From the NCBI RefSeq assembly GCF_900101015.1, contig NZ_FNFZ01000020.1:1-64000 (forward strand): DNA of 64,000 nt, read 5' to 3'. Below, in pieces: positions 1-64,000 of the stretch. Both the position numbers and the translations under genes were made by a program. The notes beneath the pieces were generated by a model. That model did not search any database, was not told the origin of the DNA, and was given only the letters and a program-made list of their open reading frames with translations. The stretch comes from Sarcina sp. DSM 11001 (GTDB lineage: Bacteria; Bacillota; Clostridia; Lachnospirales; Lachnospiraceae). Each line of letters opens with the position of its first letter. Position 1 is the stretch's first letter.

Positions 1-140
1 TTTACCAGTTTGACAAGTCCGATTTTGCAGGCAAACTCCTTGATGAGCAGGAGCCCGGCATCTGAAGAAAGGTCGCCACCGTTGAAATTGATTTTGATTT
101 GCTTATTGCTTTCAAGCGAAATGGTGTTAGAATAAGTCAC
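1..140 (-). CDS. IS1380-family transposase, N-terminal fragment (runs off window)
   Basis: Reading the minus strand from a GTG at 140 gives 46 residues beginning VTYSNTISLES and containing FNGGDLSSDAGLLLIKEFA. The block GG-(D/E)-LSSDAG-LLL is the characteristic N-terminal motif of IS1380-type DDE transposases. A strong ribosome binding site (aggaggt) sits about 5 nt upstream, which supports the GTG start. The rest of the gene, including the catalytic residues, is outside the window, so whether it is intact is unknown. Confidence 0.8.
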   Translation of the reverse strand, partial: MTYSNTISLESNKQIKINFNGGDLSSDAGLLLIKEFACKIGLVKLV

Positions 141-301
141 AGGAACCTCCTTCTTGGTTTTTTATTGGCTTGAGCACCTTTATCTTACCAAGAATCAGGT
201 TCTTTTTCTATTCACTTTATAGGTGAAAGCAAATATTGCAGTAAACACAGCAACTATGCGGCTTTTAGCCGCTATCACCGCATAGCGGTGAATAATTCAG
301 G
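1..301. mobile_element. Right part of an IS1380-family insertion sequence
   Basis: The segment holds the 5' end of an IS1380-like transposase gene (minus strand) and its upstream terminal region. The upstream part contains a perfect 6-bp-arm palindrome at 276-290, caccgc-ata-gcggtg. It ends in aataattcagg at 291-301, which on the other strand reads CCTGAATTATT. A start in CC and an A/T-rich continuation fit the ends expected for this family, so 301 is my inferred outer edge. The other end lies outside the window, so inverted repeats and target duplication cannot be verified. Confidence 0.55.
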
Positions 302-658
302 TTTAGCAAAGAATGTTTTAAAAAGAATGTTTTATCGGAAAACAGAAGGATCCATGATACAAACATCTATAAAACTGGTATAATTGTTTTGATTTTGGAT
401 TTTAAACCCTTCTTCCCCGCAGTACGGGCGCTCACCAGTGATTTCCTGCGTAAAACGGGAATATTTCTCTGATGAGTGTTCTGCTTTATACAGGGCAGGA
501 GGATGTATTTCGATGCATGCCTGGTGTGACGTCACACTGGACATGTATAATTTATACAGGTCAATATCACCTTGCTCCGGCAGAGGATAGCCTGGAAATG
601 AAATCACAATGGATTGCCTTTTTTTGGCAATGTCAAATTGATGGGGGAAAAAGTCAGC
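302..658. other. Region between IS end and secreted-protein gene; short direct repeat
   Basis: I see no convincing gene here. Two adjacent copies of aaagaatgtttta lie at about 308-333, next to the inferred IS edge. The rest is mixed-composition sequence leading into the ribosome binding site (ggggga at 643-648) of the following gene. No clear sigma-A promoter was recognised. Confidence 0.4.
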
Positions 659-3022
659 ATGAGATCATTTAAGCACGTCATCGCAGCATTGTTTACAGCC
701 TGCCTGCTTGCGGCCAGTCTTTTGAATGTGGAAGCGTCGGAAGCCGGCGCTTTAAAGAACGCCGGTGCAAAAGGTTTTGCGAATGGTGCTTCTGCTGCGG
801 GCACCCTTTTGGCCGCAGGGTCATCTAAAACAGAGTCTGCCAAAAAAGCCGGCAGCAGTGATGCGGCTAAAAAAGGGAAAGAAAATACCGAAAAAGCCGG
901 AGAGGGAACAAAAAAGAAAACCGAAGAAAAAGCAAAAACGACAGAGAAAGCAAAGACAACAGAGAAGACTCCCGAGGCGAAGACTGCGGAAAAGACCGGA
1001 AAGAAGGCGGAAGAGAAGACAACATCGGAGAAAACAGAGAAAAAACCCGAAGTAAAAGCAGCAGAGAAAAAAGCAGCAGAGAAAAAAGCAGCAGAGAAAA
1101 AAGCAGCGGAGAAAAAAGCAGAAGAGAAGAAAACCGAAGTGAAGGAGACGACCGCGTCTGCAATTGAAAAAGCAAAAAACAATGCCCTGACCGCGCTTTC
1201 AAACCGTCTGTCATGGTCCCGTGGATGTGTGTATGTATACAGGGATTACGGCCTGACCAAGAACCATTTTACACAAAGGTCAAAAATCTTCGGAAAGGAC
1301 AAAAGTCTTGTAAAAGACATGGATGAGAACTGCGGGAAGAAACCTTATAGCGGAACAACCTGCATCCGGTGCGAGCAGACCGGCAGTAAGAAGGACTGGG
1401 GCGGCTGGATGTTCCTGAACGGCTATCTTAAGGAGTGGGATGGAACTCCTAAACCTAACGACGGCAAAAAGGGAGGGGCAGGTCTTGATCTCTCCGGTGC
1501 GGACGCCCTGCGTTTTTATGCCAGAGGGAAAAAGGGCGGCGAGGTCGTAGAGTTTTTTACCTGCGGTTTCGGCTATGACAAAAATAATAAAAAGACGGCG
1601 GATAATCCGGACAGCTCCACGAGAAAGTCCATCGGGCAGATCAAACTGACAAAGGACTGGAAGGAATATGTCATACCGCTCAAGGGAGCGGACCTGAGTT
1701 ATATCGTCTGCGGCTTCGGCTATGAACTGAACAGTAAGTTGAACGGAAAAAAGGATACTGTGTTTTACCTGGATGAGATCCGTTTTACCGGGAAGATCCG
1801 CAGCGCGCAGGCAGCGCCTGTCCTTCTTCGTTCCAGTGATTCGAATAACAAAAGGCTCCAAAATACAGCCTTTACGGAGGACAATGCCCTGGCAGCTCTG
1901 GCATTTCTGTCAGCCGGAAAAAAGAAGGAGGCAAAGGAGATCCTCGACGCGTTTCTGTACGCCATTCAAAACGACCGGGCCTATGGCTCCGCCGGATCGG
2001 AAAATGGTCCGAAGTGTGTCCGGAATGCCTATTCGTCCGGGGACATCAGCGCTTTTCCCGGATGGAACAGCGGAACCCGTCTGTCAGGCTGGTATGAGGA
2101 AGAAAGCGGGAAGTGGGTTGAGGATCAGCATCAGGTTGGCTGCAGTACGGGCAGCAACGCCTTTGCGGCCCTGGCATTAGTGCAATATTACAATGCCTAC
2201 GGAGATAAAACTTATCTCGAAACTGCCCGCTCCCTGATGGACTGGGTCTTAAAAAAGTGCTTCGATCATTCACTCGGTTTCACCGAAGGCTTTGACGGCT
2301 GGAAAGAAAGCGACACCCTCGATGACTATCCGCTTGACAATAAACCTACAAAAGACAACATTATTGCTTACGCCGCCTTTTCGCGGCTGTATGAGGCTAC
2401 GGGAGAGGAAAAATATCTCGAGGCAGCGGAGAATGCCATCCGTTTCATTGAAATGATGTACAATGAAAGGAAGGGGCGGTTCATAACGGGAACCCTGGAT
2501 GAACCCCTGGAAGAACCGCAGTATGTAACCACGTACGGAACATGGTATGGAGACCTGGATGGAAACCTGGAGGAAACCGAGGAGGACAACTTTATCCCCG
2601 ATAAGAGGATCATTGCCCTTAACGTCCAGTCCCTGAGCGCACTGGCCATGTGGGATTCCTTCGAACCCTATCTAAAGACGATGAACACAATAGAAAGCAT
2701 GAAGGTTAAAAAAGGAGGCTATCCGTATAACCGCAATAACAAGAACGGAGGCTGGTGGGCTGAAGGTACTGCTTTCACGGCGTTGATGTACCGGGTGTTT
2801 GGAAAAGAGAATAAGTATGAAGAAGCCATGAAGGCTCTTGTTGCGATTCAGAATAGTAACGGCCTTTTCCCGGCTGCGACTGTAAATAACTTTTACACGG
2901 GCCTGGAGCTGAGCGACGGTTCTTCCCTGAAACTTACGAAAGACACACACATTGCCCCTTCCGCATGGTTCATCATGGCTGCGAACGGTTACAACCCTTT
3001 TGCCCCTCATGGGAAGCCATAA
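659..3022 (+). CDS. Secreted protein: Lys-rich repeat linker, CBM-like domain, alpha/alpha-barrel glycosidase-like domain
   Basis: The 787-residue product starts with a signal peptide (MRSFKHVIAALFTACLLAASL, cleavage probably after VEAS). I chose ATG 659 over upstream in-frame starts because it places this signal at the N-terminus, with ggggga about 10 nt before it. Residues ~60-180 are a Lys/Ala/Glu-rich linker with tandem EKKAA units. Residues ~190-385 look like a beta-sandwich carbohydrate-binding or CIA30-like domain ending in FYLDEIRFTG. From ~410 to the end, repeated helical hairpins with NALAAL, NIIAYAAF and WWAEGTAFTALMY resemble (alpha/alpha)6-barrel glycoside hydrolases or epimerases. 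There is no lipobox, LPXTG or S-layer anchor; the cationic linker could bind cell-wall polyanions (inference). Catalytic residues and substrate were not identified. Confidence 0.65.
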   Translation: MRSFKHVIAALFTACLLAASLLNVEASEAGALKNAGAKGFANGASAAGTLLAAGSSKTESAKKAGSSDAAKKGKENTEKAGEGTKKKTEEKAKTTEKAKTTEKTPEAKTAEKTGKKAEEKTTSEKTEKKPEVKAAEKKAAEKKAAEKKAAEKKAEEKKTEVKETTASAIEKAKNNALTALSNRLSWSRGCVYVYRDYGLTKNHFTQRSKIFGKDKSLVKDMDENCGKKPYSGTTCIRCEQTGSKKDWGGWMFLNGYLKEWDGTPKPNDGKKGGAGLDLSGADALRFYARGKKGGEVVEFFTCGFGYDKNNKKTADNPDSSTRKSIGQIKLTKDWKEYVIPLKGADLSYIVCGFGYELNSKLNGKKDTVFYLDEIRFTGKIRSAQAAPVLLRSSDSNNKRLQNTAFTEDNALAALAFLSAGKKKEAKEILDAFLYAIQNDRAYGSAGSENGPKCVRNAYSSGDISAFPGWNSGTRLSGWYEEESGKWVEDQHQVGCSTGSNAFAALALVQYYNAYGDKTYLETARSLMDWVLKKCFDHSLGFTEGFDGWKESDTLDDYPLDNKPTKDNIIAYAAFSRLYEATGEEKYLEAAENAIRFIEMMYNERKGRFITGTLDEPLEEPQYVTTYGTWYGDLDGNLEETEEDNFIPDKRIIALNVQSLSALAMWDSFEPYLKTMNTIESMKVKKGGYPYNRNNKNGGWWAEGTAFTALMYRVFGKENKYEEAMKALVAIQNSNGLFPAATVNNFYTGLELSDGSSLKLTKDTHIAPSAWFIMAANGYNPFAPHGKP
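1056..1127 (+). repeat. Tandem 15-bp repeat encoding EKKAA
   Basis: About four near-identical 15-bp units (gcagagaaaaaagca) run in frame inside the secreted-protein gene and encode successive AEKKA pentads. The array lies in the Lys-rich linker and could vary in copy number by slippage without breaking the frame. Confidence 0.75.
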
Positions 3023-3073
3023 TCTTCATGAGATTTCACATGAGAATTAGCAAAAGGGTGAGTGGAAAATCTT

Positions 3074-3208
3074 ATGTTTTCAGAAGGACATTTACTCCTT
3101 ATTCTCATCAGTGTGGTGCTGATCGCCGCGGGAACTGCTTTTTGTTCACTACCCTCTGCCGCATATGTGGATAGGGAAAACTCTGAATTTGTCAAGAGAA
3201 TTGTATAA
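3074..3208 (+). pseudogene. Possible 44-residue membrane peptide or remnant of a membrane protein
   Basis: A short frame starting at ATG 3074 encodes MFSEGHLLLILISVVLIAAG followed by about 24 residues. The first ~24 residues form one hydrophobic segment resembling the first transmembrane helix of YwaF/TIGR02206-type membrane proteins. The frame stops soon after the helix and no continuation is visible, so this may be a decayed N-terminal fragment. The ribosome binding site is weak. It could also be a non-coding coincidence. Confidence 0.3.
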
Positions 3209-3247
3209 CAAAGAAAAACTGCATAAAAATAATCCATGAAATTTGAA

Positions 3248-3291
3248 AAATCGGGGAATTCCCATAGAAAATCAGGGGAATTTCCCGATTT
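3248..3291 (+). terminator. Hairpin terminator with GGGAATTCCC core
   Basis: A 16-bp stem with one mismatch is formed by 3248-3263 and 3276-3291 (AAATCGGGGAATTCCC against its complement), with a 12-nt loop and a T-rich tail (tattgtttt). It ends transcription of the upstream unit. Its A-rich left flank could allow it to work in both directions. Confidence 0.75.
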
Positions 3292-3454
3292 ATTGTTTTG
3301 CCCTTACTGCTAAGCTTTAAACCAGAAAGGTAAGCAGGTGTTTTGCTCAAAATAATTGTCTGAGAATAACAGCATATAGTCTAAGAATAACAGCGTACAG
3401 AACGTATAGAAGCTGTTAAGAACGAAGAGGCTGCCAAGAGAGAGGTAGGATGGA

Positions 3455-4429
3455 TTGAGCAATACGAAGAGGGAGAGATTCGTCTGGGAAGAGATTTCGA
3501 AAGACCCTTGTGTATATAAAGTCAGTCGGACAGATTCAGAGGATAACAGTTATGTGTTCCTGAGCGGGGATGAAGCATTGATCATAGATCCCCGATCAGA
3601 AAAAATGCTGGAGAGTATCTGCCGCCTGGCTGCCGGACTGGGGGCCCGACCGGATAAAATGCAGGTGTACCTGACACAGGCCGGCGGTGAAGAGGCACTG
3701 GCTTTGATCGAGAATATACCCTCAGAGATAACTCTCTATTGCTGTAGGGGACCTGAGAACACAATAGCCCCGGGCGCGATAGAAGCAGTTCCGGAACCTG
3801 AGGGTCCGGATCCGGAACTTACGCGTCCCGCATCCCGTCCGATGAGGACCTGGATCCATGTGCGGGATGGAGACGCTATACGGATCGGCGGTAAAGCTCT
3901 GCAAGTGATCAATATGGAAGGATGCCACAGGGAGCAGACAGGGCTCTGGATCCCGAAAGAGGGCATTCTCTTTGCCGGAGACGCGGTCAGCAGCATCAGG
4001 CTGCCTGAAGTCCGGAACTGGGATCCCCGCATTGATATGCTGGCCCTGCAGTTCGAGACGATCCGGCGGGTGCGCGGGCTCGCTGTACAGTGTATCCTGA
4101 CCGGAAGCGGTCCCTGTACAGGTGTTGACGAACTTCCGGAAGAAAGGGCGCAAAGGCGGGATAGAATTACGCCGGAATGCGCAAGTGTACTGGATCAAAT
4201 GATGGAACAGTATTGTATGAGGATCCTGGAAGTCTACCAGAATGTTCCCGCAAAGGGCGGAATCTCTGCCGAAACAATCATTGCAAAAGATGCTCTTTCA
4301 AAAGGCGCGGGCACGGAAAGCTGCCTGCGATACCTCCTCTATCGTAAATATATAGTCAGGCACGATCAGCCGGATGAAGATATTTACGAGCGCGGAAGTA
4401 CGAGGCTGACAGCTTTCCAAGAGGAGTAA
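3455..4429 (+). CDS. Degenerate metallo-beta-lactamase-fold protein
   Basis: The 324-residue product starts at TTG 3455, preceded by gaggtagga. It follows the layout of metallo-beta-lactamase-fold hydrolases: a first strand-rich part (YVFLSGDEALIIDPRS), a central repeat half, and a helical C-terminal domain of ~90 residues like those of RNase Z/glyoxalase II-type relatives. The metal motif HxHxDH is missing; that position reads LTQAGGEEA (residues 73-81). The later ligands His158 (GCHREQTG) and Asp176 (FAGD) remain. It may therefore bind one metal, bind a ligand without catalysis, or serve as a flavoprotein-like partner. It lies directly before the molybdoenzyme operon but is separated by a terminator, so a functional link is only inferred. 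Confidence 0.65.
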   Translation: MSNTKRERFVWEEISKDPCVYKVSRTDSEDNSYVFLSGDEALIIDPRSEKMLESICRLAAGLGARPDKMQVYLTQAGGEEALALIENIPSEITLYCCRGPENTIAPGAIEAVPEPEGPDPELTRPASRPMRTWIHVRDGDAIRIGGKALQVINMEGCHREQTGLWIPKEGILFAGDAVSSIRLPEVRNWDPRIDMLALQFETIRRVRGLAVQCILTGSGPCTGVDELPEERAQRRDRITPECASVLDQMMEQYCMRILEVYQNVPAKGGISAETIIAKDALSKGAGTESCLRYLLYRKYIVRHDQPDEDIYERGSTRLTAFQEE

Positions 4430-4444
4430 AAGGCTGAAAAAGCC

Positions 4445-4517
4445 GGGGGAATTCCCTGATACAGTACCTGAAAAAGGGAAAAACCCTATCAGATACGAGG
4501 GATTCCCCCGATTTTTT
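4445..4517 (+). terminator. Long hairpin terminator
   Basis: The outer stem pairs 4444-4457 (CGGGGGAATTCCCT, one-base bulge) with 4498-4510. Further short pairings occur inside (CTGATA with TATCAG; AGGG with CCCT). It is followed by attttttg. It closes the upstream gene and shares its GGGGAATTCCC core with the hairpins at 3248 and 13450. Confidence 0.75.
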
Positions 4518-4534
4518 GTGGCTGTGGTTTTATT

Positions 4535-4540
4535 TATAAT
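4535..4540 (+). promoter_or_regulatory. Probable -10 box for the molybdoenzyme operon
   Basis: TATAAT lies just after the preceding terminator. The expected -35 position is only a T-run, so the promoter may need an activator; the LuxR-type regulator encoded in the island is a natural candidate (inference). If used, the mRNA has a ~250-nt leader with small hairpins (AGCGC-TTC-GCGCT at 4578-4590; TGCAGG/CCTGCA at 4678-4703). I could not match the leader to a known riboswitch. Confidence 0.45.
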
Positions 4541-4794
4541 GAATAGTGACTATAACCCTGCCCGCAGATCGTTTTACAGCGCTTCGCGCTCTTTTCGGTG
4601 CCGTACATCGGAGGGAAGGCCGGACAGATTGCCGCACGGATGACCACACAGACTGCAGCCGGTCTGTAAGGCGTCGCTGCAGGTCTGTACGACGAAGCCT
4701 GCATGATAAGGGGAGAGGACGTAAGACGGTAATTTTTGTACAAAACATTTTTCAAAAAGGGGAAACCGGAAATTTTGCAAGGAAGGGTACAGCT

Positions 4795-7392
4795 ATGGAT
4801 GAAAAACTGAAACTTACCAGAAGAAAATTTCTCCAGGTTTCGGCAGCGGCCGGTGCCGTTGCCGCAGCTGGTGGAATAGAACTGGCGGCCCATGCCGCGC
4901 CGGATGAAGAGGCGAAAAAAGGTGAGCTGAAGTATGTACGAACCACGTGCGCGCCTAACTGCACCGGCGGCTGCGGCCAGCAGGCCTGTGTCTACAATGG
5001 TGAAATCAAGGATATTATTCAGGCGTCGGATTACGAAGATCCCGAGCACAATCCCAGAGGATGCCTCAAGGGCATCTCCTTCTCCAATCTGATCTACGGT
5101 CCCAACCGTATGCATGGACCACTCAAGCGAGTCGGAAAACCCGGTGAGGATGAGTTCGAGGAGCTGAGCTGGGAAGACGCTCTTGATCAGGCGGGAGCGG
5201 AGCTCCGCAGGATCAGCGACACATACGGGCCTGAATCGATCGCCTGTGTCGTCCAGGTTGCAGGTACCGGCCATGTCGCCAAGGGCGCGATCTCCAGGAT
5301 CGCGACTTTGAACGGCTGGGCTATGATGGGCGGCTATGAGATGAACGGCGACCTTCCCATGTCCGCTCCCATAACCTTCGGCGTGCAGTCCGAAGAACTG
5401 GAGACCTATTGCTGGCTGGACGCGAAATATATCATGTGCTTCGGCTCCAACCCCATGCAGACCCGTATCCCGGACGCGCATTTCCTTAATGAGGCGCGCG
5501 AGAACGGGGCAAAGCTGCTGGTCTTTGACCCCTGCTTCACAGCGACGGCGGCTAAGGCGGACGAGTGGTATTCCATAAAGCCTTCAAGCGACGCGGCGGT
5601 GGCTCTCGGCTTCGCCAAAGTCATCCTGGATGAGAAACTTTATGACGCGGACTTTATCCGCAAATTTACGGATATGCCGATCCTGATCAGAAGCGACAAT
5701 CAGAAAAAGCTGCTTGCGGCGGATGTCGAGGGGCTTGAGGTTCCCGCGGATATGCCTGAATACAGACAGGCCTTTGTCGCTTACAGCAAGGGAAAACCCG
5801 TCACTGTCAATCCCGAGAAGTTTGATCTGCCCATGGATACACTGCTTGAAGGGGAAGTGACGATCAGACTCAAGGATGGAAAGACCGTTAAGTGCCGCCC
5901 TGTCTTTGACCTGCTCAGCGAGATGGCTTCCCAGTGGACTCCCGAGGCGGTCGAGGCGGAGACCGACATGCCCGCTTCCGAGATCGCAAGGATCGCGCGG
6001 GAAATGGCGGCGACGAAGCCTGTTCATATCATGTACGGCGCTTCCAACTATCAGTGGTATCACGGAGACCTCAAAGGAAGAGCCCTGTCCCTGCTCGTCG
6101 CCCTGACAGGCAACATCGGACACCTTGGAGACGGTTTCTCCACCTATGCAGGCCAGTACAAGATGCGCTACAAAGGCGCCGCCTGGTGGAATGTACCCGA
6201 ACTTCCCGACCGGAAGCCCGCGGGAACATCCTTTGCCTACATGCTGGATTATACACTCAATGATTACGCGAAAAACGGGCCCCGTCCTACGATGACCTGC
6301 CCCTTCCCCAAGAGTGGTATCAAGGCCTGGATCCTGTACTGCTGCAATGCCTTTGACCAGCACAATATCGCCAATGTCCTGCGTGAGCAGGTCGAGAGCG
6401 GACAGCTCGAGTGCGTCATCACTCTGGACTTCCAGAAGACCACTACGAGCAAATACGCCCACTTCTGCCTGCCCGGTGTCAGCTGGTATGAGAAGACTGA
6501 ACTCGTTTCCACCCCGATCCATCCCTACGCCCAGCTCATGCAGCCGGCTATTGAGCCCCTGTACGACTGTAAGCCTGAGCTCTGGATCATGCGCGAGCTC
6601 GCAAAGCGTGTCAATCCGGGCGATGAGAAGTATTTCTATCCTGATCTGGATCCGGACAAGGCTGCGGAGGAAGTCATCAAACTCACCTGCGAGACCGGCG
6701 GCATCGAGATGGAAGGCGTCACCCTCGAGAAACTGAAAAAGGGACCTGTCAAACTCCACCACGAGAACCCCGGACGCAAGAGGATCCCTTTCTACGAGCA
6801 GATCCAGGGCGGGCAGCCTTTCCCTCCTGTCAGTTACCCGATGACGATCGACAAGACGGCTCAGTTCGTCAAGAGCGGCAGGATCGAATTTTACAAGGAC
6901 GAAGATACCTTTATCAAGGTCGGAGAGTGCCTGCCTGTCCACAAGCCCCCGTTCGAGGAGACGGAATATGTGCTTAATCCCGCGGCGAGGGATTTGTACA
7001 AATATACTTATATTACACGTAACAGTATTCACCGCGTACATTCCACCCATTCCAACAACCAGATGATGCGTGAACTTCAGGATGACAGCGCCAAGGTCTA
7101 TCTCAACCCCGATGACGCATCGGAAAAGGGCGTTAAGGCCGGCGACCTGGTCGAAGTCTTCAACGACAGAGGCAGACTCATTGCGGAAGCAGTCCTCGAT
7201 CCCGGTGTCCGCACTATGACTGTCATTTTTGAAGAGGGCTGGTGGAGCCGGTACACGCACGGAACATCCTACAATACGCTGCTTTACCCCTGGATCAACC
7301 CGGTTCACGAAGTATACTTTGTCTCACAGATGTGGGCACCCAACACATCGTGGAATGAATGCCTGGTGGACTTCAAAAAAGCGGAAATGTAA
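4795..7392 (+). CDS. Type II DMSO reductase-family molybdenum oxidoreductase, catalytic subunit
   Basis: The 865-residue protein starts with a twin-arginine signal (TRRKFLQVS, then an Ala-rich stretch to AAHA), so it should be folded with its cofactor and exported by Tat. The ATG at 4795 has aaggaagg 8 nt upstream and puts the signal at the N-terminus. A [4Fe-4S] site is formed by Cys52, Cys56, Cys60 and Cys90. The block GDLPMSAPITFG (Asp186), then GSNPMQTRIPDAHF and FIRKFTDMPILIRSD, matches the type II branch (NarG, DdhA, EbdA, PcrA), whose Mo ligand is Asp. In those enzymes the first cluster ligand is usually His, here Cys. The C-terminal molybdopterin dinucleotide-binding domain is present. 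Substrate is not predictable; terminal reductase is the likeliest role. Confidence 0.88.
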   Translation: MDEKLKLTRRKFLQVSAAAGAVAAAGGIELAAHAAPDEEAKKGELKYVRTTCAPNCTGGCGQQACVYNGEIKDIIQASDYEDPEHNPRGCLKGISFSNLIYGPNRMHGPLKRVGKPGEDEFEELSWEDALDQAGAELRRISDTYGPESIACVVQVAGTGHVAKGAISRIATLNGWAMMGGYEMNGDLPMSAPITFGVQSEELETYCWLDAKYIMCFGSNPMQTRIPDAHFLNEARENGAKLLVFDPCFTATAAKADEWYSIKPSSDAAVALGFAKVILDEKLYDADFIRKFTDMPILIRSDNQKKLLAADVEGLEVPADMPEYRQAFVAYSKGKPVTVNPEKFDLPMDTLLEGEVTIRLKDGKTVKCRPVFDLLSEMASQWTPEAVEAETDMPASEIARIAREMAATKPVHIMYGASNYQWYHGDLKGRALSLLVALTGNIGHLGDGFSTYAGQYKMRYKGAAWWNVPELPDRKPAGTSFAYMLDYTLNDYAKNGPRPTMTCPFPKSGIKAWILYCCNAFDQHNIANVLREQVESGQLECVITLDFQKTTTSKYAHFCLPGVSWYEKTELVSTPIHPYAQLMQPAIEPLYDCKPELWIMRELAKRVNPGDEKYFYPDLDPDKAAEEVIKLTCETGGIEMEGVTLEKLKKGPVKLHHENPGRKRIPFYEQIQGGQPFPPVSYPMTIDKTAQFVKSGRIEFYKDEDTFIKVGECLPVHKPPFEETEYVLNPAARDLYKYTYITRNSIHRVHSTHSNNQMMRELQDDSAKVYLNPDDASEKGVKAGDLVEVFNDRGRLIAEAVLDPGVRTMTVIFEEGWWSRYTHGTSYNTLLYPWINPVHEVYFVSQMWAPNTSWNECLVDFKKAEM

Positions 7393-7410
7393 GTGCTCTG
7401 TGTGTCGCGC

Positions 7411-7433
7411 CCGGTTTTCAGAGGCAAAACCGG
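7411..7433 (+). other. Hairpin between catalytic and ferredoxin subunit genes
   Basis: CCGGTTTT (7411-7418) pairs with AAAACCGG (7426-7433) across a 7-nt loop. There is no T-run, so it is more likely an mRNA processing or stability element than a terminator. It lies in the 97-nt gap between two genes that must be co-expressed. Confidence 0.45.
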
Positions 7434-7489
7434 CGTTGATCCACGAGGAACGAGAAATGGTCAATGTTCCGAAAGGAGAATGAATCCAA

Positions 7490-8236
7490 ATGCGTTATTG
7501 TATGGTGATAGATCTGGATAAATGCATCGGCTGCCAGACCTGCGCGGTTATCTGCAAGATGCATCACGCCCAGCCGCAGGGAACCTGGTGGAACAGGGTT
7601 TTCACGCAGGGCTCAGAGTACCATCAGTCGGCGGTGCGTACCGGAAACGGTTATAAAATTGAATATCTGCCTGTGTCGTGCCAGATGTGCGAAAATGCCC
7701 CTTGTGAGAGGGTCTGTCCCACCGGAGCGACCTACAAGAATGAACAGGGTATGATCCTGGTCGACTACAACCGCTGTATCGGCTGCCGTACCTGTATGGC
7801 AGCCTGCCCCTACGGCGTGCGCCAGTTCAACTGGAAGGACCCCAAAAAAGAGAAGGCGGAAGCCGGCTATGCGTACGGCTATCCCTTCGATGTCACAGAG
7901 AACGGAAAACGGCTGGTTTATACGCAGGACCGTCCCGCAGGTGTTGTGGAAAAATGTACATTCTGCGTCGAGTGCATGAATGCGGACGGTACCTACGACG
8001 CTCTTCCCGCCTGCGTCCGCGCCTGCCCCGGCAAGGCCCGTTACTTCGGTGACCTGGATGATCCGGATTCCGAGGTGAGCCGTCTTGTCGCAAGCAAACA
8101 GGTCTTCCGTCTCAAGGAAGAATACGGCACCGAGCCCAAGGTCTACTATATCTCCTCTACCAAGAGCAAAAATGTAGAAGGCCCCTGGGAGGAACAGTCC
8201 TGGGAAAACAAAACTGAGAATACAATGATACCGTAA
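7490..8236 (+). CDS. DmsB-type four-cluster ferredoxin subunit
   Basis: The 248-residue protein carries four cysteine groups in the DmsB/PhsB/NrfC pattern: CIGCQTCAVIC, CQMCENAPCERVC, CIGCRTCMAAC, and a split last group CTFC...CVRAC. Each should hold a [4Fe-4S] cluster passing electrons between the membrane anchor and the molybdenum subunit. It has no signal of its own, as expected for a subunit carried out with a Tat-tagged partner. The start ATG 7490 follows aaaggag. It lies between the catalytic subunit and the NrfD-like anchor, 12 nt before the latter. Confidence 0.9.
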   Translation: MRYCMVIDLDKCIGCQTCAVICKMHHAQPQGTWWNRVFTQGSEYHQSAVRTGNGYKIEYLPVSCQMCENAPCERVCPTGATYKNEQGMILVDYNRCIGCRTCMAACPYGVRQFNWKDPKKEKAEAGYAYGYPFDVTENGKRLVYTQDRPAGVVEKCTFCVECMNADGTYDALPACVRACPGKARYFGDLDDPDSEVSRLVASKQVFRLKEEYGTEPKVYYISSTKSKNVEGPWEEQSWENKTENTMIP

Positions 8237-8248
8237 GGGGGGACAGCA

Positions 8249-9463
8249 ATGAAAAATTTATCCGCTAAAAAAACGGCTGCCCTTGTAATTGGCGCAGCAA
8301 TGTGCGCTGCAGGACTTGCGGCGTGGGTTTATCAGCTGGTTCAGGGTATGCATGTAACGAACCTTCGCAACAGCTTTACATGGGGACTGTACATGGGCAG
8401 CTTTGAGTTCTTCATCGCCATGGCTACAGGCGGGATCCTTGTGTTCTCCATGGCTTACCTTTGGAACATTGAAGTGCTTAAACCCTTTGTCAAGATCGCG
8501 GTCATCGGATCTCTTGCTTCTGTAGTCGCGGCAGGCGTCGCTATTTTTGAGGACCTCGGGGAGCCCTTTCATGCTCTGTACATGATCATTACCCCCAACG
8601 TGGGCTCCCCCCTCTTCTGGGACGTGATCATTCTGACCTTGTACGTCATAGTATGTGTTGTCGCGGTGCTGCTCACACTTCTTCCCGACACAAAGAAGAA
8701 TTTCCACAACCGGGGATACAGGATGACCAATGAAGAAAACTGCCGCAAATTTGCTTTTGCGGCCTTCCCGATGGCATTTCTGGTCAACATCGTCACGAGT
8801 TTTATGTTCGCGACGCAGAATACACGCGAGTGGTGGCACAGCGCGCTGATCCCGGTCAATGCCTGTGCGGAAGCCACGGCCGTGGGGCTGTCCTTTACGA
8901 TCCTCCTCTGTGCCCTGATGGTAAAACATGAAGTCTTCGTTGAGTACAGCGACGGAATCCGTCTGATGGCCCGTCTTGCGGCAGCGGCTATCGCGGCCTA
9001 CATCGTGATGTCCTTTATCGAGATCGTCCCGCTCGCGTGGAGCGGTACACAGGAGAGCAGCCACCTGCTTCATCTGATCTTCCACACCTACGGGCTGCTG
9101 TTCTGGCTTGAGATCCTCCTCCCGCTCCTGGCAATGATTCTGTTCCTGGTCGGCGGAGGGTTGGGCAAAGAGCTGGTCTCTGCTGCCAGTGTCCTGGTCA
9201 TTATCGGGATCTTCATCCAGCGGATGATGCTCCTTCTGCCTGCATTCAACTCCATTCCGCTCACATTGCCCGTGGCTGGAAAACTCTGGACCTTCCCTGT
9301 TGCAGTCGGTACTTTTACCGAGGGACAGGATGTGTTCGTACGCTTCTGGAATTACGTCCCGAGTGCCATCGAATGGATCGTCGGTATCCTGCCGGCAGGC
9401 CTCATCGTTTTCGTGATGGCAGCTGCGGCGGTTCTGTTCCGCCTGTATCCCGGAGAGGAGTGA
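8249..9463 (+). CDS. NrfD/PsrC-family quinone-interacting membrane anchor
   Basis: The 404-residue product has about nine to ten hydrophobic helices beginning at residue ~10 (AALVIGAAMCAAGLAAWVY). It is related to the NrfD/PsrC/DmsC anchors that exchange electrons with membrane quinones and hold the ferredoxin subunit. FTWGLYMGSFEFFIAMATGG and the FEDLGEPFHAL segment are typical of the NrfD branch. No heme-ligand pattern of a NarI or DdhC-type cytochrome b is evident. The start ATG has a strong aagggggg site. A type II catalytic subunit paired with an NrfD anchor instead of a heme b subunit is unusual. Confidence 0.85.
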   Translation: MKNLSAKKTAALVIGAAMCAAGLAAWVYQLVQGMHVTNLRNSFTWGLYMGSFEFFIAMATGGILVFSMAYLWNIEVLKPFVKIAVIGSLASVVAAGVAIFEDLGEPFHALYMIITPNVGSPLFWDVIILTLYVIVCVVAVLLTLLPDTKKNFHNRGYRMTNEENCRKFAFAAFPMAFLVNIVTSFMFATQNTREWWHSALIPVNACAEATAVGLSFTILLCALMVKHEVFVEYSDGIRLMARLAAAAIAAYIVMSFIEIVPLAWSGTQESSHLLHLIFHTYGLLFWLEILLPLLAMILFLVGGGLGKELVSAASVLVIIGIFIQRMMLLLPAFNSIPLTLPVAGKLWTFPVAVGTFTEGQDVFVRFWNYVPSAIEWIVGILPAGLIVFVMAAAAVLFRLYPGEE

Positions 9464-9467
9464 TTCC

Positions 9468-9872
9468 ATGGGACTTGGAGCGGGTGAACTGGTGCTGATC
9501 CTCGTGATCGCCTATGTGGTGGTCGGACCCGAGGATATGGCAAAGCTCGCGAGAACGCTTGCGAAGACGATCCGCCAATTCAAAAAGATGAGCGCGGATC
9601 TGAGCAGAGAGGTGGGCAGCGGTCTGCAGCTGCCCCCGGTATCCGACCTGACAGGTGAGGTCAGGGTTCCTTCCGCGTCGGACCTGACCGGAGAAATCAG
9701 GATCCCGTCCGTCCGGGAGATGATTTCGGATACGAAAAAAACAGGCGCAGAAAACAGCACTGTCAAAAATGACGCTGCGGGATCCGCTTCGGCGGATCTC
9801 GACAGCGTGCTCAAAGAGATTGAGAAGGTCGAAGCTGATCTGAGGGATACAGAGAGAAAACCGGCCGGATGA
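9468..9872 (+). CDS. TatA/TatB-like twin-arginine translocation protein
   Basis: The 134-residue protein begins with a short transmembrane helix (GELVLILVIAYVVVGPEDMAK), then an amphipathic helix (LARTLAKTIRQFKKM) and a polar tail. The GPE motif and tail length resemble TatB more than TatA. The tail holds an internal duplication, VSDLTGEVRVPS then ASDLTGEIRIPS. The gene starts 5 nt after the anchor gene, so it belongs to the enzyme operon. With TatA and TatC at 13714-14665 it would complete a Tat translocase serving the Tat-tagged catalytic subunit. Confidence 0.8.
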   Translation: MGLGAGELVLILVIAYVVVGPEDMAKLARTLAKTIRQFKKMSADLSREVGSGLQLPPVSDLTGEVRVPSASDLTGEIRIPSVREMISDTKKTGAENSTVKNDAAGSASADLDSVLKEIEKVEADLRDTERKPAG

Positions 9873-9915
9873 ATACGATAATTGAGGATCTACCAATTAA
9901 AGCAGGGATGAAACG

Positions 9916-9940
9916 GCTCACGGTGCACTGCACCGTGAGC
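9916..9940 (+). terminator. Perfect hairpin at end of the molybdoenzyme operon
   Basis: GCTCACGGTGCA (9916-9927) and TGCACCGTGAGC (9929-9940) form a near-continuous palindrome. The following T-tract is short (ttt), so it may be a weak or bidirectional terminator between this operon and the convergent polyferredoxin gene. Confidence 0.6.
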
Positions 9941-10032
9941 TTTGGACCAATAGGGGGATTTGATCGTCAGTTTTCACAGTGATTTTCACAGTGATCGGAA
10001 GAAAAGACCTGCAGATTATCGGAAACAGTGCC

Positions 10033-11172
10033 TTACACTGATTTAAGCTCGGCGCGGCAGCGGTCGCACAGATCTGAACCGGAGTCCGCGGGAATCGGCT
10101 CTCTGCAGCGGCTGCAGGACTTCGCGGCGACTGCGTGCAGGATGGGACGATCTACAGGATTTAAGCGTACAGGGGATGGCGCCAGCATGCCCTGCACCGG
10201 ACATACGCGGCTGCAGAGTCCGCACCCGGTGCACTTATGCGGAAGGAGAGCCATGTAGAACCTGGCCGATCCTTCGGGACCCGGGGCGCGCAGCAACGCC
10301 CCCGAAGGGCACATCCGCATACAGATTCCGCAGGCGGTGCAGGATGCGGAGAACTGCGGGACCGTCCAGCGCAGAGACGGGACAGGAGCACCCGATCCCG
10401 CTTTTACTGCCGGGTTTCCCGAGGGACCGGCAGATGGATCCTTGCGTTCCTCCAGAGCCTCCGGGTCTCCGGAATCCGTATAGAACTGCTTTACCCTGTA
10501 CAGCAGCAGCTGCCTCCACAGCGTTCCGTCGGGAACAGAATCCGGAGGGACGGGGAGAAGCGCGGAGGCCGTCCGCCCGGTGCGTCTGAGGGCCAGAGAC
10601 ATGGCTTCCCGGCGTGTATAGAGGCGGGAAGGAAGAGAAGCGGGATCCTGTGCGCAGTGGATCCTGCTGCGGTACATTTCGTCCCCAAGGAAGACACGAG
10701 TCTGTGCCAGAGTCTGATCCAGGGAACTGCGGCAGGTCTTTTTTTCACAATCCGGGCAGCTGCCGGTGACGATCGTGACGATGCCCTGCAGAGCCAGAAA
10801 ACAAAGAAGCTCCCAGGGAATCGCGCCGGGATTTTCAAGAGTAAGATCTGATACAGATCCGCTCTTACATGATATGATAATATCACCAGTACAATGTGAC
10901 GCGCAGGCGTACAGTTTCTCCGCCTGCAGACGGGCGGGCGAGACGGCCCGGGCGGGACATATGCTGACACAGAGACCGCAGTCAGTACATAAGTCCCAGT
11001 CCGTTTCCATACTGCCTGGATGAGGCATGGAAAAAACGTTTTCCGGACAAATATCTATACAGGCTGTGCAGGGGTGTCGTGTCTGCAGATGATTTAAACA
11101 GTGTTTTTCATTCAGAGAAGGATGGCTTTCAAAGACCAGTTTTCGAGTGAGGTATTCCTGCCAGAGAGACAT
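10033..11172 (-). CDS. Polyferredoxin-like electron-transfer protein with C-terminal zinc-ribbon-like motif
   Basis: The 379-residue product has four iron-sulfur patterns. Two are near the N-terminus (CTACIDICP, with extra Cys upstream, and CTDCGLCVSICP). Two lie in the last third (CTACGICMRMCP and CTGCGLCSRVCP). A final CSRC...CDRC pair looks like a small zinc ribbon or rubredoxin-like knuckle. The middle (~100-250) holds further cysteines (CPDCEKKTC) but no recognised catalytic domain. There is no signal peptide, so it is cytoplasmic. It is divergent from the histidine kinase gene and convergent with the molybdoenzyme operon. It may supply electrons, act in enzyme maturation, or sense redox state; I cannot choose between these. 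ATG 11172 has gaaagga upstream. Confidence 0.7.
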   Translation of the reverse strand: MSLWQEYLTRKLVFESHPSLNEKHCLNHLQTRHPCTACIDICPENVFSMPHPGSMETDWDLCTDCGLCVSICPARAVSPARLQAEKLYACASHCTGDIIISCKSGSVSDLTLENPGAIPWELLCFLALQGIVTIVTGSCPDCEKKTCRSSLDQTLAQTRVFLGDEMYRSRIHCAQDPASLPSRLYTRREAMSLALRRTGRTASALLPVPPDSVPDGTLWRQLLLYRVKQFYTDSGDPEALEERKDPSAGPSGNPAVKAGSGAPVPSLRWTVPQFSASCTACGICMRMCPSGALLRAPGPEGSARFYMALLPHKCTGCGLCSRVCPVQGMLAPSPVRLNPVDRPILHAVAAKSCSRCREPIPADSGSDLCDRCRAELKSV

Positions 11173-11308
11173 CAGTTATTCCTTTCAGTGGTGACCGGAT
11201 GTTTGTGCCGGAGCTTTTACAGTATAGCATATTTCAGGTGACAAGTCAGAACGGATCCGATGCGGAGAAGCGTTGTCTGCCTGGATTTCCATGTTGAGGA
11301 ATCAGAAG

Positions 11309-12496
11309 ATGAAAGACAATGAATGGAAAGAAGCGATTCACATACTGCGGAGGCAGGCCGGCTTTGATTTCGCCGGCATTGCCTCTGTGGTTCGGACCAA
11401 CAGAACGCTGCTGGTCTGGCGCGCAGCTTCGGGCAACAGGAACCGCAATTACCTGAAAATAGTCCTGGAACCCGGGAAGGGTATCGCGGGGGGTGTTTTT
11501 CAGCACAAAAAGACCATGATCGTGCAGGATGTGAAGGCATGCTATACCGAGAGCGAAATCGTACATTCGCCCATTCTTCTGGCGGAAGACCTGGGCAGCT
11601 TCACTGCATTTCCCCTTTGGAAAGATGAAGAAGTAAAAGGGGTCCTTCTGTTTGGAATGAGATGCGGGAACTGCCTGACCCGGGAGCGCTACAAACAGCT
11701 GGTGGATCTTTTACCGGACCGGCTGTGCGGAATGAAACTCTGTCCGGGACTCTATGATGATGCGCTGGAAAACAGCGCTCCGTTTAAGGAATATCGTGAA
11801 CTGCCAATCTACGAGCTGGTGGACATACCTGTGCGGGCGGCGCTCAGGGAGGAGCGGCACCGCATCGCAAGAGACCTCCATGACAGCGTGATCCAGAATC
11901 TTTTGGGGGTGCAGATGTTCCTTAGGACATTAAAATATGTCGAAAGCATGGATGAAATCAGAGAGGGACTTCTGACCGCGGATGATTCTCTGAGCCAGAT
12001 CCAGAAAGAACTGCGGGATATCCTGGTCAGCGTAAAGCCGGATATCGTTGAGAAACTGGGACTTCTGGAGGCATTCCGGAAACATATCCGGTTTCTGGAG
12101 GAGAGCTATCAGATCGATGTGGATTTCAGGCAGAATATCGGAGACCGCCGTTTCATGCCGGACATTGAGACGGTTTATTATAGGGTCGGTCAGGAGGCTA
12201 TGGCCAATGCCTGCAAATATGCCGGGGTTTCGGTTGTCAGGGCAGAACTGTTCCTGGAAGAGGAGCATATTCTGGTTCTCGAAATCTGCGATAACGGGAA
12301 AGGATTCGACTCGGAGAATATGCAGATCTCCGGCGGCGGTATGGGATTACCGGGCATGTATTACTGGGCCGCGAGTATAGGCGCTGTCCTGACTGTGCGG
12401 TCTGCCCCGGGCCTGGGGACGAGTGTCCGAATAGAGACGGAGGCCTTCCTTACGGACGGAGACCAGAGCGGTTTAGACGCGATACCTGAGAATTAA
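11309..12496 (+). CDS. Cytoplasmic GAF-domain sensor histidine kinase (NarX/NreB-like output)
   Basis: The 395-residue kinase has a GAF-like sensor domain (~1-150, with ASGNRNRNYLKIVLEPGKGI), a HisKA_3 dimerisation motif with phospho-His191 (RIARDLHDSVIQNLLG), and an HATPase domain (EAMANACKYAG; CDNGKGFD; GGGMGLPGMY). The start is uncertain: ATG 11309 has gagga 8 nt before it, while upstream ATG 11291 and TTG 11273 lack good sites. No transmembrane segment is seen, so it senses a cytoplasmic signal, perhaps redox or a small molecule bound by GAF. It pairs with the regulator at 12673 and sits inside the respiration island, which it probably controls. Confidence 0.85.
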   Translation: MKDNEWKEAIHILRRQAGFDFAGIASVVRTNRTLLVWRAASGNRNRNYLKIVLEPGKGIAGGVFQHKKTMIVQDVKACYTESEIVHSPILLAEDLGSFTAFPLWKDEEVKGVLLFGMRCGNCLTRERYKQLVDLLPDRLCGMKLCPGLYDDALENSAPFKEYRELPIYELVDIPVRAALREERHRIARDLHDSVIQNLLGVQMFLRTLKYVESMDEIREGLLTADDSLSQIQKELRDILVSVKPDIVEKLGLLEAFRKHIRFLEESYQIDVDFRQNIGDRRFMPDIETVYYRVGQEAMANACKYAGVSVVRAELFLEEEHILVLEICDNGKGFDSENMQISGGGMGLPGMYYWAASIGAVLTVRSAPGLGTSVRIETEAFLTDGDQSGLDAIPEN

Positions 12497-12512
12497 TGCC
12501 GCTGGCAACTCA

Positions 12513-12544
12513 TTGACCAGCCGTTGACCAGCCGTTGACCAGCC
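12513..12544 (+). repeat. Three tandem copies of an 11-bp unit
   Basis: TTGACCAGCCG occurs at 12513, 12524 and (last copy ending in CC) 12535. Each copy holds TTGACC, close to a -35 box. The array lies in the 176-nt gap between the kinase and regulator genes and might influence regulator expression (speculative). Confidence 0.7.
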
Positions 12545-12672
12545 TCGGAATAAGTGGCGTTTTCACGCGATGACAAGGCAGCGCGCAGTTTTTATCATAC
12601 ATGTTTGATGGCGCACGTCCATGGCTGCAGGCAGGATGCGCGGGCGAGTCTTGAATAGAAAGGGGAATAAGG

Positions 12673-13326
12673 ATGAGCAGCAGGATGATCCGCATAGTTC
12701 TTGCAGATGATCATACGATAGTCAGAAACGCATTGAAAATGCTGTTAAATCACCAACCGGATATAGAAGTGGTCGGAACCGCGGCAGACAGCCAGGAGGC
12801 TTATGAAGTGGTCTCCAGGCTCAAACCGGATATTGTCATGCTGGATATCAGTATGCCGCCGGGAGAGAGCGGCGTGATCGCCGCGGGAAGGATCCACTCC
12901 GACTTTCCTGAAGTAAAAATCATCATGCTCACCATGCATGCGGATAAGGAGTATCTGTTGTACACAGTACAGAACGGTGTCTCCGGATATCTGCTTAAAA
13001 ATGTGCCCGAGGAAGAACTGATTGAGGCAGTGCACACGGTTTACGCCGGCAGTGACTATATCAGTAAGGAGATGGTGCCCCACCTTGTGGACGGATTTGT
13101 CAACAGACACGAAGAGGGCAAATCGGGATATCTGACCCTGAGAGAAAGGGAACTGGAAGTGCTCACCCTTATAGCCAGGGGCTATGGGAATAAGGAGATT
13201 GGAGAAAAGCTCTTTATCTCCGTCAAAACGGTTGAGAGCTACCGGGCAAAGATCATGAATAAACTGGGCCTTCGCACCCGTGCGGAACTGGTCGATTATG
13301 CGCTTAAAAAGAAGCTGCTGCAGTAG
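12673..13326 (+). CDS. NarL/LuxR-family response regulator
   Basis: The 217-residue protein has a receiver domain with acidic pair Asp12-Asp13, phospho-acceptor Asp58 (IVMLDISMP) and the conserved Lys of LLKN. It also has a C-terminal LuxR-type HTH (LTLRERELEVLTLIARGYGN through VKTVESYRAKIMNKLGL). It is the partner of the kinase just upstream. The ribosome binding site is aaagggg. It likely regulates the molybdoenzyme operon and/or the downstream tat-fix-quinone genes, whose promoter regions lack good -35 boxes. Confidence 0.92.
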   Translation: MSSRMIRIVLADDHTIVRNALKMLLNHQPDIEVVGTAADSQEAYEVVSRLKPDIVMLDISMPPGESGVIAAGRIHSDFPEVKIIMLTMHADKEYLLYTVQNGVSGYLLKNVPEEELIEAVHTVYAGSDYISKEMVPHLVDGFVNRHEEGKSGYLTLRERELEVLTLIARGYGNKEIGEKLFISVKTVESYRAKIMNKLGLRTRAELVDYALKKKLLQ

Positions 13327-13449
13327 AGAAGCAGTTTCCGGAACTTCTCCTGTGCCGGGAGAGATTCCGGAGCTCCTGTCTGTACTAAATCTGCATTGAA
13401 AGCTCCTGTCTGCATTAAATCTCATTGAAATAAAGAACAGCCAAACTGA

Positions 13450-13493
13450 AGGGGATTCCCTCTCTAATTAGAGGGAATCCCCTGATATTTTTT
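13450..13493 (+). terminator. Strong intrinsic terminator after the two-component genes
   Basis: A perfect 14-bp stem (AGGGGATTCCCTCT at 13450-13463 with 13470-13483), a 6-nt loop and a downstream T-run (attttttg) end the kinase-regulator unit. It is the third terminator in 10 kb with a GGGGA(A)TTCCC core. Confidence 0.9.
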
Positions 13494-13713
13494 GAAATAG
13501 CTAAAAGGTATAATTAAAAACAGATATAGGACAGTTTTCGGGACAGCTTTCAGGGCGCGCGCGGAAAAAGAAAACGGCAGACTGCTCAAAAAAACCGACC
13601 TTGAAAATGGCTGTTTCTGACAGTGTGTATCGTTGTCCGGAACAGAGAGTCCGAAGTGTGTTTTACAGAAGGAAATCGCGGACAGGTGTGACTAAGCACG
13701 GGAGGAAACCGTA

Positions 13714-13899
13714 ATGCGGATAGGAAGCACAGAACTTATTTTGATCCTTATCATTGCGATCGCGCTGTTCGGAACGAGCCGAATCGCGGGAATCGGGAAG
13801 GCGATGGGAAAGAGTATCCGGGAATTTAAGGAAGAAGTAAACGCGGACGGGGATACCGGAAAGAAAAAAGAGAACAGTGAGTCCGATGGAAAAGCGTGA
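13714..13899 (+). CDS. tatA: TatA, twin-arginine translocase pore-forming subunit
   Basis: This 61-residue protein has the standard TatA order: a short N-terminal helix (GSTELILILIIAIALFGTSR), an amphipathic helix (IAGIGKAMGKSIREFKEEV) and a short charged tail. The start ATG 13714 follows gggaggaa. It overlaps the start of tatC by about 20 nt, so translation is likely coupled. A TATAAT at 13509-13514, just after the preceding terminator, is a possible -10 box, leaving a ~200-nt leader. Confidence 0.9.
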   Translation: MRIGSTELILILIIAIALFGTSRIAGIGKAMGKSIREFKEEVNADGDTGKKKENSESDGKA

Positions 13900-14665
13900 T
13901 CTTGTGCGTGTGGACCGACCGGCCGGGATCATCCCTGCGGAGGAGGAATCACTGGAGGCAATGCCTCTTCTGGAACACCTTCAGGCGTTGAGGAAGGTGC
14001 TGATCGTAAGCGTGGCGGCTGTTGTCATTGGTTTTCTGCTCGTCTTTTTTTTGTGGAGCAGCAGGCTGGTGCAATGGGTGTCGAAACCGTTGACGGACAG
14101 CGGGATCCAGTTGATCTATACCGAGGTTGCGGAGGCCTTCAGCGCCCAGACCAGACTTTCTCTTATCGCCGGGGCAGTGCTGGGAAGTCCTGTGGTATTC
14201 GGCTCGATCTGGTGGTTTGTGAGACCGGCTCTGCACAGAAGAGAGCGGACAGCGGCCCTGGCCTACCTCCTGACAGCATTGTTTCTGTTCATCCTGGGAG
14301 TGGTCTTCGCCTATAAATTTGTCTTTTTCCTGGCGGTGAACTTCTTTGTCACCATGGGAGACGGAATGGCCGCGCCCATGTTTTCCCTGGGGAAATATGT
14401 GAGCTTCCTCTTCGCGTTTCTGGTGCCCTTCGGAATCATGTTTGAACTGCCGGTCCTGGTGGTCTGGCTATCCAGACTGGGACTGATCTCGGCAAAACAG
14501 CTGGCTGGTGCGAGAAAATTCATTATTCTGGCAGTCTTTACAGTCGCAGCGGTCCTGACTCCTCCGGACGTCGTCTCCCAGTGTATGCTGGCGGGACCCC
14601 TTCTCGTCCTGTTTGAGATCAGCGTAGTGTGCGCCGGAATATTCGGGAAAAGGACAGAGGACTGA
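13877..14665 (+). CDS. tatC: TatC, twin-arginine translocase receptor subunit
   Basis: The product (262 residues from GTG 13877, or 259 from ATG 13886) has the six-helix TatC topology. MPLLEHLQALRKVLIVS before helix 1 matches the conserved cytoplasmic HLxELR-type segment, and LVPFGIMFELPVLVVWL is the conserved FExP region before helix 5. The start is ambiguous between GTG and ATG, both inside the tatA overlap. Anaerobic Clostridia often lack Tat; its presence beside a Tat-dependent molybdoenzyme suggests it is dedicated to this island. Confidence 0.92.
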   Translation: MSPMEKRDLVRVDRPAGIIPAEEESLEAMPLLEHLQALRKVLIVSVAAVVIGFLLVFFLWSSRLVQWVSKPLTDSGIQLIYTEVAEAFSAQTRLSLIAGAVLGSPVVFGSIWWFVRPALHRRERTAALAYLLTALFLFILGVVFAYKFVFFLAVNFFVTMGDGMAAPMFSLGKYVSFLFAFLVPFGIMFELPVLVVWLSRLGLISAKQLAGARKFIILAVFTVAAVLTPPDVVSQCMLAGPLLVLFEISVVCAGIFGKRTED

Positions 14666-14869
14666 TAAACGATTCGATCATCACCGGTGCTTCCTGTGCC
14701 CCGCGCGCGGGCTGAATCTGACAGACCTTCGGGGTGTGGGACTTTTACAGTAAGGCACTGTTCCTTAATCATTTCTGAAAATAATCTGCAGCTTTCGGAA
14801 GTTATTTGCGGACAGTGTCCAGGGAAACTGTTAACCAGATGCACGATGCTAATAAAGAAAGGGGAGAAT

Positions 14870-16162
14870 ATGGCAGAGGAAAAATTTGACGTCATAATCG
14901 TGGGAGGAGGCATTACGGGATGTGTAGCCGCTTACCTTCTTGCTCAGGCGGAAATGGAAGTTCTGGTCGTCGAACGCGCGGAAGAAGCGGGACAGAAAGC
15001 CGTAACCGGAGGACGCATGTACGGACATGCCATGGAGAAAATTTTCCCCGGATTTGCCGAGGAGGCTCCGGTGGAACGCAAGATCGTCCGTGAGAGGATT
15101 TCCTTCCTTGCGGAAGAGACAGCTACAACACTCGAATATGATGATGAAGAGATGCGCAAGCCGGAGAAGGCAAGCTATTCAATCCTTCGCGCGAATCTGG
15201 ATCCCTGGCTCACAGAGAAGGCTGAGGAGGCCGGGGCCATGTTCATCCATGGGATCCGTGTGGATAAGGTGATCACTGACGAGAGCGGCAAGGCTGTCGG
15301 TGTACTGGCCGGTGAAGAGGAGATGTACGCGGACTGCATTCTTCTGGCAGACGGTGTCAACTCCCTGCTCGCCCAGCAGCTGGGCCTGAAAAAAGAGCTT
15401 GAGCCCAAACAGGTCGCTGTCGGTGTCAAAGAAGTCATCCGTTTCGGTGAGGAAGAGATCAACAGGCGCTTCGGGGTGAAGGACGGCGAAGGCCTTGCAT
15501 GGCTGTTCGCAGGCGATGTCACCAACGGTGCTGTCGGCGGCGGCTTCCTCTACACGGATAAGGACAGCGTTTCCGTCGGTATCGTCGAGACGATCGCGGA
15601 GATCGGTTATGGCGGCGTCGCTCCCAGAGATATGATCGACCGTCTTAAAAACCATCCCGCTGTCAGGGACTATCTCACCGGCGGAGAGCTTCAGGAATAC
15701 TCCGCGCACCTGGTCACTGAAGGCGGCTACGACATGATCCCCCAGCTGTACAGCGACGGCGTGATCGTGGCAGGCGACGCGGCAGCTCTTGTTATGAACC
15801 TTGGCTTCACGATCCGCGGCATGGACCTCTGCACAGAATCCGCCCGTCTTGCAGCCGAGACCATTATTGCAGCCAAGGAAAAAGGCGATTACAGTAAGGC
15901 TTCCCTGTCCCTGTATGAGAAGAAGCTGAACGAGAGCTTTATTGTAAAAGACATGAAACACTATCGCAAGATGCCGGCGTTTATTGACAATCACCGCATC
16001 TTTGAGCAGTATCCCGGCATGATGGAAGATATTATGAAGGGACTGTGGCTGGTAGACGGCTCCAATCCCAGGAAATTTATGAAGACGGCAATGGGCGCAG
16101 TGAAGAAGGTCGGCATCTTCAAGCTTCTGGGAGATGTCAGAAAGGCTATGGGTGCACTCTGA
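14870..16162 (+). CDS. fixC: FixC-family electron transfer flavoprotein:quinone oxidoreductase
   Basis: The 430-residue flavoprotein opens with an FAD-binding Rossmann motif (DVIIVGGGITGCVAAYLLAQ) and has the second FAD contact near GVIVAGDAAALVMN. This is the FixC/ETF-QO relative of geranylgeranyl-reductase-type flavoproteins, which moves electrons from an ETF to quinone. ATG 14870, with gaaagggg upstream, is the evident start; upstream in-frame codons lack a site. It overlaps the ferredoxin-like gene by one base (TGATG). No ETF alpha/beta genes (FixB/FixA) are in the window. Here it may connect an ETF encoded elsewhere to the island's quinone pool. Confidence 0.88.
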   Translation: MAEEKFDVIIVGGGITGCVAAYLLAQAEMEVLVVERAEEAGQKAVTGGRMYGHAMEKIFPGFAEEAPVERKIVRERISFLAEETATTLEYDDEEMRKPEKASYSILRANLDPWLTEKAEEAGAMFIHGIRVDKVITDESGKAVGVLAGEEEMYADCILLADGVNSLLAQQLGLKKELEPKQVAVGVKEVIRFGEEEINRRFGVKDGEGLAWLFAGDVTNGAVGGGFLYTDKDSVSVGIVETIAEIGYGGVAPRDMIDRLKNHPAVRDYLTGGELQEYSAHLVTEGGYDMIPQLYSDGVIVAGDAAALVMNLGFTIRGMDLCTESARLAAETIIAAKEKGDYSKASLSLYEKKLNESFIVKDMKHYRKMPAFIDNHRIFEQYPGMMEDIMKGLWLVDGSNPRKFMKTAMGAVKKVGIFKLLGDVRKAMGAL

Positions 16163-16446
16163 TGGCAATGACAATTGAAGATAAACTTGGATTGAATCGT
16201 TTTAATGTGGATAACAGTTACGCTCATATTCATATCAAAGAGAACTGCCCCGACCAGAAACTGGTCGAAAGGCTGATCATGGCGTGCCCCGCCAAGCTCT
16301 ACAGACAGCGTGAGGACGGGAGCGTTGAATTCAGCTACGAAGGCTGTCTGGAGTGCGGTACATGTCGTGTCCTCACTCATGACAGAATCGTCGAGTCCTG
16401 GAATCACCCCATGGGAGGCATGGGTGTGGCTTTCCGCAAGGGCTGA
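16162..16446 (+). CDS. fixX: FixX-like ferredoxin
   Basis: The 94-residue protein has the FixX pattern: a conserved N-terminal part (HIHIKENC), ACPAKLY, and one full cysteine group CLECGTC, enough for a single [4Fe-4S] cluster. ATG 16162 overlaps the fixC stop by one base, implying coupled translation. FixX completes FixC, since ETF-QO in other organisms contains both parts in one chain. Confidence 0.9.
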   Translation: MAMTIEDKLGLNRFNVDNSYAHIHIKENCPDQKLVERLIMACPAKLYRQREDGSVEFSYEGCLECGTCRVLTHDRIVESWNHPMGGMGVAFRKG

Positions 16447-16502
16447 TCACAGATTTCCTTATAGTGCCGCATGAGCGGCATCCGCAGGCGGAGGTTTTGC
16501 CT

Positions 16503-17471
16503 ATGAAAGTGATGAGCGAGCAGCCTTTCCGGCGGATTACATGGAAAGTATTTGTCGATATGATCACACCGGGAGCAGTCCTGCTCTCAGCCTTCAATCC
16601 GGCACTCCTCGGAGTGATCTTTTCCCTGCAGCAGGATGGAAGTGTGCGTCCCCTCTTGACGTTCTTCCTCCTGCTGATTCCAATTGCGGCAAACTGTTCT
16701 GTGAATCTGCTCAATGATTATTATGATTATATCGGCGGCAACGATACGGCGGACAATATTGTGACGGAAGCAGAGGGCCCCCTGGTCTTTCATCAGGTAG
16801 AGGATCCCAGACCTGCCCTGTATTACGGGCTGGCTTTTTTTGCCGCGGCCTGCCTGATGGGGATTTATGTCGTGCGGGAGTGCGGGCCTGCCCCTGCCGT
16901 GATCGGTGTCTTCGGTGCCCTGATCACGGTCACATACTCCGGAAGGTGGATCTCCACTTCCCACATGCCGATTGGAGAGATCCTGTCCGGCTTCACAATG
17001 GGGGGCCTGATCCCGGCGGCGGTCTACATATCCCTGACCGGACGGACGGGAGATATTCCTGTTATACTTGTCAGATCCCTTCCTATGATGCTTGTGGTGT
17101 CCCAGTTCATGCTGGAAAACAACACATGTGATATGGAGAGGGACTATAAGGCAGGACGGCGGACACTGCCTATGTTTATAGGCCGTGAACGCGCGCAGAA
17201 GCTCGCGAATATCCTCAGCGTTATCTGGCTGATCTCGCTGGTCCTGAATATAGCTTTATTTTTTCCTTATGGACTGCCTGTTCTGGCAGCAGCCCTCTAT
17301 ATAAGCCGGAAAAGCACTGCAGCCACATTCCGCGAGGAGAGGACCCGGGACAACAAACTGCCCGCGACAGGCGCCCTGGCAGCAATGGCCTTCTGGATCT
17401 CGGAGGGATATCTCGCTTCCTCTGCAGCACATCTTGTGGTCTACCGTATATTGTCCATGATCGCGAAATAA
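16503..17471 (+). CDS. UbiA/MenA-family membrane prenyltransferase
   Basis: This 322-residue polytopic protein has both Asp-rich motifs of aromatic prenyltransferases: NLLNDYYDYIGGND (from residue 68) and DMERDYKAGRRTLP. The second, DxxxDxxxGxRTLP, is the form seen in MenA (dihydroxynaphthoate prenyltransferase). ATG 16503 with ggagg 8 nt upstream is preferred over the earlier in-frame codon. It lies between fixX and a polyprenyl synthase, so the pair could build a (demethyl)menaquinone-like carrier. None of the genes making the naphthoate head group are in the window; the precursor could be made elsewhere or taken up (inference, by analogy with the DmkA/DmkB pair of Listeria). Confidence 0.85.
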   Translation: MKVMSEQPFRRITWKVFVDMITPGAVLLSAFNPALLGVIFSLQQDGSVRPLLTFFLLLIPIAANCSVNLLNDYYDYIGGNDTADNIVTEAEGPLVFHQVEDPRPALYYGLAFFAAACLMGIYVVRECGPAPAVIGVFGALITVTYSGRWISTSHMPIGEILSGFTMGGLIPAAVYISLTGRTGDIPVILVRSLPMMLVVSQFMLENNTCDMERDYKAGRRTLPMFIGRERAQKLANILSVIWLISLVLNIALFFPYGLPVLAAALYISRKSTAATFREERTRDNKLPATGALAAMAFWISEGYLASSAAHLVVYRILSMIAK

Positions 17472-17579
17472 GCGGATCCCGGAGAACTGTACAAAAATAA
17501 TTTTACTTTGCAGTCTGGATCCTGAGTATACAGGAAGTACGCAGGCAGACAGCAGCATATTTTTCAGCAGGGAGAGCAG

Positions 17580-18551
17580 ATGAACGAATTCGAAAAAAAA
17601 GAATTACGGCAGGATATGGAACTTATGGAAAAATATCTGTCGTACTATCTGCGGGAACCGGAATACGGGAGCACAGCCGGGAAGATCCTCCGGGATATGA
17701 AAATGTCCCGGGGCAAGCGGCTCCGGCCTCGTCTGCTTCTGATGGCCAGCCGGTATGGGGAGAATTATCAGACGGTGAGGAAACGCCTCTGCAGGCTGGG
17801 AGCCCTCGTGGAATTGATCCACATGGCTTCTCTTGTCCATGATGATATCGTGGACGATGCCCCGCTGCGGAGGGGCCTGCCGACGACTCAGGCCAGGTAC
17901 GGCAAGGATATGGCTGTCTATGCGGGAGATCTGATTCTGAGCCGCATTGTGCAGAGCCTGTTCCGAGACGGATTTATGAAGCTCGGTGCCTGTTTCGGAG
18001 ACACTGTTGAGGCCATGTGCCTGGGGGAACTCGGACAGATGCAGTGCCGCGGCCGCGAAGACGTCACAGTGAGCCAGTACATGCGCAATATTTATGGAAA
18101 GACCGCAGCCCTGTGCAGACTGGCCTGTATTGCGGGCGCGGTCGAGAGCGGATGCGGCGAAGAGGTGGTCAGGCAGCTTGAAGAGCTGGGTGTCAATTTC
18201 GGATACATGTTCCAGATCCGGGATGACCTGCTGGACTTTGTTTCGAACACCGTAAAAGAGGGAAAGCCTACTCAGGCGGATTTCCGCGAGGGAATCTATA
18301 CACTTCCGGTGATTTATGCCCTGCAGGATCAAAAGATCCGGCCGGGGATCATCCGTCTCATCCACATGGCAAAAGAAGAATGTTTCGGAAGCCGGGAGGA
18401 AGAGGAACTCAAAGCCCTTGTCATCGAAGGGGGCGGGATCAGACGAGCGTCTGAGGACATGGAGAGCTGTGCGAAGAGAGCCATGCAGGCGATCGAGAAC
18501 CTTCCGGACCACGGTGTCAGCAAAGTCTTCCGCGAACTGCTGGTTCTATAG
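17580..18551 (+). CDS. Long-chain polyprenyl diphosphate synthase
   Basis: The 323-residue protein has the first Asp-rich motif HDDIVDD (residues 87-93), the following PLRRG, and the second motif RDDLLD (~216-220). It also has the GKRLRP substrate-binding segment near residue 45. This is a heptaprenyl/octaprenyl synthase (HepT/IspB type) that makes the isoprenoid tail. No small HepS-like subunit is adjacent. ATG 17580 follows gggagag. Its place next to the prenyltransferase argues for a quinone tail rather than cell-wall undecaprenol. Confidence 0.88.
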   Translation: MNEFEKKELRQDMELMEKYLSYYLREPEYGSTAGKILRDMKMSRGKRLRPRLLLMASRYGENYQTVRKRLCRLGALVELIHMASLVHDDIVDDAPLRRGLPTTQARYGKDMAVYAGDLILSRIVQSLFRDGFMKLGACFGDTVEAMCLGELGQMQCRGREDVTVSQYMRNIYGKTAALCRLACIAGAVESGCGEEVVRQLEELGVNFGYMFQIRDDLLDFVSNTVKEGKPTQADFREGIYTLPVIYALQDQKIRPGIIRLIHMAKEECFGSREEEELKALVIEGGGIRRASEDMESCAKRAMQAIENLPDHGVSKVFRELLVL

Positions 18552-18596
18552 GGCAGCGCCTGTTCAGGAATAAAAGATAGACGAGGAAGGATCAAG

Positions 18597-19535
18597 ATGA
18601 ATGCTATAAAGCAAAAAGCAGCTTGTACGGCCGAAACAGTCCGGAAGACAGCATATCTTCCGTGGTGGTTTTTTCGCAGCCGCGTTCTGAATCAGAAACG
18701 GCCGCTCCAGACAGTGCTCTTCGTTACGGATTACTGTAATCTCAAATGCAGACACTGCATGGACGAGGGCCATCAGGGTTCCAGGATGAAGCCCTACGGG
18801 AAAATCCGGGAGGAACTGGAGTATTCCTATCGGCAGGGATCCCGCTTCATCGATTTCGAGGGAGGCGAGCCGACCCTTTGGCGTGATACCGAGGGCAGGA
18901 ACCTGAACGACCTCTACCGCCTGGCCAGAGAAGTGGGGTTCTGGTCCTGTACCCTGACGACAAACGGACAGCAGTCCTTCTCCGATACGCTGGCGGATTC
19001 TGTCTGGGTGAGTGTCGACGGTTATGGCAAAGACCACGACCGCATCCGCGGAAAAGGCACGTTCGCGAAACTGGACAGGAATATTCGTGAAAGCGGCCAT
19101 CCCGCCCTCAGCATTGCCATGGCTGTAAATAAGCTCAACAAAGGCTCGGTCGGCCGGCTGATCCGATATGCGGACGAAAATCCTGCCATCCGCCAGATTG
19201 CCTTCAACTTTCACGCACCTTTCCCGGGCACGGAATCCCTGATGATGGACTGGGAGGAAAGGAACCGTGTGATCGACAAGATCATCGCCTGGAAAAAGCG
19301 CGGATATCCCGTCATGAACTCTGTCTCCGGATTGAAGATCATGAAAAAACGGGGTTTTCCCAAGGACTGCTGGATCGCCAATTACATCCTGATCGATGGA
19401 AGAAAGCTGCCCAACTGCCCCGGAAGCCTCATGGGTGCCTGCGATGACTGCGGTTTTTCCATGGCCGGCGAGATGTACAGCGTTCTGCGGATGAAACCCG
19501 ATACGATTCTGGCGGGCCTGCAGCTGAGAATGTGA
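18597..19535 (+). CDS. Radical SAM enzyme of unknown reaction, linked to prenylquinone genes
   Basis: The 312-residue protein has the radical SAM motif CNLKCRHC (Cys47, Cys51, Cys54), the glycine-rich FEGGEPTLW segment, and a C-terminal cysteine set (DCWIANYI, NCPGS, ACDDCG) that could bind an auxiliary cluster. Its general plan recalls HpnH-type enzymes acting on isoprenoid lipids and the radical SAM quinone methylases, but no specific family could be assigned. It begins 46 nt after the polyprenyl synthase and ends before a strong terminator, so it is the last gene of the fix-quinone operon. A tailoring step on the quinone is the simplest hypothesis. Confidence 0.75.
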   Translation: MNAIKQKAACTAETVRKTAYLPWWFFRSRVLNQKRPLQTVLFVTDYCNLKCRHCMDEGHQGSRMKPYGKIREELEYSYRQGSRFIDFEGGEPTLWRDTEGRNLNDLYRLAREVGFWSCTLTTNGQQSFSDTLADSVWVSVDGYGKDHDRIRGKGTFAKLDRNIRESGHPALSIAMAVNKLNKGSVGRLIRYADENPAIRQIAFNFHAPFPGTESLMMDWEERNRVIDKIIAWKKRGYPVMNSVSGLKIMKKRGFPKDCWIANYILIDGRKLPNCPGSLMGACDDCGFSMAGEMYSVLRMKPDTILAGLQLRM

Positions 19536-19580
19536 CAGCCGGGCCTGCAGATGTTGACGGAATCCTGCAATAGTGAGTTG

Positions 19581-19608
19581 AAGGTGCTGCCCTGGCAGCA
19601 CCTTTTTT
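19581..19608 (+). terminator. Intrinsic terminator ending the respiration island
   Basis: AAGGTGCTGCC (19581-19591) pairs perfectly with GGCAGCACCTT (19594-19604), with a 2-nt loop and a T-run. It follows the radical SAM gene by 45 nt. Confidence 0.93.
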
Positions 19609-19693
19609 GATTCCTTCAGACCTGACCTGTAATCGTCGGAAGATCTGTTGTAACAAGTAGAAAAGATATTGTAACCGTCGGAAGACCGTTACT

Positions 19694-19827
19694 GTCCACG
19701 CCCCCTCGAAGGGCGTGGACATGTAACGCTTGCGCACGGCGATTCCAATACGCTTCGCGTACGCCGTGCGCCGTTGAACTCGGGTTTTTCGCGAAAAAGC
19801 CGCGAAAAACGCCTCGAGGTTCGAGCC
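19694..19827. repeat. Three consecutive 10-bp-stem hairpins in a non-coding gap
   Basis: The 486-nt gap after the radical SAM gene contains three hairpins in a row. They pair 19694-19703 with 19711-19720 (GTCCACGCCC), 19732-19741 with 19762-19771 (GCGCACGGCG, with an inner TACGC-TTC-GCGTA), and 19784-19793 with 19801-19810 (GTTTTTCGCG). Stems 1 and 3 have 7-nt loops. Stem 3 can be extended by GAACTCG with CGAGGTTC. No T-run follows. This may be a dispersed palindromic element or a structured RNA. Confidence 0.6.
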
Positions 19828-19901
19828 GGTCTGTACTGTAACGGAAGACCTATTGGAACAGGCAGGGGATAATTAAGATGCTATACTGCGTTGTCGAAGA
19901 G

Positions 19902-19910
19902 TGCTATAAT
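19902..19910 (+). promoter_or_regulatory. Extended -10 promoter for the ComB-like gene
   Basis: TGCTATAAT is a perfect extended -10 element. The -35 region is poor, as is usual for this class. It would give a ~105-nt leader before the start at 20022, in which I recognise no regulatory element. Confidence 0.5.
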
Positions 19911-20021
19911 CGGTCTGTCAGTTCTGCCGGAATTCATTGGGAGAGGGGTTGAAGGCAGAAAAATACAGCATAAGAATATAACAGAAGGATATAGTTTATT
20001 TGATCAGGAGACCAGTTTGAT

Positions 20022-20942
20022 ATGAAAATTCGAATTTTGAAAACGATTGAAGAAGCAGGGAAAGCGGAAGGGCTTGTTGTCATGATCGATGTGTTCCGGG
20101 CTTTTTCTCTGGAATGCTATCTGTTCGCAGCGGGAGCGCGTCGTATTTATCCAGTGAAAGATCTGGAAGAAGCCCGTGCCGCAGCGGCTGCGCATGAGGA
20201 CTGTATTTTGATCGGAGAAGAAGGGGATGCAAGGGCAGAGGGATGTATGTACGGAGATTCGCCCTGGCAGACCGGCACCGGAGAAGTGGCCGGTAAACGC
20301 TATGACGGAAAACCCGACATCTTTACAGAGGATAATACTCTCGACGGGCTTGCAGTCGGGCCGGAAGGCCCTTTTTTCCCTCGTAAGCACAAGGGCTTTG
20401 ACGGCACACCCGGGTGTGCTGTAGTGCCCGGCCTGTTTGAGGGAAAAGACATCATTCACCTGACCGGTACCGGTTCATCAGGGATCCTGGCAGCTGAGGC
20501 GGCCGGAGCAGACGAGATCATTGCCGCAGGTCTCGTCAATGCGGAAGCTGTTGCGAAGTATATTCTTACCAGAAATCCGCGATCTCTTTCACTGGTCGCT
20601 GCGGGAAAGGGCGGGCTGGAAAATGCCAAAGAAGACACCCTCTGTGCGAAATATATCGAATCACTTTTGACAGGCGGGGTAATCGTGGGTGATGACGCAC
20701 TGCCCAGAATTTTCCGCACAAAGATTTTTACATCCGATCAGATCCAGCTGATCGCGGATGCCCTGTTGACAGACGGCGGAGAAGAGTTCTTCAACCCGGA
20801 TCCGGAGTGGCAGGAGGTCTACCCCCGTGAAGACTTCTTCCTGTGCACCGCCTGTGACCTTTTTGATTTTGCCATCCGTATCGATCGGGATGAGAAAGGC
20901 ATCCTGTTCGCAGAGCCGGTTTCTGTGTCCAATCTGTCTTAA
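20022..20942 (+). CDS. ComB-family (2-phosphosulfolactate phosphatase-like) protein with an insertion
   Basis: The 306-residue protein matches the ComB plan: VVMIDVFRAFSLECYLF near the N-terminus, an IGEEGDARAEGCMYGDSP segment (the family usually has GNSP), LTGTGSSGILAAEAAGA in the centre, and AAGLVNAEAVAKYIL. ComB enzymes are Mg-dependent phosphatases of coenzyme M and related sulfonate metabolism, but many Firmicutes homologues have unknown substrates. It is longer than the usual ~240 residues because of an extra block at ~88-140. The 3' end, including the stop codon, is partly duplicated just downstream. It stands alone, so context gives no substrate. Confidence 0.7.
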   Translation: MKIRILKTIEEAGKAEGLVVMIDVFRAFSLECYLFAAGARRIYPVKDLEEARAAAAAHEDCILIGEEGDARAEGCMYGDSPWQTGTGEVAGKRYDGKPDIFTEDNTLDGLAVGPEGPFFPRKHKGFDGTPGCAVVPGLFEGKDIIHLTGTGSSGILAAEAAGADEIIAAGLVNAEAVAKYILTRNPRSLSLVAAGKGGLENAKEDTLCAKYIESLLTGGVIVGDDALPRIFRTKIFTSDQIQLIADALLTDGGEEFFNPDPEWQEVYPREDFFLCTACDLFDFAIRIDRDEKGILFAEPVSVSNLS

Positions 20943-21016
20943 CAGGCCTGGCAGTGGCCGGCCGTGGGACTGACCGGTCTCTGTGTCCGATCTGTCTTAA
21001 CAGGCCTGGCAGCGGC
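20916..21016 (+). repeat. 43-bp direct repeat copying the 3' end of the ComB-like gene
   Basis: Copy 1 (20916-20958) covers the last codons, stop codon and a few bases beyond. Copy 2 (20974-21016) differs at three positions and begins 58 bp later. The duplicate includes the TAA stop. It extends into the region just before the convergent glutaredoxin gene. Confidence 0.9.
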
Positions 21017-21034
21017 ATGGTATATGACTGGTTT

Positions 21035-21274
21035 TTACTGCTGTGGATTTTTGCGAAGCCATTTGACGATATCCTGGCTCTCATACAGCGGGCTGCCGTC
21101 GATAAAGAGGCAGGGGACCTGTCTTTTTCCTCCGACCTCAACCAGTCTCTTTTGGTTTTCCGCGCTCAGGTCGATGTTGCAGATCTCGACATCTGTCCTT
21201 CCCTGTTTTTCAATCTCTTTCTGCACCAGGTGGCAGTAGGGGCAGGTGGTTCCCACAAAAAGTTCGAGCTTCAT
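21035..21274 (-). CDS. Glutaredoxin-like protein
   Basis: The 79-residue protein starts MKLELFVGTTCPYC, with the redox-active CPYC at residues 11-14. It continues to the cis-Pro region VPCLFIDG and the glutathione/partner-binding ESQDIVKWL. I chose ATG 21274 because aaggaggaaa lies 5 nt upstream and the mature fold begins there. It is a single-domain thiol-disulfide reductase of the NrdH/short glutaredoxin size. It is transcribed toward the ComB-like gene. Confidence 0.88.
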   Translation of the reverse strand: MKLELFVGTTCPYCHLVQKEIEKQGRTDVEICNIDLSAENQKRLVEVGGKRQVPCLFIDGSPLYESQDIVKWLRKNPQQ

Positions 21275-21701
21275 CTGATTTCCTCCTTGCAAGTGCTTTT
21301 TTACTGCCGGTGCGCCGCGCCGCTGTCCGGCGGCGGACCCGGCATGTCTCATTTTTCGCTTACTTTTTCGGTCGGGTATTTTTGACCTCTTCCCATTGTA
21401 TAGCAGATCACAGGAGAATGGAGGATCAGATGTTGTTAAAATTATATAAAATATTACAGTTAAATTAATTGCTTATTTCGGGAATGCTGGCTGCGGAGCT
21501 CCTTGTGAGCAGGCCGATGAAGACACCTCAGCTTCCCCATGGACCCGTTTCCCATGTCTGACCTGAAGACCTTGGTTAAAAGGAGGATCCATGATAAAAT
21601 ACTGGAGATTACTGCTTCTGCAATGATATGTAAAAACGCCGTGAATACACGCAGGACGTTCTGGCAGCATGCCTGCGCGATGTCTCGTGGAGGAAAGTTA
21701 G
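21275..21701. other. Non-coding gap of about 430 bp
   Basis: This gap separates the divergent glutaredoxin and acidic-protein genes. The first part, upstream of glutaredoxin, is GC-rich. 21420-21475 is A/T-rich (attatataaaatattac) and could hold promoters in either direction, but no box pair with good spacing was found. No RNA gene was recognised. Confidence 0.4.
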
Positions 21702-22571
21702 ATGAAACGGAAAAAGATTCTGATCCTGATCGCATGTGTGTTTGTTCTGGTATTCGGCCTGTCGATCTATGCATTCAAAATAGCGAACAGTAGGGATACG
21801 GAGCAGGCAAAACCGGACACTTCCATAACCGCCGATCCTTCGGAGAAAACACCGGAGGCGTCCGGTGAAAGTGGACAGACAGGGGAACAGAAAAACCAGG
21901 CTGAAACACCAGTTTCCCCGGATCCGGGGACAGATACGGAGGAGCCGGAGAGTGAGAACCCGGCATTAACGCCGGAGAGCGGTGAGGGGGAAGATCCGTC
22001 TGTCAGCAATCAGGAAAAATTGCCGGAAGCATCCGATGAGAAAGAACAGATAACGGAAAAGGAAACACAGGAAGATGAGCCGGAGGCCCGGGAGCAGGGC
22101 ACAGACACGGAGCAGCCGGAGACCGACGAGGGGGATGACCCGTCTGCCGGTATTCAGGAGATACCGCCAGCGGCGTCTGATGATGAAGAGCAGACAACAG
22201 AACAGGGAACCCGGGAAGAAACACCGGATGCAGCGGACTGGGACGCTGACACGGACCTGCTGGAGGATGAGATTCCGGCATTGCCGCCTGAAGGCGATGA
22301 GGATGATGATTATTCATCTGTCGGCAATCAGGAGAACGAAGGACAGGCACCTGCCTCTTCCGGCAGCCAGGAGAACAAGGCACCGTCATCTGCAGGCACT
22401 TCCTCGCAGGAAAAGAGGACAGGAAACAGTACAGATCCGGCAGTTTCCACACCTTCAACTGCGCAGGATCCCGCTGCGTCAGAAACGCCTGCCCCGTCGT
22501 TTGAACCGCCGAAGGAGGACAGACAGGGACAAACTGAAGAAAATGAGACAAGCATGATGACAGATTTCTGA
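21702..22571 (+). CDS. Exported acidic low-complexity repeat protein
   Basis: The 289-residue protein has an N-terminal signal or anchor helix (KKILILIACVFVLVFGLSIYAF) followed by Glu/Asp/Thr/Ser/Pro-rich sequence with no folded domain. The tail is built from degenerate ~45-residue units, each with QEK/QEI, LPEASDE/IPPAASDD, EQ(I)TE and a PETDEGDDPS-like end. There is no lipobox Cys and no sorting signal, so it may stay anchored by the uncleaved helix. Function is unknown; a flexible surface spacer is a reasonable guess. ATG 21702 has gaggaaa upstream. Confidence 0.65.
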   Translation: MKRKKILILIACVFVLVFGLSIYAFKIANSRDTEQAKPDTSITADPSEKTPEASGESGQTGEQKNQAETPVSPDPGTDTEEPESENPALTPESGEGEDPSVSNQEKLPEASDEKEQITEKETQEDEPEAREQGTDTEQPETDEGDDPSAGIQEIPPAASDDEEQTTEQGTREETPDAADWDADTDLLEDEIPALPPEGDEDDDYSSVGNQENEGQAPASSGSQENKAPSSAGTSSQEKRTGNSTDPAVSTPSTAQDPAASETPAPSFEPPKEDRQGQTEENETSMMTDF

Positions 22572-22584
22572 ACTTTTTAAACAA

Positions 22585-22632
22585 CCCGAAAGGATGCGCA
22601 AGAATACGCCCGAAAGGATGCGCGAGGATACG
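22585..22632 (+). repeat. Two tandem copies of a 24-bp unit
   Basis: cccgaaaggatgcgca plus agaatacg occurs at 22585-22608 and, with two changes, at 22609-22632. It lies between the convergent acidic-protein and exporter genes. No terminator hairpin was seen here. Confidence 0.85.
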
Positions 22633-22671
22633 GTGCGGAAGATTCCGGGGACATCTTTGATGAGCTTCTGT

Positions 22672-23931
22672 TCATTTTTTTGTCAGACGGGAAAAGAAGC
22701 TGTCCGGAATCTGCTGGACGCTGGAGATGGCCAGAGCGATCGCGAAAGCTGTGAAAAAGCAGCTGCGCATACTTATCAATGCGTCGGATGTAGAACCGGT
22801 GATCATCAGGTAAATACTCCAGAAGAGAGTCAGTCCCGGAAGCAGGGGAAAGATACTGACGGAGAGGAAAATGGTCCTTGGACATTTACGTCTGACAGCC
22901 AGAAAGCGGGAGGACATTGCGGCGACAAGGGCGGATATGAAAACTGCCAGAGCTGAATCATGAAACACCATGTTCATGAGCATACAAAGCAGCCAGGAGG
23001 TTATTCCCATTAATCCCTGGTCCCGATAATATCGTTTGGGGGAGTGGAAGAGAAAGGCAAAAGTTGCCGTTCCAATCCCTGCCGCCATAGCCCGGACCAG
23101 TGTGACTGCCGGAGATGAAATGACATCAGGGAAAAAATCGGTCATTTTATCTGCAAAAGGAAGCAGTCCTGTCCCTATGACGGCACCGACAGCCATGGAA
23201 AAACAGGTCAGAATTGCTGACAGAAGGAGAGTCATACCCGTGGAATAGTTGTTTTCACTGAATTCTCTGATTGAATTTGTGTATAGCATGCCGGGCACAA
23301 GATAAATAAATCCACACAGAGTAATAAGACCTATGTGGCTGCCCAGTCCCAGCAGACACAGGATGTTGGCTGAGACCGTAATGACTATGCTGCTGATGAT
23401 TGTCTGCAGGACGGATGAACGGATATGATTTCCAATCAGAAAAGATACCAGTCCCATGAGCAGGGCGGAGAGTGCAGCGGCAAGAGCGTCCTGCCATTCG
23501 ATTCCCAGCGCAATGGAGAAAAAACCTGTTGAAAGGAAATAAGCCAGAAGAAGTTTCCAAAGAGGTTCGACGGTTTCTTTTCGGATCTCCTGCAGGCGGG
23601 ATGAGAGCCATTCAATGCTTAACCTGCCCTTTTGCGCATCAAGTTCCCGGGAAAGCGTATTGACAGCTTCAATCCTGCCCAGATGTATTGAAGAGTCCGG
23701 AGTACCGATGATCTTTGATTCCTGTATGCCCTCACGATTGGTCCCGGAGACAAAGATGCCGCGGTTGATCACATAAGCACTGAAATGCTCTATTTGAAGT
23801 GCATCTGCCATATGGGCCATTGTGTCATTGATCCGATAGATTTCCGCACCGCTTTCCATCAGGATCCTTCCTGCTTCCACAACGGTTTCCATCTCATCGA
23901 CTTCGTGAGCGCCTTCTTTTATGTCTGCCAT
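22672..23931 (-). CDS. ThrE-type threonine/serine exporter family membrane protein
   Basis: The 419-residue protein has a cytoplasmic N-terminal domain (VVEAGRILMESGAEIYRINDTM), typical of the DUF1212/ThrE family, then ten or so transmembrane helices in two groups. The joined form corresponds to E. coli YjjP plus YjjB in one chain. FIYLVPGMLYTNSIREF is the conserved G-x-x-x-T/N segment after the first helices. The role is export of threonine, serine or other small organic acids; substrate is not predictable. ATG 23931 is preceded by only a distant ggaga. Confidence 0.85.
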   Translation of the reverse strand: MADIKEGAHEVDEMETVVEAGRILMESGAEIYRINDTMAHMADALQIEHFSAYVINRGIFVSGTNREGIQESKIIGTPDSSIHLGRIEAVNTLSRELDAQKGRLSIEWLSSRLQEIRKETVEPLWKLLLAYFLSTGFFSIALGIEWQDALAAALSALLMGLVSFLIGNHIRSSVLQTIISSIVITVSANILCLLGLGSHIGLITLCGFIYLVPGMLYTNSIREFSENNYSTGMTLLLSAILTCFSMAVGAVIGTGLLPFADKMTDFFPDVISSPAVTLVRAMAAGIGTATFAFLFHSPKRYYRDQGLMGITSWLLCMLMNMVFHDSALAVFISALVAAMSSRFLAVRRKCPRTIFLSVSIFPLLPGLTLFWSIYLMITGSTSDALISMRSCFFTAFAIALAISSVQQIPDSFFSRLTKK

Positions 23932-24420
23932 GATTTTTTATATATTCTCCATAGTATAATCAGTCCGATCAGACTGACTGCAGTCTGATCAGGTGGGCTT
24001 CCGGTTATTATCCTGTTTTGAACAGGGCTTTTACCGTCTTTCCAGACAGTCAATTGTTAAATGCCTATTATCTAAATAGCAATATCTAAACACTATCACA
24101 CTGGTTGACAATTGAAAAGACAGAACGACAAGTGTGGTTATCTTTGTGGAAATGTTCGGAATCTGCAGTTTTTGTTCTCTGCGGCAGTGATCCGGGTTTT
24201 AGGGGGAAATACAGGCAGATGCGGGAAGAACGAAAACCTTCAGCAATTTTTTCGCTGATTAAAGGAAAATACAGGCAGGTACGGGAAGAACCGTATCTTT
24301 TTTGAAGTGGAATAGAAATGGAATACGAAGTGAAAAAATGGAATACGAAGTAAAATATGAAGTGAAATATGAAGTAAAAAAAGCGGAAAAAAAAGAAGTG
24401 GGAAAAAATAGTATAGTGCA
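23932..24420. repeat. Repeat-rich intergenic region
   Basis: Two copies of a 26-bp element (ggaaatacaggcagatgcgg and variants, at 24205-24230 and 24265-24290, period 60) are followed by A-rich sequence with repeated gaagt blocks (24306-24380). The pair can be read as KYRQMREE and KYRQVREE in a small frame. I regard that frame as an incidental reading of a dispersed repeat, not a gene. Confidence 0.55.
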
Positions 24421-24433
24421 CACCCCGTTTCTA

Positions 24434-24442
24434 TGTTAGAAT
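24434..24442 (+). promoter_or_regulatory. Possible extended -10 promoter for the acyl-assembly cluster
   Basis: TGTTAGAAT is an extended -10 match. Transcripts would begin near 24449 and meet the hairpin at 24473-24503 before the first gene, which suggests attenuation control. Confidence 0.35.
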
Positions 24443-24472
24443 AACCGTAGAAGTTCTGCATCAGCGGGCCCG

Positions 24473-24503
24473 GAACAGGGTTCAAAAGCCCTGTTCTTTT
24501 TTT
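24473..24503 (+). terminator. Leader terminator (possible attenuator) before the acyl-assembly cluster
   Basis: GAACAGGG (24473-24480) pairs with CCCTGTTC (24489-24496), followed at once by seven T. It is a textbook intrinsic terminator, yet it lies ~40 nt before a start codon and far from the end of any gene on this strand. It is either a leftover terminator or an attenuator. Confidence 0.75.
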
Positions 24504-24542
24504 AGGTTTTTAAGTAGTTATTATTTAAGGAGTTATTTTATT

Positions 24543-25817
24543 TTGATACCGATTACAGATCTCAAATTTCTCATTAACGCTTCAACAGACAGCCAGATCA
24601 CTTTTGATCCTGCTGTTAAAACATATAATGTGTCAGTCCCCACGGACTGTTTCGGAGCTCTCCTGAAGCTGGAGTTCGCGCCGGAATTTTACATCAGCAT
24701 TCGTTCCGACCGTGATGCCGGCCGTTTCGGATTTGAAACTCTTGAGCCTGACATGGGCGATTATATCGCCGGATCCGAGATTCCCTACTATGAATATTAC
24801 GGCGGTTATATAATCCGCCTTGACAAGCGGGAGTCCTGCTTTGCGAATGATCTCGACGCGACTGTAACCATTGACGCGGGGAGTACAGAACACGGGACGG
24901 ACCGCTATGAGATCCATATCCACAGAGATTCAGGAAAAGGCCTCAGAGATCTTTTCCGGGATGAGGACTACTTCGATGAAGAGTTCGGAATCTCAATGCC
25001 CTACAAGCTCTATGTTCCCACAAAATATGACCGAAGAAAAAAATATCCGATGGTCATATGCCTCCACGGAACCGGAGAAGTTCAGGAGCCGATCGACTCC
25101 GTGCTGATGAAGACGCAGATGGCGACGGCTTTCGCAAAGGATTCCGAAGCCGGCCGCAACGAGTGCTTTGTCCTGGTTCCCAAATGCAATATCCGCTATG
25201 ACGAGGATGACAACTGGACGACCCTGAACCAGTTCGTCAGACAGAGAACAGATTCTCCTTTCTGGCCGATGCCGCACCTTACGGTTGCCTGGCGGCTGAT
25301 CGGGAAACTCGAAAAAGAATATAAGATCGATGACAGACGGCTCTATCTCACGGGGATCTCTTCCGGCGCCTTCGGCGCCTACGTGCTCGCGATGGATCAT
25401 CCGGATGCTTTCGCAGCGCTGGTCCCTGTCTGCGGAGCAGCCAATCCCGCCCGGATCGAAGCCCTGAAGCACACACCGATGTGGATCTTCCACTCCGCAG
25501 ATGATCCGGTGATCGTTCCCGAATTCACACTGGATCCCACGCTGGCCGCTCTGGACGGCGCCGGCATCAGCTATCGTCTGACCCGTTATCCCGAGAAGCA
25601 GATATTCTGGCAGTCGGCACACTTCTGCTGGGAGAAAGTCTACAAAGACGAGGAACTGAAGGACTGGATGTTTTCACAGCGGATCGGCGGATTTAAGCAG
25701 GTGAAAAAGAAAATAGGGATCTCTTCCGGCAGAAAAAAGAAGGGGCATGCCATCAATGACGAGGTGCGCGATATTGCCGCTCGGGCGATCGCTGCCGCGG
25801 AAATCGAAGCACTCTGA
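24543..25817 (+). CDS. Alpha/beta-hydrolase esterase with N-terminal beta domain
   Basis: The 424-residue product starts at TTG 24543 with aaggag 10 nt upstream. Residues ~1-135 are a beta-rich domain. From ~155 an esterase domain follows: oxyanion segment MVICLHGTGE, nucleophile Ser273 in G-I-S-S-G, an acid in FHSADDPVI, and His in QSAHFCWEK. This layout is that of feruloyl-esterase/polyhydroxybutyrate-depolymerase-like peptidase or esterase families. There is no signal peptide, so it acts in the cytoplasm. It is the first gene of a cluster with condensation-like enzymes, an acyl carrier protein and a ligase. It could release, trim or edit the product (inference). Confidence 0.75.
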   Translation: MIPITDLKFLINASTDSQITFDPAVKTYNVSVPTDCFGALLKLEFAPEFYISIRSDRDAGRFGFETLEPDMGDYIAGSEIPYYEYYGGYIIRLDKRESCFANDLDATVTIDAGSTEHGTDRYEIHIHRDSGKGLRDLFRDEDYFDEEFGISMPYKLYVPTKYDRRKKYPMVICLHGTGEVQEPIDSVLMKTQMATAFAKDSEAGRNECFVLVPKCNIRYDEDDNWTTLNQFVRQRTDSPFWPMPHLTVAWRLIGKLEKEYKIDDRRLYLTGISSGAFGAYVLAMDHPDAFAALVPVCGAANPARIEALKHTPMWIFHSADDPVIVPEFTLDPTLAALDGAGISYRLTRYPEKQIFWQSAHFCWEKVYKDEELKDWMFSQRIGGFKQVKKKIGISSGRKKKGHAINDEVRDIAARAIAAAEIEAL

Positions 25818-25832
25818 CGCCGGCGGGACGTT

Positions 25833-25926
25833 TTCCGGATGCGTTCCATCAGTATGCGCGCCGGCACCGGATGGAATCTTTCCGGATGTGTTTCATCTGT
25901 AAGCGCGCCGGCACCGGAAGGAATCT
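25833..25926 (+). repeat. Two tandem copies of a 47-bp unit
   Basis: The unit beginning ttccggatgcgttccatc and ending ggcaccgga plus tggaatct is present at 25833-25879 and 25880-25926 with five differences. It lies between the esterase and the first condensation-like gene. Confidence 0.9.
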
Positions 25927-26001
25927 TGTGAATGGAAGTTAGGAACTGTTCCTGAGGACAGGTCTGGAAGTCCGATAAAATAAACAATTAGGAGGAATAC
26001 C

Positions 26002-27393
26002 ATGGATAAAAAACTTTATCCCCTGGACGTAGGTCAGATGCTGCAGTATCTGCCTATTCGGGAAACCGGCACCCAGCGCTGCTGCAACATCAGTATTTTT
26101 TCCGGTCTGCAGACAGAGATCGATTTTGATCTGCTCAAGAGATGCATACAGGACGAATTCAGACGTTACGAGTGCCTTCGTCTCCGGTTCACTGCCCCGG
26201 ATGAGAACGGTTTTGTACAGCAGTACATTGCGGAACGGGATGACCGGGACGTCCCCTTTATGGATCTCTCCAACCTCACCATGAAGGAAGCGGACGCCTT
26301 TTTACAGGAAAAGACGTATGAGGAGTTTAACGCGCCGGAGATCCCTATGGTGGAAATCACCATGGTCCGGATGCCGGAAGGCTACAACGGCATGTACATC
26401 CACATTGACCACCGCCTCGTAGATTCCTCCGGCCTCATCGTGATGGTCAATGACATTATGGAGCTCTACTGCCATTATCGCTTCGGCTCCGAGTATCCAA
26501 AGCCCCTTGCCTCCTTCGAAGAAGTTCTGATCAGTGACCTGAAAAAGGCGAAAAACGAAAAGCGCCGGGCCAAAGACGAGAAATTCTGGCATGATTACCT
26601 GACGGAGAACGGGGAACCTATCTATTCCGATATCAAGGGTTCCCGCATCCTGCAGGAGTCCCGGAAAAAGCACGGGAACAAATCCCTCCGCGCGGCGGAT
26701 GTGGAGACAGTGGACCGGTCTGTGGGTGTGGCGGACTTCCACCTGGAGCCCGAAGCCACTCAGAAACTGATGGACTTCTGCATGATGCACGGCGTGTCCA
26801 TGACCAACCTGATCCTCCTCACCATGAGGACCTACCTTTCCAAGGCAAACGGCGGCCAGGAGGACATCACCCTCCGGAATTTCGTCTCACGCCGCTCTAC
26901 ACAGGCGGAGTGGACCTGCGGCGGCAGCCGTGTGCTGTCCTTCCCGCTGCGCACCATCATCAGCCCGGATACGGAATTCCTGGATGCCCTGTATGAGATC
27001 CAGAACGTCCAGAATAAGATCTATCTCCACTGCAACTACGACCCGGTGGCGGTGGATAAGATGCTGAAGGAGCTCTATGGCGCGCCGGATAACACGGAGT
27101 ATATCTCCATGTCCCTGACCTATCAGCCCATGCCTGTCCGGATGCAGAATGAGCATCTGGCAGGGATCAATACGCGTTCCGTCTGGTATCCCAACGGCGC
27201 TGCCACGAAGAGGATCTACCTGACCGTCACCCACAGCTCGAATGACGGCGGTCTCATCTTTGATTATCATTATCAGAAAGCCGTTCTGTCCTATGATGAC
27301 ATTCAGAGGCTGTATTATTACATGATGAAGATGATGTTCCGCGGTGTGGATGAACCGGATGTCACGATCGGCGAACTGATCAGTACCGTGTAA
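26002..27393 (+). CDS. Free-standing condensation-domain-like acyltransferase (first)
   Basis: The 463-residue protein has the two-lobe plan of NRPS condensation domains and related acyltransferases. The active-site motif HHxxxDG appears as DHRLVDS, with His137 and Asp141. FSGLQTEIDFDLLKRCIQDEFRRYECLR-type sequence at the N-terminus (residues ~30-65) matches the strand-helix start of the fold. NRPS condensation domains join acyl or peptidyl groups carried on carrier proteins; here the enzyme stands alone with a small carrier protein 155 nt downstream. ATG 26002 has taggagg upstream. The Gly of the motif is changed to Ser, so activity should be tested rather than assumed. Confidence 0.78.
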   Translation: MDKKLYPLDVGQMLQYLPIRETGTQRCCNISIFSGLQTEIDFDLLKRCIQDEFRRYECLRLRFTAPDENGFVQQYIAERDDRDVPFMDLSNLTMKEADAFLQEKTYEEFNAPEIPMVEITMVRMPEGYNGMYIHIDHRLVDSSGLIVMVNDIMELYCHYRFGSEYPKPLASFEEVLISDLKKAKNEKRRAKDEKFWHDYLTENGEPIYSDIKGSRILQESRKKHGNKSLRAADVETVDRSVGVADFHLEPEATQKLMDFCMMHGVSMTNLILLTMRTYLSKANGGQEDITLRNFVSRRSTQAEWTCGGSRVLSFPLRTIISPDTEFLDALYEIQNVQNKIYLHCNYDPVAVDKMLKELYGAPDNTEYISMSLTYQPMPVRMQNEHLAGINTRSVWYPNGAATKRIYLTVTHSSNDGGLIFDYHYQKAVLSYDDIQRLYYYMMKMMFRGVDEPDVTIGELISTV

Positions 27394-27462
27394 GAACTTT
27401 TCAGTACCATTTAATAAAGATAAATATATAGTAATATACAATAAGAAAAACATAACAATAAT

Positions 27463-27532
27463 GACACAATAAAAGGGACACAATAAAAAGAAGCACATTT
27501 AAAGCGGCACAATAAAAAGCAGCACAATAAAG
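27463..27532 (+). repeat. Four copies of cacaataaa in the leader of the carrier-protein gene
   Basis: The block cacaataaaa recurs four times with 10-30 nt spacing just before the carrier-protein ribosome binding site. The A-rich spacer may keep the start unstructured. Confidence 0.65.
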
Positions 27533-27547
27533 AATGGAGGATTCATC

Positions 27548-27784
27548 ATGGATCACAAGCAGGAATTTCTGGAAATTGTGGCAAAGTACTGTGATAAGGA
27601 ACCGTCGGAGATTACAGAGGATATGCGCTTCCGCGAGGACCTCGGTTTTAATTCCCTGAGCTTCATGACCTATCTGGGCGATTTGGAGGATACCTTTGAC
27701 GTAGAGCTGGATGAGGAGGAAGCCATCCGTATTACGACGATCGGTGAAGCTCTGGATTATATGAACACGCTTTTTGATGAATAA
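27548..27784 (+). CDS. Acyl/peptidyl carrier protein
   Basis: The 78-residue acidic helical protein has the phosphopantetheine site at Ser36 in DLGFNSLSF (the usual DSL is NSL here), followed by LEDTFDVELDEEEA, typical of helix II and the loop after it. It should be loaded by the ligase encoded next and present the acyl group to the condensation-like enzymes on either side. ATG 27548 follows tggagg. It is probably a dedicated carrier, since the cluster has all partners. Confidence 0.9.
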   Translation: MDHKQEFLEIVAKYCDKEPSEITEDMRFREDLGFNSLSFMTYLGDLEDTFDVELDEEEAIRITTIGEALDYMNTLFDE

Positions 27785-27952
27785 ATCGGTTAAGAAGAGA
27801 CAGCATAATCAAAAGCTTTTTTAAAAGCATATATTTAAAAGCATATTTTCAACAGCATATTTCCATAGGGAGCCAGTCAGACTGGCGTCCGCAGCCAGAT
27901 GGATAATGGAGACGGTTAAAATCGCCTTTAACGGACATAGGAGGAAAAAAGT

Positions 27953-29518
27953 ATGGATGATGGACATATCATTGCAGGTCTGCTGGAAAATACTGTAGCG
28001 AAATATCCCGACTATCCGGCAGTTCGGTGGATCGTGAAGAAACAGATCCCCGAGAAGTCCTATCGGGAGCTGAACGAAGACAGGAACAAGATCGCAGGAG
28101 CCCTTCTGAAGAACGGTTTTGAAGGAAAACAGGTGGCGATGATCGGTACCAGTTCTTATGAGTGGATCGCCTCCTATCTGGGAATCGTCGGCACAAAGAT
28201 CACGGCTGTGCCTCTTGATCCCATGCTCCCGCCTATGGAACTCTGTGATCTGATCAACCGCTCGGATTCCGAGGCTCTCTTCATCGCTCCGAAACTGGCA
28301 TCGATGATCGACATTGTCAAAGAAAACTGTCCGGCAGTGCGTCTGTTTGTGGTCCTTGACGGGAAACCGTCCCCGGAGGACCCCTCCATTGTCTCCTTCG
28401 CGGAATTCATCTCCGGAGAAGACGGAGCAGCGGTTCCGGAGGACAAACGCCCGCTGTCCGATGATGTCTGCACCATCATCTTTACCTCCGGCACGACCGG
28501 AAAGAGCAAGGGCGTCATGTTGACCCAGCGGAATCTCTATGATGACGTGACGAACGTGGTCGTCACCTTTGACCCCGGGACGACGATGCTCTCCGTGCTG
28601 CCCATCCACCACGCCTACTGCCTGGTCATGGACTGGCTTAAGGGCTTCTCCCTGGGAGCGACCCTCTATATCAATGACTCCCTGCTTCACATGGTCAGGA
28701 ACATCGGCATCGTGAAGCCCCAGGTCCTTCTGATGGTGCCGCTCATGATCGAGACCATCGGCAAGAGGCTTGGTGCCATTAAGTCCGACCTGCCCAAACC
28801 CGAGATTGGAAAGCAGCTGATGGGAGAAAATCTTGAATACATTTTCTCCGGCGGCGCTCATCTGGATCCCGCCTATATTCATCTGTTCGAGGAGTACGGG
28901 ATCAAGGTCTGTGAAGGATACGGGATGAGTGAATGCTCCCCTACGATCAGTACCAACGGACAGACCGGCAACAGGCCCGGCTCCGTCGGAAGAGTCCTCG
29001 CCAATATGCAGGTCCGCTTTGTCGACGGCGAGATCCAGGTCAAAGGCTCCAATGTCATGAAGGGCTATTACAAGATGCCCAAAGAGACCGAAGAAGCCTT
29101 CTCCGATGGCTGGCTCCGCACCGGCGACCTCGGAAGCATGGATGAAGACGGCTACCTCTACATCACCGGCCGCCTGAAAAACCTCATCATCCTCAGTAAC
29201 GGAGAAAATGTCTCCCCTGAGGAGGTCGAGAATACTTTGCTGACCCACGACCTGGTCGGGGAAGTCGTCATCAGCGGCGAGGAAAACGGACTTGCGGCCC
29301 GGATCTATCCGGACCCTGACGTTGTGGAAGCCAAAGGACTTTCTCCTGAAGACGTCGCGGCGCAGCTGCAGAAGATCCTGGACGACTACAACAGGACCCA
29401 GCCCCTCTACCGCGCCATCACCACCCTGAAAGTGCGCAAGTTCCCGTTTGTCAAAAATGCCACCAAAAAGATCGTCCGCGCCAAGATGGATGTGGACGAG
29501 GCTCCCGAAGAAGCATAA
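27953..29518 (+). CDS. AMP-forming acyl/aryl/aminoacyl ligase (adenylation enzyme)
   Basis: The 521-residue protein has the ANL-superfamily motifs in order: phosphate loop TIIFTSGTTGKSKG (~175), EGYGMSECSPTIS (A5 region), GWLRTGDLGSMDEDGYLYITGR (A7-A8) and a C-terminal Lys-containing FVKNATKKI. It activates a carboxylic acid as adenylate and transfers it to the pantetheine of the carrier protein or to CoA. The acid-binding pocket code cannot be read reliably by eye. It follows the carrier protein by 168 nt, with aggagg before ATG 27953. Confidence 0.9.
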   Translation: MDDGHIIAGLLENTVAKYPDYPAVRWIVKKQIPEKSYRELNEDRNKIAGALLKNGFEGKQVAMIGTSSYEWIASYLGIVGTKITAVPLDPMLPPMELCDLINRSDSEALFIAPKLASMIDIVKENCPAVRLFVVLDGKPSPEDPSIVSFAEFISGEDGAAVPEDKRPLSDDVCTIIFTSGTTGKSKGVMLTQRNLYDDVTNVVVTFDPGTTMLSVLPIHHAYCLVMDWLKGFSLGATLYINDSLLHMVRNIGIVKPQVLLMVPLMIETIGKRLGAIKSDLPKPEIGKQLMGENLEYIFSGGAHLDPAYIHLFEEYGIKVCEGYGMSECSPTISTNGQTGNRPGSVGRVLANMQVRFVDGEIQVKGSNVMKGYYKMPKETEEAFSDGWLRTGDLGSMDEDGYLYITGRLKNLIILSNGENVSPEEVENTLLTHDLVGEVVISGEENGLAARIYPDPDVVEAKGLSPEDVAAQLQKILDDYNRTQPLYRAITTLKVRKFPFVKNATKKIVRAKMDVDEAPEEA

Positions 29519-29587
29519 ACGAGACAGCCGTAAAAACATAATAAGTGAAGAAAACTGTGTGATTTTTGACAGCACAGGAAAATTGAC

Positions 29588-30895
29588 ATGAAGATCAGAT
29601 CTATACCTTTTTCAGATGAACTCTTTTACTGGCTCCGTATCGGGAAACAGCCTACTGTGGTGGAGGTCCAGTGTACCCTCGCCAAAAGAGTGGTTCCGCG
29701 GGCATTAAAGGCTGCTTTGGGAGACGCTCTGCGGGTCCATACCAATTTCCGGATCCGCCCGGTCATTGTCCGGGGCATGTTCCAGGCGGCGGTCTGTGAC
29801 GTGAAGAATCCCCCCCTGTTCAAGGAGGACGGCCGCGTGAGGCATATGGGTACGGCTGAGACAAAGGGGCTGATGCTCTATGCCACCTATAGTGAGAAAA
29901 TGATCACGCTGCATTTTTTCCACGGACTTTCGGATTTTCGCGGATTTTGCGCATTCCTGAACACCATATTAAAGTTTTATTTCCACAAACTGGGCAAGAC
30001 AGAGATAGAGCTGCCTGAGCCTGACAGCAGAGATGCAATTCCGTGTTTTGAAAACATTATTGAAGCGGGAGCGCCCGGAGAGCCGCTCGGAATGTTTGAT
30101 CCCAAAGAACATGACATTTTCCATATTCCGGAAGAAAACTTCGGGAAAAAGACAACCATGCAGCACATCTGTGAAATAGATGTTCCTCTGGACCCGCTGC
30201 TTGCCCTTTCAAGGGGAAACGAAAGCTCTGTCGTACCGACGATCCAGGCTTTCATGGGACGCGCGATCCGCAAAACCTATGAAGTCGGGGAGAAGATCAT
30301 TGTCGGCTATACCCCGGTTGACCTGCGCCCGATCTTTCATTTCGAAAACAGCGGGAACTCGTCATCCAATTTCCCCATTCCTTATACGGAAAAGATGGAC
30401 CGCTATGATCTGAATGAGCGGTCGATGTACCTGCGAAGCATTCTGGATATCCAGAGCCAGCCGGAAAACCTTTACGTGAAAGTAAAATATGCCAGGGATG
30501 CCATCATGGCAGTTGCTCAGAAGCACCTGCCGATCGGGATCAGAACGCGCATGATCACGAACGGCGGCCGGAAGATAGACAGGGAGATCTATACATACGG
30601 CATTTCATATGCCGGAAAGGTCCGTTTCGGGGATGAGATCGACCCGTATGTTGCGTCCGTGACGGCCTGCGCCGGCAGCTATTCCTACCCCTTATGGATA
30701 GTGGCCTGTGAAACCGGCGGGATATTAAGGATGGTGCTCACACAGGCCTATGAGAGCGATACACTGGCCAGAAACATCTGCCGGGAGATAGCTGATCAGA
30801 TTCCGGGAACAAGCTTTATTGACTGGGGACACCATTACTTTGATGAGTTTTACCTGAAGGATATCCGCCGTCTCCGAAGGAGATTCTGGAGATAA
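29588..30895 (+). CDS. Free-standing condensation-domain-like acyltransferase (second)
   Basis: The 435-residue protein has the motif H-G-L-S-D-F with His112 and Asp116 in HFFHGLSDFRGF, matching HHxxxDG of condensation domains and alcohol acetyltransferase-like relatives. It is clearly different from the first condensation-like protein in the cluster. It begins 69 nt after the ligase and ends before a strong terminator. With two such enzymes but one carrier and one ligase, one may form and one may transfer the final acyl group (inference). The start ATG 29588 lacks a strong ribosome binding site (aggaaa, 6 nt). Confidence 0.72.
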   Translation: MKIRSIPFSDELFYWLRIGKQPTVVEVQCTLAKRVVPRALKAALGDALRVHTNFRIRPVIVRGMFQAAVCDVKNPPLFKEDGRVRHMGTAETKGLMLYATYSEKMITLHFFHGLSDFRGFCAFLNTILKFYFHKLGKTEIELPEPDSRDAIPCFENIIEAGAPGEPLGMFDPKEHDIFHIPEENFGKKTTMQHICEIDVPLDPLLALSRGNESSVVPTIQAFMGRAIRKTYEVGEKIIVGYTPVDLRPIFHFENSGNSSSNFPIPYTEKMDRYDLNERSMYLRSILDIQSQPENLYVKVKYARDAIMAVAQKHLPIGIRTRMITNGGRKIDREIYTYGISYAGKVRFGDEIDPYVASVTACAGSYSYPLWIVACETGGILRMVLTQAYESDTLARNICREIADQIPGTSFIDWGHHYFDEFYLKDIRRLRRRFWR

Positions 30896-30930
30896 GCGTC
30901 TGGAGATAAGCGGCGAGGGAAGCGATTAGA

Positions 30931-30980
30931 AACAGCCTGTTCAGTTTTTGAAATTCCAAACTGAACAGGCTGTTTTTTAT
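30931..30980 (+). terminator. Terminator ending the acyl-assembly cluster
   Basis: A perfect 17-bp stem (30931-30947 with 30958-30974, AACAGCCTGTTCAGTTT) with a 10-nt loop and six T. The A-rich left flank would let it also end the opposing glycogen synthase transcript. Confidence 0.93.
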
Positions 30981-31080
30981 GACACAGCCCGTGCAATGTA
31001 TTTTTTCGCCTTACAGCGAACACGGGCCGGTCGGGGGTAGAGGGCGGCATGGCAGCCTCTACCCTATTACTCAGTAATTC

Positions 31081-31210
31081 TGTGCGCAGGAGTCCTGCTT
31101 GCAGAGATTCTGTAAGCAGAGGGTCTATGTGTAGAAATTTTGTGCACAGGAGCCCTGCTTGCGGAGATCCTGTAAGCAGAGGGTCTATGCGTGGAAATTC
31201 TGTGCACAGG
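31081..31210. repeat. 60-bp tandem repeat (2.2 copies)
   Basis: 31081-31140 and 31141-31200 are near-identical (seven differences), and 31201-31210 starts a third copy. The array abuts the 3' end of the glycogen synthase gene. A GGGTAGAGG/CCTCTACCC hairpin (31035-31043 with 31056-31064) lies just beyond it. Confidence 0.9.
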
Positions 31211-31231
31211 CGGTTGTCTTCGCTGTGAAAA

Positions 31232-33181
31232 TTACTGGGTCATCTCCACATAGAGAGCTCGGTACTGTTTCGCGGAGTTCTCCCAGGAGACATCCTTGGC
31301 CATGTCGCGCTGTACCATTTCATCCCAGCAGTAGCGGTTGGTAAAGTACAGTGTCTTTGCCCTGTTGATCGCGTCCAGAAGGAGTCCCGCTTCATATCTG
31401 TCAAAAGTGAATCCGTTGCCTTCGTTTGTAAACTCATTGTAGGGTTCGACCGTATCCTTGAGTCCGCCGGTCTCGCGGACGATCGGAACGGTTCCATAGT
31501 GCATGGCGATCAGCTGTGTGAGTCCGCAGGGCTCAAACTGAGAAGGCACCAGGAGGGCGTCCGCGCCTGCATAGATCTTGTGGGACCTGCCCTCATCGTA
31601 CATGATATTGGAGCAGACACTGCCCTTATAGGCGTTTTCATAATAGCGGAAGGCATCTTCGTACACGGCATCGCCGGTTCCCAGAATAACGAGCTGTGTA
31701 TTGCCGTCCATGATATCCGGGATAATGGCGTTGATCAGGTCGAGGCCCTTCTGATTGGTCAGACGGGAGATCAGGCCGATCACAAACTTGCCTTCGTCCT
31801 TCTCAAGGCCCAGCTCCTCCTGGAGCGCAAGCTTGTCTGCTTTCTTTTTATCGAGAACATTGGAAAGATCATAGGGCACTGCCAGCATGGAGTCTGTGGC
31901 GGGATCCCACATGCCGTAGTCAATACCGTTGATGATGCCGCGGAGCTTGCTGGAATGATAGCGCAGATGCGCATCCAGGTTTTCTCCGTAGAAGGGTGTC
32001 TGGATCTCATCTGCATAGGTGCCGCTCACGGTCGTGATCATGTTGGCATAGGTGAGACCGCCCTTGAACATATTGGCATCATTGTAGCCCTGCTTGAGCG
32101 CGTCCTTGTTGAAAACATAATCCGGGAGACCAGACCAGTACTTGATCATACGCATATCATAGAGACCCTGGAAGCGAAGGTTGTGGATCGTGATCATGAC
32201 CTTCGACCTTGCGACGGGCGATTCGTCAAACAGGGTGCGCAGATAGACCGGCACCAGACCTGCCTGCCAGTCGTGGCAGTGGATGACATCCGGGATCCAG
32301 TTCATATAGTTGAGCGCCGCCAGCGCAGCCTTACCGAAATAGCAGAACTTCGGAATGTCGTCGATCAGGTTGGTGTAGGGATTTCCCGAGCTGAAAAATT
32401 CCTCATTGTCGATAAAGTCATACACGACGCCGTCCCAGACATATTCCATGATGCCGACATAATAGCTCTTTCCGTCCGCGCACAGATCCATATCAAAAGC
32501 GCCTACGTAGACCATCTTGTCCTGATATTCCTGAGGAATGCATTTATACCTGGGCAGAATAACCTTGACGTCGCAGTTCTGCCCGATCAGCGCCTTGGGA
32601 AGCGCATACATGACATCTCCCAGACCGCCTGTCTTGACAAACGGATAGCACTCCGAGCCGATGAAAGCGATGCTCCTCCTGGGCTGGGGAAGTTCGGGAG
32701 CAGGAGCTTCTTCGACCACTTCGACGGGGGTCTCGACGGGAGCTTCGGCAGGTGCTTCTGCGGGAGCCTCAACAGGCGCCTCAGCGGGAGCTGCAGCAAC
32801 AGCTTCTGCAGGAACTGCTGCTTCCACGGGAGCCTCAACGGGCGCCTGAGCGGCAGCTTCGACAGCTGCCTCCACGGGAGCTGCTGCTTCCGGGTCTTCT
32901 GCTTTTTTCCTGCGCGTTGTGGTCTTCTTAGCCGTAGTTTTAGCCGTAGTCTTCTTAGTCGTGGTCTTCTTGTCTGTGGTCTTAGTGGCAGCTGTCTTTC
33001 TTGTCCGGGTCGTCTTCTTCGGTTCCTCTGCAGCTGCCGTTTCAGTTTCAGCTTTTTTTCTGCGGCCGCGTTTCGGCTTTTCAACAGGAGCTTCTGCAGC
33101 TGTCTCAGCAGCTGTTTCAGCGGTTACTTCTGCTGCATTCTCGACCGAAACAATTTCCTCTTCCTTTTTCTTTCTGGGCAT
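31232..33181 (-). CDS. glgA: Glycogen synthase (ADP-glucose type) with a long low-complexity N-terminal tail
   Basis: Residues ~170-649 form a complete GT5 glycogen synthase: KTGGLGDV (183-190) at the ADP-glucose site, HDWQAGLVP, NGIDYGMWDP, ISRLTNQKGLDL, and EPCGLTQLIAMHYGTVP near the end. It extends alpha-1,4-glucan from ADP-glucose. Residues 1-~100 are Lys/Arg/Thr/Ala-rich (KKTTTKKTTAKTTAKK), like histone H1-type tails. Residues ~100-165 are repeats of APVEAPAEA. Bacterial GlgA normally begins at the KTGG region, so this tail is exceptional. ATG 33181 has aaaggaa upstream, and the tail is in frame without stops. No other glg gene is in the window. Confidence 0.93.
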   Translation of the reverse strand: MPRKKKEEEIVSVENAAEVTAETAAETAAEAPVEKPKRGRRKKAETETAAAEEPKKTTRTRKTAATKTTDKKTTTKKTTAKTTAKKTTTRRKKAEDPEAAAPVEAAVEAAAQAPVEAPVEAAVPAEAVAAAPAEAPVEAPAEAPAEAPVETPVEVVEEAPAPELPQPRRSIAFIGSECYPFVKTGGLGDVMYALPKALIGQNCDVKVILPRYKCIPQEYQDKMVYVGAFDMDLCADGKSYYVGIMEYVWDGVVYDFIDNEEFFSSGNPYTNLIDDIPKFCYFGKAALAALNYMNWIPDVIHCHDWQAGLVPVYLRTLFDESPVARSKVMITIHNLRFQGLYDMRMIKYWSGLPDYVFNKDALKQGYNDANMFKGGLTYANMITTVSGTYADEIQTPFYGENLDAHLRYHSSKLRGIINGIDYGMWDPATDSMLAVPYDLSNVLDKKKADKLALQEELGLEKDEGKFVIGLISRLTNQKGLDLINAIIPDIMDGNTQLVILGTGDAVYEDAFRYYENAYKGSVCSNIMYDEGRSHKIYAGADALLVPSQFEPCGLTQLIAMHYGTVPIVRETGGLKDTVEPYNEFTNEGNGFTFDRYEAGLLLDAINRAKTLYFTNRYCWDEMVQRDMAKDVSWENSAKQYRALYVEMTQ

Positions 33182-33697
33182 AATGTTCCATTCCTTTCTG
33201 ATTTGTCTGTGGTTTGTAAGTTTATGCTTTTGTTTCTTTAGTTCTATAGTAAGCGATTCATTTGGTGATTAAGTCAGTGATTATATTCGTGGTGTTATTT
33301 TGTGATTATATTTAGAGATTATATGCAAAATGACAATGACTATGGGTATCATCATGAAATGGCCAGTGATTACTGGAATATAAGTCAATATATACTGCAA
33401 TTGCAAATAGAATTGCTGTCGATAAAACCATTATAAAAAAACTGAAAGAAAAAGAAAAGTGCGAAAAAGAAAAGTCTTTTGAAGCCCGTTGATCAGCAGG
33501 AAAAAGTATTTTCTTTTCATGAACTGCTGTTGGTTCTTTTGCAAACAGTAGTATGTTGCGGTTATCTTTCCCGAAATTAGTGATTCCTGAAAAAAAGTCA
33601 CTAACAGATGCGGAAGAGTCCTGCTATTTTGACAGAATGCTTTTTTGAGCAGCCTTTTCTTATAAACTGTTTTTACGTGTAATCTGTTTTTACGTGC
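33182..33697. other. Non-coding A/T-rich gap of 516 bp
   Basis: This region lies upstream of glgA and downstream of the serine dehydratase gene, both on the minus strand. It contains three copies of gattatat(t) at 33270-33325 and two of tgtttttacgtg at 33669 and 33686. No terminator hairpin with a clear T-run and no gene was identified. The glgA promoter should lie here, but I could not pick it with confidence. Confidence 0.4.
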
Positions 33698-34900
33698 TTA
33701 TTTTCCCCGGTAGATCACGGCGAGTCCTCCGTGTGAGGTCTCTCTGTATTTTTCGTCCATATCGAGGCCGGTGCGGTACATCGTCGCGATGACATCGTCA
33801 AAGGAGATTTTCCGTGTGGTGTACAGGAACCGTGAAAGATTGACGGCACTGATCGCACGCATGGCGGCGACGGCGTTTCGCTCGATGCAGGGGATCTGCA
33901 CCAGACCGCCCACCGGGTCGCAGGTGAGTCCCAGGTTGTGTTCCATTGCGATCTCGGCAGCGTATTCGATCTGGTCTATATTCAGTTTGAAGAGGGCGGC
34001 AACCGCGGCAGCTGTCATGCAGCAGGCGCTCCCGATCTCAGCCTGACATCCGCATTCGGCACCGGAGATGCTGGCGTTGGTGCGGATCACGTTTCCGACA
34101 AGCCCGGCGACAGCCATGGCGTCAAGAATCTCTTCCTCAGGAAATCCGCGGTCCATATTCATGTAATATAAAACAGACGGGAGAACACCGCAGCTTCCGC
34201 AGGTCGGCGCAGTGACCACGATGTTCTCATCGGCATTTTCTTCACTGACTGCATAGGCATAGGCAGCGATCACACGGTTCATGGTAACATCCGCGCTCTC
34301 GTTGTAGCAGCGCTTCTCATACAGGAGCCTGGCTTTTCGCGCGACATTCAGACCGCCGGGGAGGACACCGTCCGCGCACAGACCTCGTTCTACAGACGCC
34401 TTCATTGCTTTCCAGATCATACTCAGATATTCACGGAGAGAAGAATTCTCCTGCTTATAGATGAAGTCGACAAGCGACAGATTCTCCTCTCGGCAGACCT
34501 GCAGGATCTCCGAGAAATTCTGCTGCGGATAGATCTCGTTATCCTCTTCGGACACCTCATTTTCAATACGGATCGACCCGCCCCCGATACTGAAGACCCG
34601 GGTATTGCCCAGAAGCTGCCCGTCCCGGAATGCCTCGAAACGCATCGTATTGGGGTGGGGCAGATTCCGCTCTTCCCGATTAAACAGGATCTCCGCGGAC
34701 GGAAGGGCGGATTTGATCGCCTTGCCTGTGCCGTGCCCCTCACCCGTAAATGCAAGAGAACCGTAAAGCGTGACGCGGAAAGCATCCGCGTCGGGATAGC
34801 GCCGGGACATGATCTGGGCCGCGCGGTAAGGACCTACTGTATGGGAACTGGATGGACCATGGCCGATCTTGTAGATACTTTTTATGCTTTTCATGCTCAT
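33698..34900 (-). CDS. sdaA: L-serine ammonia-lyase, single-chain [4Fe-4S] type
   Basis: The 400-residue protein joins the beta-type part (IGHGPSSSHTVGP, then GEGHGTGKAI) and the alpha-type part (APTCGSCGVLPS; SGAECGCQAEIGSACCMTAA; CDPVGGLVQIPC). The conserved cysteines hold the oxygen-sensitive cluster that binds serine. It converts L-serine to pyruvate and ammonia, a common energy reaction in gut Clostridia. ATG 34900 has ggaggag 5 nt upstream and is preferred over ATG 34918. It is monocistronic as far as can be seen. Confidence 0.93.
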   Translation of the reverse strand: MSMKSIKSIYKIGHGPSSSHTVGPYRAAQIMSRRYPDADAFRVTLYGSLAFTGEGHGTGKAIKSALPSAEILFNREERNLPHPNTMRFEAFRDGQLLGNTRVFSIGGGSIRIENEVSEEDNEIYPQQNFSEILQVCREENLSLVDFIYKQENSSLREYLSMIWKAMKASVERGLCADGVLPGGLNVARKARLLYEKRCYNESADVTMNRVIAAYAYAVSEENADENIVVTAPTCGSCGVLPSVLYYMNMDRGFPEEEILDAMAVAGLVGNVIRTNASISGAECGCQAEIGSACCMTAAAVAALFKLNIDQIEYAAEIAMEHNLGLTCDPVGGLVQIPCIERNAVAAMRAISAVNLSRFLYTTRKISFDDVIATMYRTGLDMDEKYRETSHGGLAVIYRGK

Positions 34901-35000
34901 TCCGACTCCTCCGGGCATCGCTGCTCCTGCTGCCTGTTATTCTTCCTGCAATTCTTCTTGTAATAGAAATATTTATGGAGATGACACTATTTATTATAGC

Positions 35001-35195
35001 ATGAATCATGTGAATCGTGGTCCCGGAATGAGGATATTACCAGGGGACATATTGCCGGGGGTAGATATTGACTTTGAAAATGAAACTATTGCTTACATTG
35101 AGATCAAACCTGGGAATTATATGTTTAATGTGATGGTGGAAGAAAAAGCGACAGGAACCATTACTGCATCCAATAAGCCTCTTTCTGACAACTGA
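35001..35195 (+). CDS. Possible 64-residue orphan protein
   Basis: A frame from ATG 35001 encodes MNHVNRGPGMRILPGDILPG and continues with beta-prone sequence (ETIAYIEIKPGNYMFNVMV). It precedes a terminator at 35280. I recognise no family and the ribosome binding site is poor, so it may be a gene fragment. Confidence 0.3.
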   Translation: MNHVNRGPGMRILPGDILPGVDIDFENETIAYIEIKPGNYMFNVMVEEKATGTITASNKPLSDN

Positions 35196-35279
35196 TCCGA
35201 AGATATGAATGAGTGGCAGCCCTTGTTTTTGACTGTAATCTGCTGCGAAAAAAGTGAAGCGATATTTAGAATATGTAAG

Positions 35280-35314
35280 GCCGGGCTTACCTGTTTGGAA
35301 GCCTGGCTTTTTTT
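35280..35314 (+). terminator. Intrinsic terminator
   Basis: GCCGGGCTT (35280-35288) pairs with AAGCCTGGC (35299-35307) with one G-T pair, followed by seven T. It insulates the RNA-DUF2828 locus downstream from upstream transcription. Confidence 0.82.
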
Positions 35315-35599
35315 CTTCCTGGAACAAATACTTTACCGAGTATCAATTATCTCCTGAAATCTTTATATCTAATTGTTATATCGGCAGGGAACACTTGTAC
35401 TTTCAGATTATTTAATGCCTCTGCCGTATCTGCTTATATTTTCCTATAAAAACCGATTCATTCATGAGGGAGCACTAAAATGTAGAGCACTAAAAAATGT
35501 GAAAAAACCAAATATTAGAATCCGTGATTATATTGTCTTTGTGATTTCGTTCGCAACTTTTTTTCCGGGAAGAGGTATCGGAGATATGTTACATTACAA

Positions 35600-35717
35600 T
35601 TGCCGAAAGGCAAAAGGCACGTACAGCAATGATTTTGCAAATACTCTCTCACAGTGTTTTGGAGCAGGTTCGACTCCTGCGTAAGCGAGGAATGCTTCCG
35701 GCAGAACAACGTGCCTT
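35600..35717 (+). ncRNA. tRNA-like, Y RNA-like non-coding RNA (candidate)
   Basis: A GAAA-capped hairpin (TTGCC/GGCAA, 35600-35613) is followed at once by AAGGCACGT (35614-35622). That pairs perfectly with ACGTGCCTT (35709-35717), closing the molecule. Enclosed are a short D-like arm (GCA/TGC, 35626-35638) and an anticodon-like arm (ATACT/AGTGT, 35641-35657) with 7-nt loop CTCTCAC, which has U33 and anticodon CUC. A perfect T arm follows (GCAGG-TTCGACT-CCTGC, 35664-35680), then a small AAGC/GCTT hairpin. There is no acceptor stem pairing and no G18-G19, so it is not a normal tRNA. A tRNA-like module on a closing stem beside a Ro60-like gene is the Y RNA (YrlA) pattern; ends are inferred. Confidence 0.65.
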
Positions 35718-35723
35718 GTCCAT

Positions 35724-35795
35724 GGCTCCTTGGTCTAATGGCAGTGACTTCAGGTTCTCAGCCTGAAAATGCGAGTTCGAATCTCGCAGGAGTCA
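35724..35795 (+). tRNA. tRNA-Glu (anticodon CUC)
   Basis: All tRNA parts are present. The acceptor stem is GGCTCCT/AGGAGTC with one G-T pair (35724-35730, 35788-35794). The D arm is GTC/GAC with loop TAATGGCAGT, containing A14 and G18-G19. The anticodon arm is TCAGG-TTCTCAG-CCTGA (35750-35766), anticodon CUC at 35757-35759. The T arm is GCGAG-TTCGAAT-CTCGC. The discriminator is A; CCA is not encoded. It starts six bases after the tRNA-like RNA and ends 55 bases before the DUF2828 start, with no T-run terminator between, so the three may be co-transcribed. The D stem has only three pairs and the variable loop is short, so reduced or special function is possible. Confidence 0.82.
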
Positions 35796-35850
35796 TTCGG
35801 GGGGTCAAGAGTGTACCCGGATAAATAAACGGAAAGGAGGAGAGAATATT

Positions 35851-37314
35851 ATGCTGAATTTTCTGAAGGCCATGAAAAAGACAGCAAATGTGACAGTAAC
35901 GGAGAATGGCGCAGTGACGCCCCGCAGCACCGGTTCTGACTGTCTGAATCTGTTCGCGACCATCGGTGCCCTGCGTACCCGCAGCAGTGCGGAGATCGAG
36001 AATCGTTTTCTGCGGGCCTTTGCCGAGGATCCGGATGTGGCTATGAAGATTCTCTTCTATGCCCGTGATATCCGGGGCGGCCTGGGTGAGCGTGCCGTGT
36101 TCCGTACGCTGATCCGCTGGCTGGCTGAGAACGAGATGCCGTCTCTGGTACGAAATCTGCCCTATATAGCGGAGTACGGCCGTTGGGATGACAACCTTGT
36201 CCTGCTGGACACTCCGGCCCGCAGTGCCGCAAAGGCTGTTCTTTATCGTCAGTTTCAGGCGGACATGCAGGCGTTGGAGAGCGGTAAGCAGGTTTCCCTG
36301 CTTGGCAAGTGGCTGCCGTCTGTGAACGCTTCCAATGCGGAGACAGTCCGCATGGCAAAGCAGCTTGCCCGCGCCTTCGGCATGAACGAGGCGCAGTACC
36401 GCAAGGCCTTGTCCGCGCTCCGGGCGCAGATCCTCATTATTGAGAACAACCTGCGCGAGCGTGATTACAGCTTTGACTATGCTAAGCAGCCGTCGAAGGC
36501 GATGTTCAAGTACCGCCGCGCCTTTATGCGCAACGACCAGGTACGTTACCAGGTGTTTATGACGCAGGTAAAGGACGGCAGTGCAGTGCTCCATACCGGC
36601 ACGCTGATGCCTTATGAGATCGTTGCTTCCGCCTATGATGCCGGCGAGAATGAGCGCGAGGCCCTGAATGTGACCTGGAACGCGCTGGAGGACTTTACAA
36701 ACAACGAGAACGCGCTTGTCGTGGCGGACGGCTCCGGTTCCATGTATTGGTGTGGCAGCCCGAAGCCGGCGGCAGTGGCCCAGTCTCTCGCGATTTATTT
36801 CGCGGAGCGGAACCAGGGCGCCTTCCGCAACCACTTTATTACTTTTTCCATGACCCCGCAGCTTGTGGAGATCAGGGGCCGGGATATCGTGGAGAAGGTT
36901 CGTTACTGCCGTTCCTTCAATGAGTGCGCCAACACTAACCTGCAGTCGGTGTTCGAGCTGATCCTGCACACTGCGGTGGAGAACCGCGTGCCGCAAAAGC
37001 AGCTTCCCTCCACACTGTACATTGTATCTGACATGGAGTTTGACTCATGTGCTCACGGTGCGTCCGTCAGCAACTTTGAGTACGCAAAGAACCTGTACAG
37101 AAAGTTTGGCTACAAGCTGCCGAGGGTCGTGTTCTGGAATGTCCAGTCCCGCAGCCAGCAGCAGCCCGTGAAGATGAACGAGCAGGGCGTGGCGCTGGTC
37201 TCCGGCTGTACGGCAAGGATCTTCTCCCAGGTTATGAGCGGCGAGATGGATCCGTATGCCAACATGATGAATGTTATCGGCAGTGACCGGTATGAGGTGA
37301 TCAAGGCCGGCTGA
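35851..37314 (+). CDS. DUF2828-type Ro60/TROVE-like RNA-binding protein with vWA domain
   Basis: The 487-residue protein has an alpha-helical repeat N-terminal half with ARDIRGGLGER at 71-81, a motif shared in form with TROVE/Ro60 proteins (DxRGGxGxR). It continues with NLPYIAEYGRWDDNLVLL, KQPSKAMFKYRRAF and, from ~285, a von Willebrand A domain with MIDAS site D293-G-S-G-S-M298 and a later SDMEFD. In Ro60 the helical ring binds misfolded RNAs and Y RNA, and the vWA domain closes the ring. DUF2828 is a related but separate family. The gene is preceded by a tRNA-like RNA and a tRNA; ATG 35851 has aaaggagg. RNA quality control is my inference; no RtcB or nuclease partner is adjacent. Confidence 0.8.
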   Translation: MLNFLKAMKKTANVTVTENGAVTPRSTGSDCLNLFATIGALRTRSSAEIENRFLRAFAEDPDVAMKILFYARDIRGGLGERAVFRTLIRWLAENEMPSLVRNLPYIAEYGRWDDNLVLLDTPARSAAKAVLYRQFQADMQALESGKQVSLLGKWLPSVNASNAETVRMAKQLARAFGMNEAQYRKALSALRAQILIIENNLRERDYSFDYAKQPSKAMFKYRRAFMRNDQVRYQVFMTQVKDGSAVLHTGTLMPYEIVASAYDAGENEREALNVTWNALEDFTNNENALVVADGSGSMYWCGSPKPAAVAQSLAIYFAERNQGAFRNHFITFSMTPQLVEIRGRDIVEKVRYCRSFNECANTNLQSVFELILHTAVENRVPQKQLPSTLYIVSDMEFDSCAHGASVSNFEYAKNLYRKFGYKLPRVVFWNVQSRSQQQPVKMNEQGVALVSGCTARIFSQVMSGEMDPYANMMNVIGSDRYEVIKAG

Positions 37315-37362
37315 TACACCGCTTTGATTCTTTCGTCCCAATAACCTGTACTGATTAATTTG

Positions 37363-37399
37363 GCCCCCGCAGTTCCGAAAATGGAGCCGCGGGGGCTTT
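37363..37399. terminator. Hairpin between DUF2828 and DNA polymerase genes
   Basis: GCCCCCGC (37363-37370) pairs with GCGGGGGC (37389-37396), then ttt. It lies between convergent genes and may end both transcripts, although the T-tract is short. Confidence 0.6.
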
Positions 37400-37428
37400 C
37401 CCTGCCATCCGCAGCAATGTTTCGGAAT

Positions 37429-38769
37429 TCAGTTCTTATCGGCTTCAGAACTGTGCCCTGCCATGCCCTTGCCCAGTGTACCTTCTCCATAACGCTGGTT
37501 GATCTTTTTCAGCATGGAATCCAGACGGGACTGTTTTTCCAGTTGCTTTTCGCTTTCCTTTTCTTTTTCTTCTTTCTCCAGGTTTTGAGCAGCCCAGTCG
37601 AAGAGATTCATCTGCTGCATCTTTTTTTCAGAAAGCTTTGAGACGCCCACGCCGATGAGGCGGACTGAGATCCCTTTTGCAAAGAGACCGTCCGGGTCTG
37701 TGAGAAGGGCTTTCGCCAGATACAGGGCTTCTCTTTCAATTTCGTCTGCGCTGTCAGTAGGTTCCTCCAGGGAGGTCTGTCGGGAATATCTCTGAAAAGC
37801 GGTGCTTTTGACCTGAAAAGTGACTGTCTGCCCGGAGACTCCGGCTTTCTGCATCCGGGACGCCACTTTGCGCGCGAGACTGCTGACCACGGGGAGGCCG
37901 TCTGTCTCAAAGTTGTCGCTTCCGATATCCTCGGAGAGAGTCCTCTCGTTGGAGATGCTCTTGGCTTTGTCTCTCTGAGGTGTTACCGGAGAAGTACTGA
38001 TCCCGTTGGCGCTGCGCAGGATATAGGCGCCGGCCTTTTCGCCGAGCAGGGACTGTAGCATCTGAATATCGGCGGCAGCGGCATCCCCGATCGTGGAGAT
38101 TCCCACGAGGCGGAGCTTCCGGGCGGTGGAGTGACCGCAGCCATAGAGGGATTCGATGGGAAGCGGCCACATTTTTTCAGAAATTTCATCGGGATACAGT
38201 GTGTGCGTGCGGTCTGGTTTCTGGAAGTCGCTGGCCATTTTTGCGAGGAGTTTATTGCTGGATATGCCGACGTTTACGGTGAATCCCAGCCTGCCGGAGA
38301 CCTCCTGCCGGATGTGCTGAGCCAGCGCTTCCGCAGCATTCCTGTCCCCGGGGGGCAGGAGGTCTGTGACGTCGAGCCAGGCCTCATCGATCGAGACCTG
38401 CTGAAGGACCGGTGTGACTTCCGAGAGGATCTCCATCAGACGGCGGGAATACTCCCGGTAGGTGGTAAAATCCGGCGGGACGAGGATCAGGTGGGGGCAC
38501 TTCTGCAGGGCTTTTACTACCGGCTCTCCGGTGCTGATCCCGTACTTTTTTGCCGGAATGGATTTGGCTGTAATGATCCCATGGCGCGTTCTGACATCGC
38601 CTCCGACCGCGGAGGGAACCGTGCGCAGATCCACGCTTCCCGGCGAAAGACGCAGCTGTTTCAGAGCGGACCAGGACAGATAAGCGGAATTGACATCCAC
38701 ATGGAATATCGTGCGCTGTGCGGCTTTTGTGTTTTTGGTGGAGGAGAGATCGCTCACGAGATCGTTCAT
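37429..38769 (-). CDS. dinB: Y-family DNA polymerase IV
   Basis: The 446-residue polymerase has the palm motifs HVDVNSAYLSW (first catalytic Asp) and QVSIDEAWLDVT (Asp-Glu pair), SSNKLLAKMASDFQKP in the fingers/thumb region, and a little-finger domain. Near the end is the sliding-clamp motif QQMNLF, followed by a charged Lys/Glu tail. ATG 38769 starts the conserved part with moderate spacing to taaagg. It performs error-prone translesion synthesis. I looked for a LexA operator upstream and did not see one, so SOS control is not evident. Convergent with the DUF2828 gene. Confidence 0.93.
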   Translation of the reverse strand: MNDLVSDLSSTKNTKAAQRTIFHVDVNSAYLSWSALKQLRLSPGSVDLRTVPSAVGGDVRTRHGIITAKSIPAKKYGISTGEPVVKALQKCPHLILVPPDFTTYREYSRRLMEILSEVTPVLQQVSIDEAWLDVTDLLPPGDRNAAEALAQHIRQEVSGRLGFTVNVGISSNKLLAKMASDFQKPDRTHTLYPDEISEKMWPLPIESLYGCGHSTARKLRLVGISTIGDAAAADIQMLQSLLGEKAGAYILRSANGISTSPVTPQRDKAKSISNERTLSEDIGSDNFETDGLPVVSSLARKVASRMQKAGVSGQTVTFQVKSTAFQRYSRQTSLEEPTDSADEIEREALYLAKALLTDPDGLFAKGISVRLIGVGVSKLSEKKMQQMNLFDWAAQNLEKEEKEKESEKQLEKQSRLDSMLKKINQRYGEGTLGKGMAGHSSEADKN

Positions 38770-39078
38770 GGGGCAGATACCTTTAAGATAGTTGTCAAAA
38801 TCGCCGGCAGCAAAACAAAAATCAGTTGAAAAATATGCTGAAAAAATATGTTGAAAAACATTTTTGAAAAACAAAGTGAAAGACTGCCTGATGACAGTAT
38901 ACCACGACGCCGCGGAAGCAGTAGATTTAATCTGATCCCTACGGGATTTTTGGACGTCGCACAGGGACACCAGAGTCGTTAAGCACAGTCATGATGAAAG
39001 CGTTTGTAATGCCTTGTAATGTCTGGGTAACGCTTGTGCAGCTAACACTTTTGCAGCGAGGTGTGATGTCAAAATACG

Positions 39079-39107
39079 TTGACTAAAAAAACATTCAACG
39101 GTATAAT
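39079..39107 (+). promoter_or_regulatory. Sigma-A promoter for the Uma2-family gene
   Basis: TTGACT (39079-39084) and TATAAT (39102-39107) are separated by exactly 17 bp. The start point should be near 39114, leaving a leader of ~70-100 nt. The rest of the 413-bp gap between dinB and this gene (38770-39078) shows no other feature. Confidence 0.88.
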
Positions 39108-39182
39108 GCTTTTATATAGGTTCTATGTGATACAGGACATACAAAGACGTATTCAGGGACGGGAGATACGGGAGAATTTAGA

Positions 39183-39926
39183 TTGGACAGAACGGACAAA
39201 AAAGGCGGAAAAACAATGGAAAAGGAAGGTGGAGAATACCCTGAGAACAGGAGAGAAACCAGATATACGGATGTTCCGGATTCTGTTCGTCAGGAGGGGT
39301 TGGTGCAGGATTCAGCGGCTTCAGAAGCGTGGCATTCCGACCGGAAGAAAAAAAGAGGGCAGGGGGAATACACGATAAAGGATTATTTGGCGCTGCCGGA
39401 GGGTGAGCGCTGGGAATTAATTGACGGACGTCTGATCCGGATGGAATCTCCAACCACAGTACATCAGTTTATCTGTGCGAAACTTTTGACGGTTCTGAAT
39501 TCCTGCATAGATGAGCATGAGCTTCCCTGCCTTGCCCTTGCTGCTCCGACGGATGTACAGCTGGACATGGATGACAGAACGATTGTGGTGCCTGATCTGA
39601 TCGTTCTTTGTGATCTGAAGAAGCTCAGAAAAAAACTGGTTTACGGGGCTCCGGATATGGTGGTGGAGATTCTTTCCCCTTCCACACAGTCCAGAGATAT
39701 GCTCTGGAAAAATCAAAAGTACCAGTTTGCCGGAGTCAGGGAGTACTGGATCGTAAATCCTGATGAGAAAAAAATAATCGTCAATCTGTATACAGAACCG
39801 AAAGGGGCATTTGTGTCCCGAATCTACGATTTCGAAGAAAAGATTCCCGTCGCGATCAGTGAAGGGAAATGTGAAATCGATTTTTCAGAGATTAAAAGGA
39901 AGATGGAGAAGCTGTACGGAAATTGA
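39183..39926 (+). CDS. Uma2-family (DUF820) PD-(D/E)XK endonuclease-like protein
   Basis: The product is 247 residues from TTG 39183, or 236 from ATG 39216; both have modest ribosome binding sites. The Uma2 core starts at YTIKDYLALPEGERWELIDG and contains VPDLIVLC (catalytic Asp), DMVVEILSPSTQSRD (catalytic Glu, then Ser-rich motif) and VREYWIVNPDEK. Uma2 proteins are restriction-nuclease-fold enzymes common in cyanobacteria and some anaerobes, and most have no known target. Residues before the core are charged and not conserved. It stands alone between convergent dinB and sbcC genes. Confidence 0.85.
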   Translation: MDRTDKKGGKTMEKEGGEYPENRRETRYTDVPDSVRQEGLVQDSAASEAWHSDRKKKRGQGEYTIKDYLALPEGERWELIDGRLIRMESPTTVHQFICAKLLTVLNSCIDEHELPCLALAAPTDVQLDMDDRTIVVPDLIVLCDLKKLRKKLVYGAPDMVVEILSPSTQSRDMLWKNQKYQFAGVREYWIVNPDEKKIIVNLYTEPKGAFVSRIYDFEEKIPVAISEGKCEIDFSEIKRKMEKLYGN

Positions 39927-39993
39927 TCCGCGGTTTTTTTAATCAGATTGTTTCAGACATCACACGTGAATCACCCGCAATCCCCGCATGAAG

Positions 39994-40087
39994 GATGCGG
40001 CAGGTGTTGTCCCTGTTTCGCAAAATGGAGCAAGGACAAGATCTGCCGCATTCGTACTGTATCGGGCAAACCTTTGGTTTGCCCGAT
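39994..40087. terminator. Two adjacent hairpins between convergent genes
   Basis: The first pairs ATGCGGCAG (39995-40003) with CTGCCGCAT (40043-40051) and inner TTGTCC with GGACAA. The second is a perfect 12-bp stem, ATCGGGCAAACC (40061-40072) with 40076-40087, loop TTT. They lie between the Uma2-type gene (+) and sbcC (-) and probably terminate both. Confidence 0.7.
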
Positions 40088-40102
40088 ATGTTTGTCTGAA
40101 TT

Positions 40103-43100
40103 TCAGTCTTCTGATACCACTTTCGTGTGGCTGCCGCTCTCTCTGGTCTTGGTCACGATGATCTGTTTTCCGATCCTGGATTTGAGCTCATTCACGTGGG
40201 AGATGATGCCCACCAGTCTCTCGCCTCCTTCGGTGAGATCCTTCATGGCGTTCATGGCCTGGTCCAGGGTGTCCTGATCCAGGGAGCCGAAGCCCTCGTC
40301 CACAAACATGGTGTCGAGGCGGATGCCGCCGGCGTGGGACTGGATCTCGTCCGAGAGGCCGATCGCCAGGGAGAGGGAGGCCATGAAGGATTCCCCTCCG
40401 GAGAGGGATTTGACGCTGCGGGTCGTTCCTTTGAAGTGGTCGATCACTTCGAGGTCAAGACCGGTCTGGCTCCGTCCGTCAGCACTCATGGCATTGCTGC
40501 GCTGCAGGTCATACTGGTTGGAGGACATGACGGCAAACCGTTTGTTGGCCCGCCTGACTATGCGGTCAAAAAGAGACATCTGGACATAGGTCTCCAGTTC
40601 TACTTTGGATCTGAGTCCGCTCCCGCCGGAGGCGGTATTGGAAAGCTCCTGGATCTCCCTGAGATTTTGCTCCGCTTCGAGGACCTGCCGGCTGTGATCC
40701 AGGAGCCTGCCGCGGGCATCTTCGTTGACCTTAAGCCTGCCGGTGATGACCGCAGCCAGTTTTTCGTTTTCCCTGAGTTTTTTCTCTGTTTCATCAAGTT
40801 TGACTTCGTCTTCTTTTCGATCGTAGACGGGCGAGCCCGCGATCTCAGCCTTGAGGGCTTTGTGCTGTGCTTCGAGCTCAGTGACGGCTTTTTCCGCTGC
40901 CTGAAGATTTTCCTGGGCCTGACGGACGGCCTCCAGGATTTCCTTATTTTTTGTCTTCAGATTCTGGATCTCGGCCTCTGCCTGTTTCCTGTCGGCAAAG
41001 CGCAGTTTTTCCTGCAGGTTATCGATGTTCTGCCGGAGGCTTTCCTGCTTTTGTACCGCCTTCCCGATTTCGATGTCCAGACCCTTGATCGCCTCTGTCA
41101 GAGTATTGATACGTTCTCCGAGGCTTACATTGTCTTTGGTGAGGAATTCTTTTCGTTTCGCCATGTCCTCAAGGGTTTTGATCTTTACTTTACAGGAACT
41201 CTGGTCTGCGGTGATCTCCTGTTTTTTGCTGTCCACGCACCGGCGGATGGTGCTTTTGAAGTCCTCCGCTTCTGTCGGCAGTGCAGTGGCGGCAGCTTCT
41301 CCCAGGACAGAGGAAGTGCCGCTGCGGACAAAGTTCCATTTTTCCTCTGCGGATTTCGCGGAGGACTCTGCCAGACCGTGCAGGTTTGACAGCTGCCTGG
41401 CGAGTTCATTTTTGTGGTCTTCCCGCAGGGGGAGTTCTTTTTCAAGGACACTTTTGCGCTCTGCCTTTACGGTCAGGTTTCTGATTTCCTCATCGATTTC
41501 CTGAAGCACATCCTGTACTGCATGGATGATTCTGTTCAGGATGGACGGATCAGAAAGCTCTGATGCAGAAGGCTCTGATGTAAAAAACTCTGATGAAAGA
41601 ATTTCTGATGAAAAAATCTTTGACGAAAATAGTTTTTCACTGAGAGCTTCGGCAGTTGTTACACACAGCCTTTTCTGGGTTTCCGCGCTCTGTTTGCCGG
41701 CGGCTGCCTGTTCACTGACTTTTGTGAATTCTTCGGACAGTTTTTTCAGGATCTGGTCGGCAGTCTGGAGTTCTTTTTCAAACCGGCTTCTGTCGCGGGC
41801 AGCCTGTTCGGCAGCTTTTTTTCTGGACTTTGCGTCGGCGGTCTCCCGGCGGTTTATGCGGATAAGGTCTTCCGAAGTCGGGATATTTTCATTCTTGCTG
41901 CTGACATTTGCATTATCGTCTGAAATCTTATCTGAAGCGTCTTCTGTATTGCCGTCTGAGTTTTTTTCTGAAACGGCTGCGCTGTTGTTTACTGAATTCT
42001 CCTCTGAAGTGATGCCTTCTGTATTGTCGCCTGAATTCTCTGCCGTATCGTCCTCCAGAAACTTTTTAAAAGCATTGTCGATCAGGTTTGTCAGATTCTG
42101 CACTGTTCTTTTCTGGGCGGCATATGCACTGAAGATTTCAGTAAATACATTCTGATCCTGGTCTCTTTGTTTGTTGGCATTATCGACCTGCTCCTGGGTG
42201 GGGGTGTTCTCCATCGGTTTGCAGGGGGCCGGGTGATGGGTGGAACCGCAGACCGGGCAGGGTTCGTCCGGTCTGAGCCTGTCTGCAAGGATCCCGGCCT
42301 GGCCGGCAAGAAAGAGCTGGTAAAGGTCCTCCGCTTTTCGGGAAGAGCGGGAAGCGGTCTGCGCCTTTTCTTTCTTTTCTTCTTCGAGCTGTGCGAGTTT
42401 GTCGTTCTCTTCTTTCAGGCTGGTTTCATTCTTTTGGAGTTCTTTCAGGAGGCCGGCGCGGTCTTTCAGCCTGATCAGACTGTTTTCCGCGGACACCAGG
42501 TCCGCCTCCGCATTCTGCCGCGCTCTTATTTCCTCTTTGAGATGGCTGATCTCCTCGTTGTGCTCTCTGATCTGTTCGCCCGTGCTCTGCACCTGTTTCT
42601 GCAGTTCCTCCGCTTTTTTGCGCAGAGTCTCTTCACGCTGCAGTTCTGTTTTAAAGTTTTTGAGTTCATCCAGCCGGGCGGCGGTGTCCTTGTGTTCCTG
42701 CTTTTTGGCGATTAGTTTGAGCTCTGCACCTTCGAGTCCTGTCAGTTCCTGTCTGAGTTTTTCCGTCTGTTCCTGATACTGTGAGATTTCCTGCTGTTGC
42801 TGATTTTCATCGACCCGGCTCTGCAGCGCTTTCCGGTCTGCCTCTTCCGCATCTCTGATCCTGCCGAGCAGCTTATCTGCCTGCGCGAGCCTGTCTTCGA
42901 TCCTTTTCGCTTCTTCCCGGGCACCGACCAGTTGCTCGCCGACCTTTTCCAGGCCCGCAAGCTCTTCCATCTGGTCTGTCAGTCTGTTGTTCAGGCTCTC
43001 TTTTTCCTTTGTTTTTGCCGTCTGTTCCTTCGCCATTTTCTGATGCCGGCCGGTGGAGTCGGAGAGTGCCTGTTTTTCACTTGCCAGGTGGTCATAGTCC

Positions 43101-44101
43101 GGGAGATGACCCTCCTCAATCGCTGCCTGTTGACTGTACTTTTCGGCCTCCGGTTCCCTGTCCTTTGCCTTTTGAAGCGCATCCTTCAGGAGCTGTTCTT
43201 TTGCTTTTTCCTCTTCAAGTTTCGAGGACAGATTCTGAAGAGCCTCTTCTTTTTTCTCAATCTGTAATGCTGCTTCGATCTGCTTCTTCAGGGCGTCCCT
43301 TTTTTCTGTGAGCTCGCTCTTTGTTTTTTCGGAGTCCTCCAGAGCCTGCCTGTCCTGCTCAAGGATGGCCTCGATCAGGATGAGGATCTCTTCGTATTTC
43401 TTTTTCTCTGCAAGGACTTCTTCTTTCCAGATCGTCCCGAGTTCTTCACTGCAGGAAGGGTCTACGCTCTCGATGTCCGAGCGGCAGCTGTGGCTGAGCT
43501 TCTCATACTCTGTTCTGGCTCTGGAGGTCTCCGCCTTGAGCCGTTCCTGCAGCTTCTGATAGTTTTCTGTGTGGAAAACATTGCGCAGGATTTTTTTGCG
43601 GTCCTGGGTGTCGGCGAGGAGGAGTTTGAGAAAGTCTCCCTGGGCGATCATGCAGATCCGGGCGAACTGGTCCTTGTCGATCCCCAGCAGTCTGGTGATA
43701 TAGTCTGTCACATCCCGCTCTTTGGTCATGGGTGCCCTGTCCGGGCATTTCAGCAGTACATGCGCCGGTTCAGACGTCGTCCCTTCGCCATGCTTCTTGG
43801 GCCGCTCATAGGCCGGATTTCGCGTGATCGTATAGTTTTTGCCATTGCAGGAAAAAACAAGTTCCACGTAGGTCTTTGTCTCCGGAAGGGCGTACTGGGA
43901 GCGGAGCATGGATTTTTCCCTGTTCTCACCGCTCGCGACGCCGTAGAGGGCGAAACGGATGGCGTCAAAGACGGTCGTTTTGCCTGCGCCGGTGTCGCCT
44001 GTGATCAGGTAAAGGCCTTCTGTCCCCAGCCTGTCAAAATTGATGATCTCTTTGCCCGCATAGGGGCCGAAAGCGGACATTTCCAAAGTCACTGGTCTCA
44101 T
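40103..44101 (-). CDS. sbcC: SbcC, ATPase subunit of the SbcCD exonuclease
   Basis: The 1332-residue SMC/Rad50-like protein has Walker A GDTGAGKTTVFDAI (from residue 35), long coiled coils, a zinc-hook CPVC (Cys615, Cys618), and at the C-terminus the ABC signature KSLSGGESF and Walker B LDTMFVDEGFGSLD. With SbcD it opens DNA hairpins and processes ends. It is larger than most SbcC (~1050) because of two low-complexity inserts: an Asn/Asp/Ser/Glu-rich stretch after the hook (~residues 685-745) and Ser-rich SSEI/SSEF repeats near 820-845. sbcD lies 260 nt upstream on the same strand. Confidence 0.95.
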   Translation of the reverse strand: MRPVTLEMSAFGPYAGKEIINFDRLGTEGLYLITGDTGAGKTTVFDAIRFALYGVASGENREKSMLRSQYALPETKTYVELVFSCNGKNYTITRNPAYERPKKHGEGTTSEPAHVLLKCPDRAPMTKERDVTDYITRLLGIDKDQFARICMIAQGDFLKLLLADTQDRKKILRNVFHTENYQKLQERLKAETSRARTEYEKLSHSCRSDIESVDPSCSEELGTIWKEEVLAEKKKYEEILILIEAILEQDRQALEDSEKTKSELTEKRDALKKQIEAALQIEKKEEALQNLSSKLEEEKAKEQLLKDALQKAKDREPEAEKYSQQAAIEEGHLPDYDHLASEKQALSDSTGRHQKMAKEQTAKTKEKESLNNRLTDQMEELAGLEKVGEQLVGAREEAKRIEDRLAQADKLLGRIRDAEEADRKALQSRVDENQQQQEISQYQEQTEKLRQELTGLEGAELKLIAKKQEHKDTAARLDELKNFKTELQREETLRKKAEELQKQVQSTGEQIREHNEEISHLKEEIRARQNAEADLVSAENSLIRLKDRAGLLKELQKNETSLKEENDKLAQLEEEKKEKAQTASRSSRKAEDLYQLFLAGQAGILADRLRPDEPCPVCGSTHHPAPCKPMENTPTQEQVDNANKQRDQDQNVFTEIFSAYAAQKRTVQNLTNLIDNAFKKFLEDDTAENSGDNTEGITSEENSVNNSAAVSEKNSDGNTEDASDKISDDNANVSSKNENIPTSEDLIRINRRETADAKSRKKAAEQAARDRSRFEKELQTADQILKKLSEEFTKVSEQAAAGKQSAETQKRLCVTTAEALSEKLFSSKIFSSEILSSEFFTSEPSASELSDPSILNRIIHAVQDVLQEIDEEIRNLTVKAERKSVLEKELPLREDHKNELARQLSNLHGLAESSAKSAEEKWNFVRSGTSSVLGEAAATALPTEAEDFKSTIRRCVDSKKQEITADQSSCKVKIKTLEDMAKRKEFLTKDNVSLGERINTLTEAIKGLDIEIGKAVQKQESLRQNIDNLQEKLRFADRKQAEAEIQNLKTKNKEILEAVRQAQENLQAAEKAVTELEAQHKALKAEIAGSPVYDRKEDEVKLDETEKKLRENEKLAAVITGRLKVNEDARGRLLDHSRQVLEAEQNLREIQELSNTASGGSGLRSKVELETYVQMSLFDRIVRRANKRFAVMSSNQYDLQRSNAMSADGRSQTGLDLEVIDHFKGTTRSVKSLSGGESFMASLSLAIGLSDEIQSHAGGIRLDTMFVDEGFGSLDQDTLDQAMNAMKDLTEGGERLVGIISHVNELKSRIGKQIIVTKTRESGSHTKVVSED

Positions 44102-44129
44102 TTTTTATATTTCCTCTTCCCTGGTCCGG

Positions 44130-44360
44130 TGTGCCTGTATTGTTTTGCCTGTATTGTTTTGCCTGTATTGTTTTTGCCTGCATAATTTCTGTCTGTATGC
44201 TTCTGTCCGGCTGTGTCTTTAAGAGGCTGCTCTGTTCTTTCGTTATTGGAAGATGGCAGCCGATGCGATGCAGGGTGAATGACAGAAAAAGAAGGGTTAT
44301 TCTGTCGTTTACGGTCCTGTTAATGTTAATGGTTAATGTTAATGGCGACGGCAGACAGAG
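44130..44360. repeat. Short tandem repeats between sbcD and sbcC
   Basis: Three copies of tattgttttgcctg lie at 44137-44180, and ggttaatgttaat blocks near 44320-44345. No terminator hairpin was found, so sbcD and sbcC may still be one transcript. Confidence 0.6.
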
Positions 44361-45644
44361 TCACGTCGTATTCCAGATCTCATCGATCAGCCGGGCAGCC
44401 AGGTCTTTTTGAAAATCGGACATTGCCTTGCCGTTCTGCTTCAGGAACAGTTCCTCCAGGACCTCTGCAGGCTCTTTTTCGATGGCTTCTTCCAGAGCAT
44501 CTGTCACACCCTGTGCTCTTGTGCGGGCGTTGTCATAGTCCAGCTCCATGAGGTTTGTGTAAAAATACTTCCTGAGCCGGGAGACCGCATGGTCGACATC
44601 CTGTTCGTCCGTCAGGATCACTCTGTAGTAGTCTTCCTTTGAAAGCGCCGCGGTATATTCTGGGGACATCAGTTCATCGAAGGTTCCGCGAAGAGTCTTG
44701 AGATCCCGCAAAACAGAGAGCGGGAGCTGAGAGATCCCGACATCACCCTTTTTCCTGATCTCCACCACCGTCACGCTCTTTTTCTGATTTTCCTCTGAAA
44801 AAGAATACTTGAGGGGAGAACCGGCGTAGCGGACTGTGGGGCGTCCGATGTGCTGCGGTCCGTGGAGGTGCCCGAGGGCGACATAGTCAAAGGCGTCAAA
44901 AACGCTGTATTCCACGTTGTCGAGACCGCCGATGTGCTTCTGCTCAGAGTCGCTTTCTTCGGGACGGACACCGTCCGCCGTCACGTACTGGTGGGCGACG
45001 GCTATGTTTCTGGCCTCCGGATCTATGTCCGCGTGCCTAAGGAGGACCTCCATGGCCTCTGTCCAGCTGCCGACTGTCTCCTCCGGCCATGCCGCGCGGA
45101 CTACCGAGGGATGGATATAGGGAATCAGGTATACATAAATAGCGCCATATTCATCCTCGAGTCTGACTATAGAGATTTTGCCCGGATCTGTACCGCCTGA
45201 AGATGAGGAAACGGACAATGAAGAAGCGGACAGGTTTTCTGCCGGATTTTCGAAAGAAGCGAAGCCATCAGAATCGCTGTATTCGCCGGAGCCGGAGGAA
45301 GAAGTGGAGCCGCCGCCGATGATCCGGCGGGAGATGTGGATCCCGCTCTGTTCCATGACGCGTCCGCCGTAGGAGATGCGCTCTGCCGAGTCGTGGTTTC
45401 CGCTGATGACAAAAACCTGGAGATTTCTCTGTGCCAGCGAGACCAGGAAGTCATCAAACAGGTTGACAGCCTCCACGGAGGGGATGGATTTGTCATAGAC
45501 ATCCCCGGCGATGATCACTGCGTCAGGGGCCTCCCGGTCAGCGAGCTCAGTGATCTGCTGCAGTATATATTTCTGATCTTCGATCATGGAAAAGCCATTG
45601 ACTCTTTTGCCCAGATGAAGATCTGACAGGTGAAAAAATTTCAT
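44361..45644 (-). CDS. sbcD: SbcD, nuclease subunit of the SbcCD exonuclease
   Basis: The 427-residue calcineurin-like phosphoesterase has the metal motifs LSDLHLG (Asp8, His10), IAGDVYD, ISGNHDS and later ALGHLHGPQ. A capping domain follows, then a C-terminal helix region for SbcC binding. A Ser/Gly-rich insert (GGGSTSSSGSGEYSDSDG and onward, ~residues 112-165) interrupts the usual order between the phosphoesterase motifs and should be a surface loop. ATG 45644 begins the conserved MKFFHLSDLHLG. Confidence 0.95.
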   Translation of the reverse strand: MKFFHLSDLHLGKRVNGFSMIEDQKYILQQITELADREAPDAVIIAGDVYDKSIPSVEAVNLFDDFLVSLAQRNLQVFVISGNHDSAERISYGGRVMEQSGIHISRRIIGGGSTSSSGSGEYSDSDGFASFENPAENLSASSLSVSSSSGGTDPGKISIVRLEDEYGAIYVYLIPYIHPSVVRAAWPEETVGSWTEAMEVLLRHADIDPEARNIAVAHQYVTADGVRPEESDSEQKHIGGLDNVEYSVFDAFDYVALGHLHGPQHIGRPTVRYAGSPLKYSFSEENQKKSVTVVEIRKKGDVGISQLPLSVLRDLKTLRGTFDELMSPEYTAALSKEDYYRVILTDEQDVDHAVSRLRKYFYTNLMELDYDNARTRAQGVTDALEEAIEKEPAEVLEELFLKQNGKAMSDFQKDLAARLIDEIWNTT

Positions 45645-45837
45645 ACGTATTTACCGCCGTTTGAAAATAATGACTATTGAGTAATTGGATAATTACCAGG
45701 TGAAGAATTTTTAAATTAACAGGTTATCATTTGAATGATCATATCAGATCATCAATTAAAGTGGTTTCAACTGGATGAATGCTCCTCGGAAATATCGAAA
45801 CATCATCATGCAAATTATAAAGAATTTCAGGGAAAAG

Positions 45838-45846
45838 TGGTATACT
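45838..45846 (+). promoter_or_regulatory. Extended -10 promoter for the S41-like lipoprotein gene
   Basis: TGGTATACT is an extended -10 element ~100 nt before the start at 45948. The 303-bp gap between sbcD and this gene otherwise shows no feature. Confidence 0.5.
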
Positions 45847-45947
45847 AATACAAGTGTAATAAAAGTGAAACAAAAAAGAAAAACATGAATTCAGATGCTT
45901 AATGGAGTGTTGATCAGATTTTCCAGAATTCAGGAGGTGAAAATATT

Positions 45948-48239
45948 ATGCGATTAAAAAACCTGATCTGTATTGGCTTATCCATCGCCATGATCGCTTC
46001 TGCCGCAGGCTGCGGAAGCTCTGTTTCAGAGAGTCCTTCAGCCGGCGGGCAGACAGCGGCTGAGGCGGAAGCAGAGGCTTCGGCTGCTTCGGCCGGAGGT
46101 GCCGCAGGTGCTGAGCAGGGCGGGGGAGTCTCTTCCATGAGCAGTACGGTCACAGCTGCCACAGGAGCGGAGACCGCCGCGGAAAGCAGTACGGCTGCAG
46201 CCGCGGGAGCAGGTTCAACCGCGGCTGCCGCAGCGGAGGACACGGAGATATCCCCGGAGGATGTTTCCGTCACATGGGAAGACAGCCATGTCTACAAAAA
46301 ACTGACACTCGGGACCTATGATACGATCACTACTTACGGCGTCAAAGGATATGAAGATGTCCCCTTTATCAAGGCGTCCGAGTATCTGGAGCTCCTCTTT
46401 GAGGGCAGGCAGAGGACCGCTGTGGAGAACGGGATCATGACGGTCAGTATGAACGGAACGGAAGCCGTGATCGATCCCGCGGAGGACACGATCCGGTTTG
46501 ACAATCCCGCAAGGCTCAGGTCTGCCGGCGATATCGACGGCGCCATCATCGGAAAAGAAGAATACAATGTGGCCACAGGATCCGTGAAGAATAAATCCGT
46601 CCAGACAGAAGCCAGGCCAGTAACTGTCTCTCTCAAAGAATACCACATGCCTGTCATTCCTTATGAAGATGACATTCTGATGCCTTTCCTGGCGCTGCAG
46701 AACACCTTCGGAAGCATGATCATGCAGAACGAACTGGCTTATAACGGAAGAGACTACTACAACGCGGTCGCTGCGGAACAGTTCATGACCCAGAAGGAGA
46801 ATGCGTCATCGAGAAACAGCCCTTACGCGAAGGCGCTCTATTCGGGACCCTTCAGTGAGAAAACGAAGACGACCCAGGCTTATGCGGACTACGGATATTA
46901 TTCAATCTGCCTGCTGCTGGATCTGACCTTCGGCCACAAGGAAGAGAAAAATATTTCGAGTTTTGACGAATACTTTACCAGAATGAACGCAAAGCCGGCC
47001 TTGTGCTCCACCAGACCTGACCTGGCTCTCGTAACAGAGTTCATGCTCTTTAACTATCTTTTTGATTCCGGTCATGATTCTGTACTCGGTATAGATACTG
47101 TATTCGGCACAATGGATCAGATCGACAAATCCGATGTGAAGGATGTTGTCGATGAGATCAGTAAATCCGACAAAGGCCGGGAGCTTTTTGAAGAAAAAGA
47201 GAAAATACCGGAAGAAGAGACTGAGATGTCTACGGATTTGATCATAGGTGCCTTATTGGAGAAGGGCCTGAGTATTCCGGAGGTCGTGCCTCTCATTGCC
47301 TGGGGAGGCTATCTCGCGCAGGCAAAACCTGAGGATTACGGTGACCAGAGACTGGATTACGCCGGTGATACCGCGGTGATCTATTTTGACGCCTTTAAGG
47401 ACAGCATTTTAGAAAGAGAGCCGTCCTATTATCTGGATCCTGTAAAAAAAGAAGATGAGGAAACCTGCAGCTTTGCCTTTTTCTACAATTGCTTTGAGGA
47501 CATCAAAAAGCATGACGAGGTCAAAAACGTCGTTATCAACATCTGTGATAACGGCGGCGGAAGCGCAGCCGCACTGGTGTACATCCTGGGCTTCCTCTCC
47601 GAAGACGGAGAAGTAAAGTTCACAGACCGGGATATACTGGCAGGAAACTACAGAGAAGAGTACTATCATGTCGATACAAATCTTGACGGGATTGCTGATG
47701 ATCAGGATGGCTTTGGCGGCCAGTATGATTTCTACATCATGTGCAGCGGATCATCTTATTCCTGCGGCAATGCACTGCCTTATTTCGCCCAGCAGGGCGG
47801 CCTGGCCAAGATCATAGGGACCAAACCGGGCGGCGGAGACTGCGTCCTTGGCTCCTTTATCGATGCTTATGGTCACTGCGCAGCCTATTCCGGCATGCTC
47901 AAGCTGGGAACTGACGACGGAAGCGGATTCGTCTCCAACGAAAAAGCCACAGAGCCGGATCTCAATATGATGCCTACAATCTGGGATATCGTCAATGTTC
48001 CCTGGTTTGATCCGGAGGGAATCGCCGATGCCGTCCACCAGTATCAGGAAGGCAAGACAGAGCTCGTCTATTCAGACGAGGAATCCGGCGAAAACATGTC
48101 GAAGTTCCTGACCTATTTATTTGAGACTATTTCAAAGAAAATGGACAATAGCCTTGAGACAGAAGACAATTCCGGAGCGGGAGAGAGTCTTGAGACGGAA
48201 GAGAATACCGTGGCGGGAGAGAATCTTGAGACAGAATAA
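45948..48239 (+). CDS. S41 (tail-specific) protease-like lipoprotein
   Basis: The 763-residue protein has a lipoprotein signal ending in SAAGC (Cys22), an Ala/Ser/Gly-rich linker to ~100, and then a globular part. From ~510 it resembles S41 peptidases: FFYNCFEDIKKH, VVINICDNGGGSAAALVYIL, then YIMCSGSSYSCGNALPYFAQ (the Ser in SSYSCGN is at the nucleophile position) and IGTKPGGGDC. The classic Lys partner is not obvious to me, so catalysis is uncertain. It should be outside the cell on the membrane. The last residues are 12-residue repeats (LETEENTVAGEN) that run into a DNA minisatellite. Transcribed alone; gaggtg lies before ATG 45948. Confidence 0.75.
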   Translation: MRLKNLICIGLSIAMIASAAGCGSSVSESPSAGGQTAAEAEAEASAASAGGAAGAEQGGGVSSMSSTVTAATGAETAAESSTAAAAGAGSTAAAAAEDTEISPEDVSVTWEDSHVYKKLTLGTYDTITTYGVKGYEDVPFIKASEYLELLFEGRQRTAVENGIMTVSMNGTEAVIDPAEDTIRFDNPARLRSAGDIDGAIIGKEEYNVATGSVKNKSVQTEARPVTVSLKEYHMPVIPYEDDILMPFLALQNTFGSMIMQNELAYNGRDYYNAVAAEQFMTQKENASSRNSPYAKALYSGPFSEKTKTTQAYADYGYYSICLLLDLTFGHKEEKNISSFDEYFTRMNAKPALCSTRPDLALVTEFMLFNYLFDSGHDSVLGIDTVFGTMDQIDKSDVKDVVDEISKSDKGRELFEEKEKIPEEETEMSTDLIIGALLEKGLSIPEVVPLIAWGGYLAQAKPEDYGDQRLDYAGDTAVIYFDAFKDSILEREPSYYLDPVKKEDEETCSFAFFYNCFEDIKKHDEVKNVVINICDNGGGSAAALVYILGFLSEDGEVKFTDRDILAGNYREEYYHVDTNLDGIADDQDGFGGQYDFYIMCSGSSYSCGNALPYFAQQGGLAKIIGTKPGGGDCVLGSFIDAYGHCAAYSGMLKLGTDDGSGFVSNEKATEPDLNMMPTIWDIVNVPWFDPEGIADAVHQYQEGKTELVYSDEESGENMSKFLTYLFETISKKMDNSLETEDNSGAGESLETEENTVAGENLETE

Positions 48240-48342
48240 ATAGAATTTCGTGACGGGAGAGAATCCTGAAACAGAAGAGAATTCCGTGGTGGGAGAGAAT
48301 CCTGAAACAGAAGAGAATTCCGTGGCGGGAGAGAATCTTGAG
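48153..48342 (+). repeat. 36-bp minisatellite crossing the stop codon of the S41-like gene
   Basis: Five units beginning (c/t)cttgag or cctgaa lie at 48153, 48189, 48225, 48265 and 48301, with a partial sixth at 48337. All are 36 bp except the third, which is 40 bp because of an inserted TAAA that supplies the stop codon. Beyond it the repeat still encodes GENPETEENSVV in the +1 frame. The gene's tail was therefore probably longer. Confidence 0.9.
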
Positions 48343-48423
48343 GACAGACTGTCCGTAGACCCTTGCCCGGTTGTGGAAGCCAAGGGTAAGATACGGTATG
48401 GGACAGTTTTCGGACAGTCTGAG

Positions 48424-48450
48424 GGGGCTGCCGCATTATGCGGCAGCCCC
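48424..48450 (+). terminator. GC-rich hairpin after the S41-like gene
   Basis: GGGGCTGCCGCA (48424-48435) pairs perfectly with TGCGGCAGCCCC (48439-48450). A T-run does not follow directly. Instead tcagtaactaatc is repeated about three times (48451-48490), then tttatcccggtttt-like repeats run to ~48570. Confidence 0.7.
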
Positions 48451-48583
48451 TCAGTAACTAATCTCAGTAACTAATCTCAGTAACTAATCTCAGTAATTTA
48501 TCTCAGTTTATTTATCCCGGTTTTATTTCCCGGTTCTATATCTCAGTTTTTTATCCCGGTTTTTTATTTCAGTTTGCGGGATA

Positions 48584-50947
48584 TTATTCCGACTGGCTGA
48601 TCAGTGTCCGGAGCAGGTCGGCCCAGGAGAGGGCGAGATCATTTCCGGTTTCCGCTGCCACTGCTTTCGCGATGGCTTCGGCGCTGGTCAGTGTTGCTGT
48701 GCCCTTGTATTCACTGTCGCGGATGGTCATGCCGGCCTCGGCCAGGGAGATGGCAAGGGCAGTGTTGGCATCCGGGATCTCATGATAGTCTGCCGCGAGG
48801 ACAGGCTTTTCCACAAGCCTGCTTTCAGAACCTGTCTTTCCGCTGTTGATGTCTTTGTAGCGGATGGAGACGGTGCAGAGGTCGTCCGTGTCGCCGGCTG
48901 CCTCTGTTTTGCTGTATTTCAGGTCGGGAGTGTCCGTTACGTTCTCTTCGCCTGCGGGGACCACTTCATAGAGGGCTGTGACGGATTTTCCGGCACCCAC
49001 GTCGCCGGCGTCAACCTTGTCGTTGTTAAAGTCTTCCGCGTTCAGGATCCTGCTTTCGTAACCGATCAGGCGGTATTCCTGAACGAGCGAAGGGTTGAAT
49101 TCCACCTGGATCTTTACGTCGTCCGCCATGGGGATCAGGGTGGAGGCGCTTTCCTGTACCAGAGCTTTCCGGGCGTCGGTCATGTCGCCGATATAGTGAT
49201 AGTTGCCGTTGCCGTTTTCTGCCATGACCTCCATTTTGTTGTCTTTGAGGTTCTCGGAGCCGTAACCCAGAATGGTCAGATAAACGCCCTTCTGCCTTCC
49301 GGCCTCCACGATCTCCTTCAGCGCGCCCTCGCTGGTGACGCCGATATTAAAGTCACCGTCTGTCGCGATCAGTACGCGGTTCACGCCGTTTTCGATATAG
49401 CTTTTCTCCGCCATTTCATAGGCGGTCTGCAGACCCAGCGACCCGTATGTGCCGCCCCCTGCCCGGGTGAGCGCTTCGGCCAGGCCTTTGTAGATTTCTT
49501 CTTTTTTATCGCAGCTGACATTCTCCAGGATCACGCCCTGCCCGGAGGCATAATACATCATGGAGATGGTGTCCTTTTCATCAAAGCCTTCCAGCATGTC
49601 CGCGTAAGCACTCAGCGCCAGGGGCAGCTTGTTGATCAGCATCATGGAGCCGGAAACATCGGTCACGAGGACAAAATTGGTGGCGGGTTTCTCCTGTACA
49701 TCGTCTGCCTGGATGCCGATCCGGATGAGTCCGTGCTTATTGTTCCAGGGGCAGAGGGTGTATTCGGTGGACACTGTGAAAGGTTCGTTTTCGACGCGGT
49801 CGCCGCTGTAATCATAATTGAAATAGTTGATCAGCTCCTCGATCTTGACTTCATCCTTTTCAATTTCGTAACCGTCCAGAATATCGTATTTCAGCTTTGT
49901 ATATCCCGCTGTGTCCACGTCGATGGAAAAAGTGGACAGAGGGGAGGCTGTGACGGATTTGAAAGGATTTTCTTTGATTTCATTGTATTCGGCTGTGTAG
50001 GGCTGGGGCATTCCGTTCAGGTCAGCCGTACCGTCGTCCGGAGCGTCCAGATTTGCCATATCAGACGCAGACATTCCTTTGGAATAAGCCGGTTCTGTCT
50101 CCGCAGATTCCGCAGGTGCAGACATTGCAGCCTCATACACCATTTCTTCTGCTCCCCCCGCAATGGCCATGGGGGCAGCCATCCCGTCCTCAGCGTCCTC
50201 ATATAAATAATCTATCTCCGGCTCCGGGAAAAGCTCCGGGTGTTCTTTGGCGGCCTTTTCAACGATGGGAGAGATCCTGCTCCACAGATCATTTTCCAGA
50301 TTTTCCGCATATAAAGCTCTGGCCAGCAGATATTTGTCCACCTCTTCCCGGGAGATCTGTTCCAGTTTCAGGAGAGATCCCAGGTACAGGATCCTCTCAT
50401 CCTCGGGATGCTCGCTTTCCATGCTTTCGTAGGCCCTGGCCAGGACGGCCCTTTTGAAATTCCCGTTCATGGAATCAATGATCTCCTGCTCCTGTGAAGG
50501 TGTCAGGTTGGAATTCCAGGCGCTCCGGCCTCTCTGCTGCGCTTTTGCGTTCCATCTGCTGAGATCGTCGGTGAAGCTGTCGTGATTTTTGATCACCTGC
50601 TTCAGAGTTTCCTTCGGCTCTGCCTGCAGTTTTTCAGTTGTCGCACTTGTTGCGGAAATCTCCTGTGGAGCGGAGGACGAGCCTGTCGGAGAAATCTCCT
50701 GCGGCGCAGAGGAAACTCCTGCCTGCGCTGTCTCCTGATGATCTGCAGAAGCGTCTGTCCCTGAGGATTTTTCATCCCCGGGAGTCTGGGCCGTAGCGGA
50801 GCCTTGCGTTTCCTGGCCTTTTGCAGAAGCTTCTGTTCCGGTGCCGGTCTGAGTCTGCGGAGATGTGTTCGCGGCTCCGCAGGCAGACAACAGACTGATG
50901 ATGATCATACCTGCACAAATTCTGTACCACTTCTTTTTCATAGTCAT
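48584..50947 (-). CDS. von Willebrand A-domain lipoprotein (YfbK-like)
   Basis: The 787-residue protein begins MTMKKKWYRICAGMIIISLL and ends its signal with LSACG, a lipobox. After a Ser/Thr/Gln-rich linker and a helical part (~100-230) comes the family segment NPFKSVTASPLSTFSIDVDT. The vWA domain follows with MIDAS DVSGSM, the AGGGTYGSLGL stretch and LIATDGDFNIGV, then a C-terminal DUF3520-like domain. YfbK-type proteins are surface or periplasmic adhesion-like metal-ion-dependent binders of unknown partner. ATG 50947 has ggagga upstream. It is convergent with the S41-like lipoprotein. Confidence 0.88.
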   Translation of the reverse strand: MTMKKKWYRICAGMIIISLLSACGAANTSPQTQTGTGTEASAKGQETQGSATAQTPGDEKSSGTDASADHQETAQAGVSSAPQEISPTGSSSAPQEISATSATTEKLQAEPKETLKQVIKNHDSFTDDLSRWNAKAQQRGRSAWNSNLTPSQEQEIIDSMNGNFKRAVLARAYESMESEHPEDERILYLGSLLKLEQISREEVDKYLLARALYAENLENDLWSRISPIVEKAAKEHPELFPEPEIDYLYEDAEDGMAAPMAIAGGAEEMVYEAAMSAPAESAETEPAYSKGMSASDMANLDAPDDGTADLNGMPQPYTAEYNEIKENPFKSVTASPLSTFSIDVDTAGYTKLKYDILDGYEIEKDEVKIEELINYFNYDYSGDRVENEPFTVSTEYTLCPWNNKHGLIRIGIQADDVQEKPATNFVLVTDVSGSMMLINKLPLALSAYADMLEGFDEKDTISMMYYASGQGVILENVSCDKKEEIYKGLAEALTRAGGGTYGSLGLQTAYEMAEKSYIENGVNRVLIATDGDFNIGVTSEGALKEIVEAGRQKGVYLTILGYGSENLKDNKMEVMAENGNGNYHYIGDMTDARKALVQESASTLIPMADDVKIQVEFNPSLVQEYRLIGYESRILNAEDFNNDKVDAGDVGAGKSVTALYEVVPAGEENVTDTPDLKYSKTEAAGDTDDLCTVSIRYKDINSGKTGSESRLVEKPVLAADYHEIPDANTALAISLAEAGMTIRDSEYKGTATLTSAEAIAKAVAAETGNDLALSWADLLRTLISQSE

Positions 50948-51532
50948 TTTCCTCCAATGCTATTTTACAGAAAACTATTTACAGAAAATTTTTTCACAAA
51001 AACCTTTTAAAAAACTATTTTCAGAAAAATACTTTTTTTCAGAAAAACTATTATACAGAAATCCTTTTTACAAACACCTTTTTTACAAATCCTTTTTTAT
51101 AAATACCTTTTTGTACCCGTATACTTTTTTTATGAACTTCAGTTTTTTGTTTTCAGTAATTCTACATGTAAGTTCAGCTGTTTACTAAAATAACGTCAAG
51201 ATCAGAGGAGGGGTTACACGTAAACTGCTGACAGGGAAAAGATACAGAAACCTCCGGTTTGTAACGAATCTGAGCAGATGACAGCTGCCGTCGGAATCGG
51301 TTTTTCGTCTGCCGTCGGGGTCTGTCTTCATTTGCTTGTAGAAACGGTTTTCGGCTCCCGGTCAAGGCAGTTTTCGCGGTCCGTGTCAACCTGTGACCAC
51401 TGGTAAAGGGGAGGGAAGTATACTATACTTTTTAATAAAATCAATAAAAGCCTGGACAGCTTTTCGATCTTTTAACAGGCGGCAGTAGACGGAATTAAAG
51501 CATTTTTAAAAATAACAGGAGACCAGATTAAA
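50948..51532. repeat. 585-bp A/T-rich intergenic region with degenerate repeats
   Basis: 50963-51120 is made of irregular copies of cagaaaaactatt and ttttacaaatacctttt with long T-runs. From 51174 composition becomes normal again without a gene. Two overlapping TATACT boxes (51419-51429) about 105 nt before the HAD gene are candidate -10 elements without a good -35 box. Confidence 0.6.
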
Positions 51533-52420
51533 ATGACGAATTCCTTTGGATTGATCGCACTGGACATGGACGGAACACTGCTTCGGGCGGATAAGACCAT
51601 CCACCCGGATACGGCTGAGGACATCGCGGCTGCAGCGGCCGCAGGTATAGAGGTCGCATACTGCACCGGGCGTTCACCGGTGGAACTCCTTACCTATGTG
51701 AAAGACCTGTCCGCTATGCACTATGCGATCGCTCTGAGCGGCGCTTATGTCTGCGATCTGGGCGGCGGGTGCATCTATGAACGCCGGATTCCGCAGAAAC
51801 TGGCGCTTCGTCTGGTGGAAGAGGGGGAGAGGTACCGCGCGATGGTCCAGTTTCTAAAGTCAGACCGATCGATCGTCCGCGGCGATCTCATTCCGCGTAT
51901 GGCGGAATTTCATATGGCGGCTTTTCAGACACTTTATGAACAGGTCGCGACAGGAGTCTCTGATCTGACAGACGGGGCGCTGAGCCAAAACGGAGTTCAT
52001 AAGATCAATATCTATTTTCGAAACACGGAAGACAGGGATAAGGCTTATGATGCCTTAAAGGATCTGCCGCTGACCTTTGCCCTCACGGAAAATACGATGC
52101 TGGAGGCGGGCGCGGCGGGAGTCAGCAAAGCAGAGGGACTCCGTGCTCTGGCTGAATATCTCGATATTCCCATATCTGCCACCATGGCCATCGGGGATTC
52201 GGATAACGATATCCCTGTCCTTCAAGCGGCTGGGTTTTCTGTTGCCATGAAAAACTCGGAAGAAAAAGTCATCGCGCTCTGTGATGCCGTGACGGATGAC
52301 AATGAAAACAATGGGGTCGGAAAGGCGATCCGGAGATACTGCCTGGCAGCCTGTCCCGATCCGGGTATTGTCAATGATTCCGCTTCATTCCCGGAAGCAG
52401 CAGGGGAGACAGAGCTGTGA
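51533..52420 (+). CDS. Cof-type HAD-family phosphatase
   Basis: The 295-residue protein has HAD motif I DMDGTLL (residues ~11-17), motif II CTGRS, and motifs III/IV in KAEGLRAL and AIGDSDNDIPVL, with a type IIB cap between. Such enzymes dephosphorylate sugar phosphates or FMN-like compounds; the substrate is not predictable. The C-terminus (SASFPEAAGETEL) extends beyond the usual end. The DNA coding for it is duplicated just downstream, before the MobA-type gene. Confidence 0.9.
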   Translation: MTNSFGLIALDMDGTLLRADKTIHPDTAEDIAAAAAAGIEVAYCTGRSPVELLTYVKDLSAMHYAIALSGAYVCDLGGGCIYERRIPQKLALRLVEEGERYRAMVQFLKSDRSIVRGDLIPRMAEFHMAAFQTLYEQVATGVSDLTDGALSQNGVHKINIYFRNTEDRDKAYDALKDLPLTFALTENTMLEAGAAGVSKAEGLRALAEYLDIPISATMAIGDSDNDIPVLQAAGFSVAMKNSEEKVIALCDAVTDDNENNGVGKAIRRYCLAACPDPGIVNDSASFPEAAGETEL

Positions 52421-52471
52421 CTCCACGAAAGAAGCAGGAGACGATTCATTCCCGGAAGCAGCAGAGGAGAC
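52384..52471 (+). repeat. 27-bp direct repeat joining the HAD and MobA-fusion genes
   Basis: Copy 1 (52384-52410) encodes the last residues of the HAD protein (SFPEAAGET). Copy 2 (52445-52471), with one difference, ends 10 nt before ATG 52482. The second copy supplies the gaggaga that acts as the ribosome binding site of the next gene. Confidence 0.88.
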
Positions 52472-52481
52472 TGGAATTACT

Positions 52482-54281
52482 ATGAGTACTAATACTATGA
52501 TTACGAATACTATGGTTAATAATACTAAGACTGATAATACTAAGACAGATGATGCTAAGACGGAAAATACTAAGAATGACAATATTATTGCTGATAATAA
52601 TTTAGCTGGTAATTCTATAGCTGATAATAAAGACAAAAATTCACTTCCCGTTGTGATCTCTGATACGGCAGCACAGGCAGAGGATGTCTGCGGGGTGCTT
52701 CTTTGCGGAGGAAAGAGCCGCCGCATGGGTGTTGACAAGGCTTCCCTCCCCTGGGGAAGCGGGACTTTCCTGCAGGCAGTCGCCGCCCGTCTGGACATGT
52801 TTTCGGAAAAATATCTGTCTGTTTCCTCAAATGCAAATCCAAATGTAAATGCAAATGCAGATGCAGATCAGGATGCGGGCGCAGGTGCGGATGCGGACGC
52901 AGGTGCAGTGTCAGATTCCGGATCAGGCGAACCCAAAAATGGCCAGTCTGAAAGGAAGGGATTAGCTCCGGATTGGATCGTTCTGCCCGACAAAGTACCG
53001 GACTGTGGTCCCATCGGAGGGATTTATACTGCTCTTTCGACCTGTACTGCCGGGTGGGCTATGGTGGTCTCCTGCGATGTCCCGAAAGTGGAAGAGAGCC
53101 TTTTACGGGTTCTCATGGCCGGCAGGACAGCGGAGGCTGAGATCGTTTATCCCGTCACTTCGGACGGAAGGATGCACCTGACCTGTGCCCTGTACAGGAA
53201 ATCCCTGCTGCCGGTCCTGGAGCAGCATATTGCGGCGCATGACTACCGGCTCCGTTCTCTTCTGGACAAATGCAGGGCGGCTATTGTCCCGCTGGATTCT
53301 GTGCAGGATTCCTTTCTGGAGGACATGCTTGCAAATATTAATACGCCGGAAGACCTGGAAAATGTAAAAACCGGTCCTGAAAACAGGGGCAGAAGAGAAA
53401 TTAAAAAAGACAAAAGCAGCCGGGAGTTTTACCTTCGGGACGACGGGATCCGTATCCACTGCAAGCTGGATTTTCCGGACAATAAATACCGGCAGTCTGT
53501 TCCGGCCGGCATGTCCATACAGAGCGGTTCGGATAGTGTTAGTGTATCCGGCTGGAATTCTGTGGAAAGAACAGAGGGGGATTGTGACCCCGGAACACAA
53601 AAGCTCCCCCTTCTGATCATTTTCCATGGTTTCACCGGTCATATGGAAGAGGATCATATCCGGGCAGTGGCGAGGACTGCCAACGAAACCGGATATGCCG
53701 CTCTGAGAGCCGAGCTCTACGGCCACGGCAGGAGCGGGGGCGATTTCCGGGACCACACCCTTCTGAAATGGATCAGCAACGCGCTCACAGTGATCGACTA
53801 TGCCCGGAGCCTTCCCTTTGTTTCAGAAATACTTGTCTGCGGCCATTCCCAGGGAGGTCTGCTGACCATGCTGGCGGGAGCCATGGAACAGGACCATCTC
53901 AAGGCGATCCTGCCGCTTTCACCTGCATGGATGATTCCGGAAACAGCCCGCCGGGGAGAAGTATTGGGAACCATTTTTGAACCGGAAAAGATCCCGGAGA
54001 AACTGGCCGCCGGGAAGGGTCTGTGCCTGGGCGGCACTTATCTCCGCACGGCGCAGATGGTCGAAGTGGAACCGTCAATACGGAGGTTCAAAAAACCCGT
54101 TCTGCTTGTTCACGGGAGCGCTGACCTTGCCGTGCCGGTGGACTGCTCCGTCAGGGCGGCTGAAATGTACCCGGATGCCCGTCTGGTGATCATTCCTGAG
54201 GACACTCACTGCTATGATTTCCATCTTGACCAGGTGGTGGAAGCAGTGCGGGCTTTTCTCGCTGAGCAGCTGAACAGGTAA
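52482..54281 (+). CDS. MobA-like molybdenum cofactor guanylyltransferase fused to an alpha/beta hydrolase
   Basis: The 599-residue product has three parts. First comes an Asn/Thr/Asp-rich N-terminal tail of ~60 residues. Next is a MobA domain (GVLLCGGKSRRMGVDKASLP; PDKVPDCGPIGGIYTAL; VVSCDVPKV), interrupted at ~120-150 by an Asn/Ala/Asp repeat. From ~305 an alpha/beta-hydrolase follows, with LLIIFHGFTGHMEED, nucleophile Ser in GHSQGG, an acid near HGSADLAVP and His in EDTHCYDF. MobA adds GMP to molybdopterin to make the bis-MGD cofactor that the molybdoenzyme at 4795 should need. MobA fusions are usually with MobB or MoaA, so a hydrolase partner is unexpected. The frame is continuous through all parts. 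Confidence 0.85.
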   Translation: MSTNTMITNTMVNNTKTDNTKTDDAKTENTKNDNIIADNNLAGNSIADNKDKNSLPVVISDTAAQAEDVCGVLLCGGKSRRMGVDKASLPWGSGTFLQAVAARLDMFSEKYLSVSSNANPNVNANADADQDAGAGADADAGAVSDSGSGEPKNGQSERKGLAPDWIVLPDKVPDCGPIGGIYTALSTCTAGWAMVVSCDVPKVEESLLRVLMAGRTAEAEIVYPVTSDGRMHLTCALYRKSLLPVLEQHIAAHDYRLRSLLDKCRAAIVPLDSVQDSFLEDMLANINTPEDLENVKTGPENRGRREIKKDKSSREFYLRDDGIRIHCKLDFPDNKYRQSVPAGMSIQSGSDSVSVSGWNSVERTEGDCDPGTQKLPLLIIFHGFTGHMEEDHIRAVARTANETGYAALRAELYGHGRSGGDFRDHTLLKWISNALTVIDYARSLPFVSEILVCGHSQGGLLTMLAGAMEQDHLKAILPLSPAWMIPETARRGEVLGTIFEPEKIPEKLAAGKGLCLGGTYLRTAQMVEVEPSIRRFKKPVLLVHGSADLAVPVDCSVRAAEMYPDARLVIIPEDTHCYDFHLDQVVEAVRAFLAEQLNR

Positions 54282-54365
54282 TAGGTGATATCAAAGGTAA
54301 TATCCACTTGATCAGCCGGAAACGTCATTCATTCCAGGAACTCAGATGGCTTCACCTGATTCTTC

Positions 54366-54462
54366 AAGACTCGCCCGCGAGTCTTGCGCACCGGATGCGG
54401 GCTTTGAGAAGGCTGGGGGACGAAGCGTAAAGCTGTTTCGGCTGTACAGCCGGAGCAGCTTT
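54366..54462. terminator. Two hairpins between convergent genes
   Basis: AAGACTCGC (54366-54374) pairs with GCGAGTCTT (54377-54385). A nested palindrome follows: AAAGCTG (54429-54435) with CAGCTTT (54456-54462), inside which CGGCTGTACAGCCG is self-complementary. They lie between the MobA fusion (+) and the nucleotidase (-) genes. Confidence 0.6.
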
Positions 54463-54485
54463 CTGCGAAGAATCGAATCTCAGCC

Positions 54486-56843
54486 TTATTCTCCTTCTGT
54501 TTCATAAAAGTTAAAAATGAAAGGGCTGGAACGGCTGACGCTGAAGGTTATGTAGGATTGAGAGTAATATTGGAGCGCTTTGTTGTCTTTCAGACCCATG
54601 TTGATAAGATTCATTCCACCCCTGCCCGGAACGCTTTTCCACAGACTCAGGTCATTTTTGGAGGGGCTCTTGGTCAGCTTCACTCCTCCGTAGATGGCGG
54701 ACAGGTATCGGCCCTGTGCGTCGCTCAAAAGAAAAGTTCCGTCATCGTTTACGCGGGCAGTGAAGACCAGCGTGTTTTCCGGCAGAGGTGCGAGCAGTAT
54801 ATTTTCATATGCCTCAATCTCTGCCCCTTTCAGGCCGGTCCCTTTTACTTTGTCTGTGAGGGCAGTACCACTGGCTTCATGATAGAGCACGTAGGTGTGT
54901 CCGTCTTCAGGCTGAACAGCCAGCGTGGCGGCGGCTTCCAGATCTGATGAGGAAGGTGCGTCCGGATCTTCCGGACAGATGACGGACCAGTGCCAGTTAA
55001 AGCTGTCCGGGGTCAGCTCACCCTGAGCCGCACAGCGCTCGCGGACGTATTCCGCGATCATGTCATGAATAGTTCCCCCGTTTTCGTCATCCGCCTGAGA
55101 CCAGATTGCGTCCTTTTCGCTGAAGGAGCGCATGCCGCACGATGAGTTGCCCAGAATATAGTTGTTTACGCTGGCCAGATAGAGGGTATCTTCTTCAAAC
55201 GGTCTCCCGTTGGAAAAACCTTCGATACGGACCCGGCTGCCCTTTGGCTTCGACAGGTCGTAAGTAAAATTCAGACCGCCGAAAACCAGGTTTGTAAAAT
55301 TGCTGCCCTTTTCATAGATATAGACCTGCCCGTTGATCCTGCGCGCTTTGAGGTGGTCTTCCGCGTTTTCTTCCAGGACAGAACGGATATCCCGGCCGTA
55401 AATGGGCAGCACATAGATGGTGTTGCTATAAGTGTACAGTCTATAGACATCCCGCATTGTGAAATCACCGGGAGAAACCGTATAGCCGCTGTTGACAAAA
55501 GAATTCACGGACATATCCACGTCCAGGTGATCAAGTCCCGCGGCGCTTTTGAGGGCTGCGGTCCCGGATTCACCGTATTTTTCCCTGAGCCGCCTGGTGG
55601 GGATCTCCATGATCGCTTTGCTTACCAGATCGACGGTATCGGTCTGCCGGGTAAGAAACTCATAGCTCTGGTCCCAGCCGTCCCCGGTTGTGCCGATTGG
55701 TTTTTCAATCTCTGCTTCAGCCGCTGCGGCATAGGGGCGGATTTTTTCCTTGAGTGCCTGGTCGGCTTCATAATCTCCGGGGTTGAGATTTTCTGAATCC
55801 GTGAGTTCCCAGACCAGCCTGCCTTCAGGATCCTCTGAGAAGCGGAAGACACTCTTTGTCAGATCCGTACCTCCGCCGTTTACGACAGGGATCTGTTTTC
55901 CTGCGCGGTCAGTCCGGGAGGTGTTGGAATAGCTGCTGGTGTGATCGTGTCCGAGAATGACAAAGTCGATCCCTTCGCTCTCACGGATCATCCGCGCCCC
56001 CTGATCTTCAGTGTTGATGCCGAAACGCAGCCCGGAACCGGCTTCTCCCATACCGCTGTGATAAGAGACTATGATGAATTCGCAGCCCTCGTCCTTCATC
56101 TGCGGAAGATACAGCCCTGCCTCCCAGGCCGTGGACCAGGTATCATTCTCAGGATGCCGGAACATGAGACCGGGATAATTGGCGGGCTGGTCCCAGCGGG
56201 TGATATCCGTGTTTTCAAAACCAAGGATCCCGATCTTGTGGTCATGACCGTTAACGCTGATCGTCTTGATGATGTAGGGCGTAAACGCGTTATCTCCGCG
56301 CGCGCAGGCCGGATCAGAGCCGTCATGGCAGATATTGGCCGCCAGTACCGGAACACCGTTTTCATCCAGCCACTGATAGACGCCGCGCATATTGTCCCAC
56401 TCAAAATTGAACTCGTGATTGCCCGGGACAAAGGCGTCATAGCCGATCTCCTTCAGGCAGACCGCCATGGCGGGCGGATCATTCGAAGTGCCGGCACTGC
56501 GCTGCTGGAGCTGTACTTGGGATACCTGAGTACCCTGGAACAGATCGCCGTTGTCAATAAGGAGTACGTTTTCCGGCCCGTATTTCTGTCGGATCTGCCG
56601 GACCGCCGTTGAGATCCGCAGCAGATTATTTTTTTCCTCATGACCGGTCAGAAGATTGACATCCCAGCATTTGCCGTGTATGTCGGTCGTGGTCAGAATG
56701 ACGACCTCTGTGGAGGCCTGTTCCTCCTGTTCCGCCGGCCGTTCCGCCGCCGGCGGAAAGACAGGTAAGGCACGGAAAGTAAAAAACAAGACGATCAGAA
56801 ACAAAACGAACGCCGGAACTGCCCATGGGAACAGTCTTTTCAT
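54486..56843 (-). CDS. Membrane-anchored 5'-nucleotidase / cyclic phosphodiesterase (UshA/CpdB-like)
   Basis: The 785-residue protein has an N-terminal anchor or signal helix (FVLFLIVLFFTFRAL). A calcineurin-like domain follows with TTDIHGK, IDNGDLFQGT, GNHEFN and GHDHTSS. A 5'-nucleotidase C-terminal domain (VNSFVNSGYTVSPGDFTMRD and YTYSNTIYVLPIYG) and an extra C-terminal beta domain (~650-785) come last. These enzymes hydrolyse nucleotides or 2',3'-cyclic nucleotides outside the membrane for nucleoside scavenging. ATG 56843 has aggagg 5 nt upstream. It is divergent from the kinase gene. Confidence 0.9.
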   Translation of the reverse strand: MKRLFPWAVPAFVLFLIVLFFTFRALPVFPPAAERPAEQEEQASTEVVILTTTDIHGKCWDVNLLTGHEEKNNLLRISTAVRQIRQKYGPENVLLIDNGDLFQGTQVSQVQLQQRSAGTSNDPPAMAVCLKEIGYDAFVPGNHEFNFEWDNMRGVYQWLDENGVPVLAANICHDGSDPACARGDNAFTPYIIKTISVNGHDHKIGILGFENTDITRWDQPANYPGLMFRHPENDTWSTAWEAGLYLPQMKDEGCEFIIVSYHSGMGEAGSGLRFGINTEDQGARMIRESEGIDFVILGHDHTSSYSNTSRTDRAGKQIPVVNGGGTDLTKSVFRFSEDPEGRLVWELTDSENLNPGDYEADQALKEKIRPYAAAAEAEIEKPIGTTGDGWDQSYEFLTRQTDTVDLVSKAIMEIPTRRLREKYGESGTAALKSAAGLDHLDVDMSVNSFVNSGYTVSPGDFTMRDVYRLYTYSNTIYVLPIYGRDIRSVLEENAEDHLKARRINGQVYIYEKGSNFTNLVFGGLNFTYDLSKPKGSRVRIEGFSNGRPFEEDTLYLASVNNYILGNSSCGMRSFSEKDAIWSQADDENGGTIHDMIAEYVRERCAAQGELTPDSFNWHWSVICPEDPDAPSSSDLEAAATLAVQPEDGHTYVLYHEASGTALTDKVKGTGLKGAEIEAYENILLAPLPENTLVFTARVNDDGTFLLSDAQGRYLSAIYGGVKLTKSPSKNDLSLWKSVPGRGGMNLINMGLKDNKALQYYSQSYITFSVSRSSPFIFNFYETEGE

Positions 56844-57007
56844 AAATGCCTCCTTGCAGGAATACGGGATTTTTATGCGGAAAACAGTAAAATGAAGTAT
56901 CAGATACAGAACAGAATAAAGTGGGTGGTTGTACATATGATTTTAACAATCAGCAGCAGGACTGTCCAGAATTGTTGACAGCCTTTTGCGGTCTTTTAAG
57001 GTATGGC

Positions 57008-57036
57008 TTGTAACTGGCCGGTTTTAAAAATATAAT
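57008..57036 (+). promoter_or_regulatory. Sigma-A-like promoter for the Ser/Thr kinase gene
   Basis: TTGTAA (57008-57013) and TATAAT (57031-57036) are separated by 17 bp. Transcription would start near 57043, leaving a ~24-nt leader. Confidence 0.78.
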
Positions 57037-57066
57037 GATGTTAAAAATTGACGGGAAAGCAGAAAA

Positions 57067-59250
57067 ATGAGTGTATACGATATTAAATGCAGGATAATTG
57101 AAGAAGAACTGAAAACCTTCTGGCCTCAGTGGCATGTTGTGAAACGGCTCGGCGGCGGGTCTTTTGGTGATGTTTTTCAGATTTACAGGGACAAGTACGG
57201 AATCCGTGTCGAGTCTGCCCTAAAGGTCATCCAGATCAGTGACGAGACGGAGACTAGTATCCTGATTCCTGTGTCCCAGGGGATACTTGAGGGGGATAAA
57301 CAGAAAACGTCTGACACGGCAGGCGTCTTCAATAAAAATCTTCATGAGGAACACTTTCAATCCGGGAAAAAAGCCGTATACGGCGACCCCGAAACTATAC
57401 CTGAAGATCTTCGCAATGAGATTAAGATTATGGAAGCCCTGCGCGGTGCGCCGAATATCGTTGTCATTGAAGATTTTCATTGTAAAAAGGAAGGCACCAC
57501 AAATTCACTTTTTGTCCGGATGGAGCTTCTCTCCAGTTTTCAGGAAATACTCCATAACCGTCTGAAGAATCAGGAACTGTTTTCACAACAGGAAGTGCTG
57601 AAGATTGGCAGGGACGTCTGTACGGCACTGATGTATTGTGAGAAAAAGGGTATTATCCACAGGGACCTCAAACCTGCCAATCTCTTTGTAGATGAATTCG
57701 GGAATTTCAAGGTGGGAGATTTCGGTGTTTCCAAACGTCTGGATACGGTGCATCTGGCCCATACTATGACCGGAGTCGGGACCATTTCCTACATGGCTCC
57801 TGAGATTTACAGAGGACAATCCTACAACAATACGGTGGACATCTATGCTCTTGGCCTCATCCTCTACCAGCTTCTCAACGGCTGCCGTATTCCTTTTCTC
57901 CAGGCTTCAGGTTCCTACAATGCCTGTGACATCGACAGTGCCAATTACCGGCGCCTTCATGGAGACCCCGTCCCGTCGCTGGCCGGGATGCCGACCGGCT
58001 TCGGGGATGAAACGGTGGATCCTGCCCTGGATGCTATTCTTCGCAAAGCTTTCGCGCCTCAAATTGGAGATCGCTATCAGACCGCCGTGGAGTTTTACCA
58101 GGCTCTGGATTCCTGGGGAAACGCACAGAGTTCAGAAGAAAATGTTCTTCAGGGGTATGTGCAGGGGGGTGAGCAGAATAACGTAAAAAAACCTTCACAG
58201 GGTGGCTTCAGACAGAATGACAGAAGAGAGCCCGCACAGGGCTTTGGGCAGAATGCCGGAAAAAAACCTTCACAGAGTACAGTACGGAAAAGCGGAAATA
58301 ATCATGAATATGTCAGGCAGATAGAAAAACATAAAAGCTTCATTTGGCTGATCCCATTAGTGATGCTTATTTTACTCTTGCTCGGGGGCGGAGCAGCCAT
58401 CAACAGAATGGCCAGGGAACAGACAGCCCGGTCCGGCAGCAGCGTCTCTCCTGATTCAGACAGCCTGGCACCGTCAAATGACAGTCTGCAAAATGAAGAT
58501 CTGCAAAATAAGGATCTGCAAAATGAAGATACTGATGGCGGCCGGGTCGGAGAAGAAGAGCTGGAAGAGGAAAAGAAAGTAGAACCGGCATCAGGATACG
58601 TTCAGGGTGTGCTGACAGACAGCTGGGAAGAAATCGCTGCAGCCGGAGAGAATGGTACTTATGCAGATAAATACAGCATAGGGGATCAAAAAGAGCTGGA
58701 CCTCGGAGATGAAGGATTGATCCGGATGGAGCTTGTAGCTATGGATGCCGATGAACTGGCAGACGGAAGCGGTAAAGCGCATATGACCTGGGTGGCGAAG
58801 GATCTCATCAGGTCTGATCATTATATGAATCCAACTGATACGAATGAGGGCGGCTGGCAGGAATCGGATATTCGTTCCTGGCTCCATGAGAGTATCCTTC
58901 CTCTCTTTCCGGAGACTGTCAGAGCTAATATCAAAGAGGTCACCAAGTATTCGTATTCCCGCACTGAGAATGGCACGGTTGCGTCACAGGATATGATCTG
59001 GATCCCCTCTGTGCGGGAGACTCTGGGAGGAGATTCCTGGGAGGATTGCGGACCGGATTATACGGCAGTCTTTTTGGAAGATGAAGGAAGACATAAGTAT
59101 CATCCGGGGAATTCAGCACCGTCCTGGTGGTGGCTGCGGTCTGCTTCCAGCCGCCGTACCGGTATTTTTTCCAGCGTCCATTATTATGGAGGCAGATTTG
59201 GAGACTATGCGAGTAAGGAACTTGGTGTGGCGATTGGTTTCTGTTTATGA
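57067..59250 (+). CDS. Transmembrane Ser/Thr protein kinase with extracellular DUF6273-like domain
   Basis: The 727-residue protein has a Hanks-type kinase domain: Gly loop LGGGSFGDV (28-36), Lys53, Glu118 of helix C, HRDLKPAN with Asp200, DFG 218-220 and the APE-like MAPEIYRG. An unusual ~50-residue insert (60-111) lies between Lys53 and helix C. A Gln/Asn-rich linker leads to one transmembrane helix (424-445). Outside is a Ser/Asp/Glu linker with DLQNEDLQNKD-type repeats, then a ~180-residue domain with DIRSWLHESILPLFPE and WWWLRSASSRRTGIF, the pattern of DUF6273/sulfatase-modifying-factor-like domains. There are no PASTA repeats. It may sense an external ligand and signal inward. Confidence 0.88.
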   Translation: MSVYDIKCRIIEEELKTFWPQWHVVKRLGGGSFGDVFQIYRDKYGIRVESALKVIQISDETETSILIPVSQGILEGDKQKTSDTAGVFNKNLHEEHFQSGKKAVYGDPETIPEDLRNEIKIMEALRGAPNIVVIEDFHCKKEGTTNSLFVRMELLSSFQEILHNRLKNQELFSQQEVLKIGRDVCTALMYCEKKGIIHRDLKPANLFVDEFGNFKVGDFGVSKRLDTVHLAHTMTGVGTISYMAPEIYRGQSYNNTVDIYALGLILYQLLNGCRIPFLQASGSYNACDIDSANYRRLHGDPVPSLAGMPTGFGDETVDPALDAILRKAFAPQIGDRYQTAVEFYQALDSWGNAQSSEENVLQGYVQGGEQNNVKKPSQGGFRQNDRREPAQGFGQNAGKKPSQSTVRKSGNNHEYVRQIEKHKSFIWLIPLVMLILLLLGGGAAINRMAREQTARSGSSVSPDSDSLAPSNDSLQNEDLQNKDLQNEDTDGGRVGEEELEEEKKVEPASGYVQGVLTDSWEEIAAAGENGTYADKYSIGDQKELDLGDEGLIRMELVAMDADELADGSGKAHMTWVAKDLIRSDHYMNPTDTNEGGWQESDIRSWLHESILPLFPETVRANIKEVTKYSYSRTENGTVASQDMIWIPSVRETLGGDSWEDCGPDYTAVFLEDEGRHKYHPGNSAPSWWWLRSASSRRTGIFSSVHYYGGRFGDYASKELGVAIGFCL

Positions 59251-59305
59251 TCCGGATGAAAAAGCTCAGCCTGTATCTGCCATTGCCCGGAGAGGTTATC
59301 AGGAG

Positions 59306-61111
59306 ATGAGAATAAAAGACGCCCTCAAGGCGCTGATCCGTAAAAAAGAGCGGGGGAGCCTGATCCCCATGGAGACGGTCTGGACACAGCAGGCGGATGA
59401 CGAAAACCAGGTGCCGCTTCCGGAGTATCCCCGTCCGCAGTTGAAAAGAGCGTCCTGGCTGTGTCTGAACGGGTGGTGGGAGTATGCCTTCACAGGAACC
59501 CGCGAAGTTCCTGAGAGACCCGACGGCAGGATCCTGGTCCCCTTTTCGCCGGAGACCTCCCGGTCCGGTGTCGGCAGGACGCTGCATCCCGGAGAAGCCC
59601 TCTGGTATCGGAGAGAGATCGACCCGGCTGCTGTTCCCGCCTTGAACGGCAGGAAAAAGGGAGCAAGACTCCTGTTCCATTTCGGTGCTGTGGACGAACG
59701 CTGCACAGTCTGGTGGAACCGTCATCGTCTGGGCAGGCACCGGGGCGGATATCTGCCTTTCACCTTTGACGTGACGGATTTTCTGCGGGAAGGAAAAAAT
59801 GAACTGCTCGTGCGTGTCCTTGATGACACAGACCAGGGACCGGCCTGCCGGGGGAAGCAAAAGCTCCACCCGGGCGGGATGTTCTATACACCTCAGAGCG
59901 GGATCTGGCAGACCGTATGGATGGAGTGGGTCCCGGAAAACTATATACAGGAACTGAAGATCCTGCCCCATGTGGAAGAGGGGGAAGTGGAATTCAGGTT
60001 CTGTATGAAAAAACCGGCTGCCGGCAGGATACGGACCGCCTGCGGGTACAATACCTGTGTGTCGGAAAAGGATTTTCAGGAGGACGGCTCCGGCACCTGC
60101 CGGATCCATCTGGAGGACCCGGTCCTTTGGAGCCCGGAGAGCCCGCATCTGTATTCTGTAAAAATAGAGATAGGGGAGGACGAGGTCGAGAGCTATTTCG
60201 CCATGCGCTCTTTTGGAACGGGAAAGGACGAGAACGGAAATCCCTGTCTCACCCTGAACGGACAGCCGTATTTTTTCCACGGCGTCCTGGATCAGGGATA
60301 CTGGCCGGAGAGCCTGATGACCGCTCCTTCCGACGAAGCGATGTGTTTCGATATCAGCCAGATGAAAAAGCTGGGATTCAACATGCTGCGCAAGCACGCG
60401 AAGATCGAACCGCTGCGCTGGTATTATCACTGCGACCGCATGGGGATGGTCGTCTGGCAGGACATGGTCAACGGCGGCGGGCCTATTCCCGCCCTGCTCT
60501 GCACCTATGCTCCGACCGGCCTGCCCCTGCTCGGCAAGGTCCTGTCCGACCGCCATTATAAGCTCCTGTCCAGGGAGGACGCCCGTGAGCGCGGGCGCTT
60601 TGAGAAAGAACTGCTGGCTATGATCCACCACCTGTCAAATGCGCCCTGCATCGGTATGTGGGTGATCTTTAATGAAGGCTGGGGACAGTTTGATTCAGTC
60701 CGGCTGACTGAGCTTGTCAGACAGGAGGACCCGTCCCGGCCTGTTGACCACGCCAGCGGCTGGTTTGACCAGAAAGCGGGAGACATCTGCAGTGTCCACA
60801 ATTACTTCCGCGACCTGGTGGTCGAAAAGGATCCGGCAGGCCGCGCTTTCGTGATCTCCGAGTACGGCGGCATCACCTGCAGAGTCCCCGGACATGTTTC
60901 CACAGAAGGCACCTACGGCTACCATGCGGAGACGACGGAGACCTTTGCTCCGCGCTTTCATGCTCTGATGGAGGAGATCAGGAGTCTGCGGGAAAAGGGG
61001 CTGGCCGGAGCCGTATATACGCAGGTCTCTGATATTGAGGAGGAAGACAACGGGCTTCTGACTTATGACAGAAGTGTTAATAAGGGCTTGCCTACTGACA
61101 CGATTAACTGA
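59306..61111 (+). CDS. Glycoside hydrolase family 2 enzyme
   Basis: The 601-residue protein starts at ATG 59306, the first in-frame ATG after the kinase stop at 59250. It has a sugar-binding jelly-roll (SWLCLNGWWEYAF; ALWYRREIDP), an immunoglobulin-like domain and a TIM barrel with acid/base Glu457 in WVIFNEGWGQ and nucleophile Glu519 in VISEYGG. Family members act as beta-galactosidases, beta-glucuronidases or beta-mannosidases. No signal peptide is present, so it is intracellular. It has no accessory C-terminal domain. The frame is open upstream into the kinase gene, so an earlier start (59207) is possible; the two genes are likely one transcript. Confidence 0.88.
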   Translation: MRIKDALKALIRKKERGSLIPMETVWTQQADDENQVPLPEYPRPQLKRASWLCLNGWWEYAFTGTREVPERPDGRILVPFSPETSRSGVGRTLHPGEALWYRREIDPAAVPALNGRKKGARLLFHFGAVDERCTVWWNRHRLGRHRGGYLPFTFDVTDFLREGKNELLVRVLDDTDQGPACRGKQKLHPGGMFYTPQSGIWQTVWMEWVPENYIQELKILPHVEEGEVEFRFCMKKPAAGRIRTACGYNTCVSEKDFQEDGSGTCRIHLEDPVLWSPESPHLYSVKIEIGEDEVESYFAMRSFGTGKDENGNPCLTLNGQPYFFHGVLDQGYWPESLMTAPSDEAMCFDISQMKKLGFNMLRKHAKIEPLRWYYHCDRMGMVVWQDMVNGGGPIPALLCTYAPTGLPLLGKVLSDRHYKLLSREDARERGRFEKELLAMIHHLSNAPCIGMWVIFNEGWGQFDSVRLTELVRQEDPSRPVDHASGWFDQKAGDICSVHNYFRDLVVEKDPAGRAFVISEYGGITCRVPGHVSTEGTYGYHAETTETFAPRFHALMEEIRSLREKGLAGAVYTQVSDIEEEDNGLLTYDRSVNKGLPTDTIN

Positions 61112-61264
61112 ATCTGTCCGTACAAAAAGGGCAGGGGACGGCTCTTTGTCTCCTGTCTCCAAACCGTCTTCCTGTCCCTGTGCCCTCTTATCCTTTTGTC
61201 TCCTTGTACCTCTGCTTCCCGCTTAGAAGCGCCGGTTTTCAGATATTTTCACACTTCTTCATGC

Positions 61265-61298
61265 AAAAGGCGTATCGGCTGCCCCTGATACGCCTTTT
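61265..61298 (+). terminator. Intrinsic terminator after the GH2 gene
   Basis: AAAAGGCGTATC (61265-61276) pairs with GATACGCCTTTT (61287-61298); the 3' arm ends in T. It ends the kinase-GH2 unit. Confidence 0.85.
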
Positions 61299-61439
61299 AA
61301 TATTCCTGATGTGATCCTGATTTTCCTAGTCGCTGAAAAAGGGTCTTTCTTTGTAAAAGATGCGTAAAAACACCTTGACCACAGCTATTGAGTGAACGGT
61401 TATTTTTTACGGACGGCAGTCAGTCTGCCAATGTGTGTC

Positions 61440-61468
61440 TTGTAACTTTCTCACAAAAAAAATATAAT
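61440..61468 (+). promoter_or_regulatory. Sigma-A-like promoter for the hydantoinase cluster
   Basis: TTGTAA (61440-61445) and TATAAT (61463-61468) are 17 bp apart, the same box pair as at 57008. Transcription should start near 61475, giving a ~125-nt leader without a recognised riboswitch. The rest of the 489-bp gap shows only the terminator at 61265. Confidence 0.85.
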
Positions 61469-61600
61469 AGTAGGGAAGATTACTGACAAATCTGTGCATT
61501 TCAGGACTTCTTCACAAGTGAGTGCTGAAGCTGGGTTCTGCGCGCCGGATACAGGCAGATATCTGTTACATTTTTACCGGAAATGGAATGGGTTTGATAT

Positions 61601-63001
61601 ATGAAAACAGTAATTTGTGGCGGGATCGTTGTGACGGACACGCAGATGTCCGAAAAAGATATTATCCTGGAGAATGGCCTGATCGCGGACGTTACGGAGC
61701 ACGCAGACAGGCAGAAATGGCTTTCTTCCGGAGCTGAGGTGATCGATGCCGGTGGCAGATATGTCCTGCCCGGTGCAGTGGACGTCCACACCCATATGGA
61801 CCTGGACGTCGGGATCGCCCGCGTCATTGATGATTTTTACGACGGCACAGTGGCGGCAGCCTGCGGCGGGACGACGACCATAGTGGATCATATGGCATTC
61901 GGTCCCGGGGGATGCAGTCCCTGGCATCAGGTGAAGGAATATCACCGGCTGGCGGACGGGAATGCTGTGGTGGACTACGGCTTTCACGGGGTGCTGCAGC
62001 ATGTCGATGACAGCGTCCTTGATGACATGGTGCAGATTGCCAGAGATGAGGGAATCACCAGCTTCAAGGCCTATATGACCTACGACTACAGGCTGGACGA
62101 TCTGGATCTGATGAAGGTCTTAAAGCGGGCGGCAGTGGAGAGGATCCTGATCGCGTCGCACTGTGAAAACCATGGGATCGTGACTTTCTTCAGGGAGAAG
62201 TTTGTCAGGGAGGGAAAGACGCAGGCGAGTTGGCATCCCCTCAGCCGTCCATCGGCCGCGGAAGCGGAAGCGGTCAGCCGATTCCTTTATCTTGCCCGGG
62301 CTGCCGGGGACGCACCGGTCTATATCGTGCATCTCTCTACCCGGGAAGGCCTGGAGGAAATAAGGCGGGCAAGAGCCGCCGGGCAGACGCATGTCGGGGC
62401 TGAGACCTGCCCCCAGTATCTGCTCCTGGACGAGAAGCTTTATGAGGATCCGCAGGAAGGCCTGAAAGCGATCATGGCTCCTCCTCTCCGGAAGCAGGAG
62501 GACCGGGAGGCCCTCTGGGAGGCTTTGGCGAAAAATGAACTGGACACAGTCGCCACAGACCACTGCCCCTTTACCTTTGCAAAACAGAAACAGCAGGGGG
62601 CACTGGATTTCACCCGCTGCCCCAGCGGCGCGCCGGGAGTGGAGGAACGCCTCATTCTCCTGTACTCGGAAGGCGTTGTAAAAGGGAGGATCACTCTGCC
62701 TCAGCTGGTGAAATACGCCTGCTCGAATCCTGCCCGGGCCGCCGGCCTGTATCCCCGCAAAGGGACCATAGAGAGCGGGGCGGACGCGGATCTGGTGATC
62801 CTGGATCCTGAAAAAGAATGGACGCTCACGACAGGGCGGATGCACGGGGCTTCGGATTATACCTGTTATGAGGGCATGAAGATCAAAGGTGCCATCGAGC
62901 AGGTACTTCTGAGAGGAAAGACCATAGTACAGGACGGCGCGTTTACCGGGAAGAGGGGAGACGGGCAGTACCTGCGCCGGGGGATCAGTTCGCTGGCCTG
63001 A
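61601..63001 (+). CDS. Dihydropyrimidinase / hydantoinase-family cyclic amidohydrolase
   Basis: The 466-residue amidohydrolase has the metal motif DVHTHMD (~60), carboxylated Lys156 in SFKAYMTYD, HCENHG, YIVHLSTREG and the final metal Asp in ATDHCPFTF. It opens hydantoin, dihydropyrimidine or related rings. In many Clostridia such a gene (often called hyuA or ssnA-linked) accompanies selenium-dependent molybdenum hydroxylases for purine breakdown. The MocA-like and NifS-like genes that follow fit that setting. The start ATG 61601 has no strong ribosome binding site (gggtttg). Confidence 0.9.
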   Translation: MKTVICGGIVVTDTQMSEKDIILENGLIADVTEHADRQKWLSSGAEVIDAGGRYVLPGAVDVHTHMDLDVGIARVIDDFYDGTVAAACGGTTTIVDHMAFGPGGCSPWHQVKEYHRLADGNAVVDYGFHGVLQHVDDSVLDDMVQIARDEGITSFKAYMTYDYRLDDLDLMKVLKRAAVERILIASHCENHGIVTFFREKFVREGKTQASWHPLSRPSAAEAEAVSRFLYLARAAGDAPVYIVHLSTREGLEEIRRARAAGQTHVGAETCPQYLLLDEKLYEDPQEGLKAIMAPPLRKQEDREALWEALAKNELDTVATDHCPFTFAKQKQQGALDFTRCPSGAPGVEERLILLYSEGVVKGRITLPQLVKYACSNPARAAGLYPRKGTIESGADADLVILDPEKEWTLTTGRMHGASDYTCYEGMKIKGAIEQVLLRGKTIVQDGAFTGKRGDGQYLRRGISSLA

Positions 63002-63070
63002 AAGAGGATCTGAGTATTAAGTAGGACCTGTGCCCGTCATACAGACGCGAAAACAGACGCTGTGACAGTT

Positions 63071-63192
63071 ACGGTGCCAGATGCAATAACAGGCACAATG
63101 TCAGACAATATGGCAGGCACGGTGCCGGATGCGATAACATGCACAATATCAGACAATAGGGCAGGCACGGTACCGGAAATGATAAGGGCACG
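63071..63192 (+). repeat. 48-bp tandem repeat running into the MocA-like gene
   Basis: Units at 63071-63118 and 63119-63166 (acggtgccagatgc...tggcaggc) differ at six positions. A decaying third copy begins at 63167 and continues across the start codon at 63193. The Met/Thr/Asp-rich first residues of the protein (MSDEMTNSMTDTM) derive from it. Confidence 0.88.
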
Positions 63193-63831
63193 ATGTCAGA
63201 TGAAATGACAAATTCAATGACAGACACGATGATAAAAAGGATCGGCTGCATCCTCATGGCATCAGGGTCCTCTGTGCGCTATGGGAAAAACAAGCTCATG
63301 GAGAAGCTGGACGGCAGGGAGGTCATTCTGCATACTGCCGGGAACCTGATGGAGGCGGGATTCGGCCCGCTTGCTGTGACCAGAAGCGAAGAAGTAAAAG
63401 AGCTGTTAGACCGGGAAGGTATTCCCTGCCTTCTTCATGACGGCGCCCGGAAAAGCGATACCATGCACGCGGGAATCCGGAATCTGGATCCGGATGCGGC
63501 AGGCTATTTGTTCATGCCTGCCGACCAGCCCCTCGTCCTGCCCGCTTCCCTGCGGAAGCTGGCGGACCGGTTCGCAGCCTGTCCTTCCCGGGCGATAAGG
63601 CTCGGCTTTGAAAAGACTGCGGGCAGCCCGGTCCTCTTCCCTGCTTACTTCAGAGATGACCTGTTGTCCTATACAGGTGACCGCGGGGGCATGGAAGTCC
63701 TGAGACAAAAGCACCTGCCCTGTGATGTTGTACAGGCATCTTTTACCTGGGAGCTGTGGGATGTGGATACTCCTGAAAAAATGGAAATGGTAAAAAAAGC
63801 CTGGTTCAGTCATAAAGCCTGTTTCAGTTGA
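63193..63831 (+). CDS. MocA-like molybdenum cofactor nucleotidyltransferase
   Basis: The 212-residue protein has the nucleotidyltransferase signature ILMASGSSVRYGKNKLMEKL, a DxD-like FMPADQPLVLP and GSPVLFPAYFRDDLLSYTGDRGG. It belongs to the MocA/MobA-like family that attaches CMP (or another nucleotide) to molybdopterin for xanthine-dehydrogenase-type enzymes. ATG 63193 has aaggg upstream; ATG 63229, which begins the conserved MIKRIGCILMASG, is an alternative. Between the hydantoinase and a NifS-like gene, it points to a molybdenum hydroxylase gene beyond the window. Confidence 0.85.
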   Translation: MSDEMTNSMTDTMIKRIGCILMASGSSVRYGKNKLMEKLDGREVILHTAGNLMEAGFGPLAVTRSEEVKELLDREGIPCLLHDGARKSDTMHAGIRNLDPDAAGYLFMPADQPLVLPASLRKLADRFAACPSRAIRLGFEKTAGSPVLFPAYFRDDLLSYTGDRGGMEVLRQKHLPCDVVQASFTWELWDVDTPEKMEMVKKAWFSHKACFS

Positions 63832-63904
63832 TCAGGAAAAGACCAGTTCAGGAAAAAGATCCGTCCATGAAAAGACCAGTCAGGAAAGACATAAGAGGAG
63901 TATC

Positions 63905-64000
63905 GTGAACACAGATCAGGATCAGAATGTAATGATTTATCTGGACAACGCCGCCACGACCATGCAGAAACCTTCCTGCGTAGTCAGCGCCGTAACAGAA
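63905..64000 (+). CDS. NifS-like cysteine desulfurase / class V aminotransferase, N-terminus (runs off window)
   Basis: Thirty-two residues are visible from GTG 63905, preceded by agaggag. The sequence MIYLDNAATTMQKPSCVVSA is the typical start of NifS/SufS/CsdB PLP enzymes (YLDNAATTxxKP). In molybdenum hydroxylase clusters such a protein supplies the sulfido (or selenido) ligand of the cofactor. The catalytic Lys and Cys lie outside the window. Confidence 0.88.
   Translation, partial: MNTDQDQNVMIYLDNAATTMQKPSCVVSAVTE

Follow-up and report, generated by a model that had tools for sequence, protein, structure and literature searches.

Ro60 and Y RNAs have been studied as autoantigens and as RNA-surveillance factors. 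Chen et al. 2014 reportedly found Y RNAs in the vicinity of Ro60 in over 250 bacteria and phages, and some of the YrlA-type phage units described below may therefore already be listed there. In Deinococcus, according to the sections of PMC7790460 and PMC8394870 available to us, Rsr and a Y RNA tether PNPase for the decay of structured RNAs. For phages, the accessible parts of three further papers state that YrlA is present in several of them (PMC7765460), that overexpression of LeBron gp53 is toxic (PMC13148394) and that CKA15_055 was guessed to be an Rsr and the hot non-coding RNAs upstream to be Y RNAs (PMC12282133). Phage Ro-like proteins and phage YrlA are already in print, and the RNA family as such is seemingly new. 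A literature search on DUF2828 returned nothing on a Ro60-like RNP with this RNA, and the RCAGCAA base, the anticodon-loop mimics and the inverse permutation presented here are undescribed in those parts of the literature that the search covered, Chen et al. 2014 lying outside them.

The preliminary description of the locus studied here had proposed that DUF2828 proteins are a second Ro60-like family with a tRNA-like RNA partner of their own. This proposal is now supported by a covarying RNA, by the linkage of that RNA to the gene and by the predicted fold of the protein.

The locus and its DUF2828 protein

The window, i.e. the whole stretch of 64,000 nucleotides of Sarcina sp. DSM 11001 that was analysed, contains the following features around the gene:

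35613..35718, + strand: Y-RNA-like unit (stem, 2 nt, ACAGCAA, tRNA-like body, stem, G), from pairing, fold and six aligned relatives
35614..35622, + strand: 5' strand of the closing stem (7-bp core AAGGCAC, then GT)
35623..35629, + strand: ACAGCAA motif, conserved, 2 nt past the 7-bp core; putative protein-recognition element
35626..35638, + strand: D-like hairpin GCAA-UGAUU-UUGC, from the fold
35639..35659, + strand: anticodon-stem-loop-like hairpin, loop CUCUCAC (CUC at positions 34-36)
35664..35680, + strand: perfect T arm GCAGG-UUCGACU-CCUGC, from pairing and fold
35709..35717, + strand: 3' strand of the closing stem; the next base, G at 35718, is conserved
35723..35796, + strand: tRNA-Glu(CUC), an ordinary gene
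35851..37314, + strand: gene of the Ro60-like protein, DUF2828 helical repeats plus vWA (DUF7788) with DxSxS
37363..37399, + strand: possible terminator 3' of the gene, a GC-rich inverted repeat followed by TTT only, recognised by eye

The perfect 9-bp closing stem reported earlier was recovered, AAGGCACGT at 35614-35622 being complementary to ACGTGCCTT at 35709-35717, and the fold likewise gives the D-like hairpin, a hairpin of 7 bp with a 7-nt loop for the anticodon-like arm and the perfect T arm. The whole unit of 106 nt folds with -33.4 kcal/mol (z -2.53), 3 of 200 shuffles being equally good. The tRNA-Glu(CTC) gene lies beside the RNA at 35723-35796 as described, and the 487-aa ORF at 35851-37314 contains the ARDIRGGLGER sequence that had been named for the helical-repeat plus vWA gene. 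Two further points held in part. A GAAA hairpin is present at 35600-35613, but it lies outside the closing stem and was not seen among the relatives' upstream stretches listed. The absence of an acceptor stem applies to the window unit and its six aligned relatives, which keep a short remnant only, but not to YrlA-type relatives, in which the acceptor is closed into a hairpin.

Five of the six aligned relatives carry the loop CUUUUAA (Lys UUU), compared with CUCUCAC in the window. Judged from its sequence, the window unit is a worn relative of the family that retains a T arm, a D-like hairpin and an anticodon-like hairpin. Within its own alignment group compensatory changes occur in 0 of 25 pairs, and the support from covariation therefore comes from the wider family. 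The unit has no match to the YrlA model of Rfam, outside whose coverage the family falls.

In Pfam the window protein matches DUF2828 (PF11443, 121.6 bits) and, in the vWA region, DUF7788 (PF25043, 138.8 bits); it also matches phrog_850, annotated as 'RNA-binding protein' (E 2.4e-130). The TROVE family (PF05731) gave no match at E≤1 for this protein and none in the window genome, and PADLOC and NCBIfam have no match for the protein. The AlphaFold model, built with 39 aligned proteins, reached a pLDDT of 85.2 and a pTM of 0.71. When it was compared with the PDB by Foldseek, all 12 matches at E≤0.001 were Ro60/Rsr/TROVE structures, the best being Ro60 of Thermus phage phiLo (3.2e-7), with Deinococcus Rsr at 9.9e-7; the next group, from E 0.03, consists of chains with vWA-type domains. 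The model superimposes only loosely on Ro60, with TM values of 0.38-0.54 when normalised by query length and an rmsd of 8.5-12.3. A profile-profile comparison with seven TROVE proteins gave a probability of 83% (E 8.8e-6) over 316 columns, and a profile search of the PDB found no chain for the family of the window protein. D293, S295, S297, T362 and D394, which we take to be the vWA metal-site residues, are invariant in the 39 sequences of the family. By both the structural matches and the profile comparison the predicted fold is of the Ro60 type, as had been supposed. On the strength of this model the DUF2828+vWA protein is distantly homologous to Ro60/Rsr, and it may be ring-shaped. The sources of its closest named relatives, metagenome bins for the most part, are Lachnospiraceae of the rumen and gut, Blautia and others; DUF2828 proteins were also found by tblastn in 673 phage records and are encoded in many gut bacteria.

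An RNA unit linked to DUF2828 genes

We surveyed the stretches upstream of 50 loci from named genomes and of 31 loci from the window genome and its relatives. The unit that recurs among those listed has the form A-[7-nt stem strand]-NN-RCAGCAA-body-[complement]-G. When the stem was made a requirement, 92 matches were obtained in 54 of 76 upstream stretches (at most 500 nt), compared with 0 in 76 reverse complements, 3 in 104 pieces taken from other parts of the same loci and 2 in 380 shuffles. The 92 matches include A/T runs at L019 and L021, and some loci represent one genome twice (e.g. L003/L034). By the criterion of the scan 22 of the 76 bacterial stretches and 13 of 80 viral loci contain no unit.

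Since this first scan selects for pairing, a test without the stem filter was carried out on all distinct RCAGCAA sites located 40 to 1200 nt upstream of DUF2828 genes. For 69 of 93 sites in bacteria and 77 of 215 in viruses, the exact complement of the 7-mer whose end is 2 nt ahead of the motif, followed by G, was present downstream. When the 7-mers were swapped among sites these fractions fell to 4.6% and 0.9%, reversed 7-mers gave 1/93 and 2/215, and the opposite strand 0/7 and 0/4. The spacer between stem and RCAGCAA is exactly 2 nt, spacers of 0, 1, 3, 4 or 5 nt giving 0 to 2 sites, and the positive sites comprise 14 distinct stems in bacteria and 39 in viruses.

The motif had been defined on bacterial loci; viral loci, fetched later, served as a held-out set, of which the best 80 of 205 were used. 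Within 1200 nt of the gene these best 80 of 205 carry 147 units on the gene strand and 2 on the opposite strand, beyond that distance 51 and 7, and at least one near unit is found in 67 of the 80, duplicate contigs being kept. Of 16 loci from named phages or plasmids, the units are clear in 11 (LeBron, A511, cka15, a Bacillus plasmid record, Felix-like REP7, a gut phage, TJE1, S-CoN_Ph9, Aeromonas 4_4572, Campylobacter F360 and Vibrio MS02), doubtful in three (nt-1, B23, FNU3) and absent from two (PHA46, PG-2021_43). The LeBron units appear only under a looser stem criterion, the stricter scan having found none. The idea that the most transcribed non-coding region of Listeria phage CKA15 is such a unit was rejected: of three such regions, the one given with coordinates in the accessible part of PMC12282133 is elsewhere. 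Most of the other DUF2828 genes examined thus have a conserved, covarying RNA beside them, as the preliminary description implied (54/76 bacterial stretches; 67/80 among the best 80 of 205 viral loci). The RNA family is real, large and tied to the Ro60-like protein family.

At the level of whole genomes, AARRRYRCNNRCAGCAA was tried as a marker and rejected as unspecific (69 of 99 genomes), and the co-occurrence test therefore uses only the subtype pattern TGTGACCC. A search of 99 related genomes for TGTGACCCNNRCAGCAA, the form that accompanies second-type genes, was positive in 18, each of which has a DUF2828 match. Altogether 31 of the 99 have such a match, and the subtype motif is present in none of the 68 others (Fisher P 8e-12; 1e-8 within the genus). 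Read backwards as a control, the pattern was found in one genome. Two of the 18, both incomplete assemblies, have no full second-type gene: G007 contains it only as a 174-base piece at a contig end, and G055 has the window-type gene only. The window genome itself has a second DUF2828 gene, 41% identical to the one in the window and with no RNA unit upstream; its TGTGACCCNNRCAGCAA-type units are clustered on contig C21, with one on C69, away from both DUF2828 genes.

Of all 23 subtype sites, 11 have a DUF2828 gene downstream at a distance of up to about 600 nt; the other 12 are elsewhere, nearly all of them on other contigs. This distribution bears on the reading of the tandem structures as a cis-acting leader that autoregulates the DUF2828 gene, with no separate RNP. 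Most units do lie upstream in the same orientation, 89 of them within 1500 nt, but others are situated downstream of the gene (in LeBron, the Felix-like phage L090 and L073) or, like the 12 subtype sites, elsewhere in the genome, and we regard a leader as improbable. That the units are degenerate tRNA debris or the ends of mobile elements near tRNA clusters, and not RNA partners of the protein, we disfavour as hardly credible. Many loci are indeed rich in tRNA genes, and a tRNA, whole or broken, is part of some units; yet the closing stem and the 2-nt spacing to RCAGCAA are kept and compensated while the body varies, the strand bias is strong, and the units co-occur with the gene even across contigs.

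Exchangeable tRNA-like bodies

The body enclosed by the closing stem belongs to one of several classes. In the first it is a permuted tRNA, consisting of a T arm, an acceptor stem closed by a short loop and a D arm. For 13 such units, chosen by eye and length, RNAalifold gave a consensus in YrlA order, in which the closing stem is followed by the T arm, the acceptor hairpin and the D arm, with 24 pairs, 19 of them changed on both sides. When seven sources of this class were compared with the Rfam model of YrlA (RF02553), six matched at E≤1 and three at E≤0.01. The best DUF2828-linked match covers the whole model with 47.7 bits (E 1.3e-7), all matches being under the gathering score of 69 bits. 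The model is matched end to end at L039 (1.3e-7) and L029 (5.4e-7); L075 and L007 match weakly (0.033 and 0.11).

In the second class the body is a whole tRNA. ARAGORN detected one inside 4 of 105 distinct units (L043, L047, L050, L070), and the tRNA model, searched against seven loci, inside units of L043, L049 and L065. ARAGORN on circularised inserts matched 5 of 105, four of them the whole tRNAs already known, and 0 of 1050 shuffles; as a test for permutation it was rejected, adding only one case (L029).

The third class contains a lone anticodon stem-loop, for which we required 5 or more bp in the stem and the 7-nt loop YUNNNRA, T loops being excluded. It is found in 25 of 103 units from bacteria, where shuffles gave 0.33 on average and at most 3 and the mirror loop 1, and in 40 of 165 from viruses, where the corresponding values are 1.13, 5 and 0. 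The bacterial set represents 103 of the 105 distinct units, two having been dropped by their first letters, and the viral set is what remained of 198 + strand matches once repeats, long ones and those without RCAGCA had been dropped. An earlier count of anticodon-like loops (50/103) had included T loops and was replaced. The T-arm motif is present in 31/103 bacterial and 29/165 viral units. The anticodons of the 65 loops include Lys UUU (21), Asn GUU (9), Ser GCU (5) and Ser UGA (4), and 56 loop-plus-stem sequences are distinct. At position 36, 58 of the 65 have U or A, for which a simple binomial that ignores base composition and relatedness gives 2e-11.

A fourth class, first seen in L068, L069, L074 and L078, shows the inverse permutation: the tRNA ends are outside and the RCAGCAA hairpin, the putative binding element, replaces the anticodon loop. 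Among the best 80 of 205 viral loci it gave 29 matches in 25 loci and 0 on the opposite strand. Of the 23 distinct viral matches, 20 are followed by a T arm no more than 110 nt away, and 18 are in addition flanked by a 7-bp acceptor pair; of 4000 random positions in the same loci, 232 and 52 are. Three of seven bacterial 'permuted' matches (L043, L048, L053) were set aside as joints between two tandem units. The tRNA-outside units of L069, L074 and L078 are missed by ARAGORN; the tRNA model finds two in L069. The minimum free energy fold of the L069 unit differs from the drawn shape (z -1.85), and the short unit of L057 folds little better than shuffles (z -0.97). The breadth of the protein in phages, the anticodon-loop mimics and the permutations go beyond what the preliminary description had claimed.

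tRNA-Lys(UUU) is a classic target of anticodon nucleases. The units may accordingly be looked at as decoys or sensors, whose exposed anticodon stem-loops titrate or report tRNA cutters (Lys-UUU, Asn-GUU) while the protein holds or protects them and RtcB or phage ligases reseal. Nearly all loops read C-U-NNN-A-A with real anticodons, the bias at position 36 is that of A37 tRNAs, and several units occur in tandem; they are widespread in phages, with ligase genes near some. However, YrlA-type and inverse-permuted units cannot be anticodon baits as they have no anticodon loop, no nuclease or effector family recurs in at least 4 of 50 neighbourhoods, and the lack of a PADLOC match for the protein also speaks against this reading, which we consider possible but doubtful.

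Gene neighbourhood, proposed mechanism and known systems

For the neighbourhood analysis the ORFs within 5 kb of 50 bacterial loci were grouped into similarity clusters; in 42 of the loci the downstream sequence is longer than 1200 nt. RtcB is encoded within 5 kb in 12 of the 50 loci and directly downstream in 10 (L046, L050, L052, L054, L055, L062, L064, L065, L070, L080). WYL-type regulators are found within 5 kb in 25 loci, as a gene pair in 14 (13 upstream, L044 downstream) and as a single divergent gene in 11 others. A Pfam search of nine neighbour examples returned RtcB for 3/3 and WYL or WCX for 5/6. The window gene had been described as standing without RtcB, which is correct: the one RtcB match of the genome is on another contig. 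Among the ORFs of the window no WYL gene lies beside it either. In phage cka15 a 'tRNA splicing ligase' is encoded a few genes away, and PHA46 has an RNA ligase nearby. The neighbourhood of the relatives fits RNA repair.

The RNA could also be an exonuclease tether that links the ring to PNPase, the tRNA-like part being a handle or stabiliser only. Rsr and Y RNA act in this way in Deinococcus (accessible sections of PMC7790460 and PMC8394870), and the fold and the YrlA topology are common to both systems, but no PNPase-type family is recurrent in the 50 neighbourhoods and a tether would not need the diversity of anticodon mimics. We consider it unlikely.

Our preferred reading, which we hold to be probable, is a Ro60-type RNP with tRNA mimics that recruit enzymes acting on tRNA, or decoy them, in the course of tRNA repair or quality control. 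Conservation and co-occurrence suggest that the DUF2828+vWA protein binds a dedicated small RNA. Contact would be made at the base of the RNA, which consists of the closing stem with its covariation, the spacer of 2 nt and the RCAGCAA strand. The rest of the RNA, which would project from this base, is a tRNA mimic that can be exchanged, either a YrlA-like permuted tRNA body, a whole tRNA or a lone anticodon stem-loop, and may serve as a handle or decoy for tRNA-acting enzymes. Such a particle would function in tRNA repair or quality control, together with RtcB where this is encoded next door, and the phage versions might protect or recycle tRNAs during infection.

A tentative and rather unlikely extension would make the system a modular library of baits. 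Ro60-like rings would display tandem RNAs with a fixed base and swapped tRNA parts, above all the anticodon loops that anticodon nucleases attack, and thereby absorb or sense tRNA-cutting enzymes in bacteria and many phages. One RNA occurring in two circular permutations, with either the binding hairpin or the tRNA ends outside, would then mean that shape and not strand order is selected. Under the preferred reading of a Ro60-type RNP, the anticodon loops copied by the DUF2828 RNAs hint at their own targets, and with defined RNA motifs in phages and strains the question of what Ro-Y RNPs act on becomes directly testable.

TROVE genes are present in 9 of 398 Bacillota genomes. YrlA matches were obtained in 7 of these 9 loci, all under the gathering score (best 39.9). 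Eight stretches from TROVE loci carry TACTTC (7 TACTTCG, 1 TACTTCA) in place of RCAGCAA, and matches to the unit criterion at TROVE loci are few and inside coding sequence. One TROVE locus (L093, 368 to about 532, minus strand) contains a near-unit with stem, 2-nt spacer and ACAGCAA and with no final G, so that the stem-RCAGCAA base may not be wholly exclusive to DUF2828. An Asn-type anticodon loop occurs in 3 of the 8 TROVE-locus stretches, two of them nearly identical; anticodon mimicry may therefore not be confined to the DUF2828 branch.

Among known systems, tmRNA resembles the units in that the RNA imitates a tRNA in part, and of three weak matches to its model two are confined to positions 347-363; all three are far under the gathering score. 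The Salmonella rsr-yrlBA-rtcBA operon combines a Ro-type protein, a tRNA-like RNA and RtcB, as do 10 of 50 relatives here; its regulator is RtcR according to the accessible part of PMC7790460, whereas the relatives have WYL-type regulators. The phage 'Ro-like RNA-binding protein' (PHROG 850; LeBron gp53, CKA15_055) belongs to the same protein family, with RNA units at both loci, but the RNA partner in CKA15 had previously been guessed, and the text accessible to us leaves motif and unit undefined. Closest are Ro60/Rsr and YrlA, with which the DUF2828 system shares the predicted helical-repeat plus vWA fold, a gene adjoining a closing-stem RNA, the permuted tRNA body in one class and RtcB beside some relatives. 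It differs from them in that the protein is without a TROVE match in Pfam, that of the elements of YrlA (RF02553) no more than the T arm and remnants survive in the window unit, that the RNA base is stem-NN-RCAGCAA and not TACTTC, and that the RNA body is exchangeable between anticodon stem-loops, whole tRNAs and inverse permutations.

Surroundings of the unit in the window

The anticodon-like loop of the window's Y-RNA-like unit (35639-35659) reads CUC, matching the adjoining tRNA-Glu(CUC) gene at 35723-35796. A tRNA-Glu(CUC) is also found nearby at two other bacterial DUF2828 loci, L003 and L004, where the units carry a Lys-type loop. The match between the window unit and its neighbouring tRNA is possibly due to chance. 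Directly 5' of the unit and external to its closing stem lies a GAAA hairpin (35600-35613); no similar hairpin was found among the upstream reads listed for relatives. At a further bacterial locus, L065, a single DUF2828 gene is located between two RtcB-like ORFs, one upstream (-2802) and one downstream (+1598).

Further units in the same genome

Additional units, of the GGGACAC type and the TGTGACCC type, occur among three sites on contigs C21, C69 and C58 of the genome:
C21 near 8335 (locus L182)
C69 (locus L199)
C58:23044

Both DUF2828 genes of this genome are distant from these units, which probably represent RNAs serving the second DUF2828 gene in trans. Odd tRNA genes occur among the three sites, and C21 also harbors tRNA-outside permuted units.

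Phage and TROVE loci

In the Felix-like phage REP7 (L090) the annotation of a 131-nt 'tRNA-Thr' (7321-7451) seems to be mistaken; this stretch overlaps two RNA units, one at 7286-7355 and one at 7375-7500. In Listeria phage CKA15, the non-coding region with the highest transcription (26,236-26,727; L209 989-1480) contains no RCAGCAA unit; this RNA of about 490 nt is a different one. Beside a TROVE gene (L093) we noted a near-unit:
368 to about 532, minus strand, 7-bp stem, 2-nt spacer and ACAGCAA, lacking the final G

At three other TROVE loci (L094, L096, L099) a CUGUUAA (Asn-type) anticodon loop on a 4-bp stem is located inside canonical YrlA-type RNAs.
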